NCBI GenBank assembly: GCA_021413865.1
Contig: JAIOPN010000062.1
Span: forward strand, 1-64,000
Direction of reading: 5' to 3'
Source of the DNA: Planctomycetota bacterium
GTDB taxonomy: Bacteria > Planctomycetota > Phycisphaerae > Phycisphaerales > Phycisphaeraceae
DNA length: 64,000 nucleotides
The notes below the pieces were generated by a model. That model searched no databases and was not told the origin of the DNA. It worked only from the letters and a program-made list of their open reading frames with translations. Below are positions 1-64,000 of this stretch, piece by piece (position 1 is the first letter of the stretch; the number at the start of each line of letters is the position of its first letter). The position numbers and the translations under genes were made by a program.

Positions 1-1
1 C

Positions 2-178
2 TACCACCTCGGCGACGACATCGGCGAAACCCGCAACGTCGCCGGCGACGAGCCGGGCCGCGTGAAGCAGCTCCATCAATTGCTCAAGGAGTGGCGCGCG
101 GGGATGAACGCACGCATGCCGGCGCGGAACCCGAACTGGAACCCCCCCGCCACCCCGGGAACCGCGGCGACGGTGTGA
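2..178 (+). CDS. Sulfatase, C-terminal fragment (cut by window start)
   Basis: This is the last 58 codons of a gene that enters from the left edge. The peptide reads YHLGDDIGETRNVAGDEPG and ends in a Pro/Asn-rich tail with ARMPARNPNW. The pattern 'Y(D/H)L..D.GE..N.A...P..V..L...L..W' followed by a proline-rich end is typical of the C-terminus of planctomycetal arylsulfatase/choline-sulfatase-type enzymes. These use a formylglycine residue to hydrolyse sulfate esters of polysaccharides and are usually exported. The catalytic domain lies outside the window, so substrate and export signal cannot be judged. Confidence 0.7.
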   Translation, partial: YHLGDDIGETRNVAGDEPGRVKQLHQLLKEWRAGMNARMPARNPNWNPPATPGTAATV

Positions 179-183
179 GGCTC

Positions 184-346
184 TTCCCCTCTCCCCTCCG
201 GGGAGAGGGTGGCGAGTCCGCGAGCCGGGTGAGGGGCGCGTCACCGGCAACCATGTCGCTTGTGTTTACGAAGGTTCCCCGAATTTTGGGCGTTTACCCC
301 TCACCCGCCGCGAAGACGCGGCACCCTCTCCCCAAGGGGCGAGGGA
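184..346. repeat. Dispersed nested palindrome, copy A
   Basis: The left part reads CCCCTCTCCCCTCCGGGGAG followed by a GGTGAGGGG block. The right part reads CCCCTCACCC then CCCTCTCCCC, so the two ends are inverted copies of each other, with divergent sequence between. The same layout recurs at 22697-22834, 24828-24966 and 28953-29090. The copy fills the space between the sulfatase tail and the convergent cytochrome gene, where it could act as a bidirectional terminator or RNA-stabilising structure (inference). Confidence 0.85.
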
Positions 347-347
347 A

Positions 348-3300
348 TCACCGCGCGCCGGGGCGGCGCGGGCCCGGGCGGAGCGCGGCGGGTTTGTCCG
401 CGGGCTTCTCGCTCGACGCAGGCGCGGTGGTAGGCCCATTGAACGGCAGCGGCTCCCCGCGCGGCGTGTCCGTCACCGTCCAGATTTTCCCGTCACGCAG
501 GTACATGCGTTGCATCTCGACAAAATTCAGCGGGCGTGCCCCCCACCGGCCGAACACCGCCACCTGGTCGCCCGATTCATCCACCGCGCGGTCGCGGTCA
601 AGCGGTTTGCTGATCGCCAGCGCCGGGCCCTCTGTGCGCCGCACCGCGATCACGCGAGGCGCCAGCGGCGGGATGAAGCCGCGGAAGCGCGGCGTCGTGT
701 CGGGGCCCATGAGTTCCAGCACCTTCAGCCCGTTCACCCCGTCGGCGACGTAGGCGTAGAGCGAGGCGTTGGTCATCGCGATCTTCACATCGCGGCAGTC
801 GTTGAGCTTCCCGCCGTCGTTGAAGAGGGTGGAGAGCACGGGCTTCTCGGGGTTGGTGACGTCGATGATCGCCAGGCCATCCTTGCCGTCGGCGACGAAG
901 GCCCATGTGCGCGCGACATAGACACGGTGTGCGTCGGCCAGCGGGATGGTCGCCGCCGGAACCGGCTTGGGCGCGGCGGGGTTCGTGACGTCGATCACCT
1001 TGAACCCGTCGGCGTCGGTGACGAAGGCGTAGCGGAACTGCACCGCGACACTGCGCGGGTCTCGCAGCGTGTCGGAACCAACATGAGCGGCGACCTTCGG
1101 GTCGGTGGGCTTGTCCAGGTCGATCACGGCGAGACCGGATTTCGAGGTGACGAAGGCGTTGTGCCCCGCGAGAGTGAGGTGCGTCAGGCCGGTGAGCTGG
1201 CCGCCGGGGTTGAAGGCGGCCGAGCCGTCGGCGAGCTTCGCACGCTCGAGGAAATTGTTTTGCGGGTCGCCATCCAGGAGCGTTGCGGCGCTGGTGAGGA
1301 TCAAGCCTTCCTCGCTGTCGCCGATGTAGAGGTAGGCGTACATCGGGTGGATCGGCTGCTCGCGGTTGATGTGCCAGGCCTGGGGCTCATCGAGGCCGAC
1401 GGCGCGGGGCTTGGTGGGGTCGGAGGAGAGCCGTTCGCGCACCGGGTCCACGCCGAGCGTGGTCGGGCTGGCGACGGCGACGCAGTTTTTCGTGTCGAAC
1501 CCGAGCCGTTGGCCCAGCGGGGAGACCGGGGCGGTGACGATGCGTTCGCTAAAGCCCTTGTTGTCGATGTTGGCGATGTCGAAAACATAAAATCCGGCGC
1601 GGCCGCGCGCGGCGTAGAGGTATTCGCCGCGGAGCTGAAGGTCGAGGATTTCGGCGCCGCTCGCGGGGGGGCCGGCGTCGTGGTGGTGGGATTCTTCGAG
1701 CAGGAGCGCCCCTCCGGGGCGGCCGCTAAGCGCGGGGTCGCGCTTCATGGATTTGAACTCGTCCGGGTACGCCAGCGTGTGCAGGTGCGAGCCGTACACC
1801 GCCTGCGGCTCGTCGTGCTCCGTGACGGCCACCGCCTCCAACCCGTGCGGGCCCGTCGCCACATACGCGTACCGCCCCATGAAATTGACGAAATTCGTCC
1901 CCTGCAACAGGAGCTGCGCCATCCACGCGTTGTTCGAGTTGTCCTCCGCCAGGTGGCAGTCGGAGCACATCTTGGTCGTGCCCACGCCGCCGGTCGCGTG
2001 CGGGAAGTGCGGGTTGAACGCCTGCCCGGAAAAACCCTCGCCCGAGACGGTCTGCTGCTGGTGATAGACCCACTCACGGTTCTGGTTCTGGCTGGAGACC
2101 AGCACCGCCGACGAGGAGCGCACGGGGACGATCTTGCCCCCCTTCACCGAGCCGTCCCGCCCGAGCATGAAGACGTCGTCGCGCAGCACCTGGAAGTTGT
2201 ACTGCGTGTAGTTGCGGGTAAAGAGATTTTCATTGTGCAGCATCGGGGCGCGCTGATTGGCCTTCATGCGCAGGTGGCAGCCGAAGCAGGAGGTCATCCA
2301 CGACGTGTGGCAGGTGTAGCACTCCATGTCGTCGGTGGAGTGGGCGAGTCTCGACGCGGGCCTGGATTTCACGTCCGGCGATCCGATGAGCGGAAGGTCG
2401 CCCCATGTGGCGCCGTCCTTGCGGATGGTCTTGGCGTAGCGTGAAAGCTTCGCCGACTCCGGGTGCGCGAGCGACCACGTCGACGCGGGGTTGAGCGTGT
2501 CGTGCGTCTGCGTGACGGCCCACTCGACGGCGGGGTCGAGCGACGACCGCTGGATGAGGGCGCCGGCCCGCCACTCGAAGCGTCGCTTGCGCTCCTTGCC
2601 CACGCCGACCCACATCTTGGAGAGGTCGGTCCCACCCGGCGGCGCGGCGACGCCGGAGGTGCGGAGCGTGGACTGCTTGTCGTACGTGCCGTGGCAGTCG
2701 ATGCAGGTGATCTCGGTGGCGTTGCGCGTCTCGCCGTAGAGCCTGCCGTTGCCGTGCACGTCCTGGTCGAAGTGGCAATCAACGCACTGCATGCCGCGCT
2801 CGAGGTGGATGTCCTTGAGGTGCACGGCCTTGGTCCACTTGTCCGGATCATCGGGATCGATCTGCTTGCCGGCACGGTCGATCATGTTGCCCTGACGGTC
2901 CTTCTTGAAGACGGCGCGGAATACCCAACCGTGGCCGTGGAAGTCGGCGAATTGGTTGTGCTTAAGGGAGTCGTTGAAGACGGGGTCGGTTTTTTTCCCA
3001 TCTCCATCAACCGCACGCGGCTCACCCGTGCGCTCCAGGAAATCCTTGCCCGCCGTCACGCCCGTGTGCGACACCGCTTCCGGATACAGATCACCCCACA
3101 ACCCGCGCAGCTGCGCCCCCTCCGGGTTCTTGCGGTTGGCGAGCCATTCCTGCTCGGGCGTGGGTTTGTGCGACGCGTTGGGGTACATCGCCTCGCCGTC
3201 GGACTCGTTGTCCCACCACATGTAGCCCAGGTAGCTGTTCGCGTAGCTGGTGCCGGGGTGGATGTGGCAGGTGATGCATTGCGAGTTGGGGATGGAGTTC

Positions 3301-4622
3301 GTGAAGGCGTGTTTGATCGGGTGACCGGGTTCATCTTTCGGAACTGTCGGATCGACGGAGGCGGACCGCCCGCGGTTGCCGAGCACCGCCAGCACACCGG
3401 AGTGAGCAGGATCGCGGTCGTTCGCATAAGGCGTGTGGCAGGCGGTGCAGCCCGAGGCGCGGAAGTCGCCGGCGTGGTCGTTGGTGCCGGGGAAATTCAG
3501 CACGGGGTCGAGCAGCCGCGTCTTCTGCAAACCCAGGAAAACCGGGTCGGTGCGCGTGAGCGTGCCCAGCCCGCGCACGGACAATCCCTTGTCGGGCTTG
3601 CCGGGTTCGCCGAGCGGGTTGGGCGTGCCGGCCTCGTTGGGGGCGGCATTCGGCGTCGCGCCGCCGGGGACGGGGAGGCGCGTGCCGCGCTCGAAGATGC
3701 GCAGGATGTTGCCGGGCTGCGCGATGTTCCAGACCGGCAGCGGCGTGAGCGAGGGGAGCACGCCTTGTTTTTCCATCTCGTCGCGCGTGGGCCAACGCAC
3801 GTCGGCGACGAGCCGCTTCTCTTCCTTGCTCCACTTCGCGGAGTCCAGATCGATCACGCCGCGCAACTCCTGCGGCAGGCCAAACGGTGAGTAGCTCTCG
3901 CCGTACACCGGGAGCTTGTTGGGGACCGAGCCGTTGTTGTAGAGCGCGGCGCTCCAGAGCATCGCCCCGTGGGTCATCATGCCCTGGCGCACGGCCGTCA
4001 CCTGCTCGGCGTGGCAGGCGGCGCAGGCGAAGTCGGCCACGCGCAGGTCGCCGGGGTTGATGAACCGCACAAACTCGGGGGATTCCTGGTTCAGCAACGC
4101 GTACACGTCGGTGCGTCGCCGACGGCGGTGCGCGGCGGCGGGGTCGTCGTGCCCCGCGTGCTCGCCGAACGGACGGCCGTCAATCAGGTCGTCGCCGAAC
4201 CACGCGGCGAGATTGCGCGGCGGGACGTGCGCATTGTGCATCAGCGCGTAATAGGGCGTGGTGCCGGGCTCGATATTTTCGGCGCGCGTAACCGTCGCAT
4301 CACCGCCGTGGCAATCCGCGCAGCCGATCGCGAGCGTCCGCCCCGGGTGCATGTCGGCGTCGTCCGTCTGCCCGTGGCAGGTGATGCAGCCGGCGGACTT
4401 GGCGGCGGCGGCCTCGCTGGTCTGCGCTTTTGGCGCGGGGTCGGCCATGCGCCTGACGAGTTCATCGTGCGCCTTGCCCGGGTCGCTGATGGTGGCCACA
4501 TACTCCGGGTCCCACGCCGCACCGCCCCGCCAGTACTTCGCGTGCTCACACGCAAACAGCACGGCGGCCGCACCCGCGAGCAGCGCCACGAACCGCGTCT
4601 TGTGCCATCGTGCCTTGGTCAT
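348..4622 (-). CDS. Decaheme c-type cytochrome with C-terminal LVIVD-like beta-propeller
   Basis: A 1424-residue exported protein. The N-terminus has a hydrophobic stretch ending LFAC, compatible with a lipoprotein signal. Ten CxxCH heme-binding motifs are visible at roughly residues 78, 100, 197, 390, 447, 611, 637, 765, 777 and 884 (CITCH, CADCH, CAACH, CTACH, CITCH, CVDCH, CIDCH, CYTCH, CFGCH, CSDCH). From about residue 950 the heme motifs stop and LVIVD-type repeats follow (VIDLDKP, VIDVTNP, IIDVTNP), expected to form a beta-propeller. The gene starts one base after the stop of the upstream outer-membrane protein gene, so the two are probably translationally coupled. A role in periplasmic or outer-surface electron transfer is likely from family knowledge; the electron donor and acceptor are unknown. 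No cytochrome maturation gene is nearby. Confidence 0.85.
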   Translation of the reverse strand: MTKARWHKTRFVALLAGAAAVLFACEHAKYWRGGAAWDPEYVATISDPGKAHDELVRRMADPAPKAQTSEAAAAKSAGCITCHGQTDDADMHPGRTLAIGCADCHGGDATVTRAENIEPGTTPYYALMHNAHVPPRNLAAWFGDDLIDGRPFGEHAGHDDPAAAHRRRRRTDVYALLNQESPEFVRFINPGDLRVADFACAACHAEQVTAVRQGMMTHGAMLWSAALYNNGSVPNKLPVYGESYSPFGLPQELRGVIDLDSAKWSKEEKRLVADVRWPTRDEMEKQGVLPSLTPLPVWNIAQPGNILRIFERGTRLPVPGGATPNAAPNEAGTPNPLGEPGKPDKGLSVRGLGTLTRTDPVFLGLQKTRLLDPVLNFPGTNDHAGDFRASGCTACHTPYANDRDPAHSGVLAVLGNRGRSASVDPTVPKDEPGHPIKHAFTNSIPNSQCITCHIHPGTSYANSYLGYMWWDNESDGEAMYPNASHKPTPEQEWLANRKNPEGAQLRGLWGDLYPEAVSHTGVTAGKDFLERTGEPRAVDGDGKKTDPVFNDSLKHNQFADFHGHGWVFRAVFKKDRQGNMIDRAGKQIDPDDPDKWTKAVHLKDIHLERGMQCVDCHFDQDVHGNGRLYGETRNATEITCIDCHGTYDKQSTLRTSGVAAPPGGTDLSKMWVGVGKERKRRFEWRAGALIQRSSLDPAVEWAVTQTHDTLNPASTWSLAHPESAKLSRYAKTIRKDGATWGDLPLIGSPDVKSRPASRLAHSTDDMECYTCHTSWMTSCFGCHLRMKANQRAPMLHNENLFTRNYTQYNFQVLRDDVFMLGRDGSVKGGKIVPVRSSSAVLVSSQNQNREWVYHQQQTVSGEGFSGQAFNPHFPHATGGVGTTKMCSDCHLAEDNSNNAWMAQLLLQGTNFVNFMGRYAYVATGPHGLEAVAVTEHDEPQAVYGSHLHTLAYPDEFKSMKRDPALSGRPGGALLLEESHHHDAGPPASGAEILDLQLRGEYLYAARGRAGFYVFDIANIDNKGFSERIVTAPVSPLGQRLGFDTKNCVAVASPTTLGVDPVRERLSSDPTKPRAVGLDEPQAWHINREQPIHPMYAYLYIGDSEEGLILTSAATLLDGDPQNNFLERAKLADGSAAFNPGGQLTGLTHLTLAGHNAFVTSKSGLAVIDLDKPTDPKVAAHVGSDTLRDPRSVAVQFRYAFVTDADGFKVIDVTNPAAPKPVPAATIPLADAHRVYVARTWAFVADGKDGLAIIDVTNPEKPVLSTLFNDGGKLNDCRDVKIAMTNASLYAYVADGVNGLKVLELMGPDTTPRFRGFIPPLAPRVIAVRRTEGPALAISKPLDRDRAVDESGDQVAVFGRWGARPLNFVEMQRMYLRDGKIWTVTDTPRGEPLPFNGPTTAPASSEKPADKPAALRPGPRRPGAR

Positions 4623-4623
4623 G

Positions 4624-6564
4624 TCAGTACGTCAGCGTGATCCCGGTGAAGACCTGGTAGAGCATCGTCCTGGTCTCATAGATATCCGTGAATCCCTGGC
4701 CGGGGAAGAAGAGCGACCCGCCGACGGAGAGGATCACGTTGTTGTTCAGGAACGGCCGGTACTGCCAGACCATGTCGGCCTCGCAGCCCAGGTGTGTGTC
4801 CACATGCTGCTGGTTCAGCAGCAGTTCCACGCTCGCCGTGTCCGCCATCCAGATCGAGTTGACGTTTACGCTCGCGCGCAGCTTGGGCGTGACCTCCACG
4901 TCCAGCCCGCCGCCGACCAGGATCGTGCCGGGGTTGACGTAGTTGCTCTGCCCCTCGCCCTTGGTCGAGGTGAGGTCGTTGTAAAAGCTCTTGGCGCTGG
5001 TGAGGTTCACGCCCAGCAGCCGCAGCGCCTGGCTCTGGTAGAAGCTCGAGGGCCCGCCGGCAAACGTCGGGTTGTCCACGATGCCGTCGAACCCGCCCGC
5101 CCTGCCGTCCGTCGGGTCGCCGTCGCCGCTGGCGTAGAGCACCGAGAATTTAGGCCGCAGCCAGTCCACGTCCACGCTCAGCTCGACCGCGCCCATGTAG
5201 GCGCCGATGTCCACGCCGCGACCGGCGATCGGGTTGCCGTCGTCACGGCCGGTGACGTAGTAGAACGCGTGGTCGATGTTCAGCCGCCCGATGTGGCCGT
5301 CGCCGGTCCAGCCCAGGTAATACGCGTCGATGTTGTGCGGCAGCGGCGTGCCCGCCAATTCCGGGATCACCGGGAAGCCGTTGCTGTCGAACTCGGTATC
5401 CGACTGGTCGTGGTTCCAGTGGAACGAGACCTGCGTGTTGTAGCCGTGCCAAATGAAATCCTGCCAGGTCGCGTTGGCGATGAGCACCTGCTGCTCGCGC
5501 CACTTCAGCTCGGTAAGTTCGGAGTTGGTGTCCTTGTCACTCTGGTTGAAGAAGGCGAGGTTGTACTGGAGGCGGTTGGATTCGGCGTTGCCGAACACGC
5601 GCAGGCCGTCGGTCACGTCGCTGAAGACGAAGCCGCGGAAGTCGGAGATGAAGAACTGCCGCCCGGCACGCAGGGTGGCGACGTCGAAGTTCGGGCTCAG
5701 GTCCCCCAGGTGGTAATCGAGGAACGCCTCCTGGAGCGTGGCGAAGGCGTCGTCGCGCCGGTCGCCGTCGCGGACGTCGATGTTGACGCCGTTGTCTTCC
5801 TGCAACTCGAGGTGGTTGACGTTGAACGCCGGGGTGACGCGGATGAGCCAGTCGGGCGGGCGGTAGGCGGTGTAGCCCTGGAACAATTCAAAGCTCAGGA
5901 GGAACGTCTGGCTGATGAACAATTGTTTCCCGTCGCCGAAGGCGTCGAACTGCGACGAGTCCGCGGCGCTCACGCCCGAGGGGGTGGGCAGCCGGCGGTA
6001 GTTGAAGAACGTGTCAGAGATCGCGCTGGCGGAGAAAAAAAGGTTGCCCGCCCGGTTGATCGGGTAGTCCCCCTTGAGGACGTTGCGGTCGTAGGGGTTG
6101 AGCGCGTCGCCTTGGGTGTAGGGCGAGTCGCCGCCGGAGGCGTTCATGAGGAGCGGGTCGGAACCGGTCTGCCGGCCGTAGCGGTCCCAGCGCGGCCACC
6201 CCATCCGCCAGCGGTCAGGATGCGGGATGGCCGAGCCGTTGAGCGAGCGTGAGACGGTGACGGGCTGCGTGGCGGGTTTCCCGCCGGCATTGCCTAACGG
6301 GTCCACCGCGCGGCGGAAGTCGAGGTAACGCCGTTCCTCGTCGCTCAGATTCGGGTCGGGCGGCGCAGGTTTGGTTTCGGGTGCGGGTGAGGTGGTTGAA
6401 GCCGTGGCCGGCGATGTCGTGGCGGCGGCGGACGATGCGGGCGGAGGCACGGCGCTCTTTTTCGGCGGCGGCCCGGCGTGGGCGTGGCCACACAGCCCGA
6501 GAACGGCCAGCGCCAATCCCGTCACCACCGCGCGGTTTTTCAGACCCTCTGCTGCCGATCTCAA
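4624..6564 (-). CDS. Porin-like outer-membrane beta-barrel protein
   Basis: 646 residues from a TTG start with AGGGA upstream; a GTG about 11 codons further in is the alternative. A signal peptide (VVTGLALAVLGLCGHAHA) is followed by a Pro/Ala/Thr-rich linker. The rest alternates short amphipathic beta strands with Asp/Gly/Asn turns, for example RLQYNLAFFNQSDKDTN and QVSFHWNHDQSDTEFDSNG, and the protein ends in an aromatic residue (TGITLTY), as outer-membrane barrels do. Its stop precedes the decaheme cytochrome start by one base. Size and pairing recall the porin of Mtr-type porin-cytochrome conduits, but I see no specific MtrB hallmark such as an N-terminal CxxC in the mature protein. It could equally be a substrate porin. 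Confidence 0.7.
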   Translation of the reverse strand: MRSAAEGLKNRAVVTGLALAVLGLCGHAHAGPPPKKSAVPPPASSAAATTSPATASTTSPAPETKPAPPDPNLSDEERRYLDFRRAVDPLGNAGGKPATQPVTVSRSLNGSAIPHPDRWRMGWPRWDRYGRQTGSDPLLMNASGGDSPYTQGDALNPYDRNVLKGDYPINRAGNLFFSASAISDTFFNYRRLPTPSGVSAADSSQFDAFGDGKQLFISQTFLLSFELFQGYTAYRPPDWLIRVTPAFNVNHLELQEDNGVNIDVRDGDRRDDAFATLQEAFLDYHLGDLSPNFDVATLRAGRQFFISDFRGFVFSDVTDGLRVFGNAESNRLQYNLAFFNQSDKDTNSELTELKWREQQVLIANATWQDFIWHGYNTQVSFHWNHDQSDTEFDSNGFPVIPELAGTPLPHNIDAYYLGWTGDGHIGRLNIDHAFYYVTGRDDGNPIAGRGVDIGAYMGAVELSVDVDWLRPKFSVLYASGDGDPTDGRAGGFDGIVDNPTFAGGPSSFYQSQALRLLGVNLTSAKSFYNDLTSTKGEGQSNYVNPGTILVGGGLDVEVTPKLRASVNVNSIWMADTASVELLLNQQHVDTHLGCEADMVWQYRPFLNNNVILSVGGSLFFPGQGFTDIYETRTMLYQVFTGITLTY

Positions 6565-6692
6565 CTCACGTCCCTGACATGCACGACGGTTCCCTCCTCA
6601 CGCCGGGCGCACCGCGACCGGCGGCGTCATCCGTGACGCATGGAAATGATCGGCTCAACCGCGTGTTTGCCTGCGATATCGACGGACTCTTC

Positions 6693-6876
6693 GTAGGGTG
6701 GTGCTGAGTCCGCGAAGCCCACCGTCTTCGGTGTCCGGACGCCGGGTGCCACTGGGTCGGGCGTACTCGCCAGACCAGTGCCTTCGGGTACACGTTCAAT
6801 CGCACTGGTCGATGAGTACATCGACCAGTGCCACCCGACGCGGATGGTGGGCTTCGAAGACTCAGCACCACCCTAC
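6693..6876. mobile_element. MITE-like element with 31-bp terminal inverted repeats
   Basis: Left arm 6693-6723 begins GTAGGGTGGTGCTGAGTC. Right arm 6846-6876 is its reverse complement, with two mismatches over 31 bases. Two further hairpins lie inside: 6750-6780, imperfect, starting CACTGGGTC and ending GACCAGTG; and 6803-6830, perfect, CACTGGTCGATG/CATCGACCAGTG around an AGTA loop. No credible gene is encoded. The structure is that of a small non-autonomous element or a folded RNA; no clear target-site duplication was seen. The remainder of 6565-6900 shows no gene. Confidence 0.75.
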
Positions 6877-6900
6877 AAGCGAAGACCCGCCAACCCCCCC

Positions 6901-7296
6901 CTACCGCGTCAGGTGCCCCTCGCGCTCCCCGCCCCGCCGCACGCTCGAGAACTGAAAATAAACCAGCTCGTGGTCCGCCCGGAGCGTGTGCTCGACGCCG
7001 CGCACGCAGGCCACCATGTCGCCCGGCCCGAGTTGCAGCTCCCGCGTCACCCCGCCGGGCGTCCGCAGCGTGACCAGTGGCCGACCGGCCGTGAACCACC
7101 AGTACTCGTCGAAATCGTGGTAGTGCAGCTCCACGTCGGTGTTGGCGGGCAGGCGATACTCGTGAAACGTCGCCGCATCCACCGGCAGCAACAGCTCCGC
7201 GAGCAACCCACCCACCCGCTCGGGCCTGCGGGTGCGGACGACGCAGAGCGAGGGGTCCGTGATGCGATCGGCGGCGGAGGTTGCGGGTGCGGCCAT
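6901..7296 (-). CDS. Cupin-domain protein
   Basis: 131 residues. The start MAAPATS was chosen because GAAAGG lies about ten bases upstream; a longer reading frame exists but has no ribosome site. The core LHYHDFDEYWWFTAGRPLVTL, with its HxH and E, is cupin motif 1, a metal-binding jelly-roll, and the later LGPGDMVACVRGVEH is motif 2 with the fourth ligand histidine. Small stand-alone cupins of this type bind a metal and often act as sugar or small-molecule isomerases or dioxygenases. The substrate cannot be inferred. It is transcribed away from the LEPR-xLL gene at 7426, so both promoters must lie in the 129-bp gap between them. Confidence 0.75.
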   Translation of the reverse strand: MAAPATSAADRITDPSLCVVRTRRPERVGGLLAELLLPVDAATFHEYRLPANTDVELHYHDFDEYWWFTAGRPLVTLRTPGGVTRELQLGPGDMVACVRGVEHTLRADHELVYFQFSSVRRGGEREGHLTR

Positions 7297-7425
7297 GTGG
7301 GGTAAGCCTTTCGTAATCGCATGATACCCCGCACTTTCGCAAGCCCCGCCCCGCTGTAAACCGATACGACCCATTGCGGACCCCGCCCGCCGGGGGCGCG
7401 ATCGATATCTCTCAGGAGAGACGCC

Positions 7426-10404
7426 GTGTGGAAGCTACTGACCCGTCGGCCGGCGCGTGCCAAGCGGCCCAGGCCCACGCCCGCCTTCTTTGAGCGGCTC
7501 GAAGAGCGCGCCCTCCTGGCCGTCGGCACCACGCTGGGCGTGCTCACCGACACCTTCGTTTACAACGACGTGGACGGCGACCAGGTCACCGTCGTCCTCC
7601 GCGGCGCGGGCACGGTGGACCTCACTCTCAAGGACAACGCCGTCGACCTGGCCGACCTCGACGCCATCGCCTTCCACGACACCGACCTCACCACCTCGCT
7701 CGCCATCACCCTCAAGAAGGCCCGCATCGGCCCGCGCGTGGGCAACACCGTCATCGGCTCCATCACCGGCGGCACCGTCGGCTCCATCACCATGACCAAC
7801 GCCTCGCTCGGCGGCGACCTCAACCTCTCCGGCTCCCTCCGCCAGTTCCGCGCCGACGCCATCGTCAACGGCGCCGACTTCATCCTCGGCTCCACCCCGC
7901 CGCAGGGGCTCTCGCTCGAACTGCTCACCCTCAGCGGCCTCATCGACAACCCCGTCAACATCAACATCCCCGGCGGGTTCTCCAAGCTCGCCATCACGAA
8001 CGACGCGGCCTATTTCTCCGTCAACACCGACGGCGACCTGAACAACGTCAACTTCAAGGGCGCCGTCGCCAACGCCTCCTTCACCATCGGCGGCGCGGTC
8101 CGCGCCATGGACCTGCGCAACGGCGTCGCCGACACCGCCATCACCGTCGCCAGCGACCTGGACCGCCTCCGCATCGTCGGCAACGGCTCGGCCCTGCGCA
8201 TCCGCGTCGGCGGCTCCATGACGCAGTTCTCCACCACCAAAAACAAATCCGGCGCCGGCTCGCTCCTCGACACGCTCATGGGCGTCTCGGGCGCGATCAC
8301 CAATCTCAAGATCGCCGGCGGCGTTACCGACTCCACGCTCGCCGCCACCGAGGGGATGGACGGCATCACCACCGGCGCGGCCGTGACCAACTCGATGCTG
8401 CTCGCCGGCACCACGCTCGACACCAACCTCCTGCTCGACGACGCGGCCTTCGGCGTGGCGACCATCGACCGCGTCACCATCGGCGGGGACTTCACCGACT
8501 CCATCCTCGCCGCCGGCGGCGACCCCGGGGCCGACCGCCTCTTCGCTTACAAGGAGGTGCTGCCCGGCGGGAAGATCTCGCACCTGACGGTCAAGGGGAT
8601 CATCGCGGCCGTCGCCTCGCCGCACCCGAACCCCGGCATTTACGCGGCGGAGCTGGGCCCGGTCTCCTTCGAGGGGCGCACGGGCCCGGCCGTCATCGAC
8701 CCGCTCCCCTCCCCTGCCAACGCGCTCAGCGCGACCGACGTCCAGGACATCCTCGAACGCGCCATCGCCCGCGCCCGGCAGCTCGGCGTCTCGGCGACCA
8801 TCAGCGTCGTGGACCGCGAGGGCAACGTGCTGGGCATCGTCCGCATGGACGGCGCGCTCACCACCGAAAACATCAGCGGCGGCGGCGCCGGCGGGATCGA
8901 GGCGATCGACGGCCTCATCTCCACCTCCATCATCGCCACCACGAAAGCGGGCACCGCCGCCTTCCTCTCCACCAGCAGGGGCAACGCCTTCTCCACCCGC
9001 ACCGCGGCGCAGATCATCCAGGAACACTTCCCGCCCGGCGTGAGCAACCAGCCCGGCGGGCCGCTCTTCGGCGTGCAACTCTCCAACCTCCCCACCTCCG
9101 ACGTGAACCGATTGCCGCTCGGGCTCTCGGCCGACCCGGGCGGACTCCCGCTCTACCGCGGCGGCGAGCTGCTGGGCGGCATCGGCGTCGAGATCGACGG
9201 CGAATACACCGTCACCAACAACAAATCCAGCCAGTCCACCACCGAGGAAAAAGTCGCCCTCGCCGGGCAGGTCGGCATGGCGCCCAAGGCGAACATCCGC
9301 GCCGACAAAATCTTCATCAACGGCATCCGCCTGCCCTACGCGAACGGCTCCAACCCGAAGCTCTCGTCGCTCACCGTGACCGACCTCACGAGCGACGGCG
9401 CGGTGGACATCATCGTCGCCCCGCAGGTCAGCCCCGCGAGCGGCTTCGCCCTCACCTTCCTGGGCAACATCCAGGGCGAGGCGCCCAACAACACGCTCTA
9501 CGATTTCTACAACGACACCACTGATCAGCTCACGTTCCTCGACGGCGTGGCAAACGGCGGCGAGCAACTCACCGCCGCCGAGGTACAGGAGATCCTCCAA
9601 CGTGCCCTGAAACTCGGCGGCAAGCTCCGCGCCGGCATCCGCCGCGACAGCCCGCAGCGCGCCCAGGTCACCGTCTCCGTGGTCGATCTGGACGGCAACC
9701 TGCTGGGCGCGTTCCGCAACACCGACGCCCCGCTGTTCGGTTACGACGTCTCCGTGCAGAAGGCCCGCACCGCCGCCTTCATGAGTCGGCCCGACGCCGG
9801 CGCGGAACTGGTCGGCCTCGGCGCGGAGTTCGCCGGCTACGTCGATGCCGCGAGCGACATCGGCCTCGACCTCGACGGCTCGGTCGCCCTCTCCACCCGC
9901 GCCATCGGCTTCCTCTCACGGCCCAACCTGCCCGACGGCATCAAGTCCGGCGTCTCCGGCCCCTTCACCGCGCAGCCCCCCGACACGTTCAGCCCCTTCA
10001 ACACCGGCCTGCAGACCGCGCTCCTGCTCCCCAACCTGGGCGATTTCCTCACCGCCTTCAACGCACTGCCCGAGGCCGCCGCCTGGGCGCAATACCAAGC
10101 CGGCACCCTCGGCGGGCCTTCGGTCGTCCGCAACGACAGCCACGGCGGCGGTCTGCCCGGCAACAGCCTCGCCAACGGCCTGCAAATCTTCTCCGGCGGC
10201 GTGCCGCTCTATAAGAACGGTGTGCTCGTCGGCGCGATCGGCGTCTCGGGCGACGGCGTCGAGCAGGACGACTACGTCGCCTTCGCCGGCGCAACGGACT
10301 ACGCCCCGACCGGGGATGTTCGACGCGCCGATCAAACACTCGTCGCCGGCGGCATCCGGTTGCCGTATGTGAAACTCCCGCGCTCGCCCTTCGCGGGGGT
10401 GTGA
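7426..10404 (+). CDS. Large exported LEPR-xLL protein with two GlcG/HbpS-type domains
   Basis: 992 residues, starting at GTG with AGGAG eight bases upstream. The N-terminus FFERLEERALLAV matches the LEPR-xLL motif found at the start of large exported proteins in planctomycetes and relatives. Residues about 40-400 are a repetitive Gly/Asn/Thr-rich beta region (repeats such as IGGDFTDS, VGGSMTQFS) that should form a solenoid. Two GlcG/HbpS-like (DUF336) domains follow. The first (about 430-640) begins LSATDVQDILERAIARAR and ends near the IRLPY at about 637. The second (about 710-985) begins LTAAEVQEILQRALKLGG and ends with a matching IRLPY. HbpS relatives bind heme or corrin-like cofactors, so a cell-surface cofactor-binding role is a reasonable inference. 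A strong palindrome follows the stop. Confidence 0.75.
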   Translation: MWKLLTRRPARAKRPRPTPAFFERLEERALLAVGTTLGVLTDTFVYNDVDGDQVTVVLRGAGTVDLTLKDNAVDLADLDAIAFHDTDLTTSLAITLKKARIGPRVGNTVIGSITGGTVGSITMTNASLGGDLNLSGSLRQFRADAIVNGADFILGSTPPQGLSLELLTLSGLIDNPVNINIPGGFSKLAITNDAAYFSVNTDGDLNNVNFKGAVANASFTIGGAVRAMDLRNGVADTAITVASDLDRLRIVGNGSALRIRVGGSMTQFSTTKNKSGAGSLLDTLMGVSGAITNLKIAGGVTDSTLAATEGMDGITTGAAVTNSMLLAGTTLDTNLLLDDAAFGVATIDRVTIGGDFTDSILAAGGDPGADRLFAYKEVLPGGKISHLTVKGIIAAVASPHPNPGIYAAELGPVSFEGRTGPAVIDPLPSPANALSATDVQDILERAIARARQLGVSATISVVDREGNVLGIVRMDGALTTENISGGGAGGIEAIDGLISTSIIATTKAGTAAFLSTSRGNAFSTRTAAQIIQEHFPPGVSNQPGGPLFGVQLSNLPTSDVNRLPLGLSADPGGLPLYRGGELLGGIGVEIDGEYTVTNNKSSQSTTEEKVALAGQVGMAPKANIRADKIFINGIRLPYANGSNPKLSSLTVTDLTSDGAVDIIVAPQVSPASGFALTFLGNIQGEAPNNTLYDFYNDTTDQLTFLDGVANGGEQLTAAEVQEILQRALKLGGKLRAGIRRDSPQRAQVTVSVVDLDGNLLGAFRNTDAPLFGYDVSVQKARTAAFMSRPDAGAELVGLGAEFAGYVDAASDIGLDLDGSVALSTRAIGFLSRPNLPDGIKSGVSGPFTAQPPDTFSPFNTGLQTALLLPNLGDFLTAFNALPEAAAWAQYQAGTLGGPSVVRNDSHGGGLPGNSLANGLQIFSGGVPLYKNGVLVGAIGVSGDGVEQDDYVAFAGATDYAPTGDVRRADQTLVAGGIRLPYVKLPRSPFAGV

Positions 10405-10409
10405 TTCCG

Positions 10410-10442
10410 CCCATAGCCCCCGGCTCGGCCGGGGGCTATGGG
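10410..10442. terminator. Perfect 15-bp palindrome after the LEPR-xLL gene (palindrome family 2)
   Basis: CCCATAGCCCCCGGC and its exact reverse complement are separated by TCG. The hairpin starts five bases after the stop codon and has no T-run, so it may stabilise the 3' end or terminate by another mechanism. The same core recurs as both ends of the repeat at 42919-43031, so this is also a dispersed family. Confidence 0.65.
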
Positions 10443-10491
10443 AGAAGAGTTTTCGATTGCCCGCCCGCCCACGCCGGGTACGCTATCGGGC

Positions 10492-11016
10492 ATGCAGAAC
10501 CAGAACCTCTGGGCGCCGTGGCGGATGGATTACATCAAGGGGCTGGACCCCGCGGGGGCGCCCTCGCCGCAGGGCTGTTTTCTCTGCGAGGCCGCGAAAG
10601 TCACGCCCGGCTCCGACGAGGCGAAGCGACAGCTCGTCCTGGCGCGCGACGGGCGCGGCATCCTGATGCTCAACCGTTTCCCCTACACCAACGGCCACCT
10701 GCTCGTGGCCCCGGGCGATCACCTGGGGGACCTGACCGACCTCACGCCCGCGCAGCGCGCCGGGATGTTCGAGCTGGTCGCCGTGGGTGAGGAACTGCTG
10801 CGCGCGGCGCTGAACCCGCAGGGGATCAACATCGGAATTAATTTAGGTCGGTGCGCCGGCGCGGGGCTGCCCGGCCACATCCACGCGCACATCGTGCCGC
10901 GCTGGAACGGGGACGTGAACTTCATGCACGTCGTCGGTGGCGTGCGGATCATCCCCCAGGCGCTGGAGGAGAGCTACGCCCACCTGTCGGAGGTGCTGGC
11001 GCGCGTCGCGAGATAA
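10492..11016 (+). CDS. HIT-family hydrolase or nucleotide phosphorylase
   Basis: 174 residues starting MQNQNLWAPWRMDYI, the usual opening of this subfamily. The in-frame extension upstream would begin inside the preceding palindrome, so it was rejected. The histidine triad HIHAHIVPRW lies at about residues 129-138 and carries the catalytic histidine of HIT nucleotide hydrolases and transferases. A Cys pair (C29, C32 in CFLC) resembles the zinc site seen in actinobacterial Ap4A phosphorylase-type and other Fhit-like members. The probable activity is cleavage of dinucleoside polyphosphates or AMP conjugates; the exact substrate is not resolvable. The gene converges on the PilZ gene with a 12-base gap. 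Confidence 0.85.
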   Translation: MQNQNLWAPWRMDYIKGLDPAGAPSPQGCFLCEAAKVTPGSDEAKRQLVLARDGRGILMLNRFPYTNGHLLVAPGDHLGDLTDLTPAQRAGMFELVAVGEELLRAALNPQGINIGINLGRCAGAGLPGHIHAHIVPRWNGDVNFMHVVGGVRIIPQALEESYAHLSEVLARVAR

Positions 11017-11028
11017 GTGAATGGTGAG

Positions 11029-11388
11029 TCAGGCCGCCTGCCGGGTCTCGTACTTGATGCCGACCAGGTGGCCGTGCTCGTAGGGGACGCAGCGGACCAC
11101 CACGCCGTTGATGTCCAGCCCCTGGTCCGGGCCGTGCGGCGGGAGGAAGACGGCGATCTGGCTGTTGATGGGGATGGGGTCCTGCGAGACGGCGCCCAGG
11201 CCCGTGTCGGAGATGTCCTGGAGTTGGACGGATCGGATACAGTTGCGGGTCCCCTGCAGGGCCGTGTCCTTGCTCAGGGCGGTGGCCCGGCCGGTGATGC
11301 GGTGGCGCTCGTTGCCACGGCGCTCGAAGCGCAGTGCGTCATCGTTCTGGTTCTGATCGACAAGACGGAGTTTCGGCGGTTGCGACAT
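11029..11388 (-). CDS. PilZ-domain protein
   Basis: 119 residues starting MSQPPKLRL with AAGGAA upstream. It carries an RxxxR-type element (FERRGNERHRITG) and then a beta-barrel with DISDTGLGAV, matching the PilZ pattern D/NxSxxG. PilZ proteins bind cyclic-di-GMP and adjust motility or polysaccharide production. The protein has no other domain, so it is probably a free receptor or a PilZ barrel acting on a partner. It is divergent from cobA-hemD. A link to the flagellar locus at 48-63 kb is possible but is inference only. Confidence 0.8.
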   Translation of the reverse strand: MSQPPKLRLVDQNQNDDALRFERRGNERHRITGRATALSKDTALQGTRNCIRSVQLQDISDTGLGAVSQDPIPINSQIAVFLPPHGPDQGLDINGVVVRCVPYEHGHLVGIKYETRQAA

Positions 11389-11416
11389 ATGAGATTCCTT
11401 GGTTTCCGCCCGCCCC

Positions 11417-13033
11417 ATGCCTCAATCGGCGCAAGATGAACGAGGGTTTATCAGCTTGGAAGAATTACCTGGATTAACATCAAAATCCCTTCTGCAAACG
11501 CCGGGAACGGTCGCCCTGGTGGGGGCCGGGCCGGGCGAGCCGGGGTGGATCACCGTGCGCGGGATGGAACTGCTTAGAGGGGCAGAAGTTGTGGTCTTTG
11601 ACGCCCTGGCCAACCCGGTCCTGCTCGGCGAAGCCCCCGCCACGGCGGAACGGGTGAATGTCGGTAAACGCTCCAAAGACCATAAGTTATCGCAGGACGA
11701 GACGAACGACCTCCTCGTCACCAAAGCTCGGGAGGGCAAGCGGGTGGTGCGGCTCAAGGGGGGCGATCCCTACCTGTTCGGACGGGGGGCTGAAGAGGTC
11801 GCCTACCTGGCCAAGCACGGGATCGCCTGCGAGGTGGTCCCGGGGATCACCTCGGGCATCGCCGCGCCGATGACAGCGGGCATCCCCGTGACCCACCGCG
11901 AGTGGGCCAGCACGGTCACCTTCGTGACCGGCCACGAGGACCCGACGAAAAACGAAACGGCGGTGGACTACCGGGCGCTGGCGGCGCTGATCTCGGCGGG
12001 GGGCACGGCCTGCATCTACATGGGCGTCGGCCGGCTCGGCGCGATCTCGGCCGAACTCACGCGGCACGGCCTGAAGAGCGACACGCCCGTCGCCGTCGTG
12101 CAGTGGGGCGCGACCCCGCGGCAGCGCAGCGTGCGCTCGACGCTGGCGAACGCGCAGGCGGACGTGGAGGCGGCCGCGCTAGGGGCGCCGGCGATCATCG
12201 TCGTGGGCGCGGTGGCGGGCGTAAACCTGCCGGGGCTGGATTTTTTCACCAGCCGTCCGCTGTTCGGCAAACGCATCGTCGTCACGCGCACACGGCAGCA
12301 GGCGTCGGACCTGCGGCGGCAACTGGCGGCGCTGGGGGCGGAGGTGCTCGAAGCGCCGACGATAGAACTGGTCGAGCCGGACGCGGCGGCGTGGCAGCGC
12401 GTCGATGCGGCGCTCGCGGAGGTGAAGTCGTTCGACTGGCTGGTCTTCACGAGCGTGAACGGCGTGGAGGCGGTGGCGGACCGGCTGTTCCTGGCGGGCA
12501 TGGACACGCGGGCGCTGGCGGGGGTGAAGATCGCGGCGATCGGCGATGCGGTCGCGGACGCCCTGCTGAGCCGCTTACGGCTCAGCGCCGACCTGATCCC
12601 CACGCGGTTCGTCGCCGAATCCCTCGCCGGCGAACTCATCGCCAAACACGGGGTGAGCGGGAAGCGGGTGTTGCTCCTGCGTGCGGACATCGCGCGGCCG
12701 GCGCTGCCGGTGTTGCTGCGCGAGGCCGGCGCGGAGGTGACGGAGCTGACCGTGTATCAGACCCGCATGCCCGCGGCGCTGCCGGAGGGCGTGCTGACGG
12801 CCCTGCGCGAGCGGAACGTGGATTGGATCACGTTCACCAGTTCTTCGACGGCGCGGAACATGGTCGAACTGCTCGGGGAGGAAAAGGGGTTGCTCGAGGG
12901 CGTGAAACTCGCCTCGATCGGCGCGATCACGTCGGAGACGATGCGCGAACTGGGATTGACGGTGGAGGTTGAGGCGACGCGGGCGGACGTGCCGGGGCTG
13001 GTGGCGGCGATTGTTGGCAAAATCAAAGGGTAG
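11417..13033 (+). CDS. cobA-hemD: Fused uroporphyrinogen-III C-methyltransferase / uroporphyrinogen-III synthase
   Basis: About 538 residues. The N-terminal half (about 24-262) is an SAM-dependent uroporphyrinogen-III methyltransferase, with VALVGAGPGEPG at about residue 33 and RLKGGDPYLFGRG at about 112. It makes precorrin-2 for siroheme and cobalamin. The C-terminal half (about 280-530) is uroporphyrinogen-III synthase (HemD), which cyclises hydroxymethylbilane; it is recognised by its two-domain pattern with VVTRTRQQASDL, WLVFTSVNGVEA and WITFTSSSTARN. The two reactions are consecutive, so the fusion joins porphyrin synthesis to the corrin/siroheme branch. An ATG at 11417 was preferred over a TTG six codons upstream; neither has a strong ribosome site. 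The isochorismatase-like gene follows nine bases later. Confidence 0.92.
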   Translation: MPQSAQDERGFISLEELPGLTSKSLLQTPGTVALVGAGPGEPGWITVRGMELLRGAEVVVFDALANPVLLGEAPATAERVNVGKRSKDHKLSQDETNDLLVTKAREGKRVVRLKGGDPYLFGRGAEEVAYLAKHGIACEVVPGITSGIAAPMTAGIPVTHREWASTVTFVTGHEDPTKNETAVDYRALAALISAGGTACIYMGVGRLGAISAELTRHGLKSDTPVAVVQWGATPRQRSVRSTLANAQADVEAAALGAPAIIVVGAVAGVNLPGLDFFTSRPLFGKRIVVTRTRQQASDLRRQLAALGAEVLEAPTIELVEPDAAAWQRVDAALAEVKSFDWLVFTSVNGVEAVADRLFLAGMDTRALAGVKIAAIGDAVADALLSRLRLSADLIPTRFVAESLAGELIAKHGVSGKRVLLLRADIARPALPVLLREAGAEVTELTVYQTRMPAALPEGVLTALRERNVDWITFTSSSTARNMVELLGEEKGLLEGVKLASIGAITSETMRELGLTVEVEATRADVPGLVAAIVGKIKG

Positions 13034-13042
13034 GGCCCCGAT

Positions 13043-13588
13043 ATGACACGCTTCACGCTCCAATCCACCGCGCTGATCATCGTTGACGTGCAGGAAAAAC
13101 TCCTGCCGCACATGCACAACGCCGGTGAAATGACGGCGCAGGTCGCCCGGCTGATCGACGGGGCCAGCGCGATCGGGCTGCCGGTCTTCGTCACCGAGCA
13201 GTACCGCAAGGGTTTAGGCACGACGGTACCCGAGTTGGCGTCAAGGCTGACCGGAGCCGTCGCCAACCACGAAAAGATGCTCTTCTCCGCCTGCATCGAC
13301 CCGGTGATGGAGGAACTGCGGCGGCGCGGCGTGCGCGGCGTGGTCGTGTGCGGCATCGAGGCGCACGTCTGCGTGCTGCAGACCTGCCTCGATCTGCGTG
13401 ACGCGGGGCTGAAAGTCGGCCTGGTGACGGACGCGATCGGCTCGCGTCGGCGGGCCGATCAGGAGGCGGCCGTGTCGAGGATGACGCAGGCGGGCGTGAC
13501 GCCGACGACGGTGGAGTCGATCCTGCTGGAACTCGTGCGCGAGGCGGGGACGCCGTTGTTCAAGGCGGTGCTGCCGGTGATCAAATAA
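13043..13588 (+). CDS. Isochorismatase-family cysteine hydrolase
   Basis: 181 residues with the catalytic triad of the family: D15 in LIIVDVQ, K78 in HEKMLFSA and C110 in GIEAHVCVLQT, preceded by the usual non-proline cis-peptide region VCGIEAH. Relatives hydrolyse isochorismate, nicotinamide or small amides. The short length and the absence of a nicotinamidase metal-site pattern suggest a YcaC-like or general hydrolase. It lies nine bases behind cobA-hemD and is probably co-transcribed, although no biochemical link is evident. Confidence 0.85.
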   Translation: MTRFTLQSTALIIVDVQEKLLPHMHNAGEMTAQVARLIDGASAIGLPVFVTEQYRKGLGTTVPELASRLTGAVANHEKMLFSACIDPVMEELRRRGVRGVVVCGIEAHVCVLQTCLDLRDAGLKVGLVTDAIGSRRRADQEAAVSRMTQAGVTPTTVESILLELVREAGTPLFKAVLPVIK

Positions 13589-13693
13589 TGGCTCAACCCT
13601 TTTGCCGTCCCGCTCCGCAACGGTTACGCTTGTGTCGTCAGTCTTATATAAAGGCTGCGGACGGTCGGCAGGGACATAAAAAGGAGTTGGACC

Positions 13694-13897
13694 ATGCTCG
13701 AGTCGTACGAAGCGTTGAAAAATCTGGTGATCTCTGCGGAGGACGACGTACGCAAGGCGGCGGGCGGGAACAAGGCCGCCGGGACGCGCGTGCGGAAGCT
13801 GATGCAGGAGATCAAGAACTCCGCGCAGGCGGTGCGGGTGAAGGTGCTCGAAACCCGCGAGACCGAGGGCGGGGACGCTGCCAAGCCCCAGGCCTGA
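13694..13897 (+). CDS. Histone H1-like (Hc1-type) nucleoid mini-protein
   Basis: 67 residues behind a strong ribosome site (AAAAGGAG). The sequence MLESYEALKNLVISAEDDV, followed by KAAGGNKAAGTRVRKLMQEIK, is the compact helical core of bacterial histone H1-like proteins of the Hc1 type, as found in chlamydiae and planctomycetes. The long Lys/Ala tail of chlamydial Hc1 is missing. Basic residues cluster on one helix, so DNA binding and compaction is the expected role. The gene is monocistronic. A TATATA box at 13643-13648 may belong to its promoter, but no convincing -35 was seen. Confidence 0.8.
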   Translation: MLESYEALKNLVISAEDDVRKAAGGNKAAGTRVRKLMQEIKNSAQAVRVKVLETRETEGGDAAKPQA

Positions 13898-14034
13898 GAC
13901 GCGGCGGATCGGTTCAGGGGGTGCGGAGAGGGTTCCGGGAGCCGGGGGCGACCGAGAGTAGTGGCATGGGGTGCTGAGCGTGCCGCGCGGCGTGGGTCGG
14001 CGGCGGTCATGATTCTGTCCTTACCGAGGCCCTC

Positions 14035-14508
14035 ATGGTTCCCCAATTCCTGTTCGACCTTACCGGGATCGACCTCAATTCGGTGCAGTTCGGCGTGGAG
14101 GAGATCGAGAAGATCAACCCCCACCGCGGCGCGATGCGCATGATCGACGCGATCACGTTCATGTCGCCTGAGATGGACCGCGCCATCGCCCGCAAGGACG
14201 TGCGCGGCGACGAGTTCTGGGTGCCGGGCCACATCCCGGGCCGGCCGATCTTCCCGGGCGTGCTGATGATCGAAGCGGCGGCGCAGCTGGCGAGCTTCGT
14301 GACGCTCAAGCGGCTGGGCGACGTGCCGTTCATGGGTTTCGCGGGGGTGGACGAGGTGAAGTTCCGCGGGCAGGTGGTGCCGGGGGATTCACTCTATGTG
14401 CTGGGGTCGCTGGTGGAGTTCCGACGCCGGCGGTCGGTCTGCAAAGGGCAGGGGATCGTGCGCGGGACGATGGTGTTCGAGGTGACGATCACCGGGATGC
14501 CGATGTGA
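14035..14508 (+). CDS. FabZ-like 3-hydroxyacyl-ACP dehydratase
   Basis: 157 residues with a single hot-dog fold. The active-site region GHIPGRPIFPGVLMIEAAAQ gives the catalytic H66 and E80 of the FabZ/FabA family. PHRGAMRMID near residue 30 is the usual N-terminal element. The enzyme dehydrates 3-hydroxyacyl-ACP in fatty-acid elongation or a related acyl pathway. It stands alone, not beside lpx or fab genes, so a specialised lipid role cannot be excluded. The nuo promoter begins about 60 bases after its stop. Confidence 0.87.
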   Translation: MVPQFLFDLTGIDLNSVQFGVEEIEKINPHRGAMRMIDAITFMSPEMDRAIARKDVRGDEFWVPGHIPGRPIFPGVLMIEAAAQLASFVTLKRLGDVPFMGFAGVDEVKFRGQVVPGDSLYVLGSLVEFRRRRSVCKGQGIVRGTMVFEVTITGMPM

Positions 14509-14566
14509 AAAATCGCGGGCGCTCGCGGCGGTTTGCACATCATCACCCGCCGATCCTGCCGTACGT

Positions 14567-14595
14567 TTGACCCACCCAAAGGCAACATGTATTCT
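14567..14595 (+). promoter_or_regulatory. Sigma-70-type promoter of the nuoJ-N operon
   Basis: TTGACC (14567-14572) and TATTCT (14590-14595) are separated by exactly 17 bases. Transcription would start near 14602, leaving a leader of about 50 bases before the TTG start of nuoJ at 14652. Confidence 0.6.
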
Positions 14596-14651
14596 CTCGG
14601 GCTGACCCGTTGGCGATCAGCGGACCCGACAAGATTAGAGAGGTTTCAGCG

Positions 14652-15215
14652 TTGTTATTGCTCGCCGATCAGACCGTGGTGGAGCCTTTCGGGGCCGTCA
14701 AACCGCTGTTGTTTTACGCACTGGCGGCGGTGATCGTGCTCAGCGCCTGGGGGATCGTGCTGAGCCAGAACATCGTGCGGATGGCGGTCTATCTGCTGCT
14801 GACGCTGGCGGGCGTGGCGGGGTTCTACTTCATGCTGCACGCCGAGTTCCTCGCCGCGGTGCAACTGATCGTTTACGCCGGCGGCACCCTGATCCTGATC
14901 GTGTTCGGCGTCATGCTCACCAGCAAAAACCCCTTCATGCAGCTCAAGACGGCGCTCTGGGAGCGGTTCGTGGGCGTGCTGATCGGCCTGGTGATCTTCG
15001 GGCTTCTGCTGTTCGGCCTGGTGCACACCGCGCTGCCCACGGGCGCGGCCGCCACCGGGGAGTCCGGCGGGGGGCACTACCAGGTCGCGGCCATCGGGCG
15101 GGCGCTGCTCTCGGACTACCTCGTGCCCTTCGAGGTGGCGGCGGTGCTGCTGCTCGTGGTGATGATCGGCGCGGCGTTCATGGCGCGGCGGAGCGCCAAG
15201 CAAGGGAACGGATAA
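14652..15215 (+). CDS. nuoJ: NADH-quinone oxidoreductase subunit J
   Basis: About 187 residues with five predicted membrane helices, including SAWGIVLSQNIVRMAVYLLL and the region AVQLIVYAGGTLILIVFGVM characteristic of NuoJ/ND6. The start was set at TTG 14652 because AGAGAGG lies eight bases upstream; another TTG at 14610 is in frame but lacks such a site. NuoJ forms part of the proton-conducting membrane arm of complex I. This is the first gene of a nuoJ-K-L-M-N set. The usual neighbours nuoH and nuoI are absent upstream, where a FabZ-like gene sits instead. Confidence 0.93.
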   Translation: MLLLADQTVVEPFGAVKPLLFYALAAVIVLSAWGIVLSQNIVRMAVYLLLTLAGVAGFYFMLHAEFLAAVQLIVYAGGTLILIVFGVMLTSKNPFMQLKTALWERFVGVLIGLVIFGLLLFGLVHTALPTGAAATGESGGGHYQVAAIGRALLSDYLVPFEVAAVLLLVVMIGAAFMARRSAKQGNG

Positions 15216-15307
15216 TCGATGGCCGATCGTGGAGTGTGCCGGAGCGGGTTTCTCATCAGGTCTGCCGCCGGCCCCTTCGATCGTCGGTCATCCCTCAGTA
15301 GATCGCG

Positions 15308-15646
15308 ATGAATTCCACTTTCTTTCAAATCGGTCTTGGGCACTTTGTTCTCATCTCGTTCCTGGTCCTTGCGGCCGGGATCGCGACGATGCTGACCAAG
15401 CGCAACGCCATCGGCATCCTGATCGGCGTGGAACTGGTGCTCAACGCCGCCGCGGTGAACTTCGTGGCGTTCAACCACTACGTCTGGGGCGGCGCCGACG
15501 GGCACGGCATCGGCGGGCTGGTCTTCGCCATGTTCATCATCGTGCTCGCCGCAGCCGAGGCCGCTATCGCGCTGGCGATCATCCTGAACTTCTACAACAA
15601 CTTCAGCTCGGTGGACGTCGAGCGTGCGGACCAGATGAAGGGCTGA
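15308..15646 (+). CDS. nuoK: NADH-quinone oxidoreductase subunit K
   Basis: 112 residues and three membrane helices, the normal size for NuoK/ND4L. The conserved glutamates needed for proton transfer are present in GVELVLNA and AAAEAAIAL. It lies 92 bases behind nuoJ and 61 bases ahead of nuoL. It acts as a membrane-arm subunit of complex I between NuoJ and NuoN. Confidence 0.95.
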   Translation: MNSTFFQIGLGHFVLISFLVLAAGIATMLTKRNAIGILIGVELVLNAAAVNFVAFNHYVWGGADGHGIGGLVFAMFIIVLAAAEAAIALAIILNFYNNFSSVDVERADQMKG

Positions 15647-15707
15647 CGGGCCCGCACGCCGAGCGCCGACGCCGACCACTCAGACCAGACGGACGACCGA
15701 AAACGAC

Positions 15708-17840
<2,133 letters not shown>

Positions 17841-17887
17841 CGCGGCGCGTCCCGTGCGAGCCCCGTGATAGGAGTTGGAACCAGACC

Positions 17888-19462
17888 ATGGCCTCCCTAC
17901 TGAACTGGATGATCTTCGTCCCCTGCATCGGCGCGGTGCTCTGCCTCTTCTCGCCCAAGCAGGCCGCCAAGAGCGTCGCCCTCCTCACCGCCCTGGTCAC
18001 GCTGCTCCTGAGCGTGATCATCGCCGTGGACTACTACACCGTCCAGGGCGCGTCGGGCGTGCAATACGTCACCGCCGTTTCCTGGATCAGCTCGATCAAC
18101 GCCGAGTACCGCACCGGCGTGGACGGCCTGTCGCTCCCGCTGGTCCTGCTGACCACCAGCCTCTCGGTCCTGGTCGTGCTGGCGAGCTGGAACATCGAGA
18201 AGGCCACCGGCGCGTTCATGGCGCTCTACCTCTTCCTGATGTCCGGCATGCTGGGCGTCTTCCTCTCGCTGGACATGTTCCTCTTCTACGTCTTCTTCGA
18301 GATCTCGCTGCTGCCCATGTATTTCCTGATCGGCATCTGGGGCGGGCCGCGGAAGGAATACGCGGCGATCAAGTTCTTCCTCTACACCCTGGCTGGTTCG
18401 ATCTGCCTGCTGATCGTCATGCTCGGCCTCTACTTCATCACCCCCAAGGCCGGGCTCAACCTGCCCAACGCGGGCAACACCTGGGACATGATGGTGCTCC
18501 AGAGCCTGCCGGTGCGGATGCTCTTCGCCAACGGCGGCGAGTACTGGGGCTTCGCCCAGGCCGCGTTCTGGCTGACGATGATCGCTTTCCTCATCAAGCT
18601 CCCGGCCGTGCCGTTCCACACCTGGCTGCCCGACGCCCATGTCGAGGCCCCCACCCCGATCTCCATGATCCTGGCGGGCGTGCTCCTGAAAATGGGCGGC
18701 TACGCGATGATGCGGATCACGTACCCATTCTTCCCCGCCGCCGCGCAGGAGTTCTGGGTGTACGTCGCCGTGCTGGGCGTCATCGCCATCATCTATGGCG
18801 CGCTCTGCGCCATGGCGCAGACGGACTGGAAGAAACTCGTCGCCTACTCCTCGGTCAGCCACATGGGCTACGTCACGCTCGGCCTGGCGACGCTCACCCG
18901 CGTCGGCTTCGACGGGGCGTACTACCAGATGATCGGCCACGGCATTACGTCGGCGCTCATGTTCTTCCTCGTCGGCGTCGTCTATGAACGCGCCCACCAC
19001 CGCGAGATCAACCGCCTGGGCGGCATCTGGCTCAAGTTCCCCGGCTACGGCGGGTGGTCGCTCCTGGGCTTCTTCGCCGGCATGGGCCTGCCCGGCCTCT
19101 GCGGCTTCATCGGCGAGATCATGGTCCTGCTCTCCGCCTTCCAGGCCGCGGGCAATGTCAACCTCATCGGCGCCGCCGGCGCACGCTCCGCCGCCGACGT
19201 CCAGTGCTGGTCCTACACCCTGGGCGTCATCGCCGCCGCGGGCGTCGTCCTGACCGCCGGCTACATCCTCTGGATGTTCCAGCGCGTGTACATGGGCGTC
19301 GAGAAGCCCGAATACTCCCACTACGCCCCGATCAACGCCCGCGAATACGTCATCATGACCGCCCTGGGCCTGGGCGCGGTCGTCTTCGGCATCCTCCCCT
19401 ACCTTGTGTTCGACCTCACCACGCCGACCTTCAACAGCCTCCTCTCCATCCTGGGAAGCTGA
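17888..19462 (+). CDS. nuoM: NADH-quinone oxidoreductase subunit M
   Basis: 524 residues and about 14 membrane helices. NuoM signatures are VFFEISLLPMYFLIGIWGG with the key glutamate, KLPAVPFHTWLPDAHVEAPT, and DWKKLVAYSSVSHMGYVTLG. It forms the middle antiporter-like proton channel. The ATG at 17888 has AGGAGTTGG about ten bases upstream. It is followed by nuoN after 39 bases. Confidence 0.96.
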   Translation: MASLLNWMIFVPCIGAVLCLFSPKQAAKSVALLTALVTLLLSVIIAVDYYTVQGASGVQYVTAVSWISSINAEYRTGVDGLSLPLVLLTTSLSVLVVLASWNIEKATGAFMALYLFLMSGMLGVFLSLDMFLFYVFFEISLLPMYFLIGIWGGPRKEYAAIKFFLYTLAGSICLLIVMLGLYFITPKAGLNLPNAGNTWDMMVLQSLPVRMLFANGGEYWGFAQAAFWLTMIAFLIKLPAVPFHTWLPDAHVEAPTPISMILAGVLLKMGGYAMMRITYPFFPAAAQEFWVYVAVLGVIAIIYGALCAMAQTDWKKLVAYSSVSHMGYVTLGLATLTRVGFDGAYYQMIGHGITSALMFFLVGVVYERAHHREINRLGGIWLKFPGYGGWSLLGFFAGMGLPGLCGFIGEIMVLLSAFQAAGNVNLIGAAGARSAADVQCWSYTLGVIAAAGVVLTAGYILWMFQRVYMGVEKPEYSHYAPINAREYVIMTALGLGAVVFGILPYLVFDLTTPTFNSLLSILGS

Positions 19463-19501
19463 GTTCTTCCACGCACCCGCACCAACCGCATCGAGGACCT
19501 T

Positions 19502-21115
19502 GTGACTCCAACGATTCCATCCTGGGATACCCTCCGCCTGGTGATGCCCGAGATCTGGCTCGTGCTGGGCATGTGCGCGGTCATCCTCGTCCCCTTCCTT
19601 AAACGCACCAGCGTGGCGCTGCCCACCGGCGCGGCGCTGGCCGCCCTCTTCTTCGCCCTGGCGGCGACGACCTATACCCTCGTCGGCGACAGCGGCGGGA
19701 CAGCCGTGCTCGGCACGCTCACCATCGACCCCTTCAGCCAGTTCGTGAAGCTCATCGTCATCCTCTTTGCCATCCTCGTCATCGCGCAGTGGATCATCAC
19801 CACGCGCGGCCAAACCGCCGCCGGCGACACGCCCGACTTCCTCTGCCTGCTCCTGGGTGCGGCCCTGGGCATGTCGCTCATGTCCTCGGCCAGCAACCTG
19901 CTCATGATCTTCGTGGCGATGGAGTCGGCCTCCTACCCCAGCTACGCCCTGGCCGGCTTCCGCAAACGCCACCGCATCGGCACCGAAGGCTCGCTCAAGT
20001 ACGTCGTCTTCGGCTCCGCCGCCAGCGCGATCATGGTTTACGGCATGTCGCTGGTGTACGGCATGACCGGCACGCTCAACCTCTCCGACATCGCCTCGCA
20101 GATCGCCGGCCTGAGCCACACCTCCTCCGCCGTCACCGGCACCACGCCCGCCCTGGCCGCCATCGGCCTGCTGCTGATCTTCGCCGGCGTCGCCTTCAAG
20201 CTCTCCGCCGTGCCCATGCACTTCTGGTGCCCCGATGTCTTCCAGGGCGCGCCTTTTGAAGTCACCACGTTCCTCTCCGTCGCCTCCAAAGGCGCGGCCG
20301 TCGCCCTGCTCGTCCGCCTCCTCTTCACCCTGGGCGCCGCCTCCCCCGTCAATAGCGGGCTCTTCACGGGCGTGGGCGTCGGCGTCGCCATTCTCGGCGC
20401 GGCGACCGCCACCTGGGGCAACCTCGTCGCCCTGCACCAGACCAACATCAAACGCCTCCTCGCCTACTCCTCCATCAGCCACGCGGGCTACATGATCATG
20501 GCCTGCTCCCTGATCGCGCTCGCCCCCAACACCGCCACGGCCCACACCGCCATCACCGCCGTCCTCTTCTACCTGGTCGTTTACATGTTCATGAACCTGG
20601 GCGCCTTCACCGTCGGCGCCGCCATCGCCGCCCAGCAGAACACCGAGGACATCCGCGAGTATGCGGGCATGTCCAAACGCTCGCCCATCCTCGCGGCGCT
20701 GATGACGGTCTTCCTGCTGAGCCTGTTCGGCATGCCGGGGCTGGGCGGGTTCATGGGCAAGGTCTTCCTGATGCAGGCCATGTCCGACGCGGGCCCCGCC
20801 GGCTTCGTGCTCATCGCCGTCCTGCTCATCAACACGCTGCTGAGCCTGGCGTACTACGTCAAGCCGGCGTACTACATGTACTTCACCGCCGACAAGGAAT
20901 CGCGCCCGACCATCTTCCCCTCCCCCGCCGCCCTGCTCATGCTCTTCGTCTGCGCCGCCGCGCTCTTCTGGACCGGCCTGCTGGCGAACAAGGCCAACAG
21001 CTTCGCCGGCGCCCACGCCGTCCTGATGCAGCCCGCCAACGCCGCCGCCGCCGCGCCGACGCTCATCAACGGCCTCCCCACCGTCGCCGTCCCGATCGTT
21101 GACCGACACGACTGA
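19502..21115 (+). CDS. nuoN: NADH-quinone oxidoreductase subunit N
   Basis: 537 residues from a GTG start. NuoN signatures are FVAMESASYPSYALAGFRK, the lysine-bearing FKLSAVPMHFWCPDVFQGAP, and NIKRLLAYSSISHAGYMIM. It is the third antiporter-like proton channel of complex I. An Ala-rich C-terminal segment (about 510-530) is slightly long for the family. The next gene starts 15 bases after its stop and is probably in the same transcript. Confidence 0.95.
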   Translation: MTPTIPSWDTLRLVMPEIWLVLGMCAVILVPFLKRTSVALPTGAALAALFFALAATTYTLVGDSGGTAVLGTLTIDPFSQFVKLIVILFAILVIAQWIITTRGQTAAGDTPDFLCLLLGAALGMSLMSSASNLLMIFVAMESASYPSYALAGFRKRHRIGTEGSLKYVVFGSAASAIMVYGMSLVYGMTGTLNLSDIASQIAGLSHTSSAVTGTTPALAAIGLLLIFAGVAFKLSAVPMHFWCPDVFQGAPFEVTTFLSVASKGAAVALLVRLLFTLGAASPVNSGLFTGVGVGVAILGAATATWGNLVALHQTNIKRLLAYSSISHAGYMIMACSLIALAPNTATAHTAITAVLFYLVVYMFMNLGAFTVGAAIAAQQNTEDIREYAGMSKRSPILAALMTVFLLSLFGMPGLGGFMGKVFLMQAMSDAGPAGFVLIAVLLINTLLSLAYYVKPAYYMYFTADKESRPTIFPSPAALLMLFVCAAALFWTGLLANKANSFAGAHAVLMQPANAAAAAPTLINGLPTVAVPIVDRHD

Positions 21116-21130
21116 CCGCAAGGAGTTGCC

Positions 21131-21595
21131 GTGAACGCCCAGGCCCTCGCCGACGAGCTCAACGTCCTGCTCACCACCGAGACGCGCAGCCTCGTGCGCC
21201 ACCTCAATGAGGCCCGCCCCTACCTCACCCCCCGCACTTTCCCCATCTGGAAGAAGATCGAGGGGATGATGCACGACAACGACATCCACGCGGCACACCT
21301 CAACACCCTGCTCGAAGGCGTCCGCATCACCCCCAGGCCGGTCTCCTACAACTCCGAGGTCGCCTCCTACCACTTCCTCACGCTCGATTCCCTGATCCCC
21401 CTGCTGATCGAGGAGAAGCAGAGCCAGGTCGCCGCTTATCAACGCGCCCTCGAGCACGCCTCCGCCAGCCCCGCCGACCCCGACCTGTGCGACGAGCTCT
21501 CCCACCTGCTCACCGAGGTGCGTGGCCACCTCGACGTCCTCGAGGGCGTCCGTCGCGACCTGCCCGAAGGCTCGCCCATCGCCGGCCGCCACTAA
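21131..21595 (+). CDS. Small all-helical protein, possibly ferritin-like, co-transcribed with nuoN
   Basis: 154 residues starting at GTG with AAGGAG upstream. The sequence is predicted to be entirely helical. Regularly spaced acidic and histidine residues (E17, H53, H56, IEEK near 96, RGHLDVLE near 137) resemble the metal-binding helices of ferritin-like or hemerythrin-like bundles. I cannot assign a named family. It starts 15 bases after nuoN, so it is probably made with complex I; a role in redox or iron handling is speculation. Confidence 0.5.
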   Translation: MNAQALADELNVLLTTETRSLVRHLNEARPYLTPRTFPIWKKIEGMMHDNDIHAAHLNTLLEGVRITPRPVSYNSEVASYHFLTLDSLIPLLIEEKQSQVAAYQRALEHASASPADPDLCDELSHLLTEVRGHLDVLEGVRRDLPEGSPIAGRH

Positions 21596-21677
21596 AACCT
21601 CTCCCCACCACCGCACGTATCCCCGGATCATCTAAAGTAGTTCTCCCCGCACCACCACACACACCACGAGGTTGATC

Positions 21678-22691
21678 ATGACTATCAAGGTCGGTTTCAT
21701 CGGCGTCGGCGGCATGGGCATGGGCCAGGCCCACGCTTTCGCCAAGGTCTCCTCCGCCACCGTCGCCGCCGCCTCGGACCTCTCCGAGAAATCCCTGGCG
21801 AACTTCGCCAAGGCGTTCCCCAAGGCCAAGACCTACAAGACCCACGCCGACCTGCTGGCGGACAAGACGATCGACGCCGTCGTCGTCTGCACCCCCACGC
21901 TCCTGCACAAGGACGTCTGCATCGACGCGATGAAGTCCGGCCGGGCCGTGCTCACCGAGAAGCCCATGGCCCGCACCGTCGCCGACTGCCAGCGCATGAT
22001 CGAGGCCTCCGAAAAGACCGGCAAGCTCCTCATGGTCGCCCACTGCCGCCGCTTCGACACCGACTGGGGCTGCTGGGGCAAGATCGTCAAGTCCGGCGCC
22101 GTCGGCACACCCGCCATCTTCCGCAACGTCAGCGCCGGCAACTTCCTGCTCTACTCCCAGTCCTCCTGGTTCCTCGACGACAAGCTCGGCGGCGGCCCGC
22201 TCATCGACGGCGCGGTCCACAACTACGACTTCGGCGTCCACGTCTTCGGCGAGCCCGACTCCGTCGTCGCCTCCTCCATCAAGCTCAAGCCCAGCGTCAC
22301 CGCAGTCGATACCGGCACCGCCGTCGTCCGCTTCAAGTCCGGCGACCAGCTTATGGTGAGCTGGTCTTGGGCCGTCAACGGCCAGAACGCCATCGACGTG
22401 CTCGGCCCCAAGGGCTCCATCACCTGGGGCCCCGGCGACCTGGCGACACCCGAGCTGGACGTGAAGAACTTCGGCTACTACCGCTGGGTCGATCCCATGA
22501 ACAAGAAGAAGAAGCTCTACAAGTTCAAGCGCACCGACATGTACGTCACCCAGGCCAAGCACTTCATCGACTGCATCAACGGCAAGACCAAGTGCCTCAC
22601 GCCCGGCACGGAGGCCATCAAGGCCGTCGCCATCGCCGAGGCCATCCTGAAGGCAAGCCCGTCGGGCAAGGCGTTGAAGGTCTCGTGGTAA
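21678..22691 (+). CDS. Gfo/Idh/MocA-family NAD(P)-dependent oxidoreductase (1)
   Basis: 337 residues. The ATG at 21678 was preferred over an in-frame TTG two codons earlier because of the GAGG just upstream. The N-terminal Rossmann fold begins IKVGFIGVGGMGMGQAH, and the family motif TEKPMA occurs at about residue 93. The C-terminal half is the alpha/beta substrate domain with GGGPLIDGAVHNYDFGVHVF, whose D and H are the likely catalytic residues. These enzymes oxidise or reduce sugars, inositols or sugar acids in the cytoplasm. It is followed by palindrome copy B and a TIM-barrel sugar isomerase-type gene, suggesting a joint catabolic role (inference). Confidence 0.88.
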   Translation: MTIKVGFIGVGGMGMGQAHAFAKVSSATVAAASDLSEKSLANFAKAFPKAKTYKTHADLLADKTIDAVVVCTPTLLHKDVCIDAMKSGRAVLTEKPMARTVADCQRMIEASEKTGKLLMVAHCRRFDTDWGCWGKIVKSGAVGTPAIFRNVSAGNFLLYSQSSWFLDDKLGGGPLIDGAVHNYDFGVHVFGEPDSVVASSIKLKPSVTAVDTGTAVVRFKSGDQLMVSWSWAVNGQNAIDVLGPKGSITWGPGDLATPELDVKNFGYYRWVDPMNKKKKLYKFKRTDMYVTQAKHFIDCINGKTKCLTPGTEAIKAVAIAEAILKASPSGKALKVSW

Positions 22692-22696
22692 TTTTT

Positions 22697-22834
22697 CCCC
22701 CTCTCCCCCCGGGAGAGGGCAGGGGTGATGGGACCACCGGCCGGATGGGTCATACGATCACGCGGGACCCAACCGGCCGTTGATCCCCTCACCCGTCGGC
22801 GAGGACGCCGCCACCTTCTCCCGGAGGGAGAGGG
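22697..22834. repeat. Dispersed nested palindrome, copy B
   Basis: Outer arms are CCCTCTCCCCCCGGGAGAGG on the left and CTTCTCCCGGAGGGAGAGGG on the right. Inner arms are GGTGATGGGACC and TGATCCCCTCACC, and the innermost pair is CGGCCGGATGGGTC and GACCCAACCGGCCG. The organisation is the same as in copies C and D. It lies between two same-strand genes, so it may attenuate or process the transcript. Confidence 0.85.
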
Positions 22835-22873
22835 ATCAGAATCGCCGCAACCTCAAAACAAAGAGAGGCCCCC

Positions 22874-23665
22874 ATGCAGGTCGGCATCACCCAGTGCGCC
22901 ATGTGGAACTCCAAGCTCGACGAGTTCCTCCCCGAGATCGGCAAGGCGGGCTACGAGGTCGTGGAGCTGATCCTCCGCCCCGAGGGCGAGCTGACCACGC
23001 AGACACCGCAGGCCGGACTCGACGCCATCCGCAAGAAGGCCGAGTCGCACGGCGTGCGCATCTTCTCCCTAGCCCTGCTCCACCTCACGAAGAACCCCAT
23101 CGAGGGGGGCGACGACCGCAAGAAGTCCGTCGAGGAGATCCGCGCCGGCCTCCGCACCGCCAAGGCTATCGGCGCGACCTCCACGCTCATCACGCTCGGC
23201 CGGCTCCGCCCCGACCTCTGCTACGACGAGGCCTACCGCAACGCCGTCCTTTCCCTCAAGGAGGCCGGCGCCACCGCAAAGGAGCTGGGCGTCGAGCTCA
23301 ACGTCGAGTTCGTCTGGAACGGCTTCCTCTTCAGCCCCATGGAGATGAAACGGTTCCTCGAAGAAATCGGCAGCCCTGCCGTCGGTTTTTATTTCGACCC
23401 GGGCAATATGGCCGTCTTCCAGTACCCCGAGCACTGGCTCCGCATCTTGGGCAAGCTCACCCGTAAGGTCCACTTCAAGGACTGGAAGGGCAACGCCCTG
23501 AGCGGCGGGTGGACCGGCTTGCTCGAGGGCGCGGTCGATTTCCCCGCCCTGATGCGAGAGCTCCGCGCCATCGGCTACGACGGCCCGCTGGTCAGCGAGG
23601 TCGAGACCAACCTCGCCCCGCTCGACAAGACCGCCGCCGCGATCCGCAAGATCATGACGATGTAA
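22874..23665 (+). CDS. TIM-barrel sugar isomerase/epimerase (AP-endonuclease-2-like fold)
   Basis: 263 residues with AGAGAGG upstream. The pattern fits the xylose-isomerase-like TIM-barrel family: an N-terminal strand QVGITQCAMWN, EVVELILRPEGE, then metal-binding acidic residues in NVEFVWNGF, FYFDPGNMA, HFKDWKGN and VSEVETN. Such proteins epimerise or isomerise keto-sugars using a divalent metal. The substrate is unknown. It neighbours two Gfo/Idh/MocA genes, a common pairing in sugar-acid or inositol catabolism. Confidence 0.83.
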   Translation: MQVGITQCAMWNSKLDEFLPEIGKAGYEVVELILRPEGELTTQTPQAGLDAIRKKAESHGVRIFSLALLHLTKNPIEGGDDRKKSVEEIRAGLRTAKAIGATSTLITLGRLRPDLCYDEAYRNAVLSLKEAGATAKELGVELNVEFVWNGFLFSPMEMKRFLEEIGSPAVGFYFDPGNMAVFQYPEHWLRILGKLTRKVHFKDWKGNALSGGWTGLLEGAVDFPALMRELRAIGYDGPLVSEVETNLAPLDKTAAAIRKIMTM

Positions 23666-23686
23666 CCACGTGCCCCCTCCGCTCCC

Positions 23687-23723
23687 GATCGATATTCACC
23701 CGTCTGCCGTTTGAATATCGATC
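23687..23723. repeat. Inverted repeat GATCGATATTCA/TGAATATCGATC
   Basis: Perfect 12-bp arms flank a 13-base spacer, 21 bases after the stop of the isomerase gene and 72 bases before the RidA start. There is no T-run. It could be a terminator-like hairpin or an operator for the downstream gene; the AT-rich arms stand out against the local base composition. Confidence 0.55.
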
Positions 23724-23795
23724 CCGTCGCTTGATTAATATGGATTCCTGATGCCCCGATTCCGGGCCGGGAACACCACGCACAAGGATCCTCCC

Positions 23796-24188
23796 ATGCC
23801 CACCCGCAAGATCAAGGTTGACCACCCCGACCGCCGCGTCTCCACCGGCGCCTACTCCGACGGCGTGGTCATCGACGGCTGGATGTACGTCAGCGGCCAG
23901 GCCTCCCTCGACCTGGCGACCGGCAAAGTCCTGGGCGACACGATCGAGGAGCAGACGCGGATCACCCTTGAAAACGTCGAGAAAATCCTCAAGGCTGGCG
24001 GCTGCACCCGCGACGACGTGGTCAAGTGCACCGTCCACCTCACGGACGTGAGCGAGTTCCCCCGTTACAACGCGGTGTACTCCGCGTTTTTCTCCGGCGT
24101 GCGCCCGGCACGCACGACGGTGCAATCCGTGCTGGGGCCGGGTATGAAAATCGAGATAGACGCGGTAGCAAGATTATCAAACCCCTGA
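23796..24188 (+). CDS. RidA/YjgF-family enamine/imine deaminase
   Basis: 130 residues, starting MPTRKIKVDH with AAGGAT upstream. Typical elements are YVSGQASLDLATG, IEEQTRITLENVEKIL and the active-site block RPARTTVQSVLGPG...IEIDAVA, with the conserved arginine that binds the substrate carboxylate and the late glutamate. RidA proteins hydrolyse reactive 2-aminoacrylate or related imines. A catabolic relative acting on a sugar- or amino-acid-derived imine is equally possible given the neighbours. Confidence 0.87.
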   Translation: MPTRKIKVDHPDRRVSTGAYSDGVVIDGWMYVSGQASLDLATGKVLGDTIEEQTRITLENVEKILKAGGCTRDDVVKCTVHLTDVSEFPRYNAVYSAFFSGVRPARTTVQSVLGPGMKIEIDAVARLSNP

Positions 24189-24224
24189 ATCACGGGGCAC
24201 TCCTATCAAAAACACTCTCGCAAG

Positions 24225-24254
24225 TTGACAGCATGATAGGATTCCAACTAGCAT
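24225..24254 (+). promoter_or_regulatory. Sigma-70-type promoter for the AT-hook gene
   Basis: A perfect TTGACA (24225-24230) and TAGCAT (24249-24254) are 18 bases apart. The start point would be near 24261, giving a leader of about 70 bases with AAGGAG ahead of the ATG at 24330. Confidence 0.6.
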
Positions 24255-24329
24255 GCCCTGCTCAACGTTCCGGTGGGAGCGTGTTTGGGTTTCCCATCTA
24301 TATTTCCGGACTAGCCAAGGAGCGCCACG

Positions 24330-24749
24330 ATGCCTCGGATGAAGATCGCCGACCACCTGAATCACCTGATCAGCAAGCTGCGTGCGGAATACACGGAGCT
24401 CACCGGCCGTCTGGGTGAACTCGAAGAGACCTTCAGCAAACTCGGCATCACCTCCGCGGGTGGCAAGACCGCCGCGCGTCGCGGCCGTCCCCCCAAGGCC
24501 GCCAAGGCCTCGGCCGGCAAGCCCGGCCGCCGTCGCAAGCGCGGTACGTTCTCCAAGAGCGGCGAGGAGTCCGTGGTGGACTTCGTCAAGAAGCACGGCA
24601 AGCCCAACGCCGCCGAAGTGAACAAGCACTGGTCCGGCGAGGGCCGCGGCGGCAAGGCCGACAACGCCCTGGGCCGCATGGTCAAGGCCGGCAAGCTCAA
24701 GCGCGTCAAGGTCAAGGGCGAGCGCGGCGCCCGCTACGTCGCCGCCTGA
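24330..24749 (+). CDS. Basic DNA-binding protein with AT-hook
   Basis: 139 residues, rich in Lys, Arg, Ala and Gly. Residues 1-45 are a heptad-like helix (HLNHLISKLRAEYTELTGRL) likely to dimerise. Residues about 50-75 are a basic linker containing ARRGRPPKAAK, an AT-hook with the GRP core. Residues about 75-139 look like a small winged-helix domain (ESVVDFVKKHG...NALGRMVKAGKLKRV). It is probably a nucleoid-associated or regulatory DNA-binding protein. It has its own promoter and terminator, so it is a single-gene unit. Confidence 0.6.
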   Translation: MPRMKIADHLNHLISKLRAEYTELTGRLGELEETFSKLGITSAGGKTAARRGRPPKAAKASAGKPGRRRKRGTFSKSGEESVVDFVKKHGKPNAAEVNKHWSGEGRGGKADNALGRMVKAGKLKRVKVKGERGARYVAA

Positions 24750-24779
24750 TCGGGCGACGAATTCACGCATATAAAACAG

Positions 24780-24811
24780 GGGGCGATCCGCAACCGCGGG
24801 TCGCCCCTTTT
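24780..24811 (+). terminator. Rho-independent terminator of the AT-hook gene
   Basis: GGGGCGATCCGC pairs with GCGGGTCGCCCC across an AAC/C loop, with one internal mismatch, and is followed by TTTT. It lies 30 bases after the stop codon. Confidence 0.8.
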
Positions 24812-24819
24812 GCATGCGC

Positions 24820-24970
24820 GGTGACGGCCCCCTCTCCCTCCGGGAGAGGGCAGGGGTGAGGGGACCACCGGCCGGATGGGGTCGTACGATCACGCGAGAC
24901 CCAACCGGCCGTTGATCCCCTCACCCGTCGGCGAAGACGCCGCCACCCTCTCCCGGAGGGAGAGGGGCGA
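24820..24970. mobile_element. Dispersed nested palindrome, copy C, bracketed by a 16-bp direct repeat
   Basis: The palindrome core spans 24828-24966, with arms CCCTCTCCCTCCGGGAGAGG and CCCTCTCCCGGAGGGAGAGG and inner arms around CGGCCGGATGGGGTC and GACCCAACCGGCCG. Immediately outside, CCCCTTTTGCATGCGC occurs at 24804-24819 and again at 24971-24986. The first copy is the tail of the terminator. This is the layout of a target-site duplication, so the element may be a MITE or REP-type mobile unit. Confidence 0.75.
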
Positions 24971-25076
24971 CCCCTTTTGCATGCGCCGGGGTTCGGGTAT
25001 CTTTCACGGCCCGCCCACGCGGGAACCACACCGCCGGCCGCGCGGCCGACGCACCTCCGATGTGAAGGAGTCCTCC

Positions 25077-26279
25077 ATGCCCAACGGCAAAGTCAACGTC
25101 GCCCTGATCGGCTCGAAGTTCATGGGCCGCACGCACTCCAACGCCTACCTCAAGGTCGCCAAGTTCTTCGACCTCCCCCTCGAGCCGGTGATGCACACCA
25201 TCGCCGCCCGCGACGCGGAGGATCTCAAGAAGTTCGCCCCGCGCTGGGGCTGGCACCACTGGACCACCGACTGGCGTGAGGTCATCGACAACCCCGAGAT
25301 CGACCTGGTGGACGTGAGCACGCCCAACCACGTGCACAAGGAGCAGGCCATCGCCGCGCTGGAGGCGGGCAAGCACGTCGCCTGCGAGAAGCCGCTGGCG
25401 GGCACGCTCTCCGACGCGCGCGAGATGCTCGCCGCCGCCAAGAAGGCGAAGAAGCAGCAGACCTTCGTCTGGTACAACTACCGCCGCTGCCCCGCCGTCG
25501 CGCTGGCGCACCAGCTCGTGAAAGAGGGCCGCATCGGCCGCATCTACCACGTCCGCGCCGCCTACCTCCAGGACTGGGGCGGCCCCAGCACGCCGCTCTT
25601 CTGGCGCTTCCAGGGCAACCTCGCCGGCTCCGGCGCACACGGCGACATCAACGCCCACATCATCGACATGGCCCGATTCATCACCGGCGACGAGTTCAGC
25701 GAGGTCGTCGGCGCGATCGAAGAGACCTTCATCAAGGAACGCGAGATCCCCGGCTCCGACACCGCGGGCGGCGGGATCGTCGGCTCGGGCGGCAAGAAGG
25801 GCAAAAAACGCATGGGCAAGAGCACCGTCGACGACGCCGTGCTCTTCCTCGCCCGCTTCAAGCAGGGCGCCGTCGCCAGCTTCGAGGCCTCGCGGCTCTC
25901 CACCGGCGACAAGAACCACAACCGCATCGAGATCCACGGCGAGAAGGGCGCGATCCGCTTCATGTTCGAGCGGATGAACGAGCTGCAGTACTACGACGCC
26001 ACCCTCCCCGCCAAGGTGCAGGGCTGGACCAACATCAACGTCACCAGCGGCGGCGCCGGCCACCCCTACGCCGCGGCGTGGTGGCCCGACGCCCACATCA
26101 TTGGGTACGAGCACGGCTTCATTAACCAGGCGGCCGACATCATTAACATGCTCGGCGGCAAGAAGCCCGTTGTCCCCATGCCCGACTTCGCCGACGCCTA
26201 CGAGACCCAGCGAGTCCTCCACGCCGCGATCGAATCGGCGCGCCACCGCTGCCCGGTGAAACTCAGCGAGGTCAAGTAA
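25077..26279 (+). CDS. Gfo/Idh/MocA-family NAD(P)-dependent oxidoreductase (2)
   Basis: 400 residues. The ATG at 25077 was chosen because GAAGGAG is placed seven bases upstream. The N-terminal Rossmann fold reads VNVALIGSKFMGRTHSNAYL; the CEKPLAG motif lies at about residue 103; the catalytic-type region is GSGAHGDINAHIIDMARFITG. It is longer than protein 1 because of an insert at about residues 220-250 (GGGIVGSGGKKGKKR). The length and pattern resemble the subgroup of long Gfo/Idh/MocA proteins that act on larger glycosides. It converges on the BNR sialidase-type gene 13 bases away. Confidence 0.88.
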   Translation: MPNGKVNVALIGSKFMGRTHSNAYLKVAKFFDLPLEPVMHTIAARDAEDLKKFAPRWGWHHWTTDWREVIDNPEIDLVDVSTPNHVHKEQAIAALEAGKHVACEKPLAGTLSDAREMLAAAKKAKKQQTFVWYNYRRCPAVALAHQLVKEGRIGRIYHVRAAYLQDWGGPSTPLFWRFQGNLAGSGAHGDINAHIIDMARFITGDEFSEVVGAIEETFIKEREIPGSDTAGGGIVGSGGKKGKKRMGKSTVDDAVLFLARFKQGAVASFEASRLSTGDKNHNRIEIHGEKGAIRFMFERMNELQYYDATLPAKVQGWTNINVTSGGAGHPYAAAWWPDAHIIGYEHGFINQAADIINMLGGKKPVVPMPDFADAYETQRVLHAAIESARHRCPVKLSEVK

Positions 26280-26292
26280 ACATCGCCCCCGC

Positions 26293-27561
26293 TCATCCCG
26301 GCGGCATGAACCGCAGCTCGATGCAGTCCGACCCGAAATCCTCGGGCCGCATCTCGTCGTAATTCTTCGTGCGCGGCATCTCGGGCATCAGCAGCACGAA
26401 CTCACCCGTGCGGCGGTCCTCGTAGCTGCCGAAGTTCGTGTAACGCCGATCTACCGGTGCGCCGGGCGGGCGGTCGATGAGCGGCTGCACCGTGCCGCGC
26501 AGGACAAATCCATTGCGCGTGTCGAACTCGGCGATGCAGAGCGGGTAGCGCGGCGTCTGCGCATAAACCGGCTTCGGCAGGATGTTGGCGACGAGGTAGG
26601 TCTTGCCCGTGCGCGAGGAGCGCATGAAGCGCTGCATCGAAGCGGGCAGGTGGACCGTTGACCCGTCCTCATACGCGAGTGGCGTGGGTTTGCCCCACGT
26701 CATCCCGCCATCGGAGGAGGTCGTGGTGAACCGCGTGGCGAAGACGTCGGTTGCCTCGTCGCCCTGGCAGCGCATGGTGTTGAACACGCGGCCGTCGTCG
26801 AGCAGCACGACCGCTGATTCGCAGCAGCCGCCGGCGGCGAGCGGGTAGCCGACCGTGATCTCCTCGCCGAAGCGCCAGACGAGCGATTTCCCGTCGGCGG
26901 ACCAGCGTGCCTGGCCGTAACAGGTGGTGCTGTAGCACTCGTGGCCGCGCTCGCTCGGGTCGTTGTCCGGGGCCTTGGGAAAGTATGCCCCGAAGCCAAG
27001 CACGAGCGTGCCATCGACAAGGAAGGTGGTCGCGCCGTCGGCGACGCCGCCGATCTGGCCGTAGTAAAACGCGGGCCCCCAGTGGTTCGTATCAAACCCC
27101 GGCCGGCTGTCGATGATCTGCCGCGGTTCGTCCCACGTCGCCCCGCCGTCGCGAGAAAGCTGGTAGTAGGAGCGGTACGTCCGCGCGATTCGGTTGCCCA
27201 TCGCGAACTGCCCCTCCTCCGGGTTCATCTCGTGACGACCGGAGAGGTAGATCAGCACGTCGCGATTCGGGTCGAGCGTAATGCTGAAGGGGAACGTGTG
27301 CGAGCGTTCCAGGTGGTCGGGGTGTTCTGTAACAAGGATTTGCGGATCGCTCCATGTCTTGCCGTTGTCACGCGAGCGGCGGTGCATGAGCTCACGGGAG
27401 TAATACTGGCGTGAGCCGTCGGGCTTGAGGCGGAGCGCCTCGTTGCGGATGTCCTCGATCATCTCCTCGCCGGCCGCGCGTGAATAAAACGCCCCGGCGT
27501 AAACCGACACCGGCCCGGGCGCGGGGATGTGGATGCTCTTCCTGACCTGCACCGGCTTCAT
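26293..27561 (-). CDS. BNR-repeat exo-sialidase-type glycosidase
   Basis: 422 residues. Three Asp-box (BNR) motifs are visible: SRDNGKTW at about 63, SRDGGATW at about 136 and SSDGGMTW at about 280. They mark the six-bladed propeller of the sialidase superfamily. There is no obvious signal peptide, so an intracellular enzyme or non-classical location is possible. Many planctomycetal members with Asp boxes are annotated as exo-alpha-sialidases but may act on other glycans. It lies within a sugar-related block. Confidence 0.78.
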   Translation of the reverse strand: MKPVQVRKSIHIPAPGPVSVYAGAFYSRAAGEEMIEDIRNEALRLKPDGSRQYYSRELMHRRSRDNGKTWSDPQILVTEHPDHLERSHTFPFSITLDPNRDVLIYLSGRHEMNPEEGQFAMGNRIARTYRSYYQLSRDGGATWDEPRQIIDSRPGFDTNHWGPAFYYGQIGGVADGATTFLVDGTLVLGFGAYFPKAPDNDPSERGHECYSTTCYGQARWSADGKSLVWRFGEEITVGYPLAAGGCCESAVVLLDDGRVFNTMRCQGDEATDVFATRFTTTSSDGGMTWGKPTPLAYEDGSTVHLPASMQRFMRSSRTGKTYLVANILPKPVYAQTPRYPLCIAEFDTRNGFVLRGTVQPLIDRPPGAPVDRRYTNFGSYEDRRTGEFVLLMPEMPRTKNYDEMRPEDFGSDCIELRFMPPG

Positions 27562-27585
27562 TGAAATGTTCCCGGATGGAAAGGG

Positions 27586-28923
27586 CTACACCGTCTCGTC
27601 GCTGTCGCCGAGCAACAGCGGCTCGGAGGTCGGCGTGTCGATCGGGAGCTTCTCGACCTTATTAAGCTGACGCTCGATGGTGCGGGACTTAGTCGCGGCG
27701 TCGTCGATGCTCTTGCTCGCCTGCCCGAGGTTTTTCTGCACCCGCTCCAGCGCGTCGCCGAAGTTCGTGAACGCGGTCTTCACCTGCACGAGCAGTTTCC
27801 ACACCTCCTGCGACCGCTTCTGCACCGCCAGCGTGCGGAAGCCCATCTGGAAGCTCGACAGCATGGCCGCGAGCGTCGTGGGCCCGGCGATGACGACGTG
27901 CCACTCCCGGCGGATGTCCTCCGTCAGCCCCGGCCGCCGCGTGATCTCCGCGTAAAGCCCCTCGGTGGGCACGAAGAGGATGCCGAACTCCGTCGTGTCC
28001 GGCGGCTGCAGGTATTTCGTACGGATGTCCCGCGCGCAGGCACGGACGCGCGTCTCCATCGCCGCCAGCGCCCCCTCGACGCCGATCGGGTCGGCCCGCT
28101 CGGTCGCCTCGATCAGCCGCTGGTAATCTTCCATCGGGAACTTGGCGTCGATCGGCATCCAGAGCGGGCGGTCGCTGTCGTCGTCACGATTCGGAAACTT
28201 GACGGCGAACTCCACGCGCTCCCGGCTGCCCGTGATGGTCGCGACGTTTTTCTCATACTGGTCGGCGGTGAAGATCTCTTCGAGGAGGTTTTCGAGCATC
28301 ACCTCGCCAAAGAGGCCTCGCGTCTTGACGTTGCTGAGCACACGCTTGAGGTCCCCCACCCCGCTGGCCAGCCCCTGCATCTCACCTAACCCCTTGTGGA
28401 CCTGTTCGAGCCGTTCGCTCACCAGCTTGAAGCTCTCGGTCAGCCGTTTCTCCAGCGTGCCCTGGAGCTTCTCGTCCACGGTCTTCCGCATTTCGTCGAG
28501 CTTGTCCGAGTTGCTTTTCTGGAGAACGAGCAGCCGTTCCTCGATGGTCTTGCGGACGGATTCGAGCCGCTGGTCGTTGTTGCTGGTGAGTTGGGAGAGC
28601 CGTGACGAGAAGACGTCGAGCTGCTCCTTCTGCGACTGCGACAGGGCGGAGGTCTGTTTCAGCGTGGCGTCGCTGAATAGCTTGAACTGGTTGGCGACCT
28701 CTTCACGCAGTTCCCGCGCCGCGGCGGACTGCTGGTCCCGCGCCCGGGCAACTTCGTCACGCTGGGCCTTCTCGATCCGCTGCAGCTCCGCCTGCAACGC
28801 CCGGAACGCTTCATCGAACGCCCCGGGCTTCTCCCCCGCGCGGCCATGCCGCAGGAGCAGCGCAACCGCCGCCGCGGCGGTGACGAGCGAGAGCACCGTG
28901 ATGATGACCAATGCCCAGTCCAT
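27586..28923 (-). CDS. rmuC: DNA recombination protein RmuC
   Basis: 445 residues starting MDWALVIITVLSLVTAAAAV, a single membrane anchor. A long coiled coil (about 35-180) follows, and then the RmuC domain with LKRVLSNVKTRGLFGEVMLE, the acidic stretch DAKFPMEDYQRLIEA, FVPTEGLYAEI and VIAGPTTLAAMLSSFQMGFR. RmuC limits inversions at short inverted repeats in E. coli and is predicted to be nuclease-related. This is of note in a region carrying many palindromes, although the gene occurs widely. Confidence 0.92.
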   Translation of the reverse strand: MDWALVIITVLSLVTAAAAVALLLRHGRAGEKPGAFDEAFRALQAELQRIEKAQRDEVARARDQQSAAARELREEVANQFKLFSDATLKQTSALSQSQKEQLDVFSSRLSQLTSNNDQRLESVRKTIEERLLVLQKSNSDKLDEMRKTVDEKLQGTLEKRLTESFKLVSERLEQVHKGLGEMQGLASGVGDLKRVLSNVKTRGLFGEVMLENLLEEIFTADQYEKNVATITGSRERVEFAVKFPNRDDDSDRPLWMPIDAKFPMEDYQRLIEATERADPIGVEGALAAMETRVRACARDIRTKYLQPPDTTEFGILFVPTEGLYAEITRRPGLTEDIRREWHVVIAGPTTLAAMLSSFQMGFRTLAVQKRSQEVWKLLVQVKTAFTNFGDALERVQKNLGQASKSIDDAATKSRTIERQLNKVEKLPIDTPTSEPLLLGDSDETV

Positions 28924-28952
28924 ATGACCAACATACCACGCGGGGGCTCTCA

Positions 28953-29090
28953 CTCCCTCTCCCCCCGGGAGAGGGTGGCGAGTCCGCAAGCCGGGTGAGG
29001 GGACCTGCGGCCGAATGGGTCATGTGTTTACGCGAGACCCTTCCGGCCGGTGATCCCCTCACCCCGGCCCTCTCCCGGAGGGAGAGGGGG
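28953..29090. repeat. Dispersed nested palindrome, copy D
   Basis: Outer arms are CCCTCTCCCCCCGGGAGAGG and CCCTCTCCCGGAGGGAGAGG. Inner arms are GGTGAGGGGACC with TGATCCCCTCACC and CGGCCGAATGGGTC with GACCCTTCCGGCCG. It lies between the divergent rmuC and thuA-like genes. Promoters for both would have to lie inside or beside it. Confidence 0.85.
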
Positions 29091-29166
29091 CAACCGACCC
29101 TCCCGCGCCCTCTTGTGCTATCCTGTTCCGCCTCACTCCCCAACCAAAATCCACGAGAGAAACACC

Positions 29167-29805
29167 ATGGCAGCGAAGAAGGCATTGATCGTTCAGGGCG
29201 GCTGGGACGGCCACTCCCCCAAGCAGTGCGCCGAGATTTTCGCCGGGGAGCTGAAGAAAAAGGGGTACGACGTCGTCGTCTCCGACACGCTCGCGTCCTA
29301 CGCCGACAAGGCGTTGATGGACAGCGTGGACCTGGTCGTGCCGATCTGGACGATGGGCCAGATCAAGCCCGAGGAAGAGAAGGGCCTGCTCGACGCGGTC
29401 ACGGCCGGCACGGGCGTCGCCGGTTTCCACGGCGGGATGTGCGACTCCTTCCGCGGCAACCTGGGCTACCAGATGATGACCGGCGGGCAGTGGATCTCCC
29501 ACCCGGGCGGCCTCTGGCCCGAATACTCCGTGCAGATCCTCGACCGCGAGCACCCGATCACCCAGGGCATCGCCGACTTCAAGCTCAAGAACACCGAGCG
29601 CTACTGGCTGATGGTGAACCCCGGCGTGCGCGTGCTGGGCACGATCTACTTCGAGGACTTCGGCGTGAACATGCCCTACATCTGGACCAACACCTGGGGC
29701 AAGGGCAAGGTCTTCTACGCCGCCTGGGGCCACAGCCACAAGGACTTCGACGGCGCCGAGTCACGCGAGGTCGTCACGCGCGGGATGGTGTGGGCGACGC
29801 GATAA
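29167..29805 (+). CDS. ThuA-like (glutamine-amidotransferase-fold) protein
   Basis: 212 residues starting MAAKKALIVQGGWDGHSPKQ with GAGAG upstream. The pattern ALIVQGGWDGH...LVVPIWTMGQIKPEE...GVAGFHGGMCDSFRG is that of ThuA/trehalose-utilisation proteins, which have a class-I glutamine-amidotransferase-like fold but usually lack the nucleophile Cys. They accompany Gfo/Idh/MocA dehydrogenases in carbohydrate loci, which matches the neighbours here. The biochemical function is not established for this subgroup. Confidence 0.87.
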   Translation: MAAKKALIVQGGWDGHSPKQCAEIFAGELKKKGYDVVVSDTLASYADKALMDSVDLVVPIWTMGQIKPEEEKGLLDAVTAGTGVAGFHGGMCDSFRGNLGYQMMTGGQWISHPGGLWPEYSVQILDREHPITQGIADFKLKNTERYWLMVNPGVRVLGTIYFEDFGVNMPYIWTNTWGKGKVFYAAWGHSHKDFDGAESREVVTRGMVWATR

Positions 29806-29873
29806 CTCGCGCGAAATCCACAGGGATCGTTCACGCCTGGACGCACGAAATACGGGCCTATAGAGGCTTGGAA

Positions 29874-30173
29874 TTATTTAGCGCGCCGACTCTTGAGCCA
29901 TCGCTCTAGCGAGCTGCGCCCCTCGCCCGAGGGCAGCCCCGCGAGCATGCCCTCGACGCTCAAGTCTTCATCAAGGTCGGGCCAATGAACACCCTCGCCG
30001 CCGCCGATGATTTTGAAGTTCTGGCGCTCGCGCGGCGTGCCGTTCATCAGCCGGGGATACCACGCCAAAGGGGTCGAGACTGTTCGGCCATCCTCCAATC
30101 GGACCACGACGGCGCTCCCGGTCACCCGGAGCGAAACAGCGCGTGCAGCACGTGTCTTAGCGGCCGAAGGCAT
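29874..30173 (-). CDS. DUF2442 protein
   Basis: 99 residues. It contains RLEDGRTVSTPLAWYPRL and IHWPDLDEDLSVEGML-like wording (VHWPDLDEDLSVEGMLAG), the defining core of DUF2442. It overlaps the preceding DUF4160 gene by 17 bases, so the two are translated together. Such pairs occur in toxin-antitoxin-like arrangements, but no activity is assigned by sequence alone. Confidence 0.85.
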   Translation of the reverse strand: MPSAAKTRAARAVSLRVTGSAVVVRLEDGRTVSTPLAWYPRLMNGTPRERQNFKIIGGGEGVHWPDLDEDLSVEGMLAGLPSGEGRSSLERWLKSRRAK

Positions 30174-30393
30174 CCCACGACTCCATCAAAGCTGATTCGT
30201 TCCGCTCAACCAACTCAATGATACGCCGCAACTCGGCAGAGTTGAAGCCGCCCGCCCGTTCCAGCCGGACCGGGTCAAGCCAAACCTTCGCCACAAGCTT
30301 ATCCCGTTGGACGTGAATGTGCGCCGGCTCTTTGAGTCGGTCTTGAGACCAGAAGAAGAACCGATACGGCCCGGCGCGCAGAACTGTCGGCAT
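30157..30393 (-). CDS. DUF4160 protein
   Basis: 78 residues, MPTVLRAGPYRFFFWSQDR followed by KEPAHIHVQRDKLVAKVWLDP. This is the DUF4160 signature with the EPxHIHV core. It is the upstream partner of the overlapping DUF2442 gene. A two-gene unit of small proteins placed between unrelated genes suggests a mobile toxin-antitoxin-type cassette (inference). Confidence 0.87.
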   Translation of the reverse strand: MPTVLRAGPYRFFFWSQDRLKEPAHIHVQRDKLVAKVWLDPVRLERAGGFNSAELRRIIELVERNESALMESWDAFGR

Positions 30394-30414
30394 CGGGTAA
30401 TCCCGTTGGCTGCC

Positions 30415-31608
30415 TCACCGATCCACCTGCCCCATCACGATGTCGATCGAGCCGATGATCGCGGGGATGTCGGCGAGCAGGCAGTCCTTGCCCACCGCCG
30501 TCAGCACCGACAAATTGCAGAACGTCGCCGCGCGGGCCTTGCAGCGGTACGGGACCGGGCCGCCCTGCGACTCGAGGTAGAAGCCCAGGATGCCGCGCGG
30601 GTTTTCCGTCTCGACGTACACCTCGCCCGGCTCGGGCTTGAGGGCGCGGGGCACCTTGATGCGGTACTCGTTGCCCGGGCCGTTCGTCGGGATCATCTTG
30701 ATCGCCTGCCGCAGGATGCGGATCGACTGCGTCATCTCGCGCATGCGGACGATGTAGCGGTCCCAGCAGTCGCCGAGCTGGCCGATCTCACCCTTGCCGA
30801 CGCAGACGTCGAACTCGATCTCGGGGTAGAGGCTGTAGGGGTTGTCACGGCGCAGGTCGTAGGGGATGCCGCTGCCGCGGATCACCGGGCCGGTCAGTGC
30901 GTACTGGACGCACTGTTCCTTCGAGATCACGCCGACGTTGGCGGTGCGCTTGATGAAGATGTGGTTGTAGGTGAGCAGGTCGTTGTATTCGACGATCTTG
31001 GGCTCGAGGTAGTCGAGGAACTCGGTGACTTTTTCTAGGTAGCCCTCGGGCAGGTCGTGCGTGGTGCCGCCGATGGTGAGGTAGCTGTAGGTCAGGCGGG
31101 CGCCGCAGACCATCTCGAAGAGGTCGAGCACGTACTCGCGCTCGCGGAACGCGTAGAGGAACGGCGTGAACGCCCCGATGTCCAGCCCGTACGTCCCGAA
31201 CGAAACGAGGTGCGAGGCGAGGCGGTTGAGCTCGCAGATGATGATGCGGATGAACTCCGCCCGGCGCGGCAGCTCGATGCCGGCGAGCTTCTCGGCAGCC
31301 CGGCAGAACGCCCAGTTCTCGTTCATCCCCGCCAGGTAGTCCATGCGGTCGGTGTAGGGGATGTACTGGTAGTAGGCGACGTTCTCGCCGATCTTCTCGG
31401 CGCAGCGGTGCAGGTAGCCGATGTGGGGGACCGCTTCGAGGACCATCTCGCCGTCGGTGCGGAGGACGACGCGGAGCACGCCGTGCGTGGACGGGTGCTG
31501 CGGGCCCATGTTGACGAGCATCTCCTCGGTTGCGACGTCCACCTGCTCGCTGGAGGAGGCGTCGGGCCTTTGGATGCGGTAGTTGAGTTCGGTTTCGGTC
31601 GTGCTCAT
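30415..31608 (-). CDS. nuoD: NADH-quinone oxidoreductase subunit D (solitary)
   Basis: 397 residues, the 49-kDa subunit of complex I. Signatures include MLVNMGPQHPSTHGVLRV, IGYLHRCAEKIGEN, IPYTDRMDYLAGM and the C-terminal SIDIVMGQVDR. It sits at the quinone-binding junction of the peripheral arm. The start MSTTETE was chosen because an extended -10 box occupies the upstream extension. No other peripheral-arm nuo gene lies within the window, and nuoJ-N lie 9 kb away on the opposite strand, so complex I genes are dispersed. Confidence 0.95.
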   Translation of the reverse strand: MSTTETELNYRIQRPDASSSEQVDVATEEMLVNMGPQHPSTHGVLRVVLRTDGEMVLEAVPHIGYLHRCAEKIGENVAYYQYIPYTDRMDYLAGMNENWAFCRAAEKLAGIELPRRAEFIRIIICELNRLASHLVSFGTYGLDIGAFTPFLYAFREREYVLDLFEMVCGARLTYSYLTIGGTTHDLPEGYLEKVTEFLDYLEPKIVEYNDLLTYNHIFIKRTANVGVISKEQCVQYALTGPVIRGSGIPYDLRRDNPYSLYPEIEFDVCVGKGEIGQLGDCWDRYIVRMREMTQSIRILRQAIKMIPTNGPGNEYRIKVPRALKPEPGEVYVETENPRGILGFYLESQGGPVPYRCKARAATFCNLSVLTAVGKDCLLADIPAIIGSIDIVMGQVDR

Positions 31609-31616
31609 GGTGTGGG

Positions 31617-31622
31617 ATTGTA
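31617..31622 (-). promoter_or_regulatory. Extended -10 box of nuoD, implying a leaderless mRNA
   Basis: On the minus strand TGCTACAAT (TG-N-TACAAT) ends eight bases before the nuoD ATG. Transcription would start at or within a base or two of the ATG, and no ribosome-binding site is visible. No good -35 was found, as expected for an extended -10 promoter. Confidence 0.5.
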
Positions 31623-31714
31623 GCAAGTCGGTAGAATCCGATGGTGGCTCATCTCCCGGTCTCTGAGCGACGAAGCCTGTTCATCCACAGCGGTCTAAAT
31701 CCACGGAATCACGC

Positions 31715-32581
31715 ATGACCCACGCACAATCCACCGCCTACCGGTGCCGCTGGGCGCTGCTGATCTTGGGACTTCTGGCGATCACGCCCGGACTGGTGTG
31801 GGTGCTCTGGCCGGAGTTGAAATGGTTCGGGGTGGATAGCGTGGGGGTCATGGGCACGCCCGTGATTTGGGGAGCGATGATCGCCGAGGCGATGGGATAC
31901 CCCGGTGGGTTCAACGGTGAAGGCTTCTTAAATGCCTGCGCTGGCGCATTCCTCGTCGGCCTCGTGCTACTGGCCCAGTGGATGTTTCTCCGCCCACGAC
32001 GCGACCTGGCAATCCGCCTGGCCAAAACCGCCCGACCGATGTGGACCTCCATCATCACCGCGGCATTCATGGCCATGATGCTGACCACGGGCCTGATCGC
32101 CACGCTGCTTACCCTGCCGGGCTGGTGGGAAGAAGTGGTGCAGGACAAAAACAATCTCTATTACACCTGGCTCGTCATGCTTCTCCTCTGGAGCTTCTGG
32201 GCAGTCCTCTTCTTCATCTACTGGCGCGGCGGCGACCGCTACACACAGCTCTCCCGCATGGTGCGCCGATTGCTCGCGGGCAGCATCCTCGAAATGATCA
32301 TCGCCGCGCCCGTGCAGGCGTATTCCGATCGCCCCAACGACTGTTACTGCGCCAAGGGCTCCTACACCGGCCTGATCCTCGGCGGCACCGTCGCCGTCTG
32401 GGCGTTCGGCCCGGGCATCGTTCTGCTCTTCCTCCGCGAGAAGTACCGCCGGGCCAAGCTGAACACCGTTGAATGCACCGCATGCGGATATGACCTGAGC
32501 GGATCGCTCCGCGCCGGAAAAACCGAGTGCCCCGAGTGCGGCGCGAAGGTCGCCGAAAAAGACCTGCGCACGAATGTATGA
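31715..32581 (+). CDS. Membrane protein with C-terminal zinc ribbon
   Basis: 288 residues. Five or six hydrophobic segments are predicted, for example WALLILGLLAITPGLVWVL, SIITAAFMAMMLTTGLIAT and YTWLVMLLLWSFWAVLFFIY. The C-terminus is a CxxCGYDL...CPECGAK zinc ribbon, a pairing very common among planctomycetal membrane proteins of unknown function. It lies 31 bases ahead of rsmH and may share its transcript. Confidence 0.7.
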   Translation: MTHAQSTAYRCRWALLILGLLAITPGLVWVLWPELKWFGVDSVGVMGTPVIWGAMIAEAMGYPGGFNGEGFLNACAGAFLVGLVLLAQWMFLRPRRDLAIRLAKTARPMWTSIITAAFMAMMLTTGLIATLLTLPGWWEEVVQDKNNLYYTWLVMLLLWSFWAVLFFIYWRGGDRYTQLSRMVRRLLAGSILEMIIAAPVQAYSDRPNDCYCAKGSYTGLILGGTVAVWAFGPGIVLLFLREKYRRAKLNTVECTACGYDLSGSLRAGKTECPECGAKVAEKDLRTNV

Positions 32582-32611
32582 CCCCCGCGCTTCGGGTATA
32601 AACGCGCAAGC

Positions 32612-33583
32612 ATGGATGCGCCCCCCAACGAACCCGAAACCCCCGCCTCCGGGCACGTGCCAGTGCTGCCCAATGAGGTCCTCGCGTGGCTCGACCCCGG
32701 GCCGGGGGACATCGTGCTCGACTGCACGCTCGGCCGGGCGGGGCACGCGGCGCTCATCGCCCCCCGCCTGTCGCCGGATGGCCGTTATATAGGACTGGAC
32801 GTCGACCCCGCGAACATCGCCCACGCGCGCACCGTCCTGAAAAACGCGCCCGTGAAGATCGACCTGGTGAAATCCAACTTCGCCGCGGCGCGGTCGGTGC
32901 TGGACTCGCTCGGGATCGACCGCGTGGACCTCGTGCTGGCGGACCTGGGGTTCGCGTCCAATCAGATGTCCGACCCGGCGCGGGGGTTTTCGTTCATGAG
33001 TGACGGCCCGCTGGACATGCGGCTGGACCCGGAGCTGGGGGTGACCGCGGCGGACCTGGTGGCGGCGCTGAGCGAAGCGGATTTGGCGGACGTGATATAT
33101 CGTTTTGGCGAGGAAAGATTGAGCCGAAAAATCGCCCGAAAGATTGTGGAGGAACGGGAGCGAACGCCGATTTTGACCACGACGGACTTGGCGCGCGTTG
33201 TGCGTGAGGCATGCGGCGTACGGTCCGGTGCTTCCGGGGGGCGCGGTGCGGTGGGCGGCGGTGGGTGGGCGCGGCGTGGTGCATCCAGGCTGGACCCGGC
33301 CACCAAAACGTTCATGGCGCTGCGGATCGCGGTGAATGAAGAGCTGGGTGCGTTGGAGCGGTTGCTCGGGGCGCTGCCCGCTCTGATGGCTGGCGGCGGT
33401 CGGGCGGCGGTGATCAGCTTCCACTCCCTGGAGGATCGGCGGGTCAAGCGGGCGTTTGCGGACATGGAGCAATCGGGCGCGGGCAAGCGGCTGACCAGAC
33501 GGCCGGTGACCGCCACCGAAAACGAGCTCCGCTCCAATCCACGCAGCCGATCCGCCAAGCTCCGGGTCTTCGAGTGGGCCTGA
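32612..33583 (+). CDS. rsmH: 16S rRNA m4C1402 methyltransferase RsmH (MraW)
   Basis: 323 residues. The opening HVPVLPNEVLAWL, the SAM-binding DCTLGRAGHAALI, DLVLADLGFASNQMSDPARG and the C-terminal FHSLEDRRVKRAF are diagnostic. RsmH methylates N4 of C1402 in the ribosomal P site. An atypical Gly-rich stretch at about residues 206-228 (GASGGRGAVGGGGW) expands a loop. It is the usual first gene of a division/cell-wall (dcw) cluster, and the genes downstream agree. Confidence 0.95.
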   Translation: MDAPPNEPETPASGHVPVLPNEVLAWLDPGPGDIVLDCTLGRAGHAALIAPRLSPDGRYIGLDVDPANIAHARTVLKNAPVKIDLVKSNFAAARSVLDSLGIDRVDLVLADLGFASNQMSDPARGFSFMSDGPLDMRLDPELGVTAADLVAALSEADLADVIYRFGEERLSRKIARKIVEERERTPILTTTDLARVVREACGVRSGASGGRGAVGGGGWARRGASRLDPATKTFMALRIAVNEELGALERLLGALPALMAGGGRAAVISFHSLEDRRVKRAFADMEQSGAGKRLTRRPVTATENELRSNPRSRSAKLRVFEWA

Positions 33584-33756
33584 ACATCAATGCACGGGCC
33601 GACGCACGAATAACGGCGTCACGGTCTCGCAACAAAAACTGGTGGTCGTCAACCCTCCCCCATATTTCACGCCCGGCTGAGAACGGGCAAAACAAATCTC
33701 CACAGCAAGCGCCGCCGCACGGAGTGCGGCCGCACCCGCGGAAAGAAGGATCTTAA

Positions 33757-34854
33757 ATGGCTCGCGAAACCAAGCTCGGTCTGCTCGTCGGTCTGGGTGT
33801 CATCCTCCTCATCGGCATCATCGTCAGCGACCACCTCTCCGCGGTGAACAAGCAGGACCACGCCGACATGACCTCCTTCGGCGCCACCGCCCAGCGCGGC
33901 CTGCAGGGCGGTGACATGACCATCCCCCCGCCGGTCGAACCCTCCGTCGGCACCGTCGCGCAGGCGCCCACCCCCGATGCCCCGCCGCCCATGCTTCGGC
34001 CTGTCGTGTCGCTCCCCAATGAACCCGCCGTCCTGCCGCCGACCCAGCCCGGCCAGGTCTCCAACGGCGTCACGGTGCCCGGCCCTCAGGCCGGTCTCGC
34101 CTCCAACAACCTCGGCACGCCGACCGTGCTCCCCCCCACCCCGGCGGCTACCCCCACCGTCACCGAGCCCAAGCCCCTGGCCACCCACACCGTCGTCAAG
34201 GGCGACAGCGTCTATCAGATCGCCAAGAAGTACTACAGGAACGGCGAGAAGTGGCAGTTGATCCGCGAGGCGAACCCCGGCCACGTCGGCTCCGAGGGTG
34301 AGCTCCAGGTCGGCACCCAGCTCAAAATCCCCGCCCTCCCCGACGCGACCCCCGCCATCCCCGCCCCCTCCAAGCCCGCGACAATCGTTGATGCCGGCTC
34401 GACCGTCGTCGAACCCGTCGCCCCCGAGAAGGCCCCCAGCGCCGCCCACGAAGGCATCCCCGTCCGCATCATCGAAGTGAAGGCCGGCCAGAGCCTCACC
34501 CAGATCGCCCGTGAACAGCTCGGCAGCGGCAACCGCTGGCACGAGCTGCTCGAACTCAACAAGGACCAGATCAGCAGCGCCAAGGACCTGAAGCTGGGCA
34601 TGAAGATCAAGGTCCCCGCCGGCTCCACCGCCACCTCGGGCAATGTGCTCTCGACCAAGCCGCGCGTCGCCTCCACACCCTCTCGCACCTACACCGTGCA
34701 GGTCGGCGACACGCTGGGCACCATCGCCGCCAAGACGCTGGGCGACCGCAACAAGTGGGAGATGATCGAGGCCGCGAACAAGGGCCGCCTCAATTCCCCG
34801 CACGACATCAAGATCGGCCAACAATTGGTCATCCCCGCCCTCGCCAGCCGATAA
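33757..34854 (+). CDS. Membrane-anchored protein with three LysM domains
   Basis: 365 residues, with AGAAGGA upstream of the ATG. An N-terminal membrane segment (KLGLLVGLGVILLIGIIVS) is followed by a Pro/Thr/Val-rich linker (about 50-140). Three LysM domains begin near residue 144 (HTVVKGDSVYQIAKKYY), 241 (KAGQSLTQIAREQLG) and 311 (YTVQVGDTLGTIAAKTL). LysM domains bind the N-acetylglucosamine of peptidoglycan. Its place between rsmH and the FtsL-like gene suggests a structural or regulatory role at the cell wall or septum. Confidence 0.83.
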   Translation: MARETKLGLLVGLGVILLIGIIVSDHLSAVNKQDHADMTSFGATAQRGLQGGDMTIPPPVEPSVGTVAQAPTPDAPPPMLRPVVSLPNEPAVLPPTQPGQVSNGVTVPGPQAGLASNNLGTPTVLPPTPAATPTVTEPKPLATHTVVKGDSVYQIAKKYYRNGEKWQLIREANPGHVGSEGELQVGTQLKIPALPDATPAIPAPSKPATIVDAGSTVVEPVAPEKAPSAAHEGIPVRIIEVKAGQSLTQIAREQLGSGNRWHELLELNKDQISSAKDLKLGMKIKVPAGSTATSGNVLSTKPRVASTPSRTYTVQVGDTLGTIAAKTLGDRNKWEMIEAANKGRLNSPHDIKIGQQLVIPALASR

Positions 34855-34945
34855 GTAGCGGGATCGTCCGCGGTTCGGGGGCTTGCGCGCGTTCGGGCCC
34901 GAGGCCCGCGCCGGGCCCCGACGATCCGGCAGGGGTGTTTCTCCG

Positions 34946-35272
34946 ATGGGTATCTTCACCAAGTCACTGGCGATCATCACCTTCGCCACCGTGATCGCGG
35001 TTCTCTTGCTGGGCTTCCGCCAGCAGCGGCTGGCGACCATGCACGAGATGGCGCGCCTGCACTCGAAGATGAACCAGTCCCGGCAGACGATGTGGGACAT
35101 GCAGGTGCGTATCGCCGACCGGCTCGACCCGGCCCGGCTCACGCAGGCCGTTGACCGCGCCAAGCTCCGCCTCGAGCCCTCCACGCCCGGCGCCGCCGAG
35201 GCCGTCCAGGCCGCCACCGACGCGCACGGCAACATCCGCAACCGCTCCCCAGCCACCAAGGTCGCCGACTGA
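34946..35272 (+). CDS. ftsL: FtsL-like small bitopic division protein
   Basis: 108 residues from ATG 34946 with AGGGG upstream. One membrane helix (SLAIITFATVIAVLLLGF) is followed by a coiled-coil-prone segment (QQRLATMHEMARLHSKMNQS). Size, topology and position between rsmH and the class B penicillin-binding protein gene match FtsL, which recruits the septal synthase. Sequence identity in this family is always low, so the call rests on position and topology. Confidence 0.6.
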   Translation: MGIFTKSLAIITFATVIAVLLLGFRQQRLATMHEMARLHSKMNQSRQTMWDMQVRIADRLDPARLTQAVDRAKLRLEPSTPGAAEAVQAATDAHGNIRNRSPATKVAD

Positions 35273-35310
35273 GCACCCACAACCCCGACGCGCACAGGCC
35301 GAGCCTCGCC

Positions 35311-37476
35311 ATGTCCGACTCCCAACAAGACCACCCCCTCTTCGCCCAGCAACCCGACCCCGTGGCCGCGAGCCCATTGCCCCCGGCCCCGGAGAGCGCG
35401 CCTGCTCCCCTGATGGAGACGCCGGCGGAGTGTGGCGATAGCGACGCGCCCCCGGCCACGATCGACTTCACCACGCACGCCGCGCCGCAGACGACGATCC
35501 GCGTGATGACCTCCGACAACTCCCCCGCATCCACCGATGCCCCCGCCACCGTCGAAGCGCAGATCGCCGCCATCGTCGGCGCCGTGATCGCCTCCGCCGC
35601 AGCATATTCAGTGGAAGCGCCGGCCACGCCCGCATCGCCCACTGCCACCGCCGAAACCGATGCCGCGGAATCCATCCTCGACGCACCCCCGCGCCGCGGC
35701 GGCCGGCTCGCCTGGCTCTTCGACGGCGACGACTACCGCTCCCCCACCGACGGCGCGCCGCGTGTACTCGTTGCCGGCCGGATCGTCATGGGTATCATCA
35801 CCGTCGGCCTGCTGGCGCTGCTGGGCCGCGTCGTCGAGCTCCAGACGCGCCCGCCCAAGCCCATCGCCGCCCTCGTCGATTCCCAGACCAGCAAGATCGA
35901 ACTGCTCGGTCGCCACGGTACGATCCGCGACCGCTTCGGCCGGCCCCTGGCCATCGCCCGACCCGGCAAACGCCTCTTCATCGACCCGATGGAGATCGAC
36001 AACCTCAACACCTTCCCCAATGCCGTCTCCGAGAAGCTCGGCTACGACTCCATGCTCGTCTCCAAACGCATGGCCGGCCGCATGGACAGCCAGTACGTCG
36101 TCCTCGACCGCCGCATGAGCGACGACCGCGTGGACAAGACCCGCGACCTGAAGCTCGACGGCCTGGGCGTGGAGACCTACCTCGTCCGCGACTACCCGCA
36201 GGGCAACCTCGCCGCGCAGCTCATCGGCTTCGTCAACCGCGACGGGAAAGGTCTCGAGGGCGTCGAACGCATGTTCGACAAGGACCTCCGCGGCAGGCCG
36301 GGCTCCATCGGCTTCCTCCGCGACGCCCAGCGCCGCCCGCTCTGGATCGAGAGTAACAGCTACCGCGCCCCCGAGGACGGCTCCTCCGTCCGCCTGAGCA
36401 TCGACCTGATCGTGCAGTCCATCGCCGAGACCGAGCTGGCGAAAACCTGCAAGGAGTTCGAGGCGCAGTCCGGCGAGGTCGTCGTCATGGACCCCGCCAC
36501 CGGCGAGATCCTGGCCATGGCCTCCTATCCCGTCATGGACGCCAACAACTACGGCAACACCTCACCCGAGCTGCGCCGCATCCGCGCCATCACCGACACC
36601 TACGAGCCCGGCTCCACCTTCAAGCCCTTCATCTGGGCGCCGGCGCTCGAGCAGGGCATCATCCGCCCCAACGAGATGTTCGACTGCACGACGTCCGGTA
36701 CCTACCAGTTCGCCTCGGGCCGCCGCCTCCGTGATGCGCACGCCTGCGGCCTGCTCACCGCCGACGGCGTCCTGATCAAGTCGTCCAACATCGGCATGGG
36801 CAAGATCGGCGAACGCATGGGCAAGGAGAAGCTCTACAGCGCCATCAAGTCCTTCGGCTTCGGCGATTCGACGCGCACCGGCCTGCCCGGCGAGGTGCGC
36901 GGCCGCGTCTGGCCCCTCAAGATGTGGTCGGGCTACTCCAGCACCTCGGTCACCATGGGCCAGGAGGTCACCGTCACGCCGCTCCAGATCGCCCGCGCGT
37001 TCTGCACCTTCGCCAATGGCGGACTGCTGGTCTCGCCGACCATCCGCGCCCGCGACGACAGCCCGCTGGGCCAACGCACGCCCGTGTACCAACGCGTGCT
37101 CCAGACCGCCACCGCCGAGCACGCCCGCGAGGTGCTACGCCGCGTCGTCACCGAGGGCACCGGCAAGCACGCCGACAGCCCACTCTACACGATCTTCGGC
37201 AAGACCGGCACCGCCCAGGTCGCCGACAAGAAGGCCCACGGCTACATCCCCGACGCCTATACGTCCTCCTTCATCTGCGGCGCGCCGATGGAGCAGCCCC
37301 GCCTGGTGATCGCCTGCGTCATCCACCGCCCCAACCGCCGCAAGGGCTACTTCGGCGGCATCGTCGCCGCCCCCGCCGCCCGCCGCATCATCGAGCAGTC
37401 GCTCATCTACATGGGCGTCCAGCCCGACCCCGTCCAACCCAAGGACGCCAAGGTCGCGATGCGCTTCGACGACTGA
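35311..37476 (+). CDS. ftsI: Class B penicillin-binding protein (FtsI-like septal transpeptidase)
   Basis: 721 residues. A long acidic, Pro/Ala-rich cytoplasmic extension (1-150) precedes the membrane helix at about 152-175. The PBP dimerisation domain follows, and then the transpeptidase with SxxK at S435 (GSTFKPF), SxN at S492 (SSN) and KTG at K631 (KTGTAQV). It cross-links peptidoglycan at the division septum. A Tyr/Pro-rich linker is not obvious. The extension is unusually long. The cluster order rsmH, LysM, ftsL, ftsI places it in a dcw operon, which ends here with a terminator. Confidence 0.92.
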   Translation: MSDSQQDHPLFAQQPDPVAASPLPPAPESAPAPLMETPAECGDSDAPPATIDFTTHAAPQTTIRVMTSDNSPASTDAPATVEAQIAAIVGAVIASAAAYSVEAPATPASPTATAETDAAESILDAPPRRGGRLAWLFDGDDYRSPTDGAPRVLVAGRIVMGIITVGLLALLGRVVELQTRPPKPIAALVDSQTSKIELLGRHGTIRDRFGRPLAIARPGKRLFIDPMEIDNLNTFPNAVSEKLGYDSMLVSKRMAGRMDSQYVVLDRRMSDDRVDKTRDLKLDGLGVETYLVRDYPQGNLAAQLIGFVNRDGKGLEGVERMFDKDLRGRPGSIGFLRDAQRRPLWIESNSYRAPEDGSSVRLSIDLIVQSIAETELAKTCKEFEAQSGEVVVMDPATGEILAMASYPVMDANNYGNTSPELRRIRAITDTYEPGSTFKPFIWAPALEQGIIRPNEMFDCTTSGTYQFASGRRLRDAHACGLLTADGVLIKSSNIGMGKIGERMGKEKLYSAIKSFGFGDSTRTGLPGEVRGRVWPLKMWSGYSSTSVTMGQEVTVTPLQIARAFCTFANGGLLVSPTIRARDDSPLGQRTPVYQRVLQTATAEHAREVLRRVVTEGTGKHADSPLYTIFGKTGTAQVADKKAHGYIPDAYTSSFICGAPMEQPRLVIACVIHRPNRRKGYFGGIVAAPAARRIIEQSLIYMGVQPDPVQPKDAKVAMRFDD

Positions 37477-37505
37477 GCGGCTCCACCACAAGATGAGAAA
37501 GACGG

Positions 37506-37538
37506 AAGCCCACGCGACAACGTGGGCTTCTTTGTTTT
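37506..37538 (+). terminator. Rho-independent terminator of the dcw cluster
   Basis: AAGCCCACG and CGTGGGCTT form a perfect 9-bp stem around CGACAA, followed by CTTTGTTTT, 29 bases after the ftsI stop. Confidence 0.85.
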
Positions 37539-37567
37539 CATCCTGTCCGCTGGGGAGAAAGGAATAC

Positions 37568-38509
37568 TCAATTTTTGTGCTTGTATCGCGGCGGCGATTT
37601 CGCCACCAATGCCCCGTACTCCGCCGCGCGCGGCAGCAGGATAAGAAGCACACCCCACGCCCACAGCATGACGACCCACGCCACGGTCATGGCCGTGTAA
37701 TACCCCGAGACCCGCTCCGGGATACGCACACCATGCCCCAGGATCACCGCCGACATCACCGCCAGCGACACCCCGAGCAGACCGAGCACCCATGCGTAAA
37801 CAACCATCGTGCGATCGGTCTGTCCCTTTGACCAGCCCACGCGCCACATAATCCCGAAGGTCATCGCCCAACACACCACGATCACTACCGGCCACGGCCA
37901 AACCCGCATATCACAGAACCATGCCCAGTGGGGGCTGCCCTCAACCTGTGGCAAGGCCGGCGGCGTGATAAACGTAATCCGATCCCACTTGCCCGTGAGT
38001 TGGGCGACGCCGGCCAGTATCCCTGACAACAAAAGCGCGGAGAATAACGAGTATGAAACGAGAAGCACAACCCGCATTACACGGCCACGCGGTTGGACGC
38101 TCCACTCCCACCAAACACCCGCCAGCGAACCGCTAAACGCGCCAAGCACCCCCACGATCGTTATGCCGTAGTGCGAGGCAAGCATGCGGCTGTATGAACC
38201 CGTCCAATCGTCAATAATCATGCCGCCAAAAACATTGAGCCCGAACACCCCGAGAAGCGGGTAACTCAAAATCGCCAACGGCATCGCTTTGTGGCTTGGC
38301 ACGATGAATTGGTTGTCATAAATGACATGCGCGAGAACGCCGGTGCAAGACAGAGGCGAGTCCGCCAGTTGCGCAAGGCAATCGGCCGTGGCGAGGAGAC
38401 CGAGCACGGTAAACAGCCGGCGCCGTTTGTGGAGCGCGAGAATAAACGGGGCCAGCCACCGCGGGCCGGCGAGATCAAAACTCTGAGGAGATTCAGGAAG
38501 GTCTGACAT
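37568..38509 (-). CDS. Polytopic membrane protein of unknown function
   Basis: 313 residues starting MSDLPESPQSF; a TTG two codons earlier is also in frame. About seven hydrophobic segments are visible, for example MPLAILSYPLLGVFGLNVFG, YGITIVGVLGAFSGSLAGVW, VMRVVLLVSYSLFSALLLSG and VAWVVMLWAWGVLLILLP. No motif identifies a family. Base composition is lower in GC than its neighbours. It is the last gene of the minus-strand series containing the MBOAT and gcvT genes, 101 bases downstream of the small membrane protein. Confidence 0.6.
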   Translation of the reverse strand: MSDLPESPQSFDLAGPRWLAPFILALHKRRRLFTVLGLLATADCLAQLADSPLSCTGVLAHVIYDNQFIVPSHKAMPLAILSYPLLGVFGLNVFGGMIIDDWTGSYSRMLASHYGITIVGVLGAFSGSLAGVWWEWSVQPRGRVMRVVLLVSYSLFSALLLSGILAGVAQLTGKWDRITFITPPALPQVEGSPHWAWFCDMRVWPWPVVIVVCWAMTFGIMWRVGWSKGQTDRTMVVYAWVLGLLGVSLAVMSAVILGHGVRIPERVSGYYTAMTVAWVVMLWAWGVLLILLPRAAEYGALVAKSPPRYKHKN

Positions 38510-38609
38510 GGCCAATACACGGAAGAAAGTGAGGAAAACGAAATGCCCTCACTTGAACGTACGCCCCGCGTAAGCCGGCGGTTCGTGCCGTCGCGCGGCC
38601 TCTGCATCT

Positions 38610-38741
38610 TCAGAAGTTGTAATAAATGAACTTCGACGGCGCGTCATTCTGCAGCGTGTACACCAGCGCCAGCAGCGCGACGGCCAGGAACAGCGCCGCC
38701 TCCAGTGCAATCACGAGTACCCGCCAGAACATCCTGGTCAT
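38610..38741 (-). CDS. 43-residue membrane protein coupled to the MBOAT gene
   Basis: Sequence MTRMFWRVLVIALEAALFL then AVALLALVYTLQNDAPSKFIYYNF: one membrane helix and a short polar, aromatic tail. Its ATG overlaps the MBOAT stop codon (ATGA), so translation is coupled. Size, topology and the final FIYYNF resemble the small DUF5989-type partners seen beside MBOAT/AlgI genes, but I cannot confirm membership. It may help assemble or anchor the acyltransferase. Confidence 0.6.
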   Translation of the reverse strand: MTRMFWRVLVIALEAALFLAVALLALVYTLQNDAPSKFIYYNF

Positions 38742-41713
38742 CGCGGCTTCTCCTCGCGGACCCTGCCGCAGAGCGTGGAGAGGGTGATCGCCCGCCCCAT
38801 GAGTGTCGGGTGGAACAGGTCCGACATGGCCAGGTCCGTCCACGGCAAGAGGGACGACAGGTCCCAGTATTCCACGCCGATATCGCGGCACGCGGACCGC
38901 ATGGCCGTCTGATACTCCGCCCAGAAGTCCGGCGGGTAGAACCCGCTCGCTACTGTCGGCACCGCGGTCGGCGTCTCGTAGATGATGAGCCTCACGCCGC
39001 GCGACCGGGCGCGCTGCGCCAACCCGGCGAGCGCTACCCTCGCCTTGCCGTTCTCCGCCAGCGCGGAGACCACGCCACGGCTGCTCCAGTGGTACGCGGC
39101 GTCGGTGCCTTTCTTATCGATGGGCGCCGGCCGGTCTTTGGCGCCATCCCACAACTCCCGTAGCTTTTTCTCGTACGCCGTGGACTTCTCATCGTTCAAC
39201 ACGAGCGGGACCGGGTGGTTGGATTTGATCGCGTCGATCATCAAATGGCAGAACCCGTGGACCTGGAAATAGGCGGGGTCGCGAATGGACGTGGTCAGCA
39301 ATGCCTTGACGCTATCGCCCACGGAGCCGTGCGTTGGCCCCAGGGTCGCCAGCGCCGCGCCGGGTTCGTCCTCGAGCCCGATCGCCATCAGGCAGTCCCA
39401 GCCCTGCCCCGCAAACGGGGCGCCGGGTTCAAACCCCGTGAGCGAGAGCGGGGCTACCGCTACGAACACGACCCTCACCGTCGGGTCATCCAGCACCGAG
39501 TAGGCGACCCTCGACCAGTTCACCAGTTCCTGACCACCGATCCCGATGCCCCCGACCCGGATGTGATCACCCGCGGTGGGCAGCGTGAACAACGGCATGC
39601 CACCGGCAAAACTCGGACCCACCACGATCCACTTCTCCGCACCGGTGCCGAGCGGGGCGCACCGGCTGATGTTGTTACGCAGGTCGCCGTGCTTGTTGGA
39701 CACCCCGTTCAGGTCCATCCCCAGCGGGACGGCGTTCCTGACCACCCGATCGAGCTGGTGTGCATAGAAATTGTGGATGAGCAGACCGGTCACGCAGAGC
39801 GAAACAACGGCGTAGGCGCCGGAGCGCGCGCCGAAGCCCCACGCGGCGCGCCTGACGGCCTCGGGCCAGCGTGAGATCACGGGGACGACCTGGTGCGAGT
39901 TGGGCAGGAAGAGCGCCGTCGCCAGCGCGACCGCGATGGTGATGACGGCGGATTGGTCGAGCGCCCAGCCGGGCGTACGGAACGCGCGGAGCACCTCCAT
40001 GGTGAGCGACAGGTCTTCCGTGCGGAACGGGACCCAGAGCAGGAAGACCGCCGCGAGCGTGAGGGGGTTGGAGTACGACCCCAGGTTGAACTTAGGCCAG
40101 TGCGCCCTGAAGAAATGCTCGACGCAGAGCAGCAGGCCGTGGAGACCGCCCCAGATCAGGAACGCGTACCCCGCCCCGTGCCATAGGCCGCCCAGGAGCA
40201 TGGTCACCATGACGTTGCGGTACTTGGTCCACGGGGCGCCGCGGTTGCCCCCGAGCGGGATGTAGATGTAGTCGCGCAGGAAGGCGGAGAGCGTCATGTG
40301 CCAGCGCCGCCAGAAATCGGTGATCGACGTGGCCTTGTAGGGGCTGTTGAAATTGACGGGGAACTCGAAGCCGAACATGGCGCCCAGCCCCATCGCCATG
40401 TCGGAGTACCCCGAGAAATCGAAGTAGAGCTGGCACGAGTACCCCACGACGGCCGCGACCGCCTGGGAGGCGTCGGTGCACCCGCCCTTCACGAAATAGG
40501 GCGCGATAATGGCGGCGATCGCGTCGGCGATCCAGAGTTTTTTGATCAGGCCGATGATGAAATAGCAGCACCCGCGCGGGAACCAGTCCGGCATCACGCG
40601 GCGTTGCCCCACCTGGGCCAGGAACTGCCCGTGCTGGACGATCGGGCCGGCCACCAGGTGTGGGAAGAAGAGCCCGAACGTCGCGTAGCGCGCCAGCGAG
40701 CGCTCGACCTGCTCCGGGTGCTTACAGACGTCAACGATGTATTCGATCTGCTGGAAGGTGTAGAACGAAAGCCCCAGCGGGAGGACCACCGGCAGCAGCC
40801 CGGGGGTGATCCAGTCACCCGCGCTGAGCCCGACGGCGTGGAACAGGAAGAGCGTGTACTTGTAATAGACCAGGGGCAGGAGGTTGACCGCCAGCGCCGC
40901 CGTGAGCAGGCGGCGGCTGCCCGTGCGCGCGAGCGCGAGTCCGAACGCCCAGTTGGTGACGATCGACCCGACGAGTAGCGGCGCGAAGCGGATGTCCCAC
41001 ACCGAGTACCACAGCAGAGAGAGGCCGATCAGGACGCGGATCGACCAGTAGGCGGAGCGGCGCGAGATCGCAAAGAGGGAGAGCGCGACCGGGAGGAAAA
41101 TGAAGATGAACTCCCAGCTCGAAAAAAGATAGGGCGGTGAGCCCGCGTAGCGGCTCGAGGCCAGTTGATCCGTCCGCGCCGCGGATGGGGGTGCGCCTTT
41201 GGCGTCGCCGGCGGCGACGCCGGGGAGCACCGCGTCCACCCCGACGTGGACGAGCCTGAGTTGCCTGATGACCCCCAGCGAAGAACCACCCCTCGCCCCA
41301 TTCGACAAGATCAAGGTCGTGCCCGGCCGTCTCTCGAACCGCATGATCTTCTGCCGCGTCCCGACGGGGCAGGCTTCCTGCGCGATGAACTTATTGGCGG
41401 CCTTGTCGAGCAGCGAGACGGCGATCGTGCCCTCCTGGACCTCGATCTCGAACTGGACGGCATTGAGCCCCGCGGGGACGTTGGAGAGGTTCCAGACAGC
41501 CTGGTACCCCATGGTCTTGTCGGTCCGCATCGCCCGGCCGCCGCTTGCGGGTTCGCGCGGCTTGAACTCGCTCGCGGGGCTGACCCACTCCGGCGCCGTG
41601 GCCAGAAGGTCCACGGGCGGCGTCTGCGGCCCCGCCTCCGCCACCGCCAAGCGCGACAGCGATGCCAGGGTTACCAGCACCAGACGGATTTTCAGGATTG
41701 TGAATCGCATCAT
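38738..41713 (-). CDS. Fused MBOAT O-acyltransferase and SGNH-like (AlgI + AlgX/J-type) protein
   Basis: About 991 residues from ATG 41713; a GTG at 41755 overlapping the gcvT stop is an alternative. The N-terminus has a signal-like segment (RLVLVTLASLSRLAVA) and a beta-sandwich of about 150 residues. The MBOAT region (about 200-690) has SYTFQQ-like FYTFQQIEYIVDV, FWRRWHMTLSAFLRDYIYIP and the catalytic histidine in GGLWHGAGYAFLIWGGLHG. From about 690 an SGNH-like domain follows: a candidate nucleophile serine in VVGPSFAGG and a DxxH dyad in DLFHP near the end. AlgI passes acetyl across the membrane and AlgX/AlgJ moves it to an exopolysaccharide; here both steps appear in one chain. Confidence 0.8.
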   Translation of the reverse strand: MMRFTILKIRLVLVTLASLSRLAVAEAGPQTPPVDLLATAPEWVSPASEFKPREPASGGRAMRTDKTMGYQAVWNLSNVPAGLNAVQFEIEVQEGTIAVSLLDKAANKFIAQEACPVGTRQKIMRFERRPGTTLILSNGARGGSSLGVIRQLRLVHVGVDAVLPGVAAGDAKGAPPSAARTDQLASSRYAGSPPYLFSSWEFIFIFLPVALSLFAISRRSAYWSIRVLIGLSLLWYSVWDIRFAPLLVGSIVTNWAFGLALARTGSRRLLTAALAVNLLPLVYYKYTLFLFHAVGLSAGDWITPGLLPVVLPLGLSFYTFQQIEYIVDVCKHPEQVERSLARYATFGLFFPHLVAGPIVQHGQFLAQVGQRRVMPDWFPRGCCYFIIGLIKKLWIADAIAAIIAPYFVKGGCTDASQAVAAVVGYSCQLYFDFSGYSDMAMGLGAMFGFEFPVNFNSPYKATSITDFWRRWHMTLSAFLRDYIYIPLGGNRGAPWTKYRNVMVTMLLGGLWHGAGYAFLIWGGLHGLLLCVEHFFRAHWPKFNLGSYSNPLTLAAVFLLWVPFRTEDLSLTMEVLRAFRTPGWALDQSAVITIAVALATALFLPNSHQVVPVISRWPEAVRRAAWGFGARSGAYAVVSLCVTGLLIHNFYAHQLDRVVRNAVPLGMDLNGVSNKHGDLRNNISRCAPLGTGAEKWIVVGPSFAGGMPLFTLPTAGDHIRVGGIGIGGQELVNWSRVAYSVLDDPTVRVVFVAVAPLSLTGFEPGAPFAGQGWDCLMAIGLEDEPGAALATLGPTHGSVGDSVKALLTTSIRDPAYFQVHGFCHLMIDAIKSNHPVPLVLNDEKSTAYEKKLRELWDGAKDRPAPIDKKGTDAAYHWSSRGVVSALAENGKARVALAGLAQRARSRGVRLIIYETPTAVPTVASGFYPPDFWAEYQTAMRSACRDIGVEYWDLSSLLPWTDLAMSDLFHPTLMGRAITLSTLCGRVREEKPR

Positions 41714-41751
41714 CGCCAACCGGAAGATGATTGCGGCCGAGGGGACAAGAC

Positions 41752-42855
41752 TCACTTCGCGCGTTTATAGAACGGCAGCGGGACCACCTGGGCCGCGGCG
41801 CGCTGGCCGCCCAGGTCGATCGTGGTGTCGCCCGCGGCGCTGGCCTCGACGTACGCCATCGCGATCGGGTAGCCGAGCGTGGGCGAGAGGCAGCCGCTGG
41901 TGACCTTGCCGACGGTGCGGTCGCCGATGAGCACGGGCATGCCGGGGCGGGCGGTGCGTTTGCCGTCGAGCTTCAGGCCGATGAGTTTCACCTTCGGGCC
42001 CTCGGCGGCGATCTTCTTGAGCGCCTCCTGGCCGATGAACTTCTCGCCGTTCTCGTCCTGGTCTTTATCGAGGCTGACCGCCCAGGAGAGGCCGGCGGAG
42101 ATCGGGTCGATGGTCTCGTCGAGCTCGTGGCCGTAGAGCGGCATGCCCGCCTCGGTGCGGAGCGTGTCGCGCGCCCCCAGGCCGGCGGGACGGAGCACGG
42201 CCCCGGCGGGATCGTCCGATTTTTCCTTGATCAGCAGCTTGATCGCCATCGACGCCATCGCCGCGGGGAGGATCACCTCCACGCCGTCCTCGCCGGTGTA
42301 GCCCGTCCGGCTGATGACCATCTTGAGGATGAGCACGTTCTTGATGCAGAAGGTGTACCGCTTGAGCGTGGGCACCTCCTTGCTGAACCGGCCGATGTGC
42401 TCCATCACCTTGGGGCCCTGCAGCGCGACCATCGCGGTGGAGGTGGTCTGGTCGTCGATCGTCACGACCAGATCGCCCTTGGCCTTCTGGAAGTGCTCGA
42501 GCAGCTTGAGCCGGTTGCCCGCGTTGACGACGAGCAGCCAGTGGTCGGCGAAGCGGTAAACGATGATGTCGTCGAGCGTGCCGCCCTGCTCGTTGCACAC
42601 GAGGGCGTAGCGGCAGGAGAGTTCCTTCATGTCGCTGATGCGGCGGGTGACGACACGCTCGATGAACCGCCGGGCGTGACGCCCGGTGATCTTGAACCGG
42701 CCCATGTGCGAGACGTCGAACAGCCCGCCGACGTTGCGCACCTGGTGGTGCTCCTCGTGGATGGAGCGGTAGAGGATGGGCATCTCCCACCCGTTGAAAT
42801 CGACGAACTTGGCGCCGTGATCGACGTGGAACTGATAGAAGGATGTGCGCAGCAC
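41752..42855 (-). CDS. gcvT: Glycine cleavage system T protein (aminomethyltransferase)
   Basis: 367 residues starting at GTG (VLRTSFYQFHVDHGAKFVDF) with GAGAGG six bases upstream. Diagnostic segments are FNGWEMPILYRSIHEEH, GLFDVSHMGRFKITG, VNAGNRLKLLEHF and GLGARDTLRTEAGMPLYGHEL. It transfers the aminomethyl unit of glycine from the H protein to tetrahydrofolate. The gcvH and gcvP genes are not in the window, so the system is dispersed. An extra segment at about 105-120 is normal for the family. The palindrome repeat at 42919-43031 lies between it and the sigma factor gene. Confidence 0.93.
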   Translation of the reverse strand: MLRTSFYQFHVDHGAKFVDFNGWEMPILYRSIHEEHHQVRNVGGLFDVSHMGRFKITGRHARRFIERVVTRRISDMKELSCRYALVCNEQGGTLDDIIVYRFADHWLLVVNAGNRLKLLEHFQKAKGDLVVTIDDQTTSTAMVALQGPKVMEHIGRFSKEVPTLKRYTFCIKNVLILKMVISRTGYTGEDGVEVILPAAMASMAIKLLIKEKSDDPAGAVLRPAGLGARDTLRTEAGMPLYGHELDETIDPISAGLSWAVSLDKDQDENGEKFIGQEALKKIAAEGPKVKLIGLKLDGKRTARPGMPVLIGDRTVGKVTSGCLSPTLGYPIAMAYVEASAAGDTTIDLGGQRAAAQVVPLPFYKRAK

Positions 42856-42918
42856 GGGTCGCCTCTCATAAGGATGAGAGGAAAGGCTATCCGATCGTGG
42901 GGGTGATGCAAGAGATCG

Positions 42919-43031
42919 CCCATAGCCCCCGGCTCCGCCGGGGGGTTCCGCGAGCGATTCCCGGGCATTGCACACGCGCCGCGCGTACGGTGATCCAACG
43001 AAGAACACCCGGCGGAGCCGGCGGCTATGGG
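42919..43031. repeat. Palindrome family 2, long copy
   Basis: Left arm 42919-42942 (CCCATAGCCCCCGGCTCCGC...) and right arm 43008-43031 are inverted copies of 24 bases with one mismatch. Each arm is itself self-complementary around GGCTCCGCC. The core matches the hairpin at 10410-10442. The element has no coding content. Confidence 0.75.
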
Positions 43032-43061
43032 ATGAAATTCAGAAGGGAGCCGCGAGCGGCT

Positions 43062-43970
43062 TCAGGCGGTGCGGCGGGCGGGGTCGAGAGGAGCGGTGGC
43101 GGCGCGGCGGGTCTTGCGGACGATGCCCGCCAGGTCGGCCAGCGGCTTGTCGCTGGTGAGGCGGTCGTTGAGTTTCTTGAGGGCCTCGATCTCGATCTGC
43201 CGCACGCGCTCGCGAGTCAGGCCGATCTGCTTGCCGATCTCTTTGAGCGTGAGCGGCTCGTTGCCGTCGAGGCCGAAACGCAACCGGAGGATCGTGGCCT
43301 CGCGCTCGTCGATGGCGTCGAGAAGGGTGCGGATGGTCTGCAAATCATCAGTCTGGAGTATTTTTGCGTCGGGCTTGGGCGTGCGGTGGTCGTCGATCAG
43401 CTCGGAAAGGCTCAGCCCCTCGTCGCCGCCGCCGGCCGCCTGGGCGGGGCGCTGCAGGGCGCGGACGGCCTTGCGGATGATGCGGACCTTACGCGGCGGG
43501 AGTTGGAGGACCTCTGCCAGTTCCGTGATGCTCGGCGGGCGGCCGAGCTTGTCCTGCAGGTCGGCGCTGGCGCGTTTCCAGCGGGAGATCAACTCGACCA
43601 TATAAGCGGGGATGTGGATCGGCTGGGCGGCGTTGATCAGCGCCCGTTTGATGGATTGCTTGATCCACCACGAGGCGTAGGTGCTAAAGCGGGCACCCTG
43701 CTCGGGGTCGAAGGCCTCGACGGCGCGGAGCAGGCCGAGGTTTCCCTCTTCGATGAGGTCCTGCAGCGGTAGCCCGCGGTTGCCGTAGCGTTTGGCGATG
43801 TTGACGACGAGGCGGAGATTGGAGCGGATCATCGTTTCGCGCGCACGGGGGCAGTTCTCGTGCATGATCTTCCAGCAGAACTCACGCTCCTGCTCGGGGG
43901 TGAGCAGGGGCGATTCGTCGATCTGCCTGAGATACAACTCCAGGCCGCTTTTTACCGTCGTTTCCCGCAT
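43062..43970 (-). CDS. RNA polymerase sigma factor, sigma-70 family (group 2-like)
   Basis: 302 residues from MRETTVKSGLELYLRQID; an upstream GTG/ATG extension of 15 codons lacks a better ribosome site. Region 1.2 is LELYLRQIDESPLLTPEQE. Regions 2.1-2.4 include NLRLVVNIAKRYGNRGLPLQDLI, FSTYASWWIKQSIKRAL. Region 3 is in the middle. Region 4.2 has LTLKEIGKQIGLTRERVRQI, the -35 binding helix-turn-helix. The short N-terminus without region 1.1 points to an RpoS/SigB-like alternative factor, not the housekeeping factor. The promoters it recognises cannot be predicted. Confidence 0.9.
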   Translation of the reverse strand: MRETTVKSGLELYLRQIDESPLLTPEQEREFCWKIMHENCPRARETMIRSNLRLVVNIAKRYGNRGLPLQDLIEEGNLGLLRAVEAFDPEQGARFSTYASWWIKQSIKRALINAAQPIHIPAYMVELISRWKRASADLQDKLGRPPSITELAEVLQLPPRKVRIIRKAVRALQRPAQAAGGGDEGLSLSELIDDHRTPKPDAKILQTDDLQTIRTLLDAIDEREATILRLRFGLDGNEPLTLKEIGKQIGLTRERVRQIEIEALKKLNDRLTSDKPLADLAGIVRKTRRAATAPLDPARRTA

Positions 43971-44088
43971 ATTCGTCAGGACCTCTGCCACAAGGTTCCA
44001 CGAAACAAGGGCCAAATCAGCCCCGAGACTTCACCGCAGGTAACGTCGGCGGATTGTCAACCGTGCTTGAGGCGTTGCGAACGGGCTT

Positions 44089-45069
44089 TCAAGCCTGTCC
44101 GTTGCGGTGGCCGTTCCTGGCGACCGCCGCTGCACCGATAAAACCCGCGTCATTACCCAGCAAAGCAGGCACGATCTCAACCTTCGACTCCACCACGGTC
44201 CATGTGTTCGCCCTGAACGCGGAACGGACCCGATCGAACAGCATATCCCCGGCCAGAATCATGCCCCCGGCGAAGACGATCATTTGTGGGTCGAGTATTC
44301 GGCATAGATTGACGCAAGCGATGCCCAGATAGGTTGCCGTCTCATCCACGATGCGGTTGGCTAACGCGTCTCCCGAACGGGCGGCATCAAATACATCCTT
44401 CGCGGTGATTGTATCCAGCCGATTTGCGAAGTCTCGCGCCAGCGATGAAGAAGCGCCTGATTGCAGCGCTTCAACAGCCCGCCGGCCCGTCGCCGATGCC
44501 GACGTGTACGCCTCCAAGCAGCCGTGCTGGCCGCAGCCGCACAGCCGCCCGCCGGGCACGACGATCATGTGGCCCGACTCCCCGCCCATCGCAAACGCCC
44601 CGTGGATGATCTTCCCGCCAACGATGATCCCGCTGCCCACGCCCGTACCCAGCGTGAGCATCACGAGTTCCGTCACCTTCAGACCACGGCCGGCACCGGC
44701 CCAGAGCTCGCCCAACGCCGCCGCGTTGGCGTCGTTTTCGAGGATCGCCGGCCGACCCGTAAGTGAAGTAATCCGGTCCCGCAGCGGCACGTCGCGCCAG
44801 CCCGGCATGTTCGGCGTCGCACGCACCACAGCGGCGTCAAAATCAATCGGGCCCGGCGAACCGATCCCGATCCGCTCCACGTTCTCCATCTTCACACCCG
44901 CCGCCGCCACCGCCTCATGCGCCGCCTCCGCCATCACGCGCACCACGGCATCCGGCCCGCCCTCGGCATGCGTCGGCTTCGACACCTTGCCCAAGACCTT
45001 GGCGCGATCGTCCACCACCCCGGCCTTAACATTCGTGCCGCCGAGGTCCAGACCCACGTAATAACCCAT
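44089..45069 (-). CDS. ROK-family sugar kinase (glucokinase-like)
   Basis: 326 residues. The phosphate-1 motif DLGGTNVKAGVV starts at residue 8. The active-site aspartate lies in ILENDANAAALGEL. The ROK zinc motif CGCGQHGCLEAY lies at about residue 174. The ATP-binding GTGVGSGII is present. It lacks a helix-turn-helix domain, so it is an enzyme and not a ROK repressor. It probably phosphorylates glucose or N-acetyl sugars. It lies 118 bases upstream of the sigma factor gene on the same strand. Confidence 0.9.
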   Translation of the reverse strand: MGYYVGLDLGGTNVKAGVVDDRAKVLGKVSKPTHAEGGPDAVVRVMAEAAHEAVAAAGVKMENVERIGIGSPGPIDFDAAVVRATPNMPGWRDVPLRDRITSLTGRPAILENDANAAALGELWAGAGRGLKVTELVMLTLGTGVGSGIIVGGKIIHGAFAMGGESGHMIVVPGGRLCGCGQHGCLEAYTSASATGRRAVEALQSGASSSLARDFANRLDTITAKDVFDAARSGDALANRIVDETATYLGIACVNLCRILDPQMIVFAGGMILAGDMLFDRVRSAFRANTWTVVESKVEIVPALLGNDAGFIGAAAVARNGHRNGQA

Positions 45070-45457
45070 ATGCCCTGCTCTCTTTCACCGGCCACGAAGG
45101 GAACGCGAGATTGTACAGGATCGGCCGTTTTGATCCAGCCTTTATCTCCGCCCATAGGCCCAAGTCCGCAGCATGCTTTATCACACCGATTACGGCACCT
45201 CGGCGGCTGAGCCGAGCACCGCGGAACGAATCATGCAAAAATGTTTGGCGGGAGCCAGCGTAGAAACAAGCCGGACATCGAGCCTCGGCGTTGATGCTCC
45301 CACGTGCCTATGGTCGATAGTTGCAGTGGGTTATCGGTCCCCTCGAAAGGGATGGTCTGCGCCGGTTCCCCCAATCGGTGCGTCGATCTGGTCGATGCCT
45401 ATATAAATAGAGAGGCTTGCGCGATACCCGTCAGGCCGTGGCCCCCGTGTGAGAGCG
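45070..45457. other. 388-bp divergent intergenic region without a gene
   Basis: It separates the ROK kinase (minus) from the TPR gene (plus). Visible features are a hairpin CTCGGC-GGCTGA-GCCGAG in 45197-45215 and an AT-rich TATATAAATA block at 45401-45410. No good -35/-10 pair, T-run terminator or known RNA fold was recognised. The length leaves room for a small RNA or leader structure. Confidence 0.4.
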
Positions 45458-48028
45458 ATGGCGGAGACAACGCCCGACAACCCGACCGAGACGAGCCAGC
45501 CCCCGGGCGGCGCGGAGGCACCACGCGCCGATTACCGCTGGTCCGAGCTGTGGCAGTTGCCCGTGCTGCTGGCGGGCGTGCTGATGCTCGCGGGCTGGTG
45601 GGTCGTGACGGTGCGCGGGGGTCACAAGGCGGACGACTTCGAGGGCACGATCAACTCCACCGCGCAGTTCCTCAAGGCCAACAACGCCGAGGGCGCCCGG
45701 ACGGAGCTCAACAAGCTCCTGCCCAACCAGGAGCGTGCCACGCGTGAGCAGCAGGCCCGCATCAAGCAGCTCTGGGCCGACACGATCTACCTCGACACCC
45801 GCGCCAAAGACGTCGAGCACCGCGAGGAATGGGCGAAGATCGTCGAGCTTTACGGTGACGCCAGGTCGCTGGGCATGGAGTTCGACGCGGATCACCTCAA
45901 GCGCTGGTCGGACACGCTCGCCTCGCTGGGGCGCGACGACGAGGCGCTCAAGCTGTTGGAGACGATGGGAGACGCCGGCGCGCCGGCACGCTACGCACTG
46001 CTCCGCGGGATCATCGAGAGCCAGCGCCGCTCCGGTGCCAAGCCCGACCGTCTCGCGGCGCTCACGAACCGGTTCCAGGACGAGATGCGCCACGACCCCA
46101 CCGCCGCCCGCCGCCGGCCGCAGGAGGTCTGGCTGACGCGGTTCCAGGCAACGCTCTACCTCGACGGCGACGACAACGTGCGGGCGGTTGATTTCCTGAA
46201 CCAGCGGATGGGCCGCCTGGTCGCCGACGGCGGGGACCACGACCTGGCGCCGCTGATGGCGACGCTCGCGCAGGCCTACCAGCGCTCGGGCGACACGGGC
46301 CGCGCCCGCAAGATGTTCCTGGCCGCGAAGCAGAAGATCGATCCGGAGGACCCGCTCAATGCCGAGGTCCTCGTCGGCCTGGGCCGGCTCGACCTGGCGG
46401 ACGGCGCCGACATCCGCTCGGCGCTCACCTACTTCAGCGACGCGATGGCGCGTTTCCCGACAGACGCCGTGGCGTCCCTCGACGCCGTGCTCGGCCGCGC
46501 CGACTGCGAGGCCCGCCTGGGCGCCCATGGCGATGCTGTGGATCACTACAAGACCGCGGTCCAGATGGTGCGGACCCACAAGGAACTCGACGAGCGGAAG
46601 CGTGACGAGGTGACCGACGCGGTGCGGGGCCACTTCGAGGAAAACTCCGACCGCGGCCAGTACCCGGTGGCGATCGAATACCTGCGCACCCTGGTGCCGA
46701 TGTTCCCCCGTGACCAGGAGCTCCCGCCGCGGCTGCTGCTGGATTTCGCCGCGACGCTGGAGAAGATCGCCGAGGCCGAGTTCGCCGAGGGCATGGGGGC
46801 CGACACGGCGGCAAAAAAAGCAGACCCCTCTTCGACCACCCTGGCGGTGCCGACCTCGGGCAAGTCCTCGGGCAGGGAAGGCGCGGTCAGCCCCGCCCGG
46901 CAGCTCGCCTTCCAGCGCGCCGCCGGCCACTTCGAGGAGGCCGCCGGCTACTACATGCGTCACGCCCACGCCATCGAGAGCAAGGACGATGCGGCGTACG
47001 GCGTGAGCCTGTGGCACGCCGCCGCCGCCTACGACCGCGCCCAGCTCTGGCCCCGCGTCATCGAGGTCTATAGCGAGTTCGTCCGCAACCGCCCGAATGA
47101 TTCCCGCCAACTGGTGGCGCGTCTGCGGCTGGGTCAGGCGTACGAGGCCGATCGCCAGTTCCAGGCCGCGCTCGACCAGTTCCAGTTGATCCAGGCCAAG
47201 GAGCCGCGCAGCCCCGAGGCCTACGCCGCGCTGGTGCCCATGGCCCGCTGCATGGTCGCGCTCCGCCACCCCGACGACGCCGAGCGCATCCTCCGCCACG
47301 TCATCACCAACCACCCGACGATCACGCCCGACAGCGAGGCGTACCGCCAGGCGATCATCGAGCTCTCGGGCCTCTACTACCGCGCCGGCCGTTTCGCGGA
47401 CGCCATCCCGTACCTGAGCTTCGCGGTCGACCGCTACCGCGACCAGCCCGAAGCGCCGACGCTCCGTTTCCGGCTGGCGGACGCTTACCGCCGGTCGGTG
47501 GAGGAACTGGCCAAGGCGATGGAAGACCCGATGCCACAGTCACGCCGGTTGGCGTTGGAGGCTGAGCGCACCCGCCGGCTCGAACAGGCCATCGCCCTCT
47601 ACACCGGCGTGATCAGCGAGATCGAGGGCCGCAAGCAACAGGAGCTCTCCCCGCTGGAGTCGCTCTATTTCCGCAACGCGTTCTTCTACCGGGCCGACTG
47701 CGCCTACGACCTGCGCCGCTTCGAGCAAGCGATCCAGCTCTACGAGATCGCCGCGCGGCGGTGGGAGAACCACCCCTCGGCGCTGGTGGCGCTGGTGCAG
47801 ATCGTCAACGCCAACGCCGAGCTTGGCCGCGTGCAGGACGCCCGCGTCGCCACCCGCAAGGCGCAGGCCATGCTCAAACGCATCCCCGAGGAGCGGTTCA
47901 ACGATGAAACCGTTCCCATGTCCCGCAAGCACTGGGAAGAGTGGCTCCGCTGGACCAGCGAGCTGAACCTGTTCGACGCGGCGGACGGGGCATCCAAGGG
48001 CGCCGCCGTCCAGGCCGGCGGGGAGTGA
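45458..48028 (+). CDS. Membrane-anchored TPR-rich protein
   Basis: About 856 residues. A GTG three codons upstream is possible. A short Pro-rich cytoplasmic tail is followed by a membrane helix (LPVLLAGVLMLAGWWVV, about 30-50). The rest is tandem helical repeats with TPR spacing, e.g. DLAPLMATLAQAYQRSGDTG, EVLVGLGRLDLADG and LVARLRLGQAYEADRQF. Such scaffolds assemble protein complexes at the membrane. It lies just before the flagellar run but ends in its own hairpin, so a flagellar role is only suggested by position. Confidence 0.7.
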   Translation: MAETTPDNPTETSQPPGGAEAPRADYRWSELWQLPVLLAGVLMLAGWWVVTVRGGHKADDFEGTINSTAQFLKANNAEGARTELNKLLPNQERATREQQARIKQLWADTIYLDTRAKDVEHREEWAKIVELYGDARSLGMEFDADHLKRWSDTLASLGRDDEALKLLETMGDAGAPARYALLRGIIESQRRSGAKPDRLAALTNRFQDEMRHDPTAARRRPQEVWLTRFQATLYLDGDDNVRAVDFLNQRMGRLVADGGDHDLAPLMATLAQAYQRSGDTGRARKMFLAAKQKIDPEDPLNAEVLVGLGRLDLADGADIRSALTYFSDAMARFPTDAVASLDAVLGRADCEARLGAHGDAVDHYKTAVQMVRTHKELDERKRDEVTDAVRGHFEENSDRGQYPVAIEYLRTLVPMFPRDQELPPRLLLDFAATLEKIAEAEFAEGMGADTAAKKADPSSTTLAVPTSGKSSGREGAVSPARQLAFQRAAGHFEEAAGYYMRHAHAIESKDDAAYGVSLWHAAAAYDRAQLWPRVIEVYSEFVRNRPNDSRQLVARLRLGQAYEADRQFQAALDQFQLIQAKEPRSPEAYAALVPMARCMVALRHPDDAERILRHVITNHPTITPDSEAYRQAIIELSGLYYRAGRFADAIPYLSFAVDRYRDQPEAPTLRFRLADAYRRSVEELAKAMEDPMPQSRRLALEAERTRRLEQAIALYTGVISEIEGRKQQELSPLESLYFRNAFFYRADCAYDLRRFEQAIQLYEIAARRWENHPSALVALVQIVNANAELGRVQDARVATRKAQAMLKRIPEERFNDETVPMSRKHWEEWLRWTSELNLFDAADGASKGAAVQAGGE

Positions 48029-48060
48029 TGTTCAACTCAGTTGAATGGCTGCAAGCCAAG

Positions 48061-48096
48061 CCCGATGCCGAGGTCTTCCGAAGCGTCGGGGTTTCT
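48061..48096 (+). terminator. Hairpin terminator after the TPR gene
   Basis: CCCGATGC and GCGTCGGG (one G-U pair) enclose a 14-base loop and are followed by GTTTCTATT. A perfect small palindrome TTCAACTCAGTTGAA (48031-48045) lies just before it. Confidence 0.5.
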
Positions 48097-48164
48097 ATTC
48101 CTCTGTGATGCCGTTCAAGTCCCTCTCGCAACCCCTCCTCCATTCAATATTTCAGCCCCCGCTA

Positions 48165-48172
48165 TCCGATAA
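48165..48172 (+). promoter_or_regulatory. Sigma-28-like -10 element upstream of flgN
   Basis: TCCGATAA matches seven of eight bases of the FliA -10 consensus GCCGATAA. A weaker AATATTTC at 48146-48153 lies 11 bases upstream at the expected position of the -35 box. The flgN start is 80 bases downstream. Confidence 0.35.
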
Positions 48173-48251
48173 CACGTTTGAGAGCGTCGGCGGTGCATCC
48201 GCCGCGTTCCCGGCAGGCCGGAGGCCAGCCGACTCAACAGAAGGGTCATGG

Positions 48252-48752
48252 ATGACCAATTCTCCCCCCGCCATCCCCGGCAACGTGCCCGCGCTGATAG
48301 CGCTGCTGGAGAAGCAGCGTGCGCTGTACGACCAGCTCAACGCGATGGGCCGGGAGCAATCACAGCTCATCGAAACCGCGCAGACCGAGTCGCTGCTGAG
48401 CGTGCTCGCGCAGCGTCAGAAGCTCATCGACGAGGTCACCACGGTCAACGCCGACCTCGATCCGTACCGCCGGCGCTGGTCGGAAATCTGGGCGGACCTC
48501 AACCCCGCCGACCGCCGCCGCGTGGGCGATCTCGTGCGTGCCGTGGAGTCCGCGCTGGCGACGATCCTCAAACGCGACGAGGAGGACCGCAAGGCGCTCC
48601 AGTCCGCGCGGGCGAAGGTGTCCGAGCAGATCAAGGCCGTCTCCCACGCCGGTGCAGCAGTGAATGCCTATCGCTCCGCCGCCACGCCGACGACCGCGAA
48701 ACCCGCGGGCGTCGCGCAGGGCAACAACCGTTTCATGAACCGTCAGGGCTGA
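48252..48752 (+). CDS. flgN: FlgN-like flagellar export chaperone
   Basis: 166 residues from MTNSPPAIPGNVPALIALLE with AGAAGGG upstream. The sequence is all helical: IALLEKQRALYDQLNAMGRE, QSLIETAQ-like spacing, and LSVLAQRQKLIDEVTTVNAD, the pattern of FlgN. FlgN escorts the hook-associated proteins FlgK and FlgL to the export gate. The C-terminal tail is Ala/Thr-rich and disordered. It is the first gene of the flagellar run, 11 bases ahead of the sensor kinase. Confidence 0.75.
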   Translation: MTNSPPAIPGNVPALIALLEKQRALYDQLNAMGREQSQLIETAQTESLLSVLAQRQKLIDEVTTVNADLDPYRRRWSEIWADLNPADRRRVGDLVRAVESALATILKRDEEDRKALQSARAKVSEQIKAVSHAGAAVNAYRSAATPTTAKPAGVAQGNNRFMNRQG

Positions 48753-48762
48753 ACCCATCCGC

Positions 48763-49781
48763 ATGGACCGCGAACGCGATATCACGACCACCGCCCCCGG
48801 TGCCACCGGAGCCTCCGCCCCGGGAGACACCGCCACCGCCGCCGTGTCCGGGCAGCGGCTCGAAGAGCTCGCACAGATCATCCGCGCCTACAACCAGGTC
48901 ACGGAAAACCTCCAGAAAAGCCACGAATCGCTCAACGCCCAGATCGACCGCCTCCGCGAACAGCTCGCCAGCGCCGACGCCCAGCTCCTGCGCTCCAAGC
49001 GGCTCGCCGCGCTGGGCGAGATGGCGGCCGGCATCGCCCACGAGGTCCGCAACCCGCTCGCCGCCATCCAGCTCTACGCCAACATGATCACCCAAGACCT
49101 CGCGCAGCACGCCGCCCGGCCGCTGACCGCCCTCGACTCCTCCGCCGACGCCGCGCGGAAAATCACCTCCGCCGTCCGCGGCCTCAACGGCATCGTCAAC
49201 GACGTGCTCACCTTCGCCCGCGACCTCTCGCCGCGCGTCGCCCCGCTGACGGTCGGCGTCTTGTTCGACCGTGTGCTCGACACGCAGCGCCCGGTCATCG
49301 AATCAGCCGGCGTCCGCGTGCGCCGTGTCGGCTCTGAAGCGCTGACGATCGGCGTCGATCCCGACCTGATGCACCAGGCGGCGGTGAATGTCGTGCGCAA
49401 CGCCGTCGAGGCGATGATCGACCACCTCGCCGCGCCGCCGCGCCCGCGCGTCCTGACCCTCGACGCAAAATCCGACGGCCGTTTCGTGATGCTCAGTATC
49501 CGGGACACCGGCCCCGGCATCGCCGCCGAGCACATCGAGCGCATTTTCAACCCGTTCTTTACCACCCGTAACACCGGTACCGGACTGGGTTTGGCGATTG
49601 TTCACCGCATCGTTGACGCCCACGGCGGGGCCATCACCGTCCACAACGACCCCGCGGGCGGGGCGGTGTTCGAGCTGAGCATGCCCCTTCACGCCGCCGC
49701 GCCGGATACCGAGTCGTCCCTCGACGAACCGGTCGTCGTCGGCACGGCGGTTGCATCGTCCGAGTTATCGCGGAGCCGCTC

Positions 49782-49785
<4 letters not shown>
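48763..49785 (+). CDS. Cytoplasmic NtrB-like histidine kinase of the flagellar locus
   Basis: 340 residues without a membrane segment. An N-terminal coiled-coil segment (about 30-80) leads to the phospho-acceptor box AGIAHEVRNPLAAIQ with H93. The ATPase N box is VRNAVEAMIDH, followed by the G boxes DTGPGI and GTGLGLAI. There is no PAS or other input domain, as in FlgS-type kinases that sense the state of flagellar assembly. Its stop overlaps the regulator start (ATGA), so the two are a coupled pair. Confidence 0.87.
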
Positions 49786-51197
<1,412 letters not shown>

Positions 51198-51388
51198 GCC
51201 GGGCGAAGGATTGCGATGAGACGGGAAAGGGTCCAATCAGTTGCATCTGCCCGGCGGGTTTACCCCGGCGGGGCCGCGCAATTCCGGCGCGGTCCGCGCA
51301 ATCCCGCCGCGCAAAACCTGCGCTTATCGCCCCCGCCGTTCGCCCCCATAGACCTTGGTTTCCCGGTCGCCTTGGAATCCCTCCCGAC

Positions 51389-51404
51389 CGGCACCGGACT
51401 TGCC
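51389..51404 (+). promoter_or_regulatory. Sigma-54 (-24/-12) promoter of the flgB operon
   Basis: CGGCACCGGACTTGCC matches TGGCACG-N4-TTGCW with exact GG-to-GC spacing; only the first T and the G after GGCAC differ. Transcription would begin near 51415, giving a leader of about 45 bases before flgB at 51461. The gap from 51198 holds no gene. Confidence 0.7.
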
Positions 51405-51460
51405 CCCGTGTATTCGGAGGCGCGGCCCATCAGCCCGCGTTCTCGCCCGGAGCGCCGCCC

Positions 51461-51901
51461 ATGATCGGGATCGGAAACCTATTCGACAGCGGCTCGATCC
51501 CGGTGCTGGAGCGCGTCGTCCAGTTCACCGAGGCCCGCCACCGCGAGCTGTTGAATAACGTGGCCAATCTCTCTACGCCCAACTTCAAGCCCACCGACCT
51601 GGACCCCGCGGCCTTCCAACGCGCCCTGGGCGACGCGGTTGATCGGCGGCGCAAATCCGACAACCCCGGGCAAGGCCCGCTGCTGATGAGCGACACGTCG
51701 CAGCTCGCCTTCCGCCCCGACGGGCTGGACGCCCACGCCGACGCGAGCCACGAGAACATCCTTTTCCACGACAACAACGACCGAGACTTGGAACGCATCA
51801 TGGCCCACAACGCCGAAAACACGCTCGCGCACCGGACCGCCATCGAGCTCCTGCGTCACGAGTATTCCACACTGCAGACCGCGATCAGCGGCCGCGTCTG
51901 A
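51461..51901 (+). CDS. flgB: Flagellar basal-body rod protein FlgB
   Basis: 146 residues from MIGIGNLFDSGSIPVLERVV. The rod-protein core LLNNVANLSTPNFKPTDLD, with the conserved N...N.STP.(Y/F)K motif, and the C-terminal LAHRTAIELLRHEYSTLQTA form the paired end helices of the axial family. FlgB makes the proximal rod. It is the first gene of the sigma-54-driven rod cluster. Confidence 0.93.
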   Translation: MIGIGNLFDSGSIPVLERVVQFTEARHRELLNNVANLSTPNFKPTDLDPAAFQRALGDAVDRRRKSDNPGQGPLLMSDTSQLAFRPDGLDAHADASHENILFHDNNDRDLERIMAHNAENTLAHRTAIELLRHEYSTLQTAISGRV

Positions 51902-51928
51902 TCCTGACGCCGCCCGAAGGAAGCACGC

Positions 51929-52333
51929 TTGTTCGGATCATTGGACATCTCGATCTCGGCGCTCGTGGCCCAACGGCAGCGGATGGAGACCATCTCCGCC
52001 AACATCGCCAACGCGGACGCGATCACCGACGCGAAGGGGAATTACAACCCGTTCCGCCGCCGCATCGCGGTCTTCGCCCAGGGCGACCCGGCGACGGGGA
52101 GCGACCGGGGCGTGCATCTTCAGGACATCCAGCTCGATCAATCGCCGCTGCGGAAGGTGTTCGACCCGAGCAGCCGGTTCGCCGACGCGGACGGGTACGT
52201 CGGGATGCCGAACGTGGACGTCGTGACCGAGCAGATCAACGCCATGGAGGCCCAGCGTGCCTACGAGGCGAACATCACGATGGCGGAAACGACCAAGTCG
52301 ATGATGTCATCGGTGCTGCGGCTGATGGCGTGA
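51929..52333 (+). CDS. flgC: Flagellar basal-body rod protein FlgC
   Basis: 134 residues starting at TTG, supported by AAGGAAG seven bases upstream. The axial N-terminal helix SALVAQRQRMETISANIANADAI-type motif (ETISANIANAD) and the C-terminal VVTEQINAMEAQRAYEANIT are diagnostic of FlgC. It completes the proximal rod with FlgB and FlgF. Spacing to flgB is 27 bases. Confidence 0.93.
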   Translation: MFGSLDISISALVAQRQRMETISANIANADAITDAKGNYNPFRRRIAVFAQGDPATGSDRGVHLQDIQLDQSPLRKVFDPSSRFADADGYVGMPNVDVVTEQINAMEAQRAYEANITMAETTKSMMSSVLRLMA

Positions 52334-52356
52334 CGGTTTTGAGTGACGGAAGGTGA

Positions 52357-52668
52357 ATGGCCATGACCGATCCACTGGGGCTGATCAACAACACGGGCGC
52401 GGCGGGCGGCGGGTTGACCCCGCAACGCGCCACGGGCGCCGGCGACGGCCCGAGCTTCAAAGACGTGCTCATGAAAAACATCGAGGAGGTCAATCAGCTC
52501 CAGCAGGACGCCGCCAGGGCGATCGAGGACCTTTCCAGCGGCAAGTCGGACGACGTGTTCGGCGCGATGAACGCGCAGCGGAAATCGGAGATGGCGTTCC
52601 AGATGCTGCTCCAGGTGAGGAATCGGATGCTCGACGCGTACGAGGAGATCAAGCAGATGAGGGTGTGA
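52357..52668 (+). CDS. fliE: Flagellar hook-basal body protein FliE
   Basis: 103 residues with GAAGGTG upstream. The C-terminal half carries the FliE signature VFGAMNAQRKSEMAFQMLLQ, then VRNRMLDAYEEIKQMRV. FliE joins the MS ring to the rod. The first 25 residues are Gly/Ala-rich and variable, as usual. It lies 24 bases behind flgC and 125 bases ahead of fliF. Confidence 0.93.
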   Translation: MAMTDPLGLINNTGAAGGGLTPQRATGAGDGPSFKDVLMKNIEEVNQLQQDAARAIEDLSSGKSDDVFGAMNAQRKSEMAFQMLLQVRNRMLDAYEEIKQMRV

Positions 52669-52792
52669 GAAGAGCGCCGGCCACGGCCGTTCGTCCACGG
52701 ATGCGGCGGAGTCCGCATCGGGCGCGGCGGTGGGTTTTTGCGGGGGCCGGCGCGTGAGGGTGGGTGTCTGACCAAGGCATGGAGGCCGACGG

Positions 52793-54454
52793 ATGGAGTT
52801 TTTGCGGCAGATGTGGTTGCAGGTCCAGGCGCAGCTCGGGAAGCTGCCGCCGGGGACCAAGGTGCTGATCGGCGCACTGGTCACGATCGTGCTCCTGGTG
52901 ATGCTGTTGGTCTCGCTGTGGGCCGGGCAATCCTCGACGACCCCGCTGGCGGGCGTGCCCGCGGATCGTCAGCCGGTGGTGCTCACCGCGCTGCAGAGCG
53001 CCGGCATCAAGGCGGAGGCGAAGAACGGCCAGATCGTCGTCCCCACCGCGCGCGTCGATGACGCCTTCGCCATCCTGGCGCAGGGCGAGCTGCTCAGCGG
53101 CAACACGCAGCTCGCGTTCGACGATTTCGTCAAGAGCCAGAACCCCTGGATCAGCAGCTATCAGGGCGCCCAGCAATTTCTCCTGGCCAAGCAGAAGGTC
53201 CTGGGGCAGATCATCGGCAAGATGGTCGGCGTGCGGTCGGCGGACGTGATGCTCGCGATGCCGGAGCACAAGGGCTTCGGCGACACGCACGTCAGGCCCA
53301 GCGCGTCGGTCAACATGCTCATGCGCGGCTCGGGCCAGGTGAATCGCAAGCTCGTCGAGGCCGTCGCCGGGCTGGTCAGCGGCTCGGTCGCGGGCATGCA
53401 GCCGCAGGACGTCGTGGTCATCGACGCCAACCAGGGCAAGCAGTTCACCGTCAAGAGCGCAAACGACTTCGCCCCCGGCGACAACCTCGAAAACATCTTC
53501 ATGCTCGAGCAGTACCACCAGACCAAGATCCACGACGCGCTGAGCTACATCCCCGACGTGATCGTCGCGGTGAACGTCCGCACCGACCCGGTGATCAGCA
53601 AGAGCGTGGTCGAGAAGAAGTACGACAACGAGCCGCTCAAATCGACGGATGAGCAGGAGACAGAGACCCGCACCGCCACCGAGGGAGGCGAGCCTGGCGT
53701 CCGGCCGAACACCGGCCTGGACATCGCCGGCTCCGGCGGCTCGGGGACCACCAGTCGCACCTCCAAGTCGCACACCGATTACGACGCCAAGCCCATCCTC
53801 AGCGAGACGCGGTCCGTGGTGGGCGGGCAGACGACCAAGCAGATCAGCGTCACGGTCAACGTGCCGCGCAGCTATTTCGTGAGCCTCTACCGGCAGGGCA
53901 AGCCCGCCGACCCCGCGGCCGGTGGCGCGGAGAAGCCGGCCGAGCCCGACGAGGCCGCGCTGCGGCCGGTCGTTGACGACCAGTTGCAGCAAATCGCCGC
54001 GCAGGTCAAGCCGCTGATCAGCTCCGACGCCGAGGGCGTGGTCTCCGTGCACATGATCCCCGACGCACGTGCCCTGATGGCGATGATGCCGCCACCCGCC
54101 GAGAAGAGCACGGCGGGCGTGAGCCTGGTGCTGGACTCGGCGTGGACCAAGCCGGTGGGCATGGGCCTGCTGGCGCTGATGAGCCTGGCGCTGATGCTGG
54201 GCATGGTGCGTAAGGCGACGCAGCAGTTGCCGATGCCGACGGTGGAGGAGCTCGCGGGCGTGCCGCCGCCGCTGCCGATGGAGGACGACCTGATCGGCGA
54301 GGCCGACGCGCAGGAGCCGTCGATGGCGGGGATGGAGCTTAACGAGGACGAGATCCGCTCGCGCAAGGTCGCGGAGCAGATCGCCGACATGGTCAAGAGC
54401 AACCCCGCCGAGGCGGCGTCGCTGTTCAACCGCTGGATCCGCAAGGAAGAATGA
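52793..54454 (+). CDS. fliF: Flagellar MS-ring protein FliF
   Basis: 553 residues, normal length. The first membrane helix (VLIGALVTIVLLVMLLVSLW) and a second near residue 445-465 (GMGLLALMSLALMLGMV) flank the periplasmic ring-building domains, including VRSADVMLAMPEHKGF and ASVNMLMRGSGQVNRKL. The C-terminal cytoplasmic tail (about 520-553) ending SNPAEAASLFNRWIRKEE binds FliG. It forms the base on which the rotor and export gate assemble. Confidence 0.95.
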   Translation: MEFLRQMWLQVQAQLGKLPPGTKVLIGALVTIVLLVMLLVSLWAGQSSTTPLAGVPADRQPVVLTALQSAGIKAEAKNGQIVVPTARVDDAFAILAQGELLSGNTQLAFDDFVKSQNPWISSYQGAQQFLLAKQKVLGQIIGKMVGVRSADVMLAMPEHKGFGDTHVRPSASVNMLMRGSGQVNRKLVEAVAGLVSGSVAGMQPQDVVVIDANQGKQFTVKSANDFAPGDNLENIFMLEQYHQTKIHDALSYIPDVIVAVNVRTDPVISKSVVEKKYDNEPLKSTDEQETETRTATEGGEPGVRPNTGLDIAGSGGSGTTSRTSKSHTDYDAKPILSETRSVVGGQTTKQISVTVNVPRSYFVSLYRQGKPADPAAGGAEKPAEPDEAALRPVVDDQLQQIAAQVKPLISSDAEGVVSVHMIPDARALMAMMPPPAEKSTAGVSLVLDSAWTKPVGMGLLALMSLALMLGMVRKATQQLPMPTVEELAGVPPPLPMEDDLIGEADAQEPSMAGMELNEDEIRSRKVAEQIADMVKSNPAEAASLFNRWIRKEE

Positions 54455-54463
54455 GGCTTAGAC

Positions 54464-55489
54464 GTGGCTGAGACGAAAGACAACGCGCTGGTCCTCACGC
54501 CGATGCGCAAGGCGGCGATCCTGCTGCTGGCGCTCGACCAGGAGGCGGCGTCGGTCATCCTCAAGCAGCTCGAGGGCAAGGCGATCGAGGAGGTGACGCG
54601 CGAGCTGGCGAGCCTGGGGCAGGTGTCGGACAAGGTGCGCGACGAGGTTGTGCACGAGTTCTACCGCCTGGCGCTGGCGCAGACGTGGGCGAGCGAGGGC
54701 GGGCTGGAATACGCCAAGTCGCTGCTCAACGCGAGCCTCGACCCGAAGGAGGCCGACCGCATTTTGACGCAGATCAGCCAGCAGGTCCGGCGGACGCCCT
54801 TCGCGTTCCTCCAGAAGGCCGAGGCGCAGAACCTGCTGACGTTCATCCAGGACGAGCACCCGCAGACGATCGCGCTGATCGTGAGCCACCTGGCGTACCA
54901 CAAGGCCAGCGAGATTTTGTCCGGCCTGCCCGCGCCCAAGCAGATCGAGGTCATCAAGCGCGTCGCCAACATGGAGCAGACGAACCCCGAGGTGATCGCC
55001 GAGGTGGAGCGTGGGCTGGAGGCGCGGCTGTCGAACATGCTCACGCAGTCGTTCGAGAAGATCGGCGGCATCTCGACGGTGGCGGAGATGCTCAACCTGG
55101 TCGATCGCTCGACGGAGAAGGGGATCATGGAGGGTCTGGAGGCCGAGGACCCCGACCTGGTCGAGCAGATCCGCCGGCTGATGTTCGTCTTCGAGGACAT
55201 CCTGCTGGTGAACGACAAGGGCATCCAGTCCGTGCTCAAGGAAGTGGACAACAACGAGCTGGCGCTGGGCCTGAAGACCGCCAGCCAGGAGTTGAAGGAC
55301 AAGATTTTCAAGAACATGTCCGAGCGCGCCGCGCAGCTCATCAAGGAAGACATGGAGTTCATGGGCCCGGTGCGCGTGGCGGACGTCGAGGGGGCGCAGC
55401 AGCGGATCGTGGATGTCGTGCGCCGCCTGGAAGACGCCGGCGAGATCATCATCTCGGGCCGCGGCGGCGCGGGCGAGATGGTGGTGTAA
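54464..55489 (+). CDS. fliG: Flagellar motor switch protein FliG
   Basis: 341 residues from a GTG start with GAGG upstream. The middle domain EHPQTIALIVSHLAY (an EHPQ motif typical of FliG) and the C-terminal torque helix region FVFEDILLVNDKGIQSVLKE and SERAAQLIKEDMEFMGPVRV are present, including the charged residues that face the stator. It lies nine bases behind fliF. FliG couples the MS ring to FliM/FliN; those two genes are not in the window. Confidence 0.96.
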   Translation: MAETKDNALVLTPMRKAAILLLALDQEAASVILKQLEGKAIEEVTRELASLGQVSDKVRDEVVHEFYRLALAQTWASEGGLEYAKSLLNASLDPKEADRILTQISQQVRRTPFAFLQKAEAQNLLTFIQDEHPQTIALIVSHLAYHKASEILSGLPAPKQIEVIKRVANMEQTNPEVIAEVERGLEARLSNMLTQSFEKIGGISTVAEMLNLVDRSTEKGIMEGLEAEDPDLVEQIRRLMFVFEDILLVNDKGIQSVLKEVDNNELALGLKTASQELKDKIFKNMSERAAQLIKEDMEFMGPVRVADVEGAQQRIVDVVRRLEDAGEIIISGRGGAGEMVV

Positions 55490-55507
55490 CGGCCATCGGA
55501 AAACCAA

Positions 55508-56311
55508 ATGCCAGTGATCAAGGGATATACCGCGGGCGGGATGATGAAGGAAGCTGTCGTGCTGGACCTGGGCGACCTGGGCCGGCAGGCGGCGCGCATC
55601 CAGGCGGCGACGGAGGTGAAGGCGAGGAAGATCATCGCCGACGCCGAGCTCGAGGCCTCGCGTCTCGGCGACGACGCGCGCGCTAAGGGTCATACCGAGG
55701 GCCGTGCCGAGGGGCTCGAGCGCGGGCTCAAGGAGGGGCGTGAGCAGGGCCGCGCGGAGGCCTTCAAGCAGGCCGAGCCGCAACTCAAGCAACTTCAAGA
55801 GGCGTGGACCGCCACGCTGCGCGACTGGGAAACGCAGCGCGACGCGATCGAGCGTGAGGCGAGACAGAGCATCGTGGACATCGCCCTGGCGGTGGCCGAG
55901 AAGCTCGTGCACCGCATCATCGAGGTGGACGCGAGCGTCATCGTCGAGCAGGTCGCGCAGACGCTGACCTACATCCTTCAGCCGATGGACGTCACGGTGC
56001 GCATCTCACCGCAGGACCGCGAGGTGCTCGAACAGGCGATGCCGGAGCTGCAGACGGAGTTCTCGCACCTGACGAGCATCCGGCTGATCCAGGACCCAAA
56101 TCTCTCGCCGGGCGGCTGCATCGTTTCCTACGGGCAGGGCCAGGTCGATGCGTCGATCAACACGCAGCTCAGCCGGCTGGTGGAGCTCATGCTCCCGGGC
56201 CAGACGGCCGATGCGCCGCCGCCCGTTCTGGAGGCGGAGATCAGTGAACCGCCCGCGAGCGGCGAGGCCGAACCAGACACGAGCGACGGTGACGGGACCA
56301 ACCCCGCATGA
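55508..56311 (+). CDS. fliH: Flagellar assembly protein FliH
   Basis: 267 residues. The middle has the Gly/Glu-rich helical repeat TEGRAEGLERGLKEGREQGR typical of FliH GxxxG segments. The C-terminal FliH/HrpE-type domain includes VDIALAVAEKLVHRIIEVDA and SPGGCIVSYGQGQVDASI. FliH holds the ATPase FliI at the export apparatus. Its stop overlaps the fliI start by four bases. Confidence 0.9.
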   Translation: MPVIKGYTAGGMMKEAVVLDLGDLGRQAARIQAATEVKARKIIADAELEASRLGDDARAKGHTEGRAEGLERGLKEGREQGRAEAFKQAEPQLKQLQEAWTATLRDWETQRDAIEREARQSIVDIALAVAEKLVHRIIEVDASVIVEQVAQTLTYILQPMDVTVRISPQDREVLEQAMPELQTEFSHLTSIRLIQDPNLSPGGCIVSYGQGQVDASINTQLSRLVELMLPGQTADAPPPVLEAEISEPPASGEAEPDTSDGDGTNPA

Positions 56312-57708
56312 CCGCCACACTCGAAGACCAACTCGACACGATCCGCCAGGGGGCGTTCGTGGAACTGAGCGGCACCGTGATCGAGGTGCGCGGCCTGGCC
56401 GTGCGCGTCGCGGACCTGCCCGTGCCGGTCGGCTCGACGGTGACGGTGAAAACCGGCCGCGCCAAGGGCAAGGGCCCGTCCATCGAGGGCGAGGTGATCG
56501 GCTTCGACCGCGACCAGACGCTCATCATGCCGTACGGCTCGACATCGGGCATCCGCCGCGGCGACCGCGTGACGGCGGGACAGTTCTCCCAGTTCGTGCG
56601 CGTCGGCGAATCACTGCTCGGCCGCGTGCTCGACGGCCTGGGCAACCCGCTCGACGGCAAGCCGATGCCCAACGACACCGTCTTCCGCCCGCTCCGCCCC
56701 AAACCGATCGACCCGATGGACCGCCCGCTGATCGACACGCCGCTCGCCACCGGCGTGCGCGCGGTCGATGGTCTGCTCAGCGTCGGGCGCGGGCAGCGGC
56801 TGGGCGTCTTCGCCGCGCCAGGCGTGGGCAAGAGCACGCTGCTGGGCACCATGGTCCGCCACACCGAGGCCGACGTCAGCGTCATCGCGCTGGTCGGCGA
56901 GCGCGGCCGTGAGGTACGCGACTTCATCGAAAATCATCTCGGCGAGGCGGGCCTGGCGCGGAGCGTGGTGGTCTGCGCCACCGGCGACGAGGCCGCGCCC
57001 GTGCGCCTCCGCGCCGCCCTGGTCGCCAACACCATCGCCGAGTATTTCCGCGACCGAGGCCTGAACGTGCTGCTGATCATGGATTCGATCACGCGCTTCT
57101 GCCAGGCGCAGCGCCAGATCGGCCTGGCCGCCGGCGAGCCCCCGGCCACGAAGGGCTACCCGCCCAGCGTCTTCTCGCTCCTGCCGACGCTGCTCGAGCG
57201 TTCGGGCCGGACGACCAAGGGCTCGATCACCGGGCTTTACGCCGTGCTCGTCGAGGGCGACGACATGAATGAGCCGATCGCCGACGCGGCCCGCGGCATC
57301 CTGGACGGCCACGTCGTGCTGAGCCGCGCGCTGGCCGCCAAAGGGCACTGGCCCGCGATCGACGTGCTCGAATCGATCAGCCGTGTCTGTGACGAGGTCA
57401 TCCAATCCGATCAGCAGGCTGCGCGCCGCCAGGTGCTGCGGCTGGTCAACGCCTACCGGCAGGTGGAGGACCTGCTCAATATCGGCGCTTACCCCGCCGG
57501 ATCGAACCCCGAGTTCGACCTGGCGATCGCCTGCAAGCCGTCGATCGATCAGTTCCTTCAGCAGGGCAAGCAGGAGGTCAAGGGGATCGCGGATTTCGAC
57601 AAGACACGCCGTCAGGTGGTTGCATTGACACACCAGTTCGCCGCCGCCCGCAAGCAGGTCGAGCGATTGACGCAGCGGCCTGTTCAGCAAGCGCCGGCGC
57701 GACGCTAA
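56308..57708 (+). CDS. fliI: Flagellum-specific ATPase FliI
   Basis: 466 residues. Walker A APGVGKST lies at about residue 170. ALVGERGREVRDFIENHL is the catalytic-glutamate region, followed by VLLIMDSITRFCQAQRQIGL and GEPPATKGYPPSVFSLLPTL, the type III ATPase signatures. It uses ATP to unload export substrates from chaperones. It is translationally coupled to fliH and 15 bases ahead of fliJ. Confidence 0.97.
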   Translation: MTATLEDQLDTIRQGAFVELSGTVIEVRGLAVRVADLPVPVGSTVTVKTGRAKGKGPSIEGEVIGFDRDQTLIMPYGSTSGIRRGDRVTAGQFSQFVRVGESLLGRVLDGLGNPLDGKPMPNDTVFRPLRPKPIDPMDRPLIDTPLATGVRAVDGLLSVGRGQRLGVFAAPGVGKSTLLGTMVRHTEADVSVIALVGERGREVRDFIENHLGEAGLARSVVVCATGDEAAPVRLRAALVANTIAEYFRDRGLNVLLIMDSITRFCQAQRQIGLAAGEPPATKGYPPSVFSLLPTLLERSGRTTKGSITGLYAVLVEGDDMNEPIADAARGILDGHVVLSRALAAKGHWPAIDVLESISRVCDEVIQSDQQAARRQVLRLVNAYRQVEDLLNIGAYPAGSNPEFDLAIACKPSIDQFLQQGKQEVKGIADFDKTRRQVVALTHQFAAARKQVERLTQRPVQQAPARR

Positions 57709-57723
57709 GTGGAGTGAGCCCCC

Positions 57724-58185
57724 ATGGCCATGTTCCGCTTCAAGCTCGAGACCGTGCTCCGACACCGCGTGATGGTCGAAGAGGAGTGCCAGCGCGAGCT
57801 TGCCAAGGGGCTCCGCCACAGGATGATCCTCCTGGGGCAGCTCCAGCAGATGCAGCAGACCATCAGCGAGTCGCGCCGCACGCTGGGCGACGGGCTTGTG
57901 GGCCGCGTCGATATGTCCCAGGTCGCGGACTTCGCGCGCTACAGCCTCCAGGCCAGGCAGCGCGCCGGCGACATCGTGCGCCGGTTATCGGCCGCGGAAA
58001 AGTCGATCATCGACGCCCGCGAGAAGCTGAATAAGGCCACCCGCGACCGCAAGGCATTGGATTTGCTGAAAGACCGTCAGCGCCGCGCCTGGCAGACGGA
58101 CCAGGACCGCCGTGAGGCCTCCGCGATGGACGAGATGGCGGTCCAGGCCTTCGACCGACGGATGCTCGACGGAGACGTTGATTGA
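57724..58185 (+). CDS. fliJ: Flagellar export protein FliJ
   Basis: 153 residues, all helical: FRFKLETVLRHRVMVEEECQ opens the family pattern, and a long coiled coil follows (ERELAK-type heptads through residue 140). FliJ forms the stalk of the FliH-FliI ATPase. Its stop overlaps the TTG start of the next gene (TTGA). Confidence 0.9.
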   Translation: MAMFRFKLETVLRHRVMVEEECQRELAKGLRHRMILLGQLQQMQQTISESRRTLGDGLVGRVDMSQVADFARYSLQARQRAGDIVRRLSAAEKSIIDAREKLNKATRDRKALDLLKDRQRRAWQTDQDRREASAMDEMAVQAFDRRMLDGDVD

Positions 58186-58901
58186 AATCGCTGCGGTTCA
58201 TCATTGTGGGCTTTCTCGTGGGGCAATTGCTCCTCCTGGCCATCGGGGCGGGTTGGCTGCAATGGACCGGGCGTCTCGACCGTGACCGCATGAAGCGCGC
58301 CTACGCGATGTTCAAGCCGACCATCGCCACGGAAGTCGCCCTGGCGGAAGAGGAGCGCAAAACACAGGAGGAGGAGAAGGTCAAAGCGGCCGAAGCTGCG
58401 CGGCTCAAGTCCGTTTCGCAGGGGCCGGTGACGCTGGGCGACCGCCTGCACAACGAGCAGCAGGCCGACGAGATCGCCATGGAGCGCGTCGAGCGGCTGC
58501 AGGCGGACATCAAGAGCCTGCAGCAGCAGATCGCCACGGCCAAGGCGCAGCTCACGCGGCAGCGCGCCGAGCTGGAGGCGGAGAAGAAGCAGATCGAAGT
58601 GGCGTCCAAAGCGACGCGTGACAAGGCCGCCGGCGAGAACTTCGCCCAGGCGGTCATGATGTACGAGCAGCTCAAGCCCAAGCAGACCAAGGACATGTTC
58701 CGCACGCTCCTGTCGGGCGGGAAGCGCGACGAGGTTGTGGAATACCTGGCCTCGATGCAGCTCCGCAAGGCGGCCGCCGTGCTCAAAGAATTCAAGACCC
58801 CCGAGGAGGTCGTGCAGGCGACCGAGTTGGTCGAACGGCTGCGCTCGCGCGGCATCGACCCTGTTGCGGGCATCTCCCGTCCGGTGGCCAACCCAACATG
58901 A
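58182..58901 (+). CDS. MotE-like flagellar protein with MgtE-N-type domain
   Basis: 239 residues from a TTG start overlapping the fliJ stop. One N-terminal membrane helix (FIIVGFLVGQLLLLAIGAGW) precedes a coiled coil (about 60-150). The C-terminal domain of about 75 residues contains AQAVMMYEQLKPKQTKDMFR and VVEYLASMQLRKAAAVLKEF, resembling the MgtE N-terminal fold found in MotE. MotE proteins sit after fliJ in many operons and stabilise the stator or motor. The order here supports the call. Confidence 0.78.
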   Translation: MKSLRFIIVGFLVGQLLLLAIGAGWLQWTGRLDRDRMKRAYAMFKPTIATEVALAEEERKTQEEEKVKAAEAARLKSVSQGPVTLGDRLHNEQQADEIAMERVERLQADIKSLQQQIATAKAQLTRQRAELEAEKKQIEVASKATRDKAAGENFAQAVMMYEQLKPKQTKDMFRTLLSGGKRDEVVEYLASMQLRKAAAVLKEFKTPEEVVQATELVERLRSRGIDPVAGISRPVANPT

Positions 58902-60283
58902 ACAACCTCGCGCTAAACGCCTTCTCGCAAGCCACGCAGGCGGCCTCGCCCTCCGCGCCGCCGCCCTCCGCGCGGCCGGCTCAGCCTTTTGACCAGGTGC
59001 TCGAAAGCCAGTCGCAGGCGGGCGCTGATCGGCCGGTGGAAACGCTGGTGCGACGCGAGCCCAGCAACCGGCGTACATCGGCGGCCGCGGTTTCACAGAA
59101 ACAAGCTACCGGGGCCGACCCCAAACCGAGCGACACCCGGCCACGCCGCGCCGACAAGCGGGACCAGCGTGATGACTCGGATCAGCGCCGCACCGACGCC
59201 GATGCGGCGTCGCGCCGCGATCAGACGCCGGCCGCCGCGGCGCGCAGTGATGCCGGTGAGAGCAAGCCCCGCGATCACCATGAAGACAGTGATGCCAGCT
59301 CCGACCATGCCGAGGCGGTGGACCAGACCGGCAACGGCGGCCCGCGTGAGCAGGACAAAACGCAGGGTACGGGCGGCGAAGGCGCCGCATCGCCGGACGG
59401 CAAAACAGTCGTGGGTGATGCGGCTCAATCAACCGCGGAAGCGGCCGTCGAGAGCGGCAATCTCGCCGCGCAGGCTGTCGCGCCGGGCGATGCCGCGCAG
59501 AACACGAAATACAAAGCGGGCGGCCCCGTGACTGAGGCCACCGGCGAGGGCGAAGAGGGTGAAACGGCAGCCGCGACGCCGCACGGCAACCCCAAGAATC
59601 AGGTCTCGCAGGCCAACACCGGTGACGGAGCCATCGCGCCGCAGGGTCCGGCGACCCCGGCCGGTGCCTCGGCCAATGCCGCGGCCGCGACCGGGGATGC
59701 CCCGACCGGTTCCGCCTTGAATGCGTCGAGCAACACGGTGGTGGCGGGCGCAGAAGCTGCGGGCAAAACAACGAGCATGGCGCAATCCACGCCGTCCCAT
59801 AATCCCGGCGTGACCGCGCCGACGCCGCAAAACCCGGAGGAAGCGAATGTCGCGCGGGTGGCACGCGCGTTGCAACAGGCAGTGCAGCAGAAGGGGGGAA
59901 CGGTGACGCTGCGTTTGCAGCCGCCGGAGCTGGGGCTGGTGCGTGTGCAGATGGAGGTCGTCAACGGCGTGGCGAGCGTGCGGTTCCAGGCCGAGGATGA
60001 AACGGTGACGTCTATGCTCAGCCGCCAGATGACGACGCTCAAGCAGGCGCTGGAAGGCCAGGGTTTGAAGGTGGATCGGCTGGAGGCGCAGACGCTGCCG
60101 CAGCCGGCGCCGCAGACGAATACGGGTGACTCTTCGATGGAACGGCGGGCGGAGTCCTCGCCGGATGATGGCCGGAGCCGGGGTGGTTTCACCCCGGGTG
60201 ACGAGGGGCGTTCTCGCGGCGACGGGCAGGCCCGACGCCGGACGGCGACCTTCAATCAGGCCATGGTGGATGCGATTGGTTGA
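58898..60283 (+). CDS. fliK: Flagellar hook-length control protein FliK
   Basis: 461 residues, overlapping the previous stop by four bases (ATGA). Residues about 1-320 are a low-complexity Ala/Gly/Thr/Asp ruler region. The C-terminal Flg_hook domain has VTLRLQPPELGLVRVQMEV and RQMTTLKQALEGQGLKVDRL. FliK measures hook length and switches export specificity. The ruler is long, so the hook might be longer than usual (inference). The C-terminus after the domain is Arg/Gly-rich. Confidence 0.9.
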   Translation: MNNLALNAFSQATQAASPSAPPPSARPAQPFDQVLESQSQAGADRPVETLVRREPSNRRTSAAAVSQKQATGADPKPSDTRPRRADKRDQRDDSDQRRTDADAASRRDQTPAAAARSDAGESKPRDHHEDSDASSDHAEAVDQTGNGGPREQDKTQGTGGEGAASPDGKTVVGDAAQSTAEAAVESGNLAAQAVAPGDAAQNTKYKAGGPVTEATGEGEEGETAAATPHGNPKNQVSQANTGDGAIAPQGPATPAGASANAAAATGDAPTGSALNASSNTVVAGAEAAGKTTSMAQSTPSHNPGVTAPTPQNPEEANVARVARALQQAVQQKGGTVTLRLQPPELGLVRVQMEVVNGVASVRFQAEDETVTSMLSRQMTTLKQALEGQGLKVDRLEAQTLPQPAPQTNTGDSSMERRAESSPDDGRSRGGFTPGDEGRSRGDGQARRRTATFNQAMVDAIG

Positions 60284-60354
60284 ACGCGACGCGGCGCGGA
60301 GCGCCCGGCGTGTGAACTGGCCGGCCCCCAGGGGTCGGCACAGGAGCGATCTCT

Positions 60355-60774
60355 ATGTCGGCAATTTCCTCTCTCGGTACATCGGGTACGACGGCGCCCA
60401 CAACCGACGCCTACGGCAGCCTCAAGTCCAGCGACTTCATCAAGGTCATGCTCTCGGAGCTGCGCAACCAGGACCCGTTCCAGCCGCAGGACTCCTCCAA
60501 GCTGCTGGAACAACTCTCCAGCCTGCGCAACATCGAGAGCCAGACCTCGCTGCAGACGCAGCTCCAGAACCTTGTGCTGCAGAGCCAGATCTCCCAGGCG
60601 GGTGGCCTGATCGGCAAGGTGGTCGCGGGGCTCGATGCCAACAACGACACCATAGGCGGGCAGGTGACCTCTGTTGTGATCCAGGACGGCAAGGCGCTGC
60701 TCGAACTCGACACGGGCAAGACGCTGGGCATGGACCGCGTGACACAGATCGCACAGGGCGCGGCGACGCCGTGA
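60355..60774 (+). CDS. flgD: Flagellar hook cap protein FlgD (short form)
   Basis: 139 residues with CAGGAG upstream. The N-terminal part LKSSDFIKVMLSELRNQDPF followed by PQDSSKLLEQLSSLRNIESQ is the conserved FlgD N-terminal domain. The C-terminal tudor/Fn-like domain of larger FlgD proteins is missing. FlgD caps the growing hook and is removed when it is complete. It lies 71 bases behind fliK. Confidence 0.92.
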   Translation: MSAISSLGTSGTTAPTTDAYGSLKSSDFIKVMLSELRNQDPFQPQDSSKLLEQLSSLRNIESQTSLQTQLQNLVLQSQISQAGGLIGKVVAGLDANNDTIGGQVTSVVIQDGKALLELDTGKTLGMDRVTQIAQGAATP

Positions 60775-60816
60775 GCCGGGCGGATGACGTTTTGAGACGG
60801 CGACGGGAGCGTGATC

Positions 60817-61092
60817 GTGGGTAGCGGCGTGGACCTGTTGAGGCTGCTCGAACCGGCGACCAGGCCGGCGGGGACGCCGGCACGCGCGTCGTGCCCGACA
60901 GCGCCGATCGAGTCGCGCAGCTTCGAGTCCCTTCTGGAACAGGCGCGCGAGACGGCGACGCGGGAAACAGACGGGGAGCCGGAAACGCAGGCCGCGCCGC
61001 CGGCGTCGAAAACCGCGGGCCCCCTCTCGGACCTGGCCCGCGTGGACCGCATCGAGAACGGGTCGCTCCGCCAACTGATCGGCGGTGCGTGA
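60817..61092 (+). CDS. Small flagellar-operon protein between flgD and flgE
   Basis: 91 residues, read from GTG 60817 because GGGAG lies seven bases upstream; GTG 60811 is also in frame. The sequence is Pro/Ala/Thr-rich in the middle, with SFESLLEQARETATRETDGE and a C-terminal LARVDRIENGSLRQLIGG. I do not recognise a family with confidence; the position resembles that of the FlgZ-like operon proteins (TIGR02530), but the sequence lacks their hallmark. It could be an export substrate or hook-assembly accessory. Confidence 0.5.
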   Translation: MGSGVDLLRLLEPATRPAGTPARASCPTAPIESRSFESLLEQARETATRETDGEPETQAAPPASKTAGPLSDLARVDRIENGSLRQLIGGA

Positions 61093-61139
61093 GTCTGATT
61101 TAGGCCCGGGCACGCGCCCGGCGCCATGGGAGCCAACGC

Positions 61140-62852
61140 ATGGGTCTGACCACTTCGCTGTACACGAGCCTGAGCGGGATGAACGCCAGCTCGCAGGCCA
61201 TCTCCGTCGCCGGCAACAACATCGCCAACGTCAACACCACCGCCTTCAAGAGCAGCCGCGCCGACTTCCAGACGCAGGTCTCCGAGACCATCCGCGTCGG
61301 CTCCGCGCCGACCGCCACCTCCGGCGGCACCAACCCGTCCCAGGTCGGCCTGGGCGTGCAGTTGGGCTCCATCACCCGCAACTTCAACGACGGCTCGCTC
61401 CAGCCCACCGGCGTCAACACCGAGATGGCCGTCGAGGGCGACGGCTTCTTCGTCCTCTCCCTCAACGGCAGCACACGCTACACCCGCGACGGCTCCTTCA
61501 AGCTCGACCGCGACTCCAACCTCGTCGCCCCGCGCAACGGCGGCCTGGTGCAGGGCAACGGCGTGGACGACAACTTCAACCTCATCACCGGCACCGTCGG
61601 GAACATCAACATCCCCCTGGGCACGCTCACCATCGCCGAGCGCACGCACAACGTGAACTTCGCCGGCAACCTCAACGCCAACGGCATCGCCGCCGCCAAC
61701 GGCTCGGTCATCACCTCGGGCCAGATGTTCTCTGACGCCGGCGGCACCACGCCCGCCGTCGCCGGCGACAACCTCGCCAGCCTCTTCAACTCCACCGGCG
61801 GGCAGCTCTTCAACGACGGCGACGTCCTCACCCTCACCGGCATCACCAAGGGCAGCGCCACGCTCCCCGACCACACCTTCCAGGTCGGCGCCGCCAACAC
61901 GACCTCCAGCGACGCCAACGGCTCGACCCTCCAGGACTTCATGACCTTCCTCCAGAGCGTCATGGGCATCGACGCGACCGTCGGCTCCGCCGGAGTCACG
62001 CTGAACAGCGGGTCGCTCGTCGTCACCGGTAACACCGGCAGCGTCAACGACCTGGTCCTGGACGACGGCAACATCATCCGCAACCAGTCCACCACGCCGA
62101 CCCTGCCCATGACCTTTTCCAAGAGCCAGTCCTCCGACGGCGAGTCGGTCCGCACGACGTTTGTCGCCTTCGATTCGCTGGGCACGCCGATGAACCTGGA
62201 CCTCTCGGTCGTTCTGGAATCCAAGGACAACACCGGCACAAGTTGGCGCTTCTACGCCCAGAGCGAGGACGACACCGACGTCAACCGCGTCCTGGGCAAC
62301 GGCACGCTCGCCTTCGACACCAACGGCCAGCTCATCTCCGCGGGCAACAACACCGTCGTCGTGGACCGTGCCGGCACCGGCGCCTTCACGCCCCAGTCGA
62401 TCAGCCTGAACTTCAACAACCCCTCGGGCGCGCTCTCGGCCCTCACCGACGTGACCTCCCAGATCGCCGCCACGAGCAAGGACGGCACCTCCATCGGCAC
62501 GCTCCAGGACTTCAGCGTCAGCTCCGACGGCACCATCTCGGGCGTCTTCTCCAACAGCGAGATCCGCACGCTCGGCCGCGTGGTGGTCGCCAAATTCGCC
62601 AACCCCGCGGGCCTGATCGAGACCGGGAACAACCTCTACAACGTCAGCAACGCCAGCGGCGACGCCGCCGTCGTCGCCCCCGGCACCGCCGGCACCGGCC
62701 GCATCATCGGCGGGGCGCTGGAGCTCTCCAACGTGGACCTCTCGCAGGAGTTCATCAACCTCATCTCGGCCAGCACCGGCTTCACGGCAAACTCGCGCGT
62801 GCTGACGACGAGCGACCGGTTGATCCAGGAGTTGCTGTCGACGCTGCGTTGA
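61140..62852 (+). CDS. flgE: Flagellar hook protein FlgE
   Basis: 570 residues with GGGAG upstream. The N-terminal axial motif SLYTSLSGMNASSQAISVAG then NNIANVNTTAFKSSRADFQ and the C-terminal LSQEFINLISASTGFTANSR are diagnostic of FlgE. The central variable domain (about 150-480) is larger than in E. coli FlgE and rich in Asn/Thr/Gly, as in other surface-exposed hook domains. It is the last gene of the run. Confidence 0.95.
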   Translation: MGLTTSLYTSLSGMNASSQAISVAGNNIANVNTTAFKSSRADFQTQVSETIRVGSAPTATSGGTNPSQVGLGVQLGSITRNFNDGSLQPTGVNTEMAVEGDGFFVLSLNGSTRYTRDGSFKLDRDSNLVAPRNGGLVQGNGVDDNFNLITGTVGNINIPLGTLTIAERTHNVNFAGNLNANGIAAANGSVITSGQMFSDAGGTTPAVAGDNLASLFNSTGGQLFNDGDVLTLTGITKGSATLPDHTFQVGAANTTSSDANGSTLQDFMTFLQSVMGIDATVGSAGVTLNSGSLVVTGNTGSVNDLVLDDGNIIRNQSTTPTLPMTFSKSQSSDGESVRTTFVAFDSLGTPMNLDLSVVLESKDNTGTSWRFYAQSEDDTDVNRVLGNGTLAFDTNGQLISAGNNTVVVDRAGTGAFTPQSISLNFNNPSGALSALTDVTSQIAATSKDGTSIGTLQDFSVSSDGTISGVFSNSEIRTLGRVVVAKFANPAGLIETGNNLYNVSNASGDAAVVAPGTAGTGRIIGGALELSNVDLSQEFINLISASTGFTANSRVLTTSDRLIQELLSTLR

Positions 62853-62889
62853 AGACGCATTTCGTGACATCTTGAGACAACGCGATTAA

Positions 62890-63117
62890 GCGAGCGTAGG
62901 CCGCCCCGGCCGGGCGCTCTGGCAATGCCGCGCCCTCCCCGGCTCGATCGGCTTCGCCGCCGCCATCGGCGTCCACCCGGTCATCGGCTACACCGACACC
63001 GGCCACCTCGTCCCGGCGTATTTGGGGGCGGGGAGGTTTGTGACGGCGGTGGTGTTGTTGGGAAGAGAAATGGGGAAGGATGTGGGGGAGTCGGCAGTTG
63101 ATATGAGTGGCGGGTGA
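62890..63117 (+). pseudogene. Remnant of a membrane or exported protein gene
   Basis: From the stop at 62887-62889 a 75-codon frame runs to TGA at 63115-63117 without a usable start codon. The peptide LWQCRALPGSIGFAAAIGVH and PVIGYTDTGHLVPAYLGAGR reads like real protein with a hydrophobic segment, and the GC-rich third positions fit. It is probably the 3' end of a decayed gene. No family was recognised. Confidence 0.4.
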
Positions 63118-63180
63118 CTGGGGCCGAGTCTATGATGTAGATTGAAAAGACAAGATCCAAGTCTGCATAGGCTTGAAGAG

Positions 63181-63741
63181 ATGCAAGAATTGGTAAAAAG
63201 CTTCGGAGTTGCTTCTGTCGCAGGCTTATTGAGTGGGCTCGTCGTGCATCTCAGCAGCCGGCTATTGGATCATCGACTCCAGAAAGCCATTGAGGACTAT
63301 AAGCACACCCTTGACATATTGGCTAAGCGGCTCGACTTCCTCCATCAAGAACGCGGCAAGGCGAGTCTTGCACTGGTGCGACTGTTAAAAGTCGCCAAGA
63401 TGCATGTCAAACTACTCGTTGATCCAATGCAACTCGGCCCAGTGGATACAAAAACAGCGTGGAAGAATGCCAATACTGCATGCACTGACGTTCAGAACCT
63501 GATCGCGGAAACGAGCTTCTTATTTCCGACTGCGCTTGAGGAAAAGATGCTGAAAGCACGTACGGCGCTTTGGTCTGTTGTGGATAAGGCCACCACCTAT
63601 TTGCAGACGGCAAAGGGCGAAAGTCCCTTCAATGACCCGGGGTTTCGTGAACTTTGGAAGGAATTGCGTGCAGAGTTCGATCCGTTGGAGAGTGCCTTGA
63701 TTGCAGAGATACGTTCTCTTCTGGCAGCAACCTCGGAATAG
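63181..63741 (+). CDS. Orphan membrane-anchored coiled-coil protein, atypical composition
   Basis: 186 residues from ATG 63181; an in-frame TTG at 63142 would extend it by 13. One N-terminal hydrophobic segment (GVASVAGLLSGLVVHLSS) precedes helical, charged sequence (KAIEDYKHTLDILAKRLDFL, RTALWSVVDKATTYLQ). The GC content is visibly lower than in the flagellar genes and codon use is mixed (TTG, GTT, CAA), which suggests recent transfer. No family was recognised. Confidence 0.6.
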   Translation: MQELVKSFGVASVAGLLSGLVVHLSSRLLDHRLQKAIEDYKHTLDILAKRLDFLHQERGKASLALVRLLKVAKMHVKLLVDPMQLGPVDTKTAWKNANTACTDVQNLIAETSFLFPTALEEKMLKARTALWSVVDKATTYLQTAKGESPFNDPGFRELWKELRAEFDPLESALIAEIRSLLAATSE

Positions 63742-63927
63742 CTTTTCCTACGGATGACTGAGGCAGAGTCTTCGATACCCCAATGGGAAAGGGATTGGGC
63801 ACGCGATGTGTCAGAGGCATTTCGGGTCAGTCTGATCACGGGGTGCGATGTACTTGCGTGTCGATGGGGGCGTGTGCGGTAGGGAGCGTCCGGCGAGCCC
63901 CGACGGCTAACGCGCGGAGGCGGAGCG

Positions 63928-63962
63928 CCCTCACCCCTGCCCTCTCCCGGGGGGAGAGGGGG
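63928..63962. repeat. Half copy E of the dispersed palindrome
   Basis: GCCCTCACCCCTGCCCTCTC and GGGGGGAGAGGG correspond to one end of the family. The other end is not found upstream or before the window edge. Elsewhere from 63742 to 64000 I see no gene. Confidence 0.6.
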
Positions 63963-64000
63963 TGGGCATCCATTACAATCCGTGGCGCATTTGGAACCAC

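Follow-up and report, generated by a model that had tools for sequence, protein, structure and literature searches.

Two adjacent genes in the window (the whole stretch of 64,000 nucleotides analysed here, from a planctomycetotal genome) encode a decaheme cytochrome carrying a predicted propeller of its own and a putative outer-membrane barrel (Table 1). At the outer membrane, this pair may well be the terminus of a conserved electron-export chain that spans the cell envelope, comprises seven kinds of protein and ends in a solute-type channel, a reading for and against which the evidence appears to us evenly balanced. Established are the genes that make up the set, the fact that they co-occur and co-localise, their domain content and the predicted fold of the barrel.

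Table 1. Location of the described features in the window and basis of each assignment.
Feature	Coordinates	Strand	Basis
c-type cytochrome of 1424 aa, ten hemes, LVIVD-type repeats at the C-terminus	348..4622	-	Motif count, Pfam, relatives
Ten-CxxCH span, residues 79-890 of the cytochrome	1953..4388	-	Motif positions
Seven LVIVD-type repeats, residues 916 to ~1310 of the cytochrome, predicted seven-bladed propeller	693..1877	-	PF08309 and sequence reading
Outer-membrane barrel of 646 aa, predicted to have 18 beta-strands and an AlgE-like fold	4624..6564	-	AlphaFold2 model, structure comparison, relatives
Part of the barrel that holds the strands, 145-615 in the model of 616 residues	4630..6042	-	AlphaFold2 model
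HbpS-like protein of 992 aa, divergent, with three stretches matching PF03928	7426..10404	+	PF03928, relatives

The architecture described in an earlier note on this DNA, ten CxxCH motifs and then LVIVD-like repeats in one chain, is correct. Exactly ten motifs are present (residues 79, 101, 200, 392, 449, 613, 640, 768, 779 and 886); 2000 shuffles of the same protein contained 0.0095 motifs on average and never more than one per shuffle. In an alignment of 61 rows (A2), the conservation of the heme Cys and His residues is complete or reaches 90% or more, and since the number and arrangement of the motifs are kept in relatives, a chance pair of open reading frames is ruled out. The Pfam family LVIVD (PF08309) matches two stretches with 66.7 bits, above its cut-off of 20.2, and propeller-type repeats begin at residues 916, 999, 1094, 1153, 1196, 1239 and 1288, five of them located by a regular expression and two by eye. 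The heme domain, modelled with medium confidence (pLDDT 69.5), matched no solved fold: none of 29 Foldseek matches reached E<=0.001, and the single VIA match, an octaheme nitrite reductase (Z 2.4), is at noise level. A search of PDB sequences with the cytochrome returned weak stretches only (best E 0.0091, NrfB). Judged by eye, Cys25 is lipobox-like (LFAC-EH) and the Cys followed by EH is found at this place in seven Phycisphaerae-type loci having the N-terminus; it is mostly absent from the cytochromes of other phyla, a few of which (e.g., L060) show another lipobox-like Cys.

The cytochrome gene starts one base past the stop of the 646-residue barrel gene (the stop ends at 4624, the cytochrome ATG begins at 4622), in agreement with the earlier note, which had also asked whether the pair is conserved together. 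It is: of 101 genomes, ten have both genes, always adjacent, and none has only one of them; five of the ten belong to a single genus. In a wider scan 69 of the 80 best loci, from at least four phyla, contained the pair, and the co-inheritance of barrel and cytochrome is reflected in a Mantel r of 0.90 over 54 loci. A barrel homologue upstream of the cytochrome is absent in L103 and L120, and probably also in L115. Sequence comparison thus supports a conserved, co-inherited pair whose carriers belong to the Planctomycetota, Acidobacteriota, Verrucomicrobiota and Proteobacteria; it is also present on Sphingobium plasmids. Going by their titles, several carriers are not MAGs (Duganella guangzhouensis, Roseiconus nitratireducens, Verrucomicrobia bacterium IMCC26134 and Sphingobium sp.), which makes the system directly testable.

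The barrel gene has a TTG start, an N-terminus resembling a signal peptide by eye, and no CxxCH. In the AlphaFold2 model (pLDDT 83.4) there are 18 long strands and the closest fold is AlgE (Z 31.4, rmsd 2.9 over 359 residues), so that an 18-stranded AlgE/OprD fold is predicted. At the sequence level, the window barrel matched no Pfam family at E<=1 and nothing in the PDB, and Alginate_exp appeared at E<=1 in 10 of 67 barrel homologues (best 9.1e-9). The resemblance to AlgE is therefore one of modelled fold, with about 15% identity; unlike AlgE, the window barrel lacks an Alginate_exp match, is paired with a cytochrome and has an estimated lumen-side charge that is negative. This net charge (-7 in the window, mean of -5.2 for the 67 barrels, both estimated from a heuristic strand parity) lends no support to an AlgE-like exporter of polyanions.

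The MtrB barrel has 26 strands and holds in its lumen MtrA, a compact decaheme protein of about 300 aa. A true conduit of this type, with part of the heme chain inside the barrel and an outward-facing propeller in place of the surface cytochrome, would be in line with two co-inherited genes one base apart, and a conserved segment ahead of the first barrel strand could be its docking site. We nevertheless find it very doubtful, given 18 predicted strands instead of 26, ten hemes extended over 812 residues as opposed to the compact MtrA, and no MtrB_PioB match either in the 67 barrels or in the genome. The search for MtrB/PioB/DmsE-type families suggested by the earlier note came back negative: MtrB_PioB is not among the 16 Pfam families matched at E<=1 by the 67 barrels, PF11854 has no match in the whole genome (in a control, 2 of 14 genomes had matches, none over the cut-off), and the cytochrome scored 15.3 bits with TIGR03508 (the DmsE family decaheme), far from the cut-off of 192.2. 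No MtrB-type match was obtained for the 67 barrels with NCBIfam, which may hold no MtrB model, and the absence of MtrB among the best 50 Foldseek and VIA matches of the barrel proves nothing. The axis radius would be about 17 A for 18 strands vs about 24 A for 26, using a formula with assumed shear numbers. Taken together, the AlgE-like model with 18 strands, the lack of MtrB-family matches and the spread of the hemes make a heme plug in the barrel lumen unlikely. Thus, of the porin-cytochrome conduit first proposed for this pair, the conserved decaheme and barrel genes and their association with further electron-transfer genes stand, while the geometry of an insulated wire finds no support (18 predicted strands, ~17 A, spread hemes); the objection raised with it, a pore too small for a heme chain, is borne out in part by the model. 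The suspicion of an independent design with no MtrB hallmark proved right for the 67 barrels and the genome. What is common to this pair and to MtrCAB, PioAB and MtoAB is an outer-membrane barrel with a decaheme cytochrome, and cytochromes across the envelope; it differs from them in the lack of an MtrB_PioB match, the 18 predicted strands, the distance between hemes, the propeller and an HbpS-like partner.

This partner is encoded in the window itself. It matches PF03928 with 94.1 bits (cut-off 25), and its N-terminus FFERLEERALLA is one that we take to be export-signal-like. Among the 101 genomes, strong matches are confined to the ten that have the pair (best stretch of at least 350 bits, next best genome 50.9); nine of these carry the gene next to the barrel on one contig, and a homologue was found within the fetched flank, often short, of 47 of the 80 loci. 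By eye, the starts of the HbpS-like proteins look lipoprotein-like or export-like, and their site of action may be the outer membrane or the space outside it. Neither this gene nor the inner-membrane part located elsewhere in the genome had been picked up by the earlier note.

The remaining components are found on another contig of the same genome: a c554-like triheme cytochrome, one 4-heme and one 6-heme cytochrome, a cytochrome-b-like protein and an Fe-S protein with a cyclic-nucleotide domain. The members of the set that were tested share 9-10 of the 10 pair-bearing genomes. Strong cytochrome-b-like matches (at least 94 bits, next best 50.2) are in exactly these 10 of the 101 genomes, and c554-like matches (at least 351 bits, next best 47.7) in nine of them, the gene being absent from G010, an assembly of 470 contigs. 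Among the 80 loci, many with short flanks, the Fe-S gene was seen in 32 and the c554-like gene in 31. All parts of the set are on one contig in L050 and in a single co-oriented run in Duganella (L122), the five parts tested sit within ~14 kb in G076, and the Sphingobium plasmid locus (L163) has the set in two facing runs. The cytochrome-b label derives from sub-threshold Pfam matches, with none for the Duganella protein.

As to the direction of flow, the source genome has an NDH-2 plus a cNMP domain near the inner-membrane module, L122, L119 and L163 have Pyr_redox as a fused part of the Fe-S protein, and in L061 this protein carries a Fer2/HoxU-like fusion and has a NuoE/F-like neighbour. Outward flow is suggested by these NAD(P)H-oxidoreductase modules, which some lineages have within the Fe-S protein or close to it. 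Five of the nine Fe-S proteins scanned (L138, L083, L096, L050 and L064) have no fused module, and a separate one was looked for in only one of these five loci, so only some members of the family speak for outward flow. The same chain could work inwards, with an external reductant being oxidised at the outer membrane and its electrons feeding the inner-membrane module; multiheme chains are reversible in principle, and Fe(II) oxidation is suggested for PioAB and MtoAB in the available text of PMC6344600. We consider this improbable, as the modules of the NAD(P)H type, which come in three dissimilar forms in some lineages, fit better with NAD(P)H oxidation.

In the export chain that we favour, a flavin or diaphorase module linked to the cyclic-nucleotide-domain Fe-S protein would oxidise NAD(P)H on the cytoplasmic side. 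The small cytochrome-b-like protein would carry the electrons across the inner membrane to a decaheme unit anchored in the membrane, which is represented in the source genome by the separate 4-heme and 6-heme proteins. A c554-like carrier with 3-4 hemes would then pass them to the decaheme-propeller cytochrome, docked on the 18-stranded AlgE-like barrel. The barrel would be a solute channel or docking platform and not an insulating sheath for a heme wire, the acceptor either entering through it or being reached at the surface, where the exported HbpS-like protein would take part. We infer in what order these steps occur, that they lead outwards, that the cytochrome docks on the barrel and where the decaheme protein is located. 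Several of the named hosts are aerobes in which there is no obvious need for electron export, which counts against it, and to our knowledge many carriers of the system are not known for this activity. Only tentatively can the set be put forward as an undescribed class of electron export, cyclic-nucleotide-gated in the cytoplasm and ending in a solute-type AlgE-fold channel that, combined with the decaheme-propeller cytochrome and an HbpS-like protein that is secreted, takes the place of an insulated heme wire.

The 18-strand solute-channel fold predicted for the barrel also suits a different role, in which a small soluble substrate (oxyanion or organic) is admitted by the barrel and reduced in the periplasm by the decaheme protein, with no reduction outside the cell. 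A similar role is among those discussed for ExtI (selenite/tellurite) in Geobacter, whose extHIJKLMNOPQS cluster, in the available text of PMC5877670, encodes the porin ExtI, ExtM, ExtN, the Rieske protein ExtO and the cytochrome b ExtP, and hence resembles the present set in having a porin, a large multiheme cytochrome, a decaheme, an Fe-S protein and a cytochrome b. ExtM is the best NCBIfam match of the window cytochrome (a local similarity of 83.1 bits; 72.8 for the L096 protein), but the curated cut-off of 800 bits leaves both outside the family. Differences are also apparent, as far as this text describes the cluster: its Fe-S protein is of the Rieske type, vs cNMP and 4Fe-4S domains here, the HbpS-like partner is a feature of the present set, and a rhodanese gene did not come to notice in it. 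The name ExtI did not appear among the NCBIfam matches of the 67 barrels, a comparison of match names and not of sequences. With the cytochrome outside the ExtM family, and with a co-conserved HbpS-like protein whose starts, read by eye, would allow it to work on the outer membrane or outside the cell, we hold periplasmic reduction to be possible but rather unlikely.

If electron export is the right reading, a route to the outer membrane common to several soil and freshwater phyla would escape searches for known conduits, and the crossing of this membrane would be solved differently, by a large cytochrome together with a narrow channel of the solute type. With an Fe-S protein bearing cyclic-nucleotide domains as its entry point, the chain would moreover be under an unusual control; in Sphingobium, the same run is adjoined by a gene whose annotation is CpdA, the cAMP phosphodiesterase.

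Our literature search, whose coverage leaves out many journals, found no account of the present gene set and nothing pairing HbpS with a multiheme cytochrome or alginate export with a decaheme. The MHCscan survey reports unnamed multiheme families (PMC11475568, available text), among which the window cytochrome may be included. OmcK/OmcL are similar in combining a porin with one multiheme cytochrome and no adjacent periplasmic cytochrome, the propeller and the HbpS-like partner having no counterpart in the part of their description available (PMC10553843). In the verrucomicrobial system of He et al. (2017), according to the available text (PMC5615132), a porin adjoins a cytochrome with eight conserved heme sites, and one host, IMCC26134, is common to both. 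There the barrel partner (L096) is a 10-heme cytochrome of 1313 aa; L140 has a 772-aa gene with 8 CxxCH and no evident porin adjoining by eye, and L139 a 274-aa gene with 7 CxxCH followed by a 775-aa gene that is porin-like by eye. Judging from this host, identity of the two systems seems unlikely, as L139 fits that published description (PMC5615132) better than L096 does, though with 7 CxxCH and not 8.

The pair formed by the decaheme cytochrome gene and the barrel gene is real, as is its conservation, and the actual find lies beyond it, in a larger gene set that recurs around the pair. The architecture read by the earlier note (ten CxxCH motifs in one chain, LVIVD-like repeats after them, and a cytochrome start one base from the 646-residue barrel gene) holds throughout. 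The motifs are scattered across residues 79-890, and in 2000 shuffles of the protein CxxCH never appeared more than once per sequence. The C-terminal part scored 66.7 bits against the LVIVD repeat of Pfam, for which the cut-off is 20.2, and seven repeats of this type are readable from residue 916 to about 1310, which suggests a seven-bladed propeller. By eye, residue 25 is a lipobox-like Cys; Cys followed by EH occupies this place in the seven Phycisphaerae-type loci that hold the N terminus and is mostly missing outside them, and a few other loci (e.g., L060) have a different lipobox-like Cys. A medium-quality model of the heme domain (residues 60-941, pLDDT 69.5) showed no likeness to solved folds at a meaningful score. 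The best NCBIfam match was ExtM, from the Geobacter selenite/tellurite cluster; its score of 83.1 bits, where the cut-off is 800, indicates local similarity rather than membership.

Features of the window and of related loci (L138, contig C61 of the window's own genome, G000; L139, Verrucomicrobia IMCC26134)
Feature	Position	Strand	Remarks
Decaheme cytochrome gene	348-4622	minus	1424 aa, exactly ten CxxCH
Barrel gene	4624-6564	minus	646 aa, end one base upstream of cytochrome start
HbpS-like gene	7426-10404	divergent from barrel	94.1 bits, recurrent neighbour type
Type II NADH dehydrogenase (NDH-2) with C-terminal cNMP domain	L138:1609-3414	minus	adjoins c554-like gene
Second IMCC26134 multiheme cluster	L139:8408-13268		at 2.59 Mb; 6-CxxCH gene, 7-CxxCH 274-aa gene, 775-aa gene

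The two genes proved to be conserved together. The barrel and a near-full-length cytochrome are each found in ten of 101 genomes (100 relatives plus the window's own), the same ten in both cases, and always adjoin on one strand (in G010 the cytochrome is divided between two contigs); 13 further genomes gave only partial cytochrome matches. Five of the ten share genus g37, so they are not ten independent events. A wider scan of genome contigs returned 260 encoding stretches, of which the best 80 loci were taken: by title, 36 Verrucomicrobiota, 20 Planctomycetota (with L048 counted among them despite its title, Vicinamibacteraceae, which is probably wrong), 16 Acidobacteriota and 8 others or unassigned, Duganella guangzhouensis among them. 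The cytochrome has ten CxxCH in 63 of these, nine in 13, eight in three and seven in one, on a truncated contig. A same-strand barrel homologue accompanies it in 69 of the 80, its stop lying at most 600 bases upstream of the cytochrome homology start in 64 and 733-917 bases upstream in four; in L110 it is placed about 3 kb downstream instead. Seven of the 11 loci without a barrel homologue have less than 1 kb of upstream sequence, and L125 just 1.3 kb. L103 and L120, with none in 8-10 kb upstream, are real exceptions, and L115 (none in 1.9 kb) is probably another; all three are Spartobacteria-type loci. Pairwise distances of barrels and heme domains correlate strongly (Mantel r 0.90, 54 loci; maximum of 2000 permutations 0.16), which shows co-inheritance, not contact.

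Whether the heme chain could run inside the barrel, as in the Mtr-type conduit proposed earlier, depends on the barrel itself. The window protein had no match at E ≤ 1 in Pfam, NCBIfam or PDB sequences, and its family profile found nothing in PDB at E ≤ 10. Ten of 67 family members matched Alginate_exp (best 9.1e-9) and 16 the outer-membrane homotrimeric porin model DESULF_POR1 (best 1.9e-5). None matched MtrB_PioB, and PF11854 had no match in the whole window genome, in agreement with the lack of an MtrB hallmark noted before. The predicted structure (pLDDT 83.4, pTM 0.81) has 18 long strands and is closest among solved structures to AlgE (Z 31.4, rmsd 2.9 over 359 residues, 15% identity), followed by OprD/Occ channels. 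The MtrB barrel has 26 strands. By the cylinder formula with assumed shear numbers, an 18-stranded barrel has an axis radius of 16.5-17.2 A and a 26-stranded one 23.5-24.1 A. An MtrA-like protein is unlikely to fit a lumen of the modelled width, and an Mtr-like wire is improbable.

Clustering of the ORFs around the best 80 loci revealed the recurrent neighbours. Queried with the proteins of the window genome (E ≤ 1e-6), these loci, many of them with short flanks, gave homologues of the HbpS-like protein in 47 of the 80, of a c554-like cytochrome with 3-4 hemes in 31, of a protein combining cyclic-nucleotide-binding and 4Fe-4S domains (Fe-S protein) in 32, and of a small membrane protein, here named cytochrome-b-like, in 29; a number of the hits are weak, e.g., 29 bits for the Fe-S protein in L120. 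The cytochrome-b-like protein has no Pfam match above threshold (the best being Ni_hydr_CYTB at 17.9 and Ferric_reduct at 15.4 and 18.0 bits), and none at all in the Duganella locus (L122). The last neighbour, a decaheme cytochrome that by eye seems to be membrane-anchored, is represented in the window genome by two genes, a 4-heme and a 6-heme part, with homologues in 10 and 27 loci, respectively. That genome carries these two, the c554-like gene (its sole PF13435 match at E ≤ 0.01), the cytochrome-b-like and the Fe-S genes together on the 15-kb contig C61. All parts share one 15.7-kb contig in L050 (its end cuts the 6-heme gene) and one strand in Duganella, and the five parts tested in G076 fall within about 14 kb.

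Co-occurrence across the 101 genomes covered the pair and the cytochrome-b-like, HbpS-like and c554-like genes. Matches of any strength to the last three appeared in 22, 34 and 17 genomes, respectively. Strong cytochrome-b-like matches (94.7-700 bits; best other 50.2) coincide exactly with the ten pair genomes, as do strong HbpS-like ones (best stretch at least 350 bits; best other 50.9), and c554-like matches of at least 351 bits (best other 47.7) occur in nine, with no strong match found in G010. In all of the ten but G062, the HbpS-like gene and the barrel gene are neighbours on one contig.

The set is also found on a plasmid. Plasmid AP027315.1 of Sphingobium sp. TomMM15 (L163) has c554-like, HbpS-like, barrel and cytochrome genes in one run and, facing it, a CpdA-annotated gene, decaheme, cytochrome-b-like and Fe-S genes, all annotated hypothetical save CpdA. 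Sphingobium accounts for 12 of 16 plasmid records with a match, and in 13 of the 16 the match spans 80% or more of the query. Ahead of the Sphingobium run lie a gene annotated heme:hemopexin-binding protein (L163:1-94) and a 2152-aa protein without Pfam match at E ≤ 0.001 (L163:94-6552). The membrane decaheme here (L163:17965-19758; weak PF16697 match) and in the proteobacterial L119 (4385-6055; by eye) has an apparent N-terminal FHA-like domain.

The larger set is a putative system of trans-envelope multiheme electron transfer. Of nine Fe-S proteins scanned for domains, three (Duganella, L119 and Sphingobium) are fused to a Pyr_redox flavoprotein, and that of L061 to a Fer2/HoxU-like domain, with a NuoE/F-like gene adjoining (a similar ORF family occurs in 7 of the 80 loci). 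The other five (L138, L083, L096, L050, L064) have no NAD(P)H-module fusion; in L138, the only one of these where a separate module was sought, an unfused NDH-2 lies near. That one partner goes with three unlike NAD(P)H modules suggests, for this part of the family, that NAD(P)H donates the electrons and that they flow outward. Electrons would then likely pass from NAD(P)H to the Fe-S protein, cytochrome b, the membrane decaheme, the c554-like carrier and the decaheme-propeller cytochrome at the barrel, and from there to an acceptor, which may be periplasmic, inside the channel or external. Lipoprotein-like starts (by eye) in L063, L061, L119 and L163, and the start FFERLEERALLA of the window protein, which we take to be of the planctomycete export-signal type, place the HbpS-like protein outside the cytoplasm.

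Known and putative conduits have been surveyed (PMC7399161; PMC6344600), and among the systems compared the ext cluster (PMC5877670) is nearest in logic to the present set. OmcKL is described as a porin paired with a cytochrome, with no periplasmic cytochrome adjoining (PMC10553843), and D. ferrophilus as having NHL propeller genes beside multiheme genes with no apparent conduit (PMC9769857). A porin and octaheme system was reported in Verrucomicrobia, IMCC26134 included (He et al., 2017; PMC5615132). In this genome the present system lies at 2.42 Mb (L096), while a third locus (L140) contains an 8-CxxCH 772-aa gene with no evident porin. The second cluster (L139), whose 775-aa gene looks porin-like by eye, fits that description better than L096, although the heme number is not exact, and is probably the system of He et al. 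(2017).
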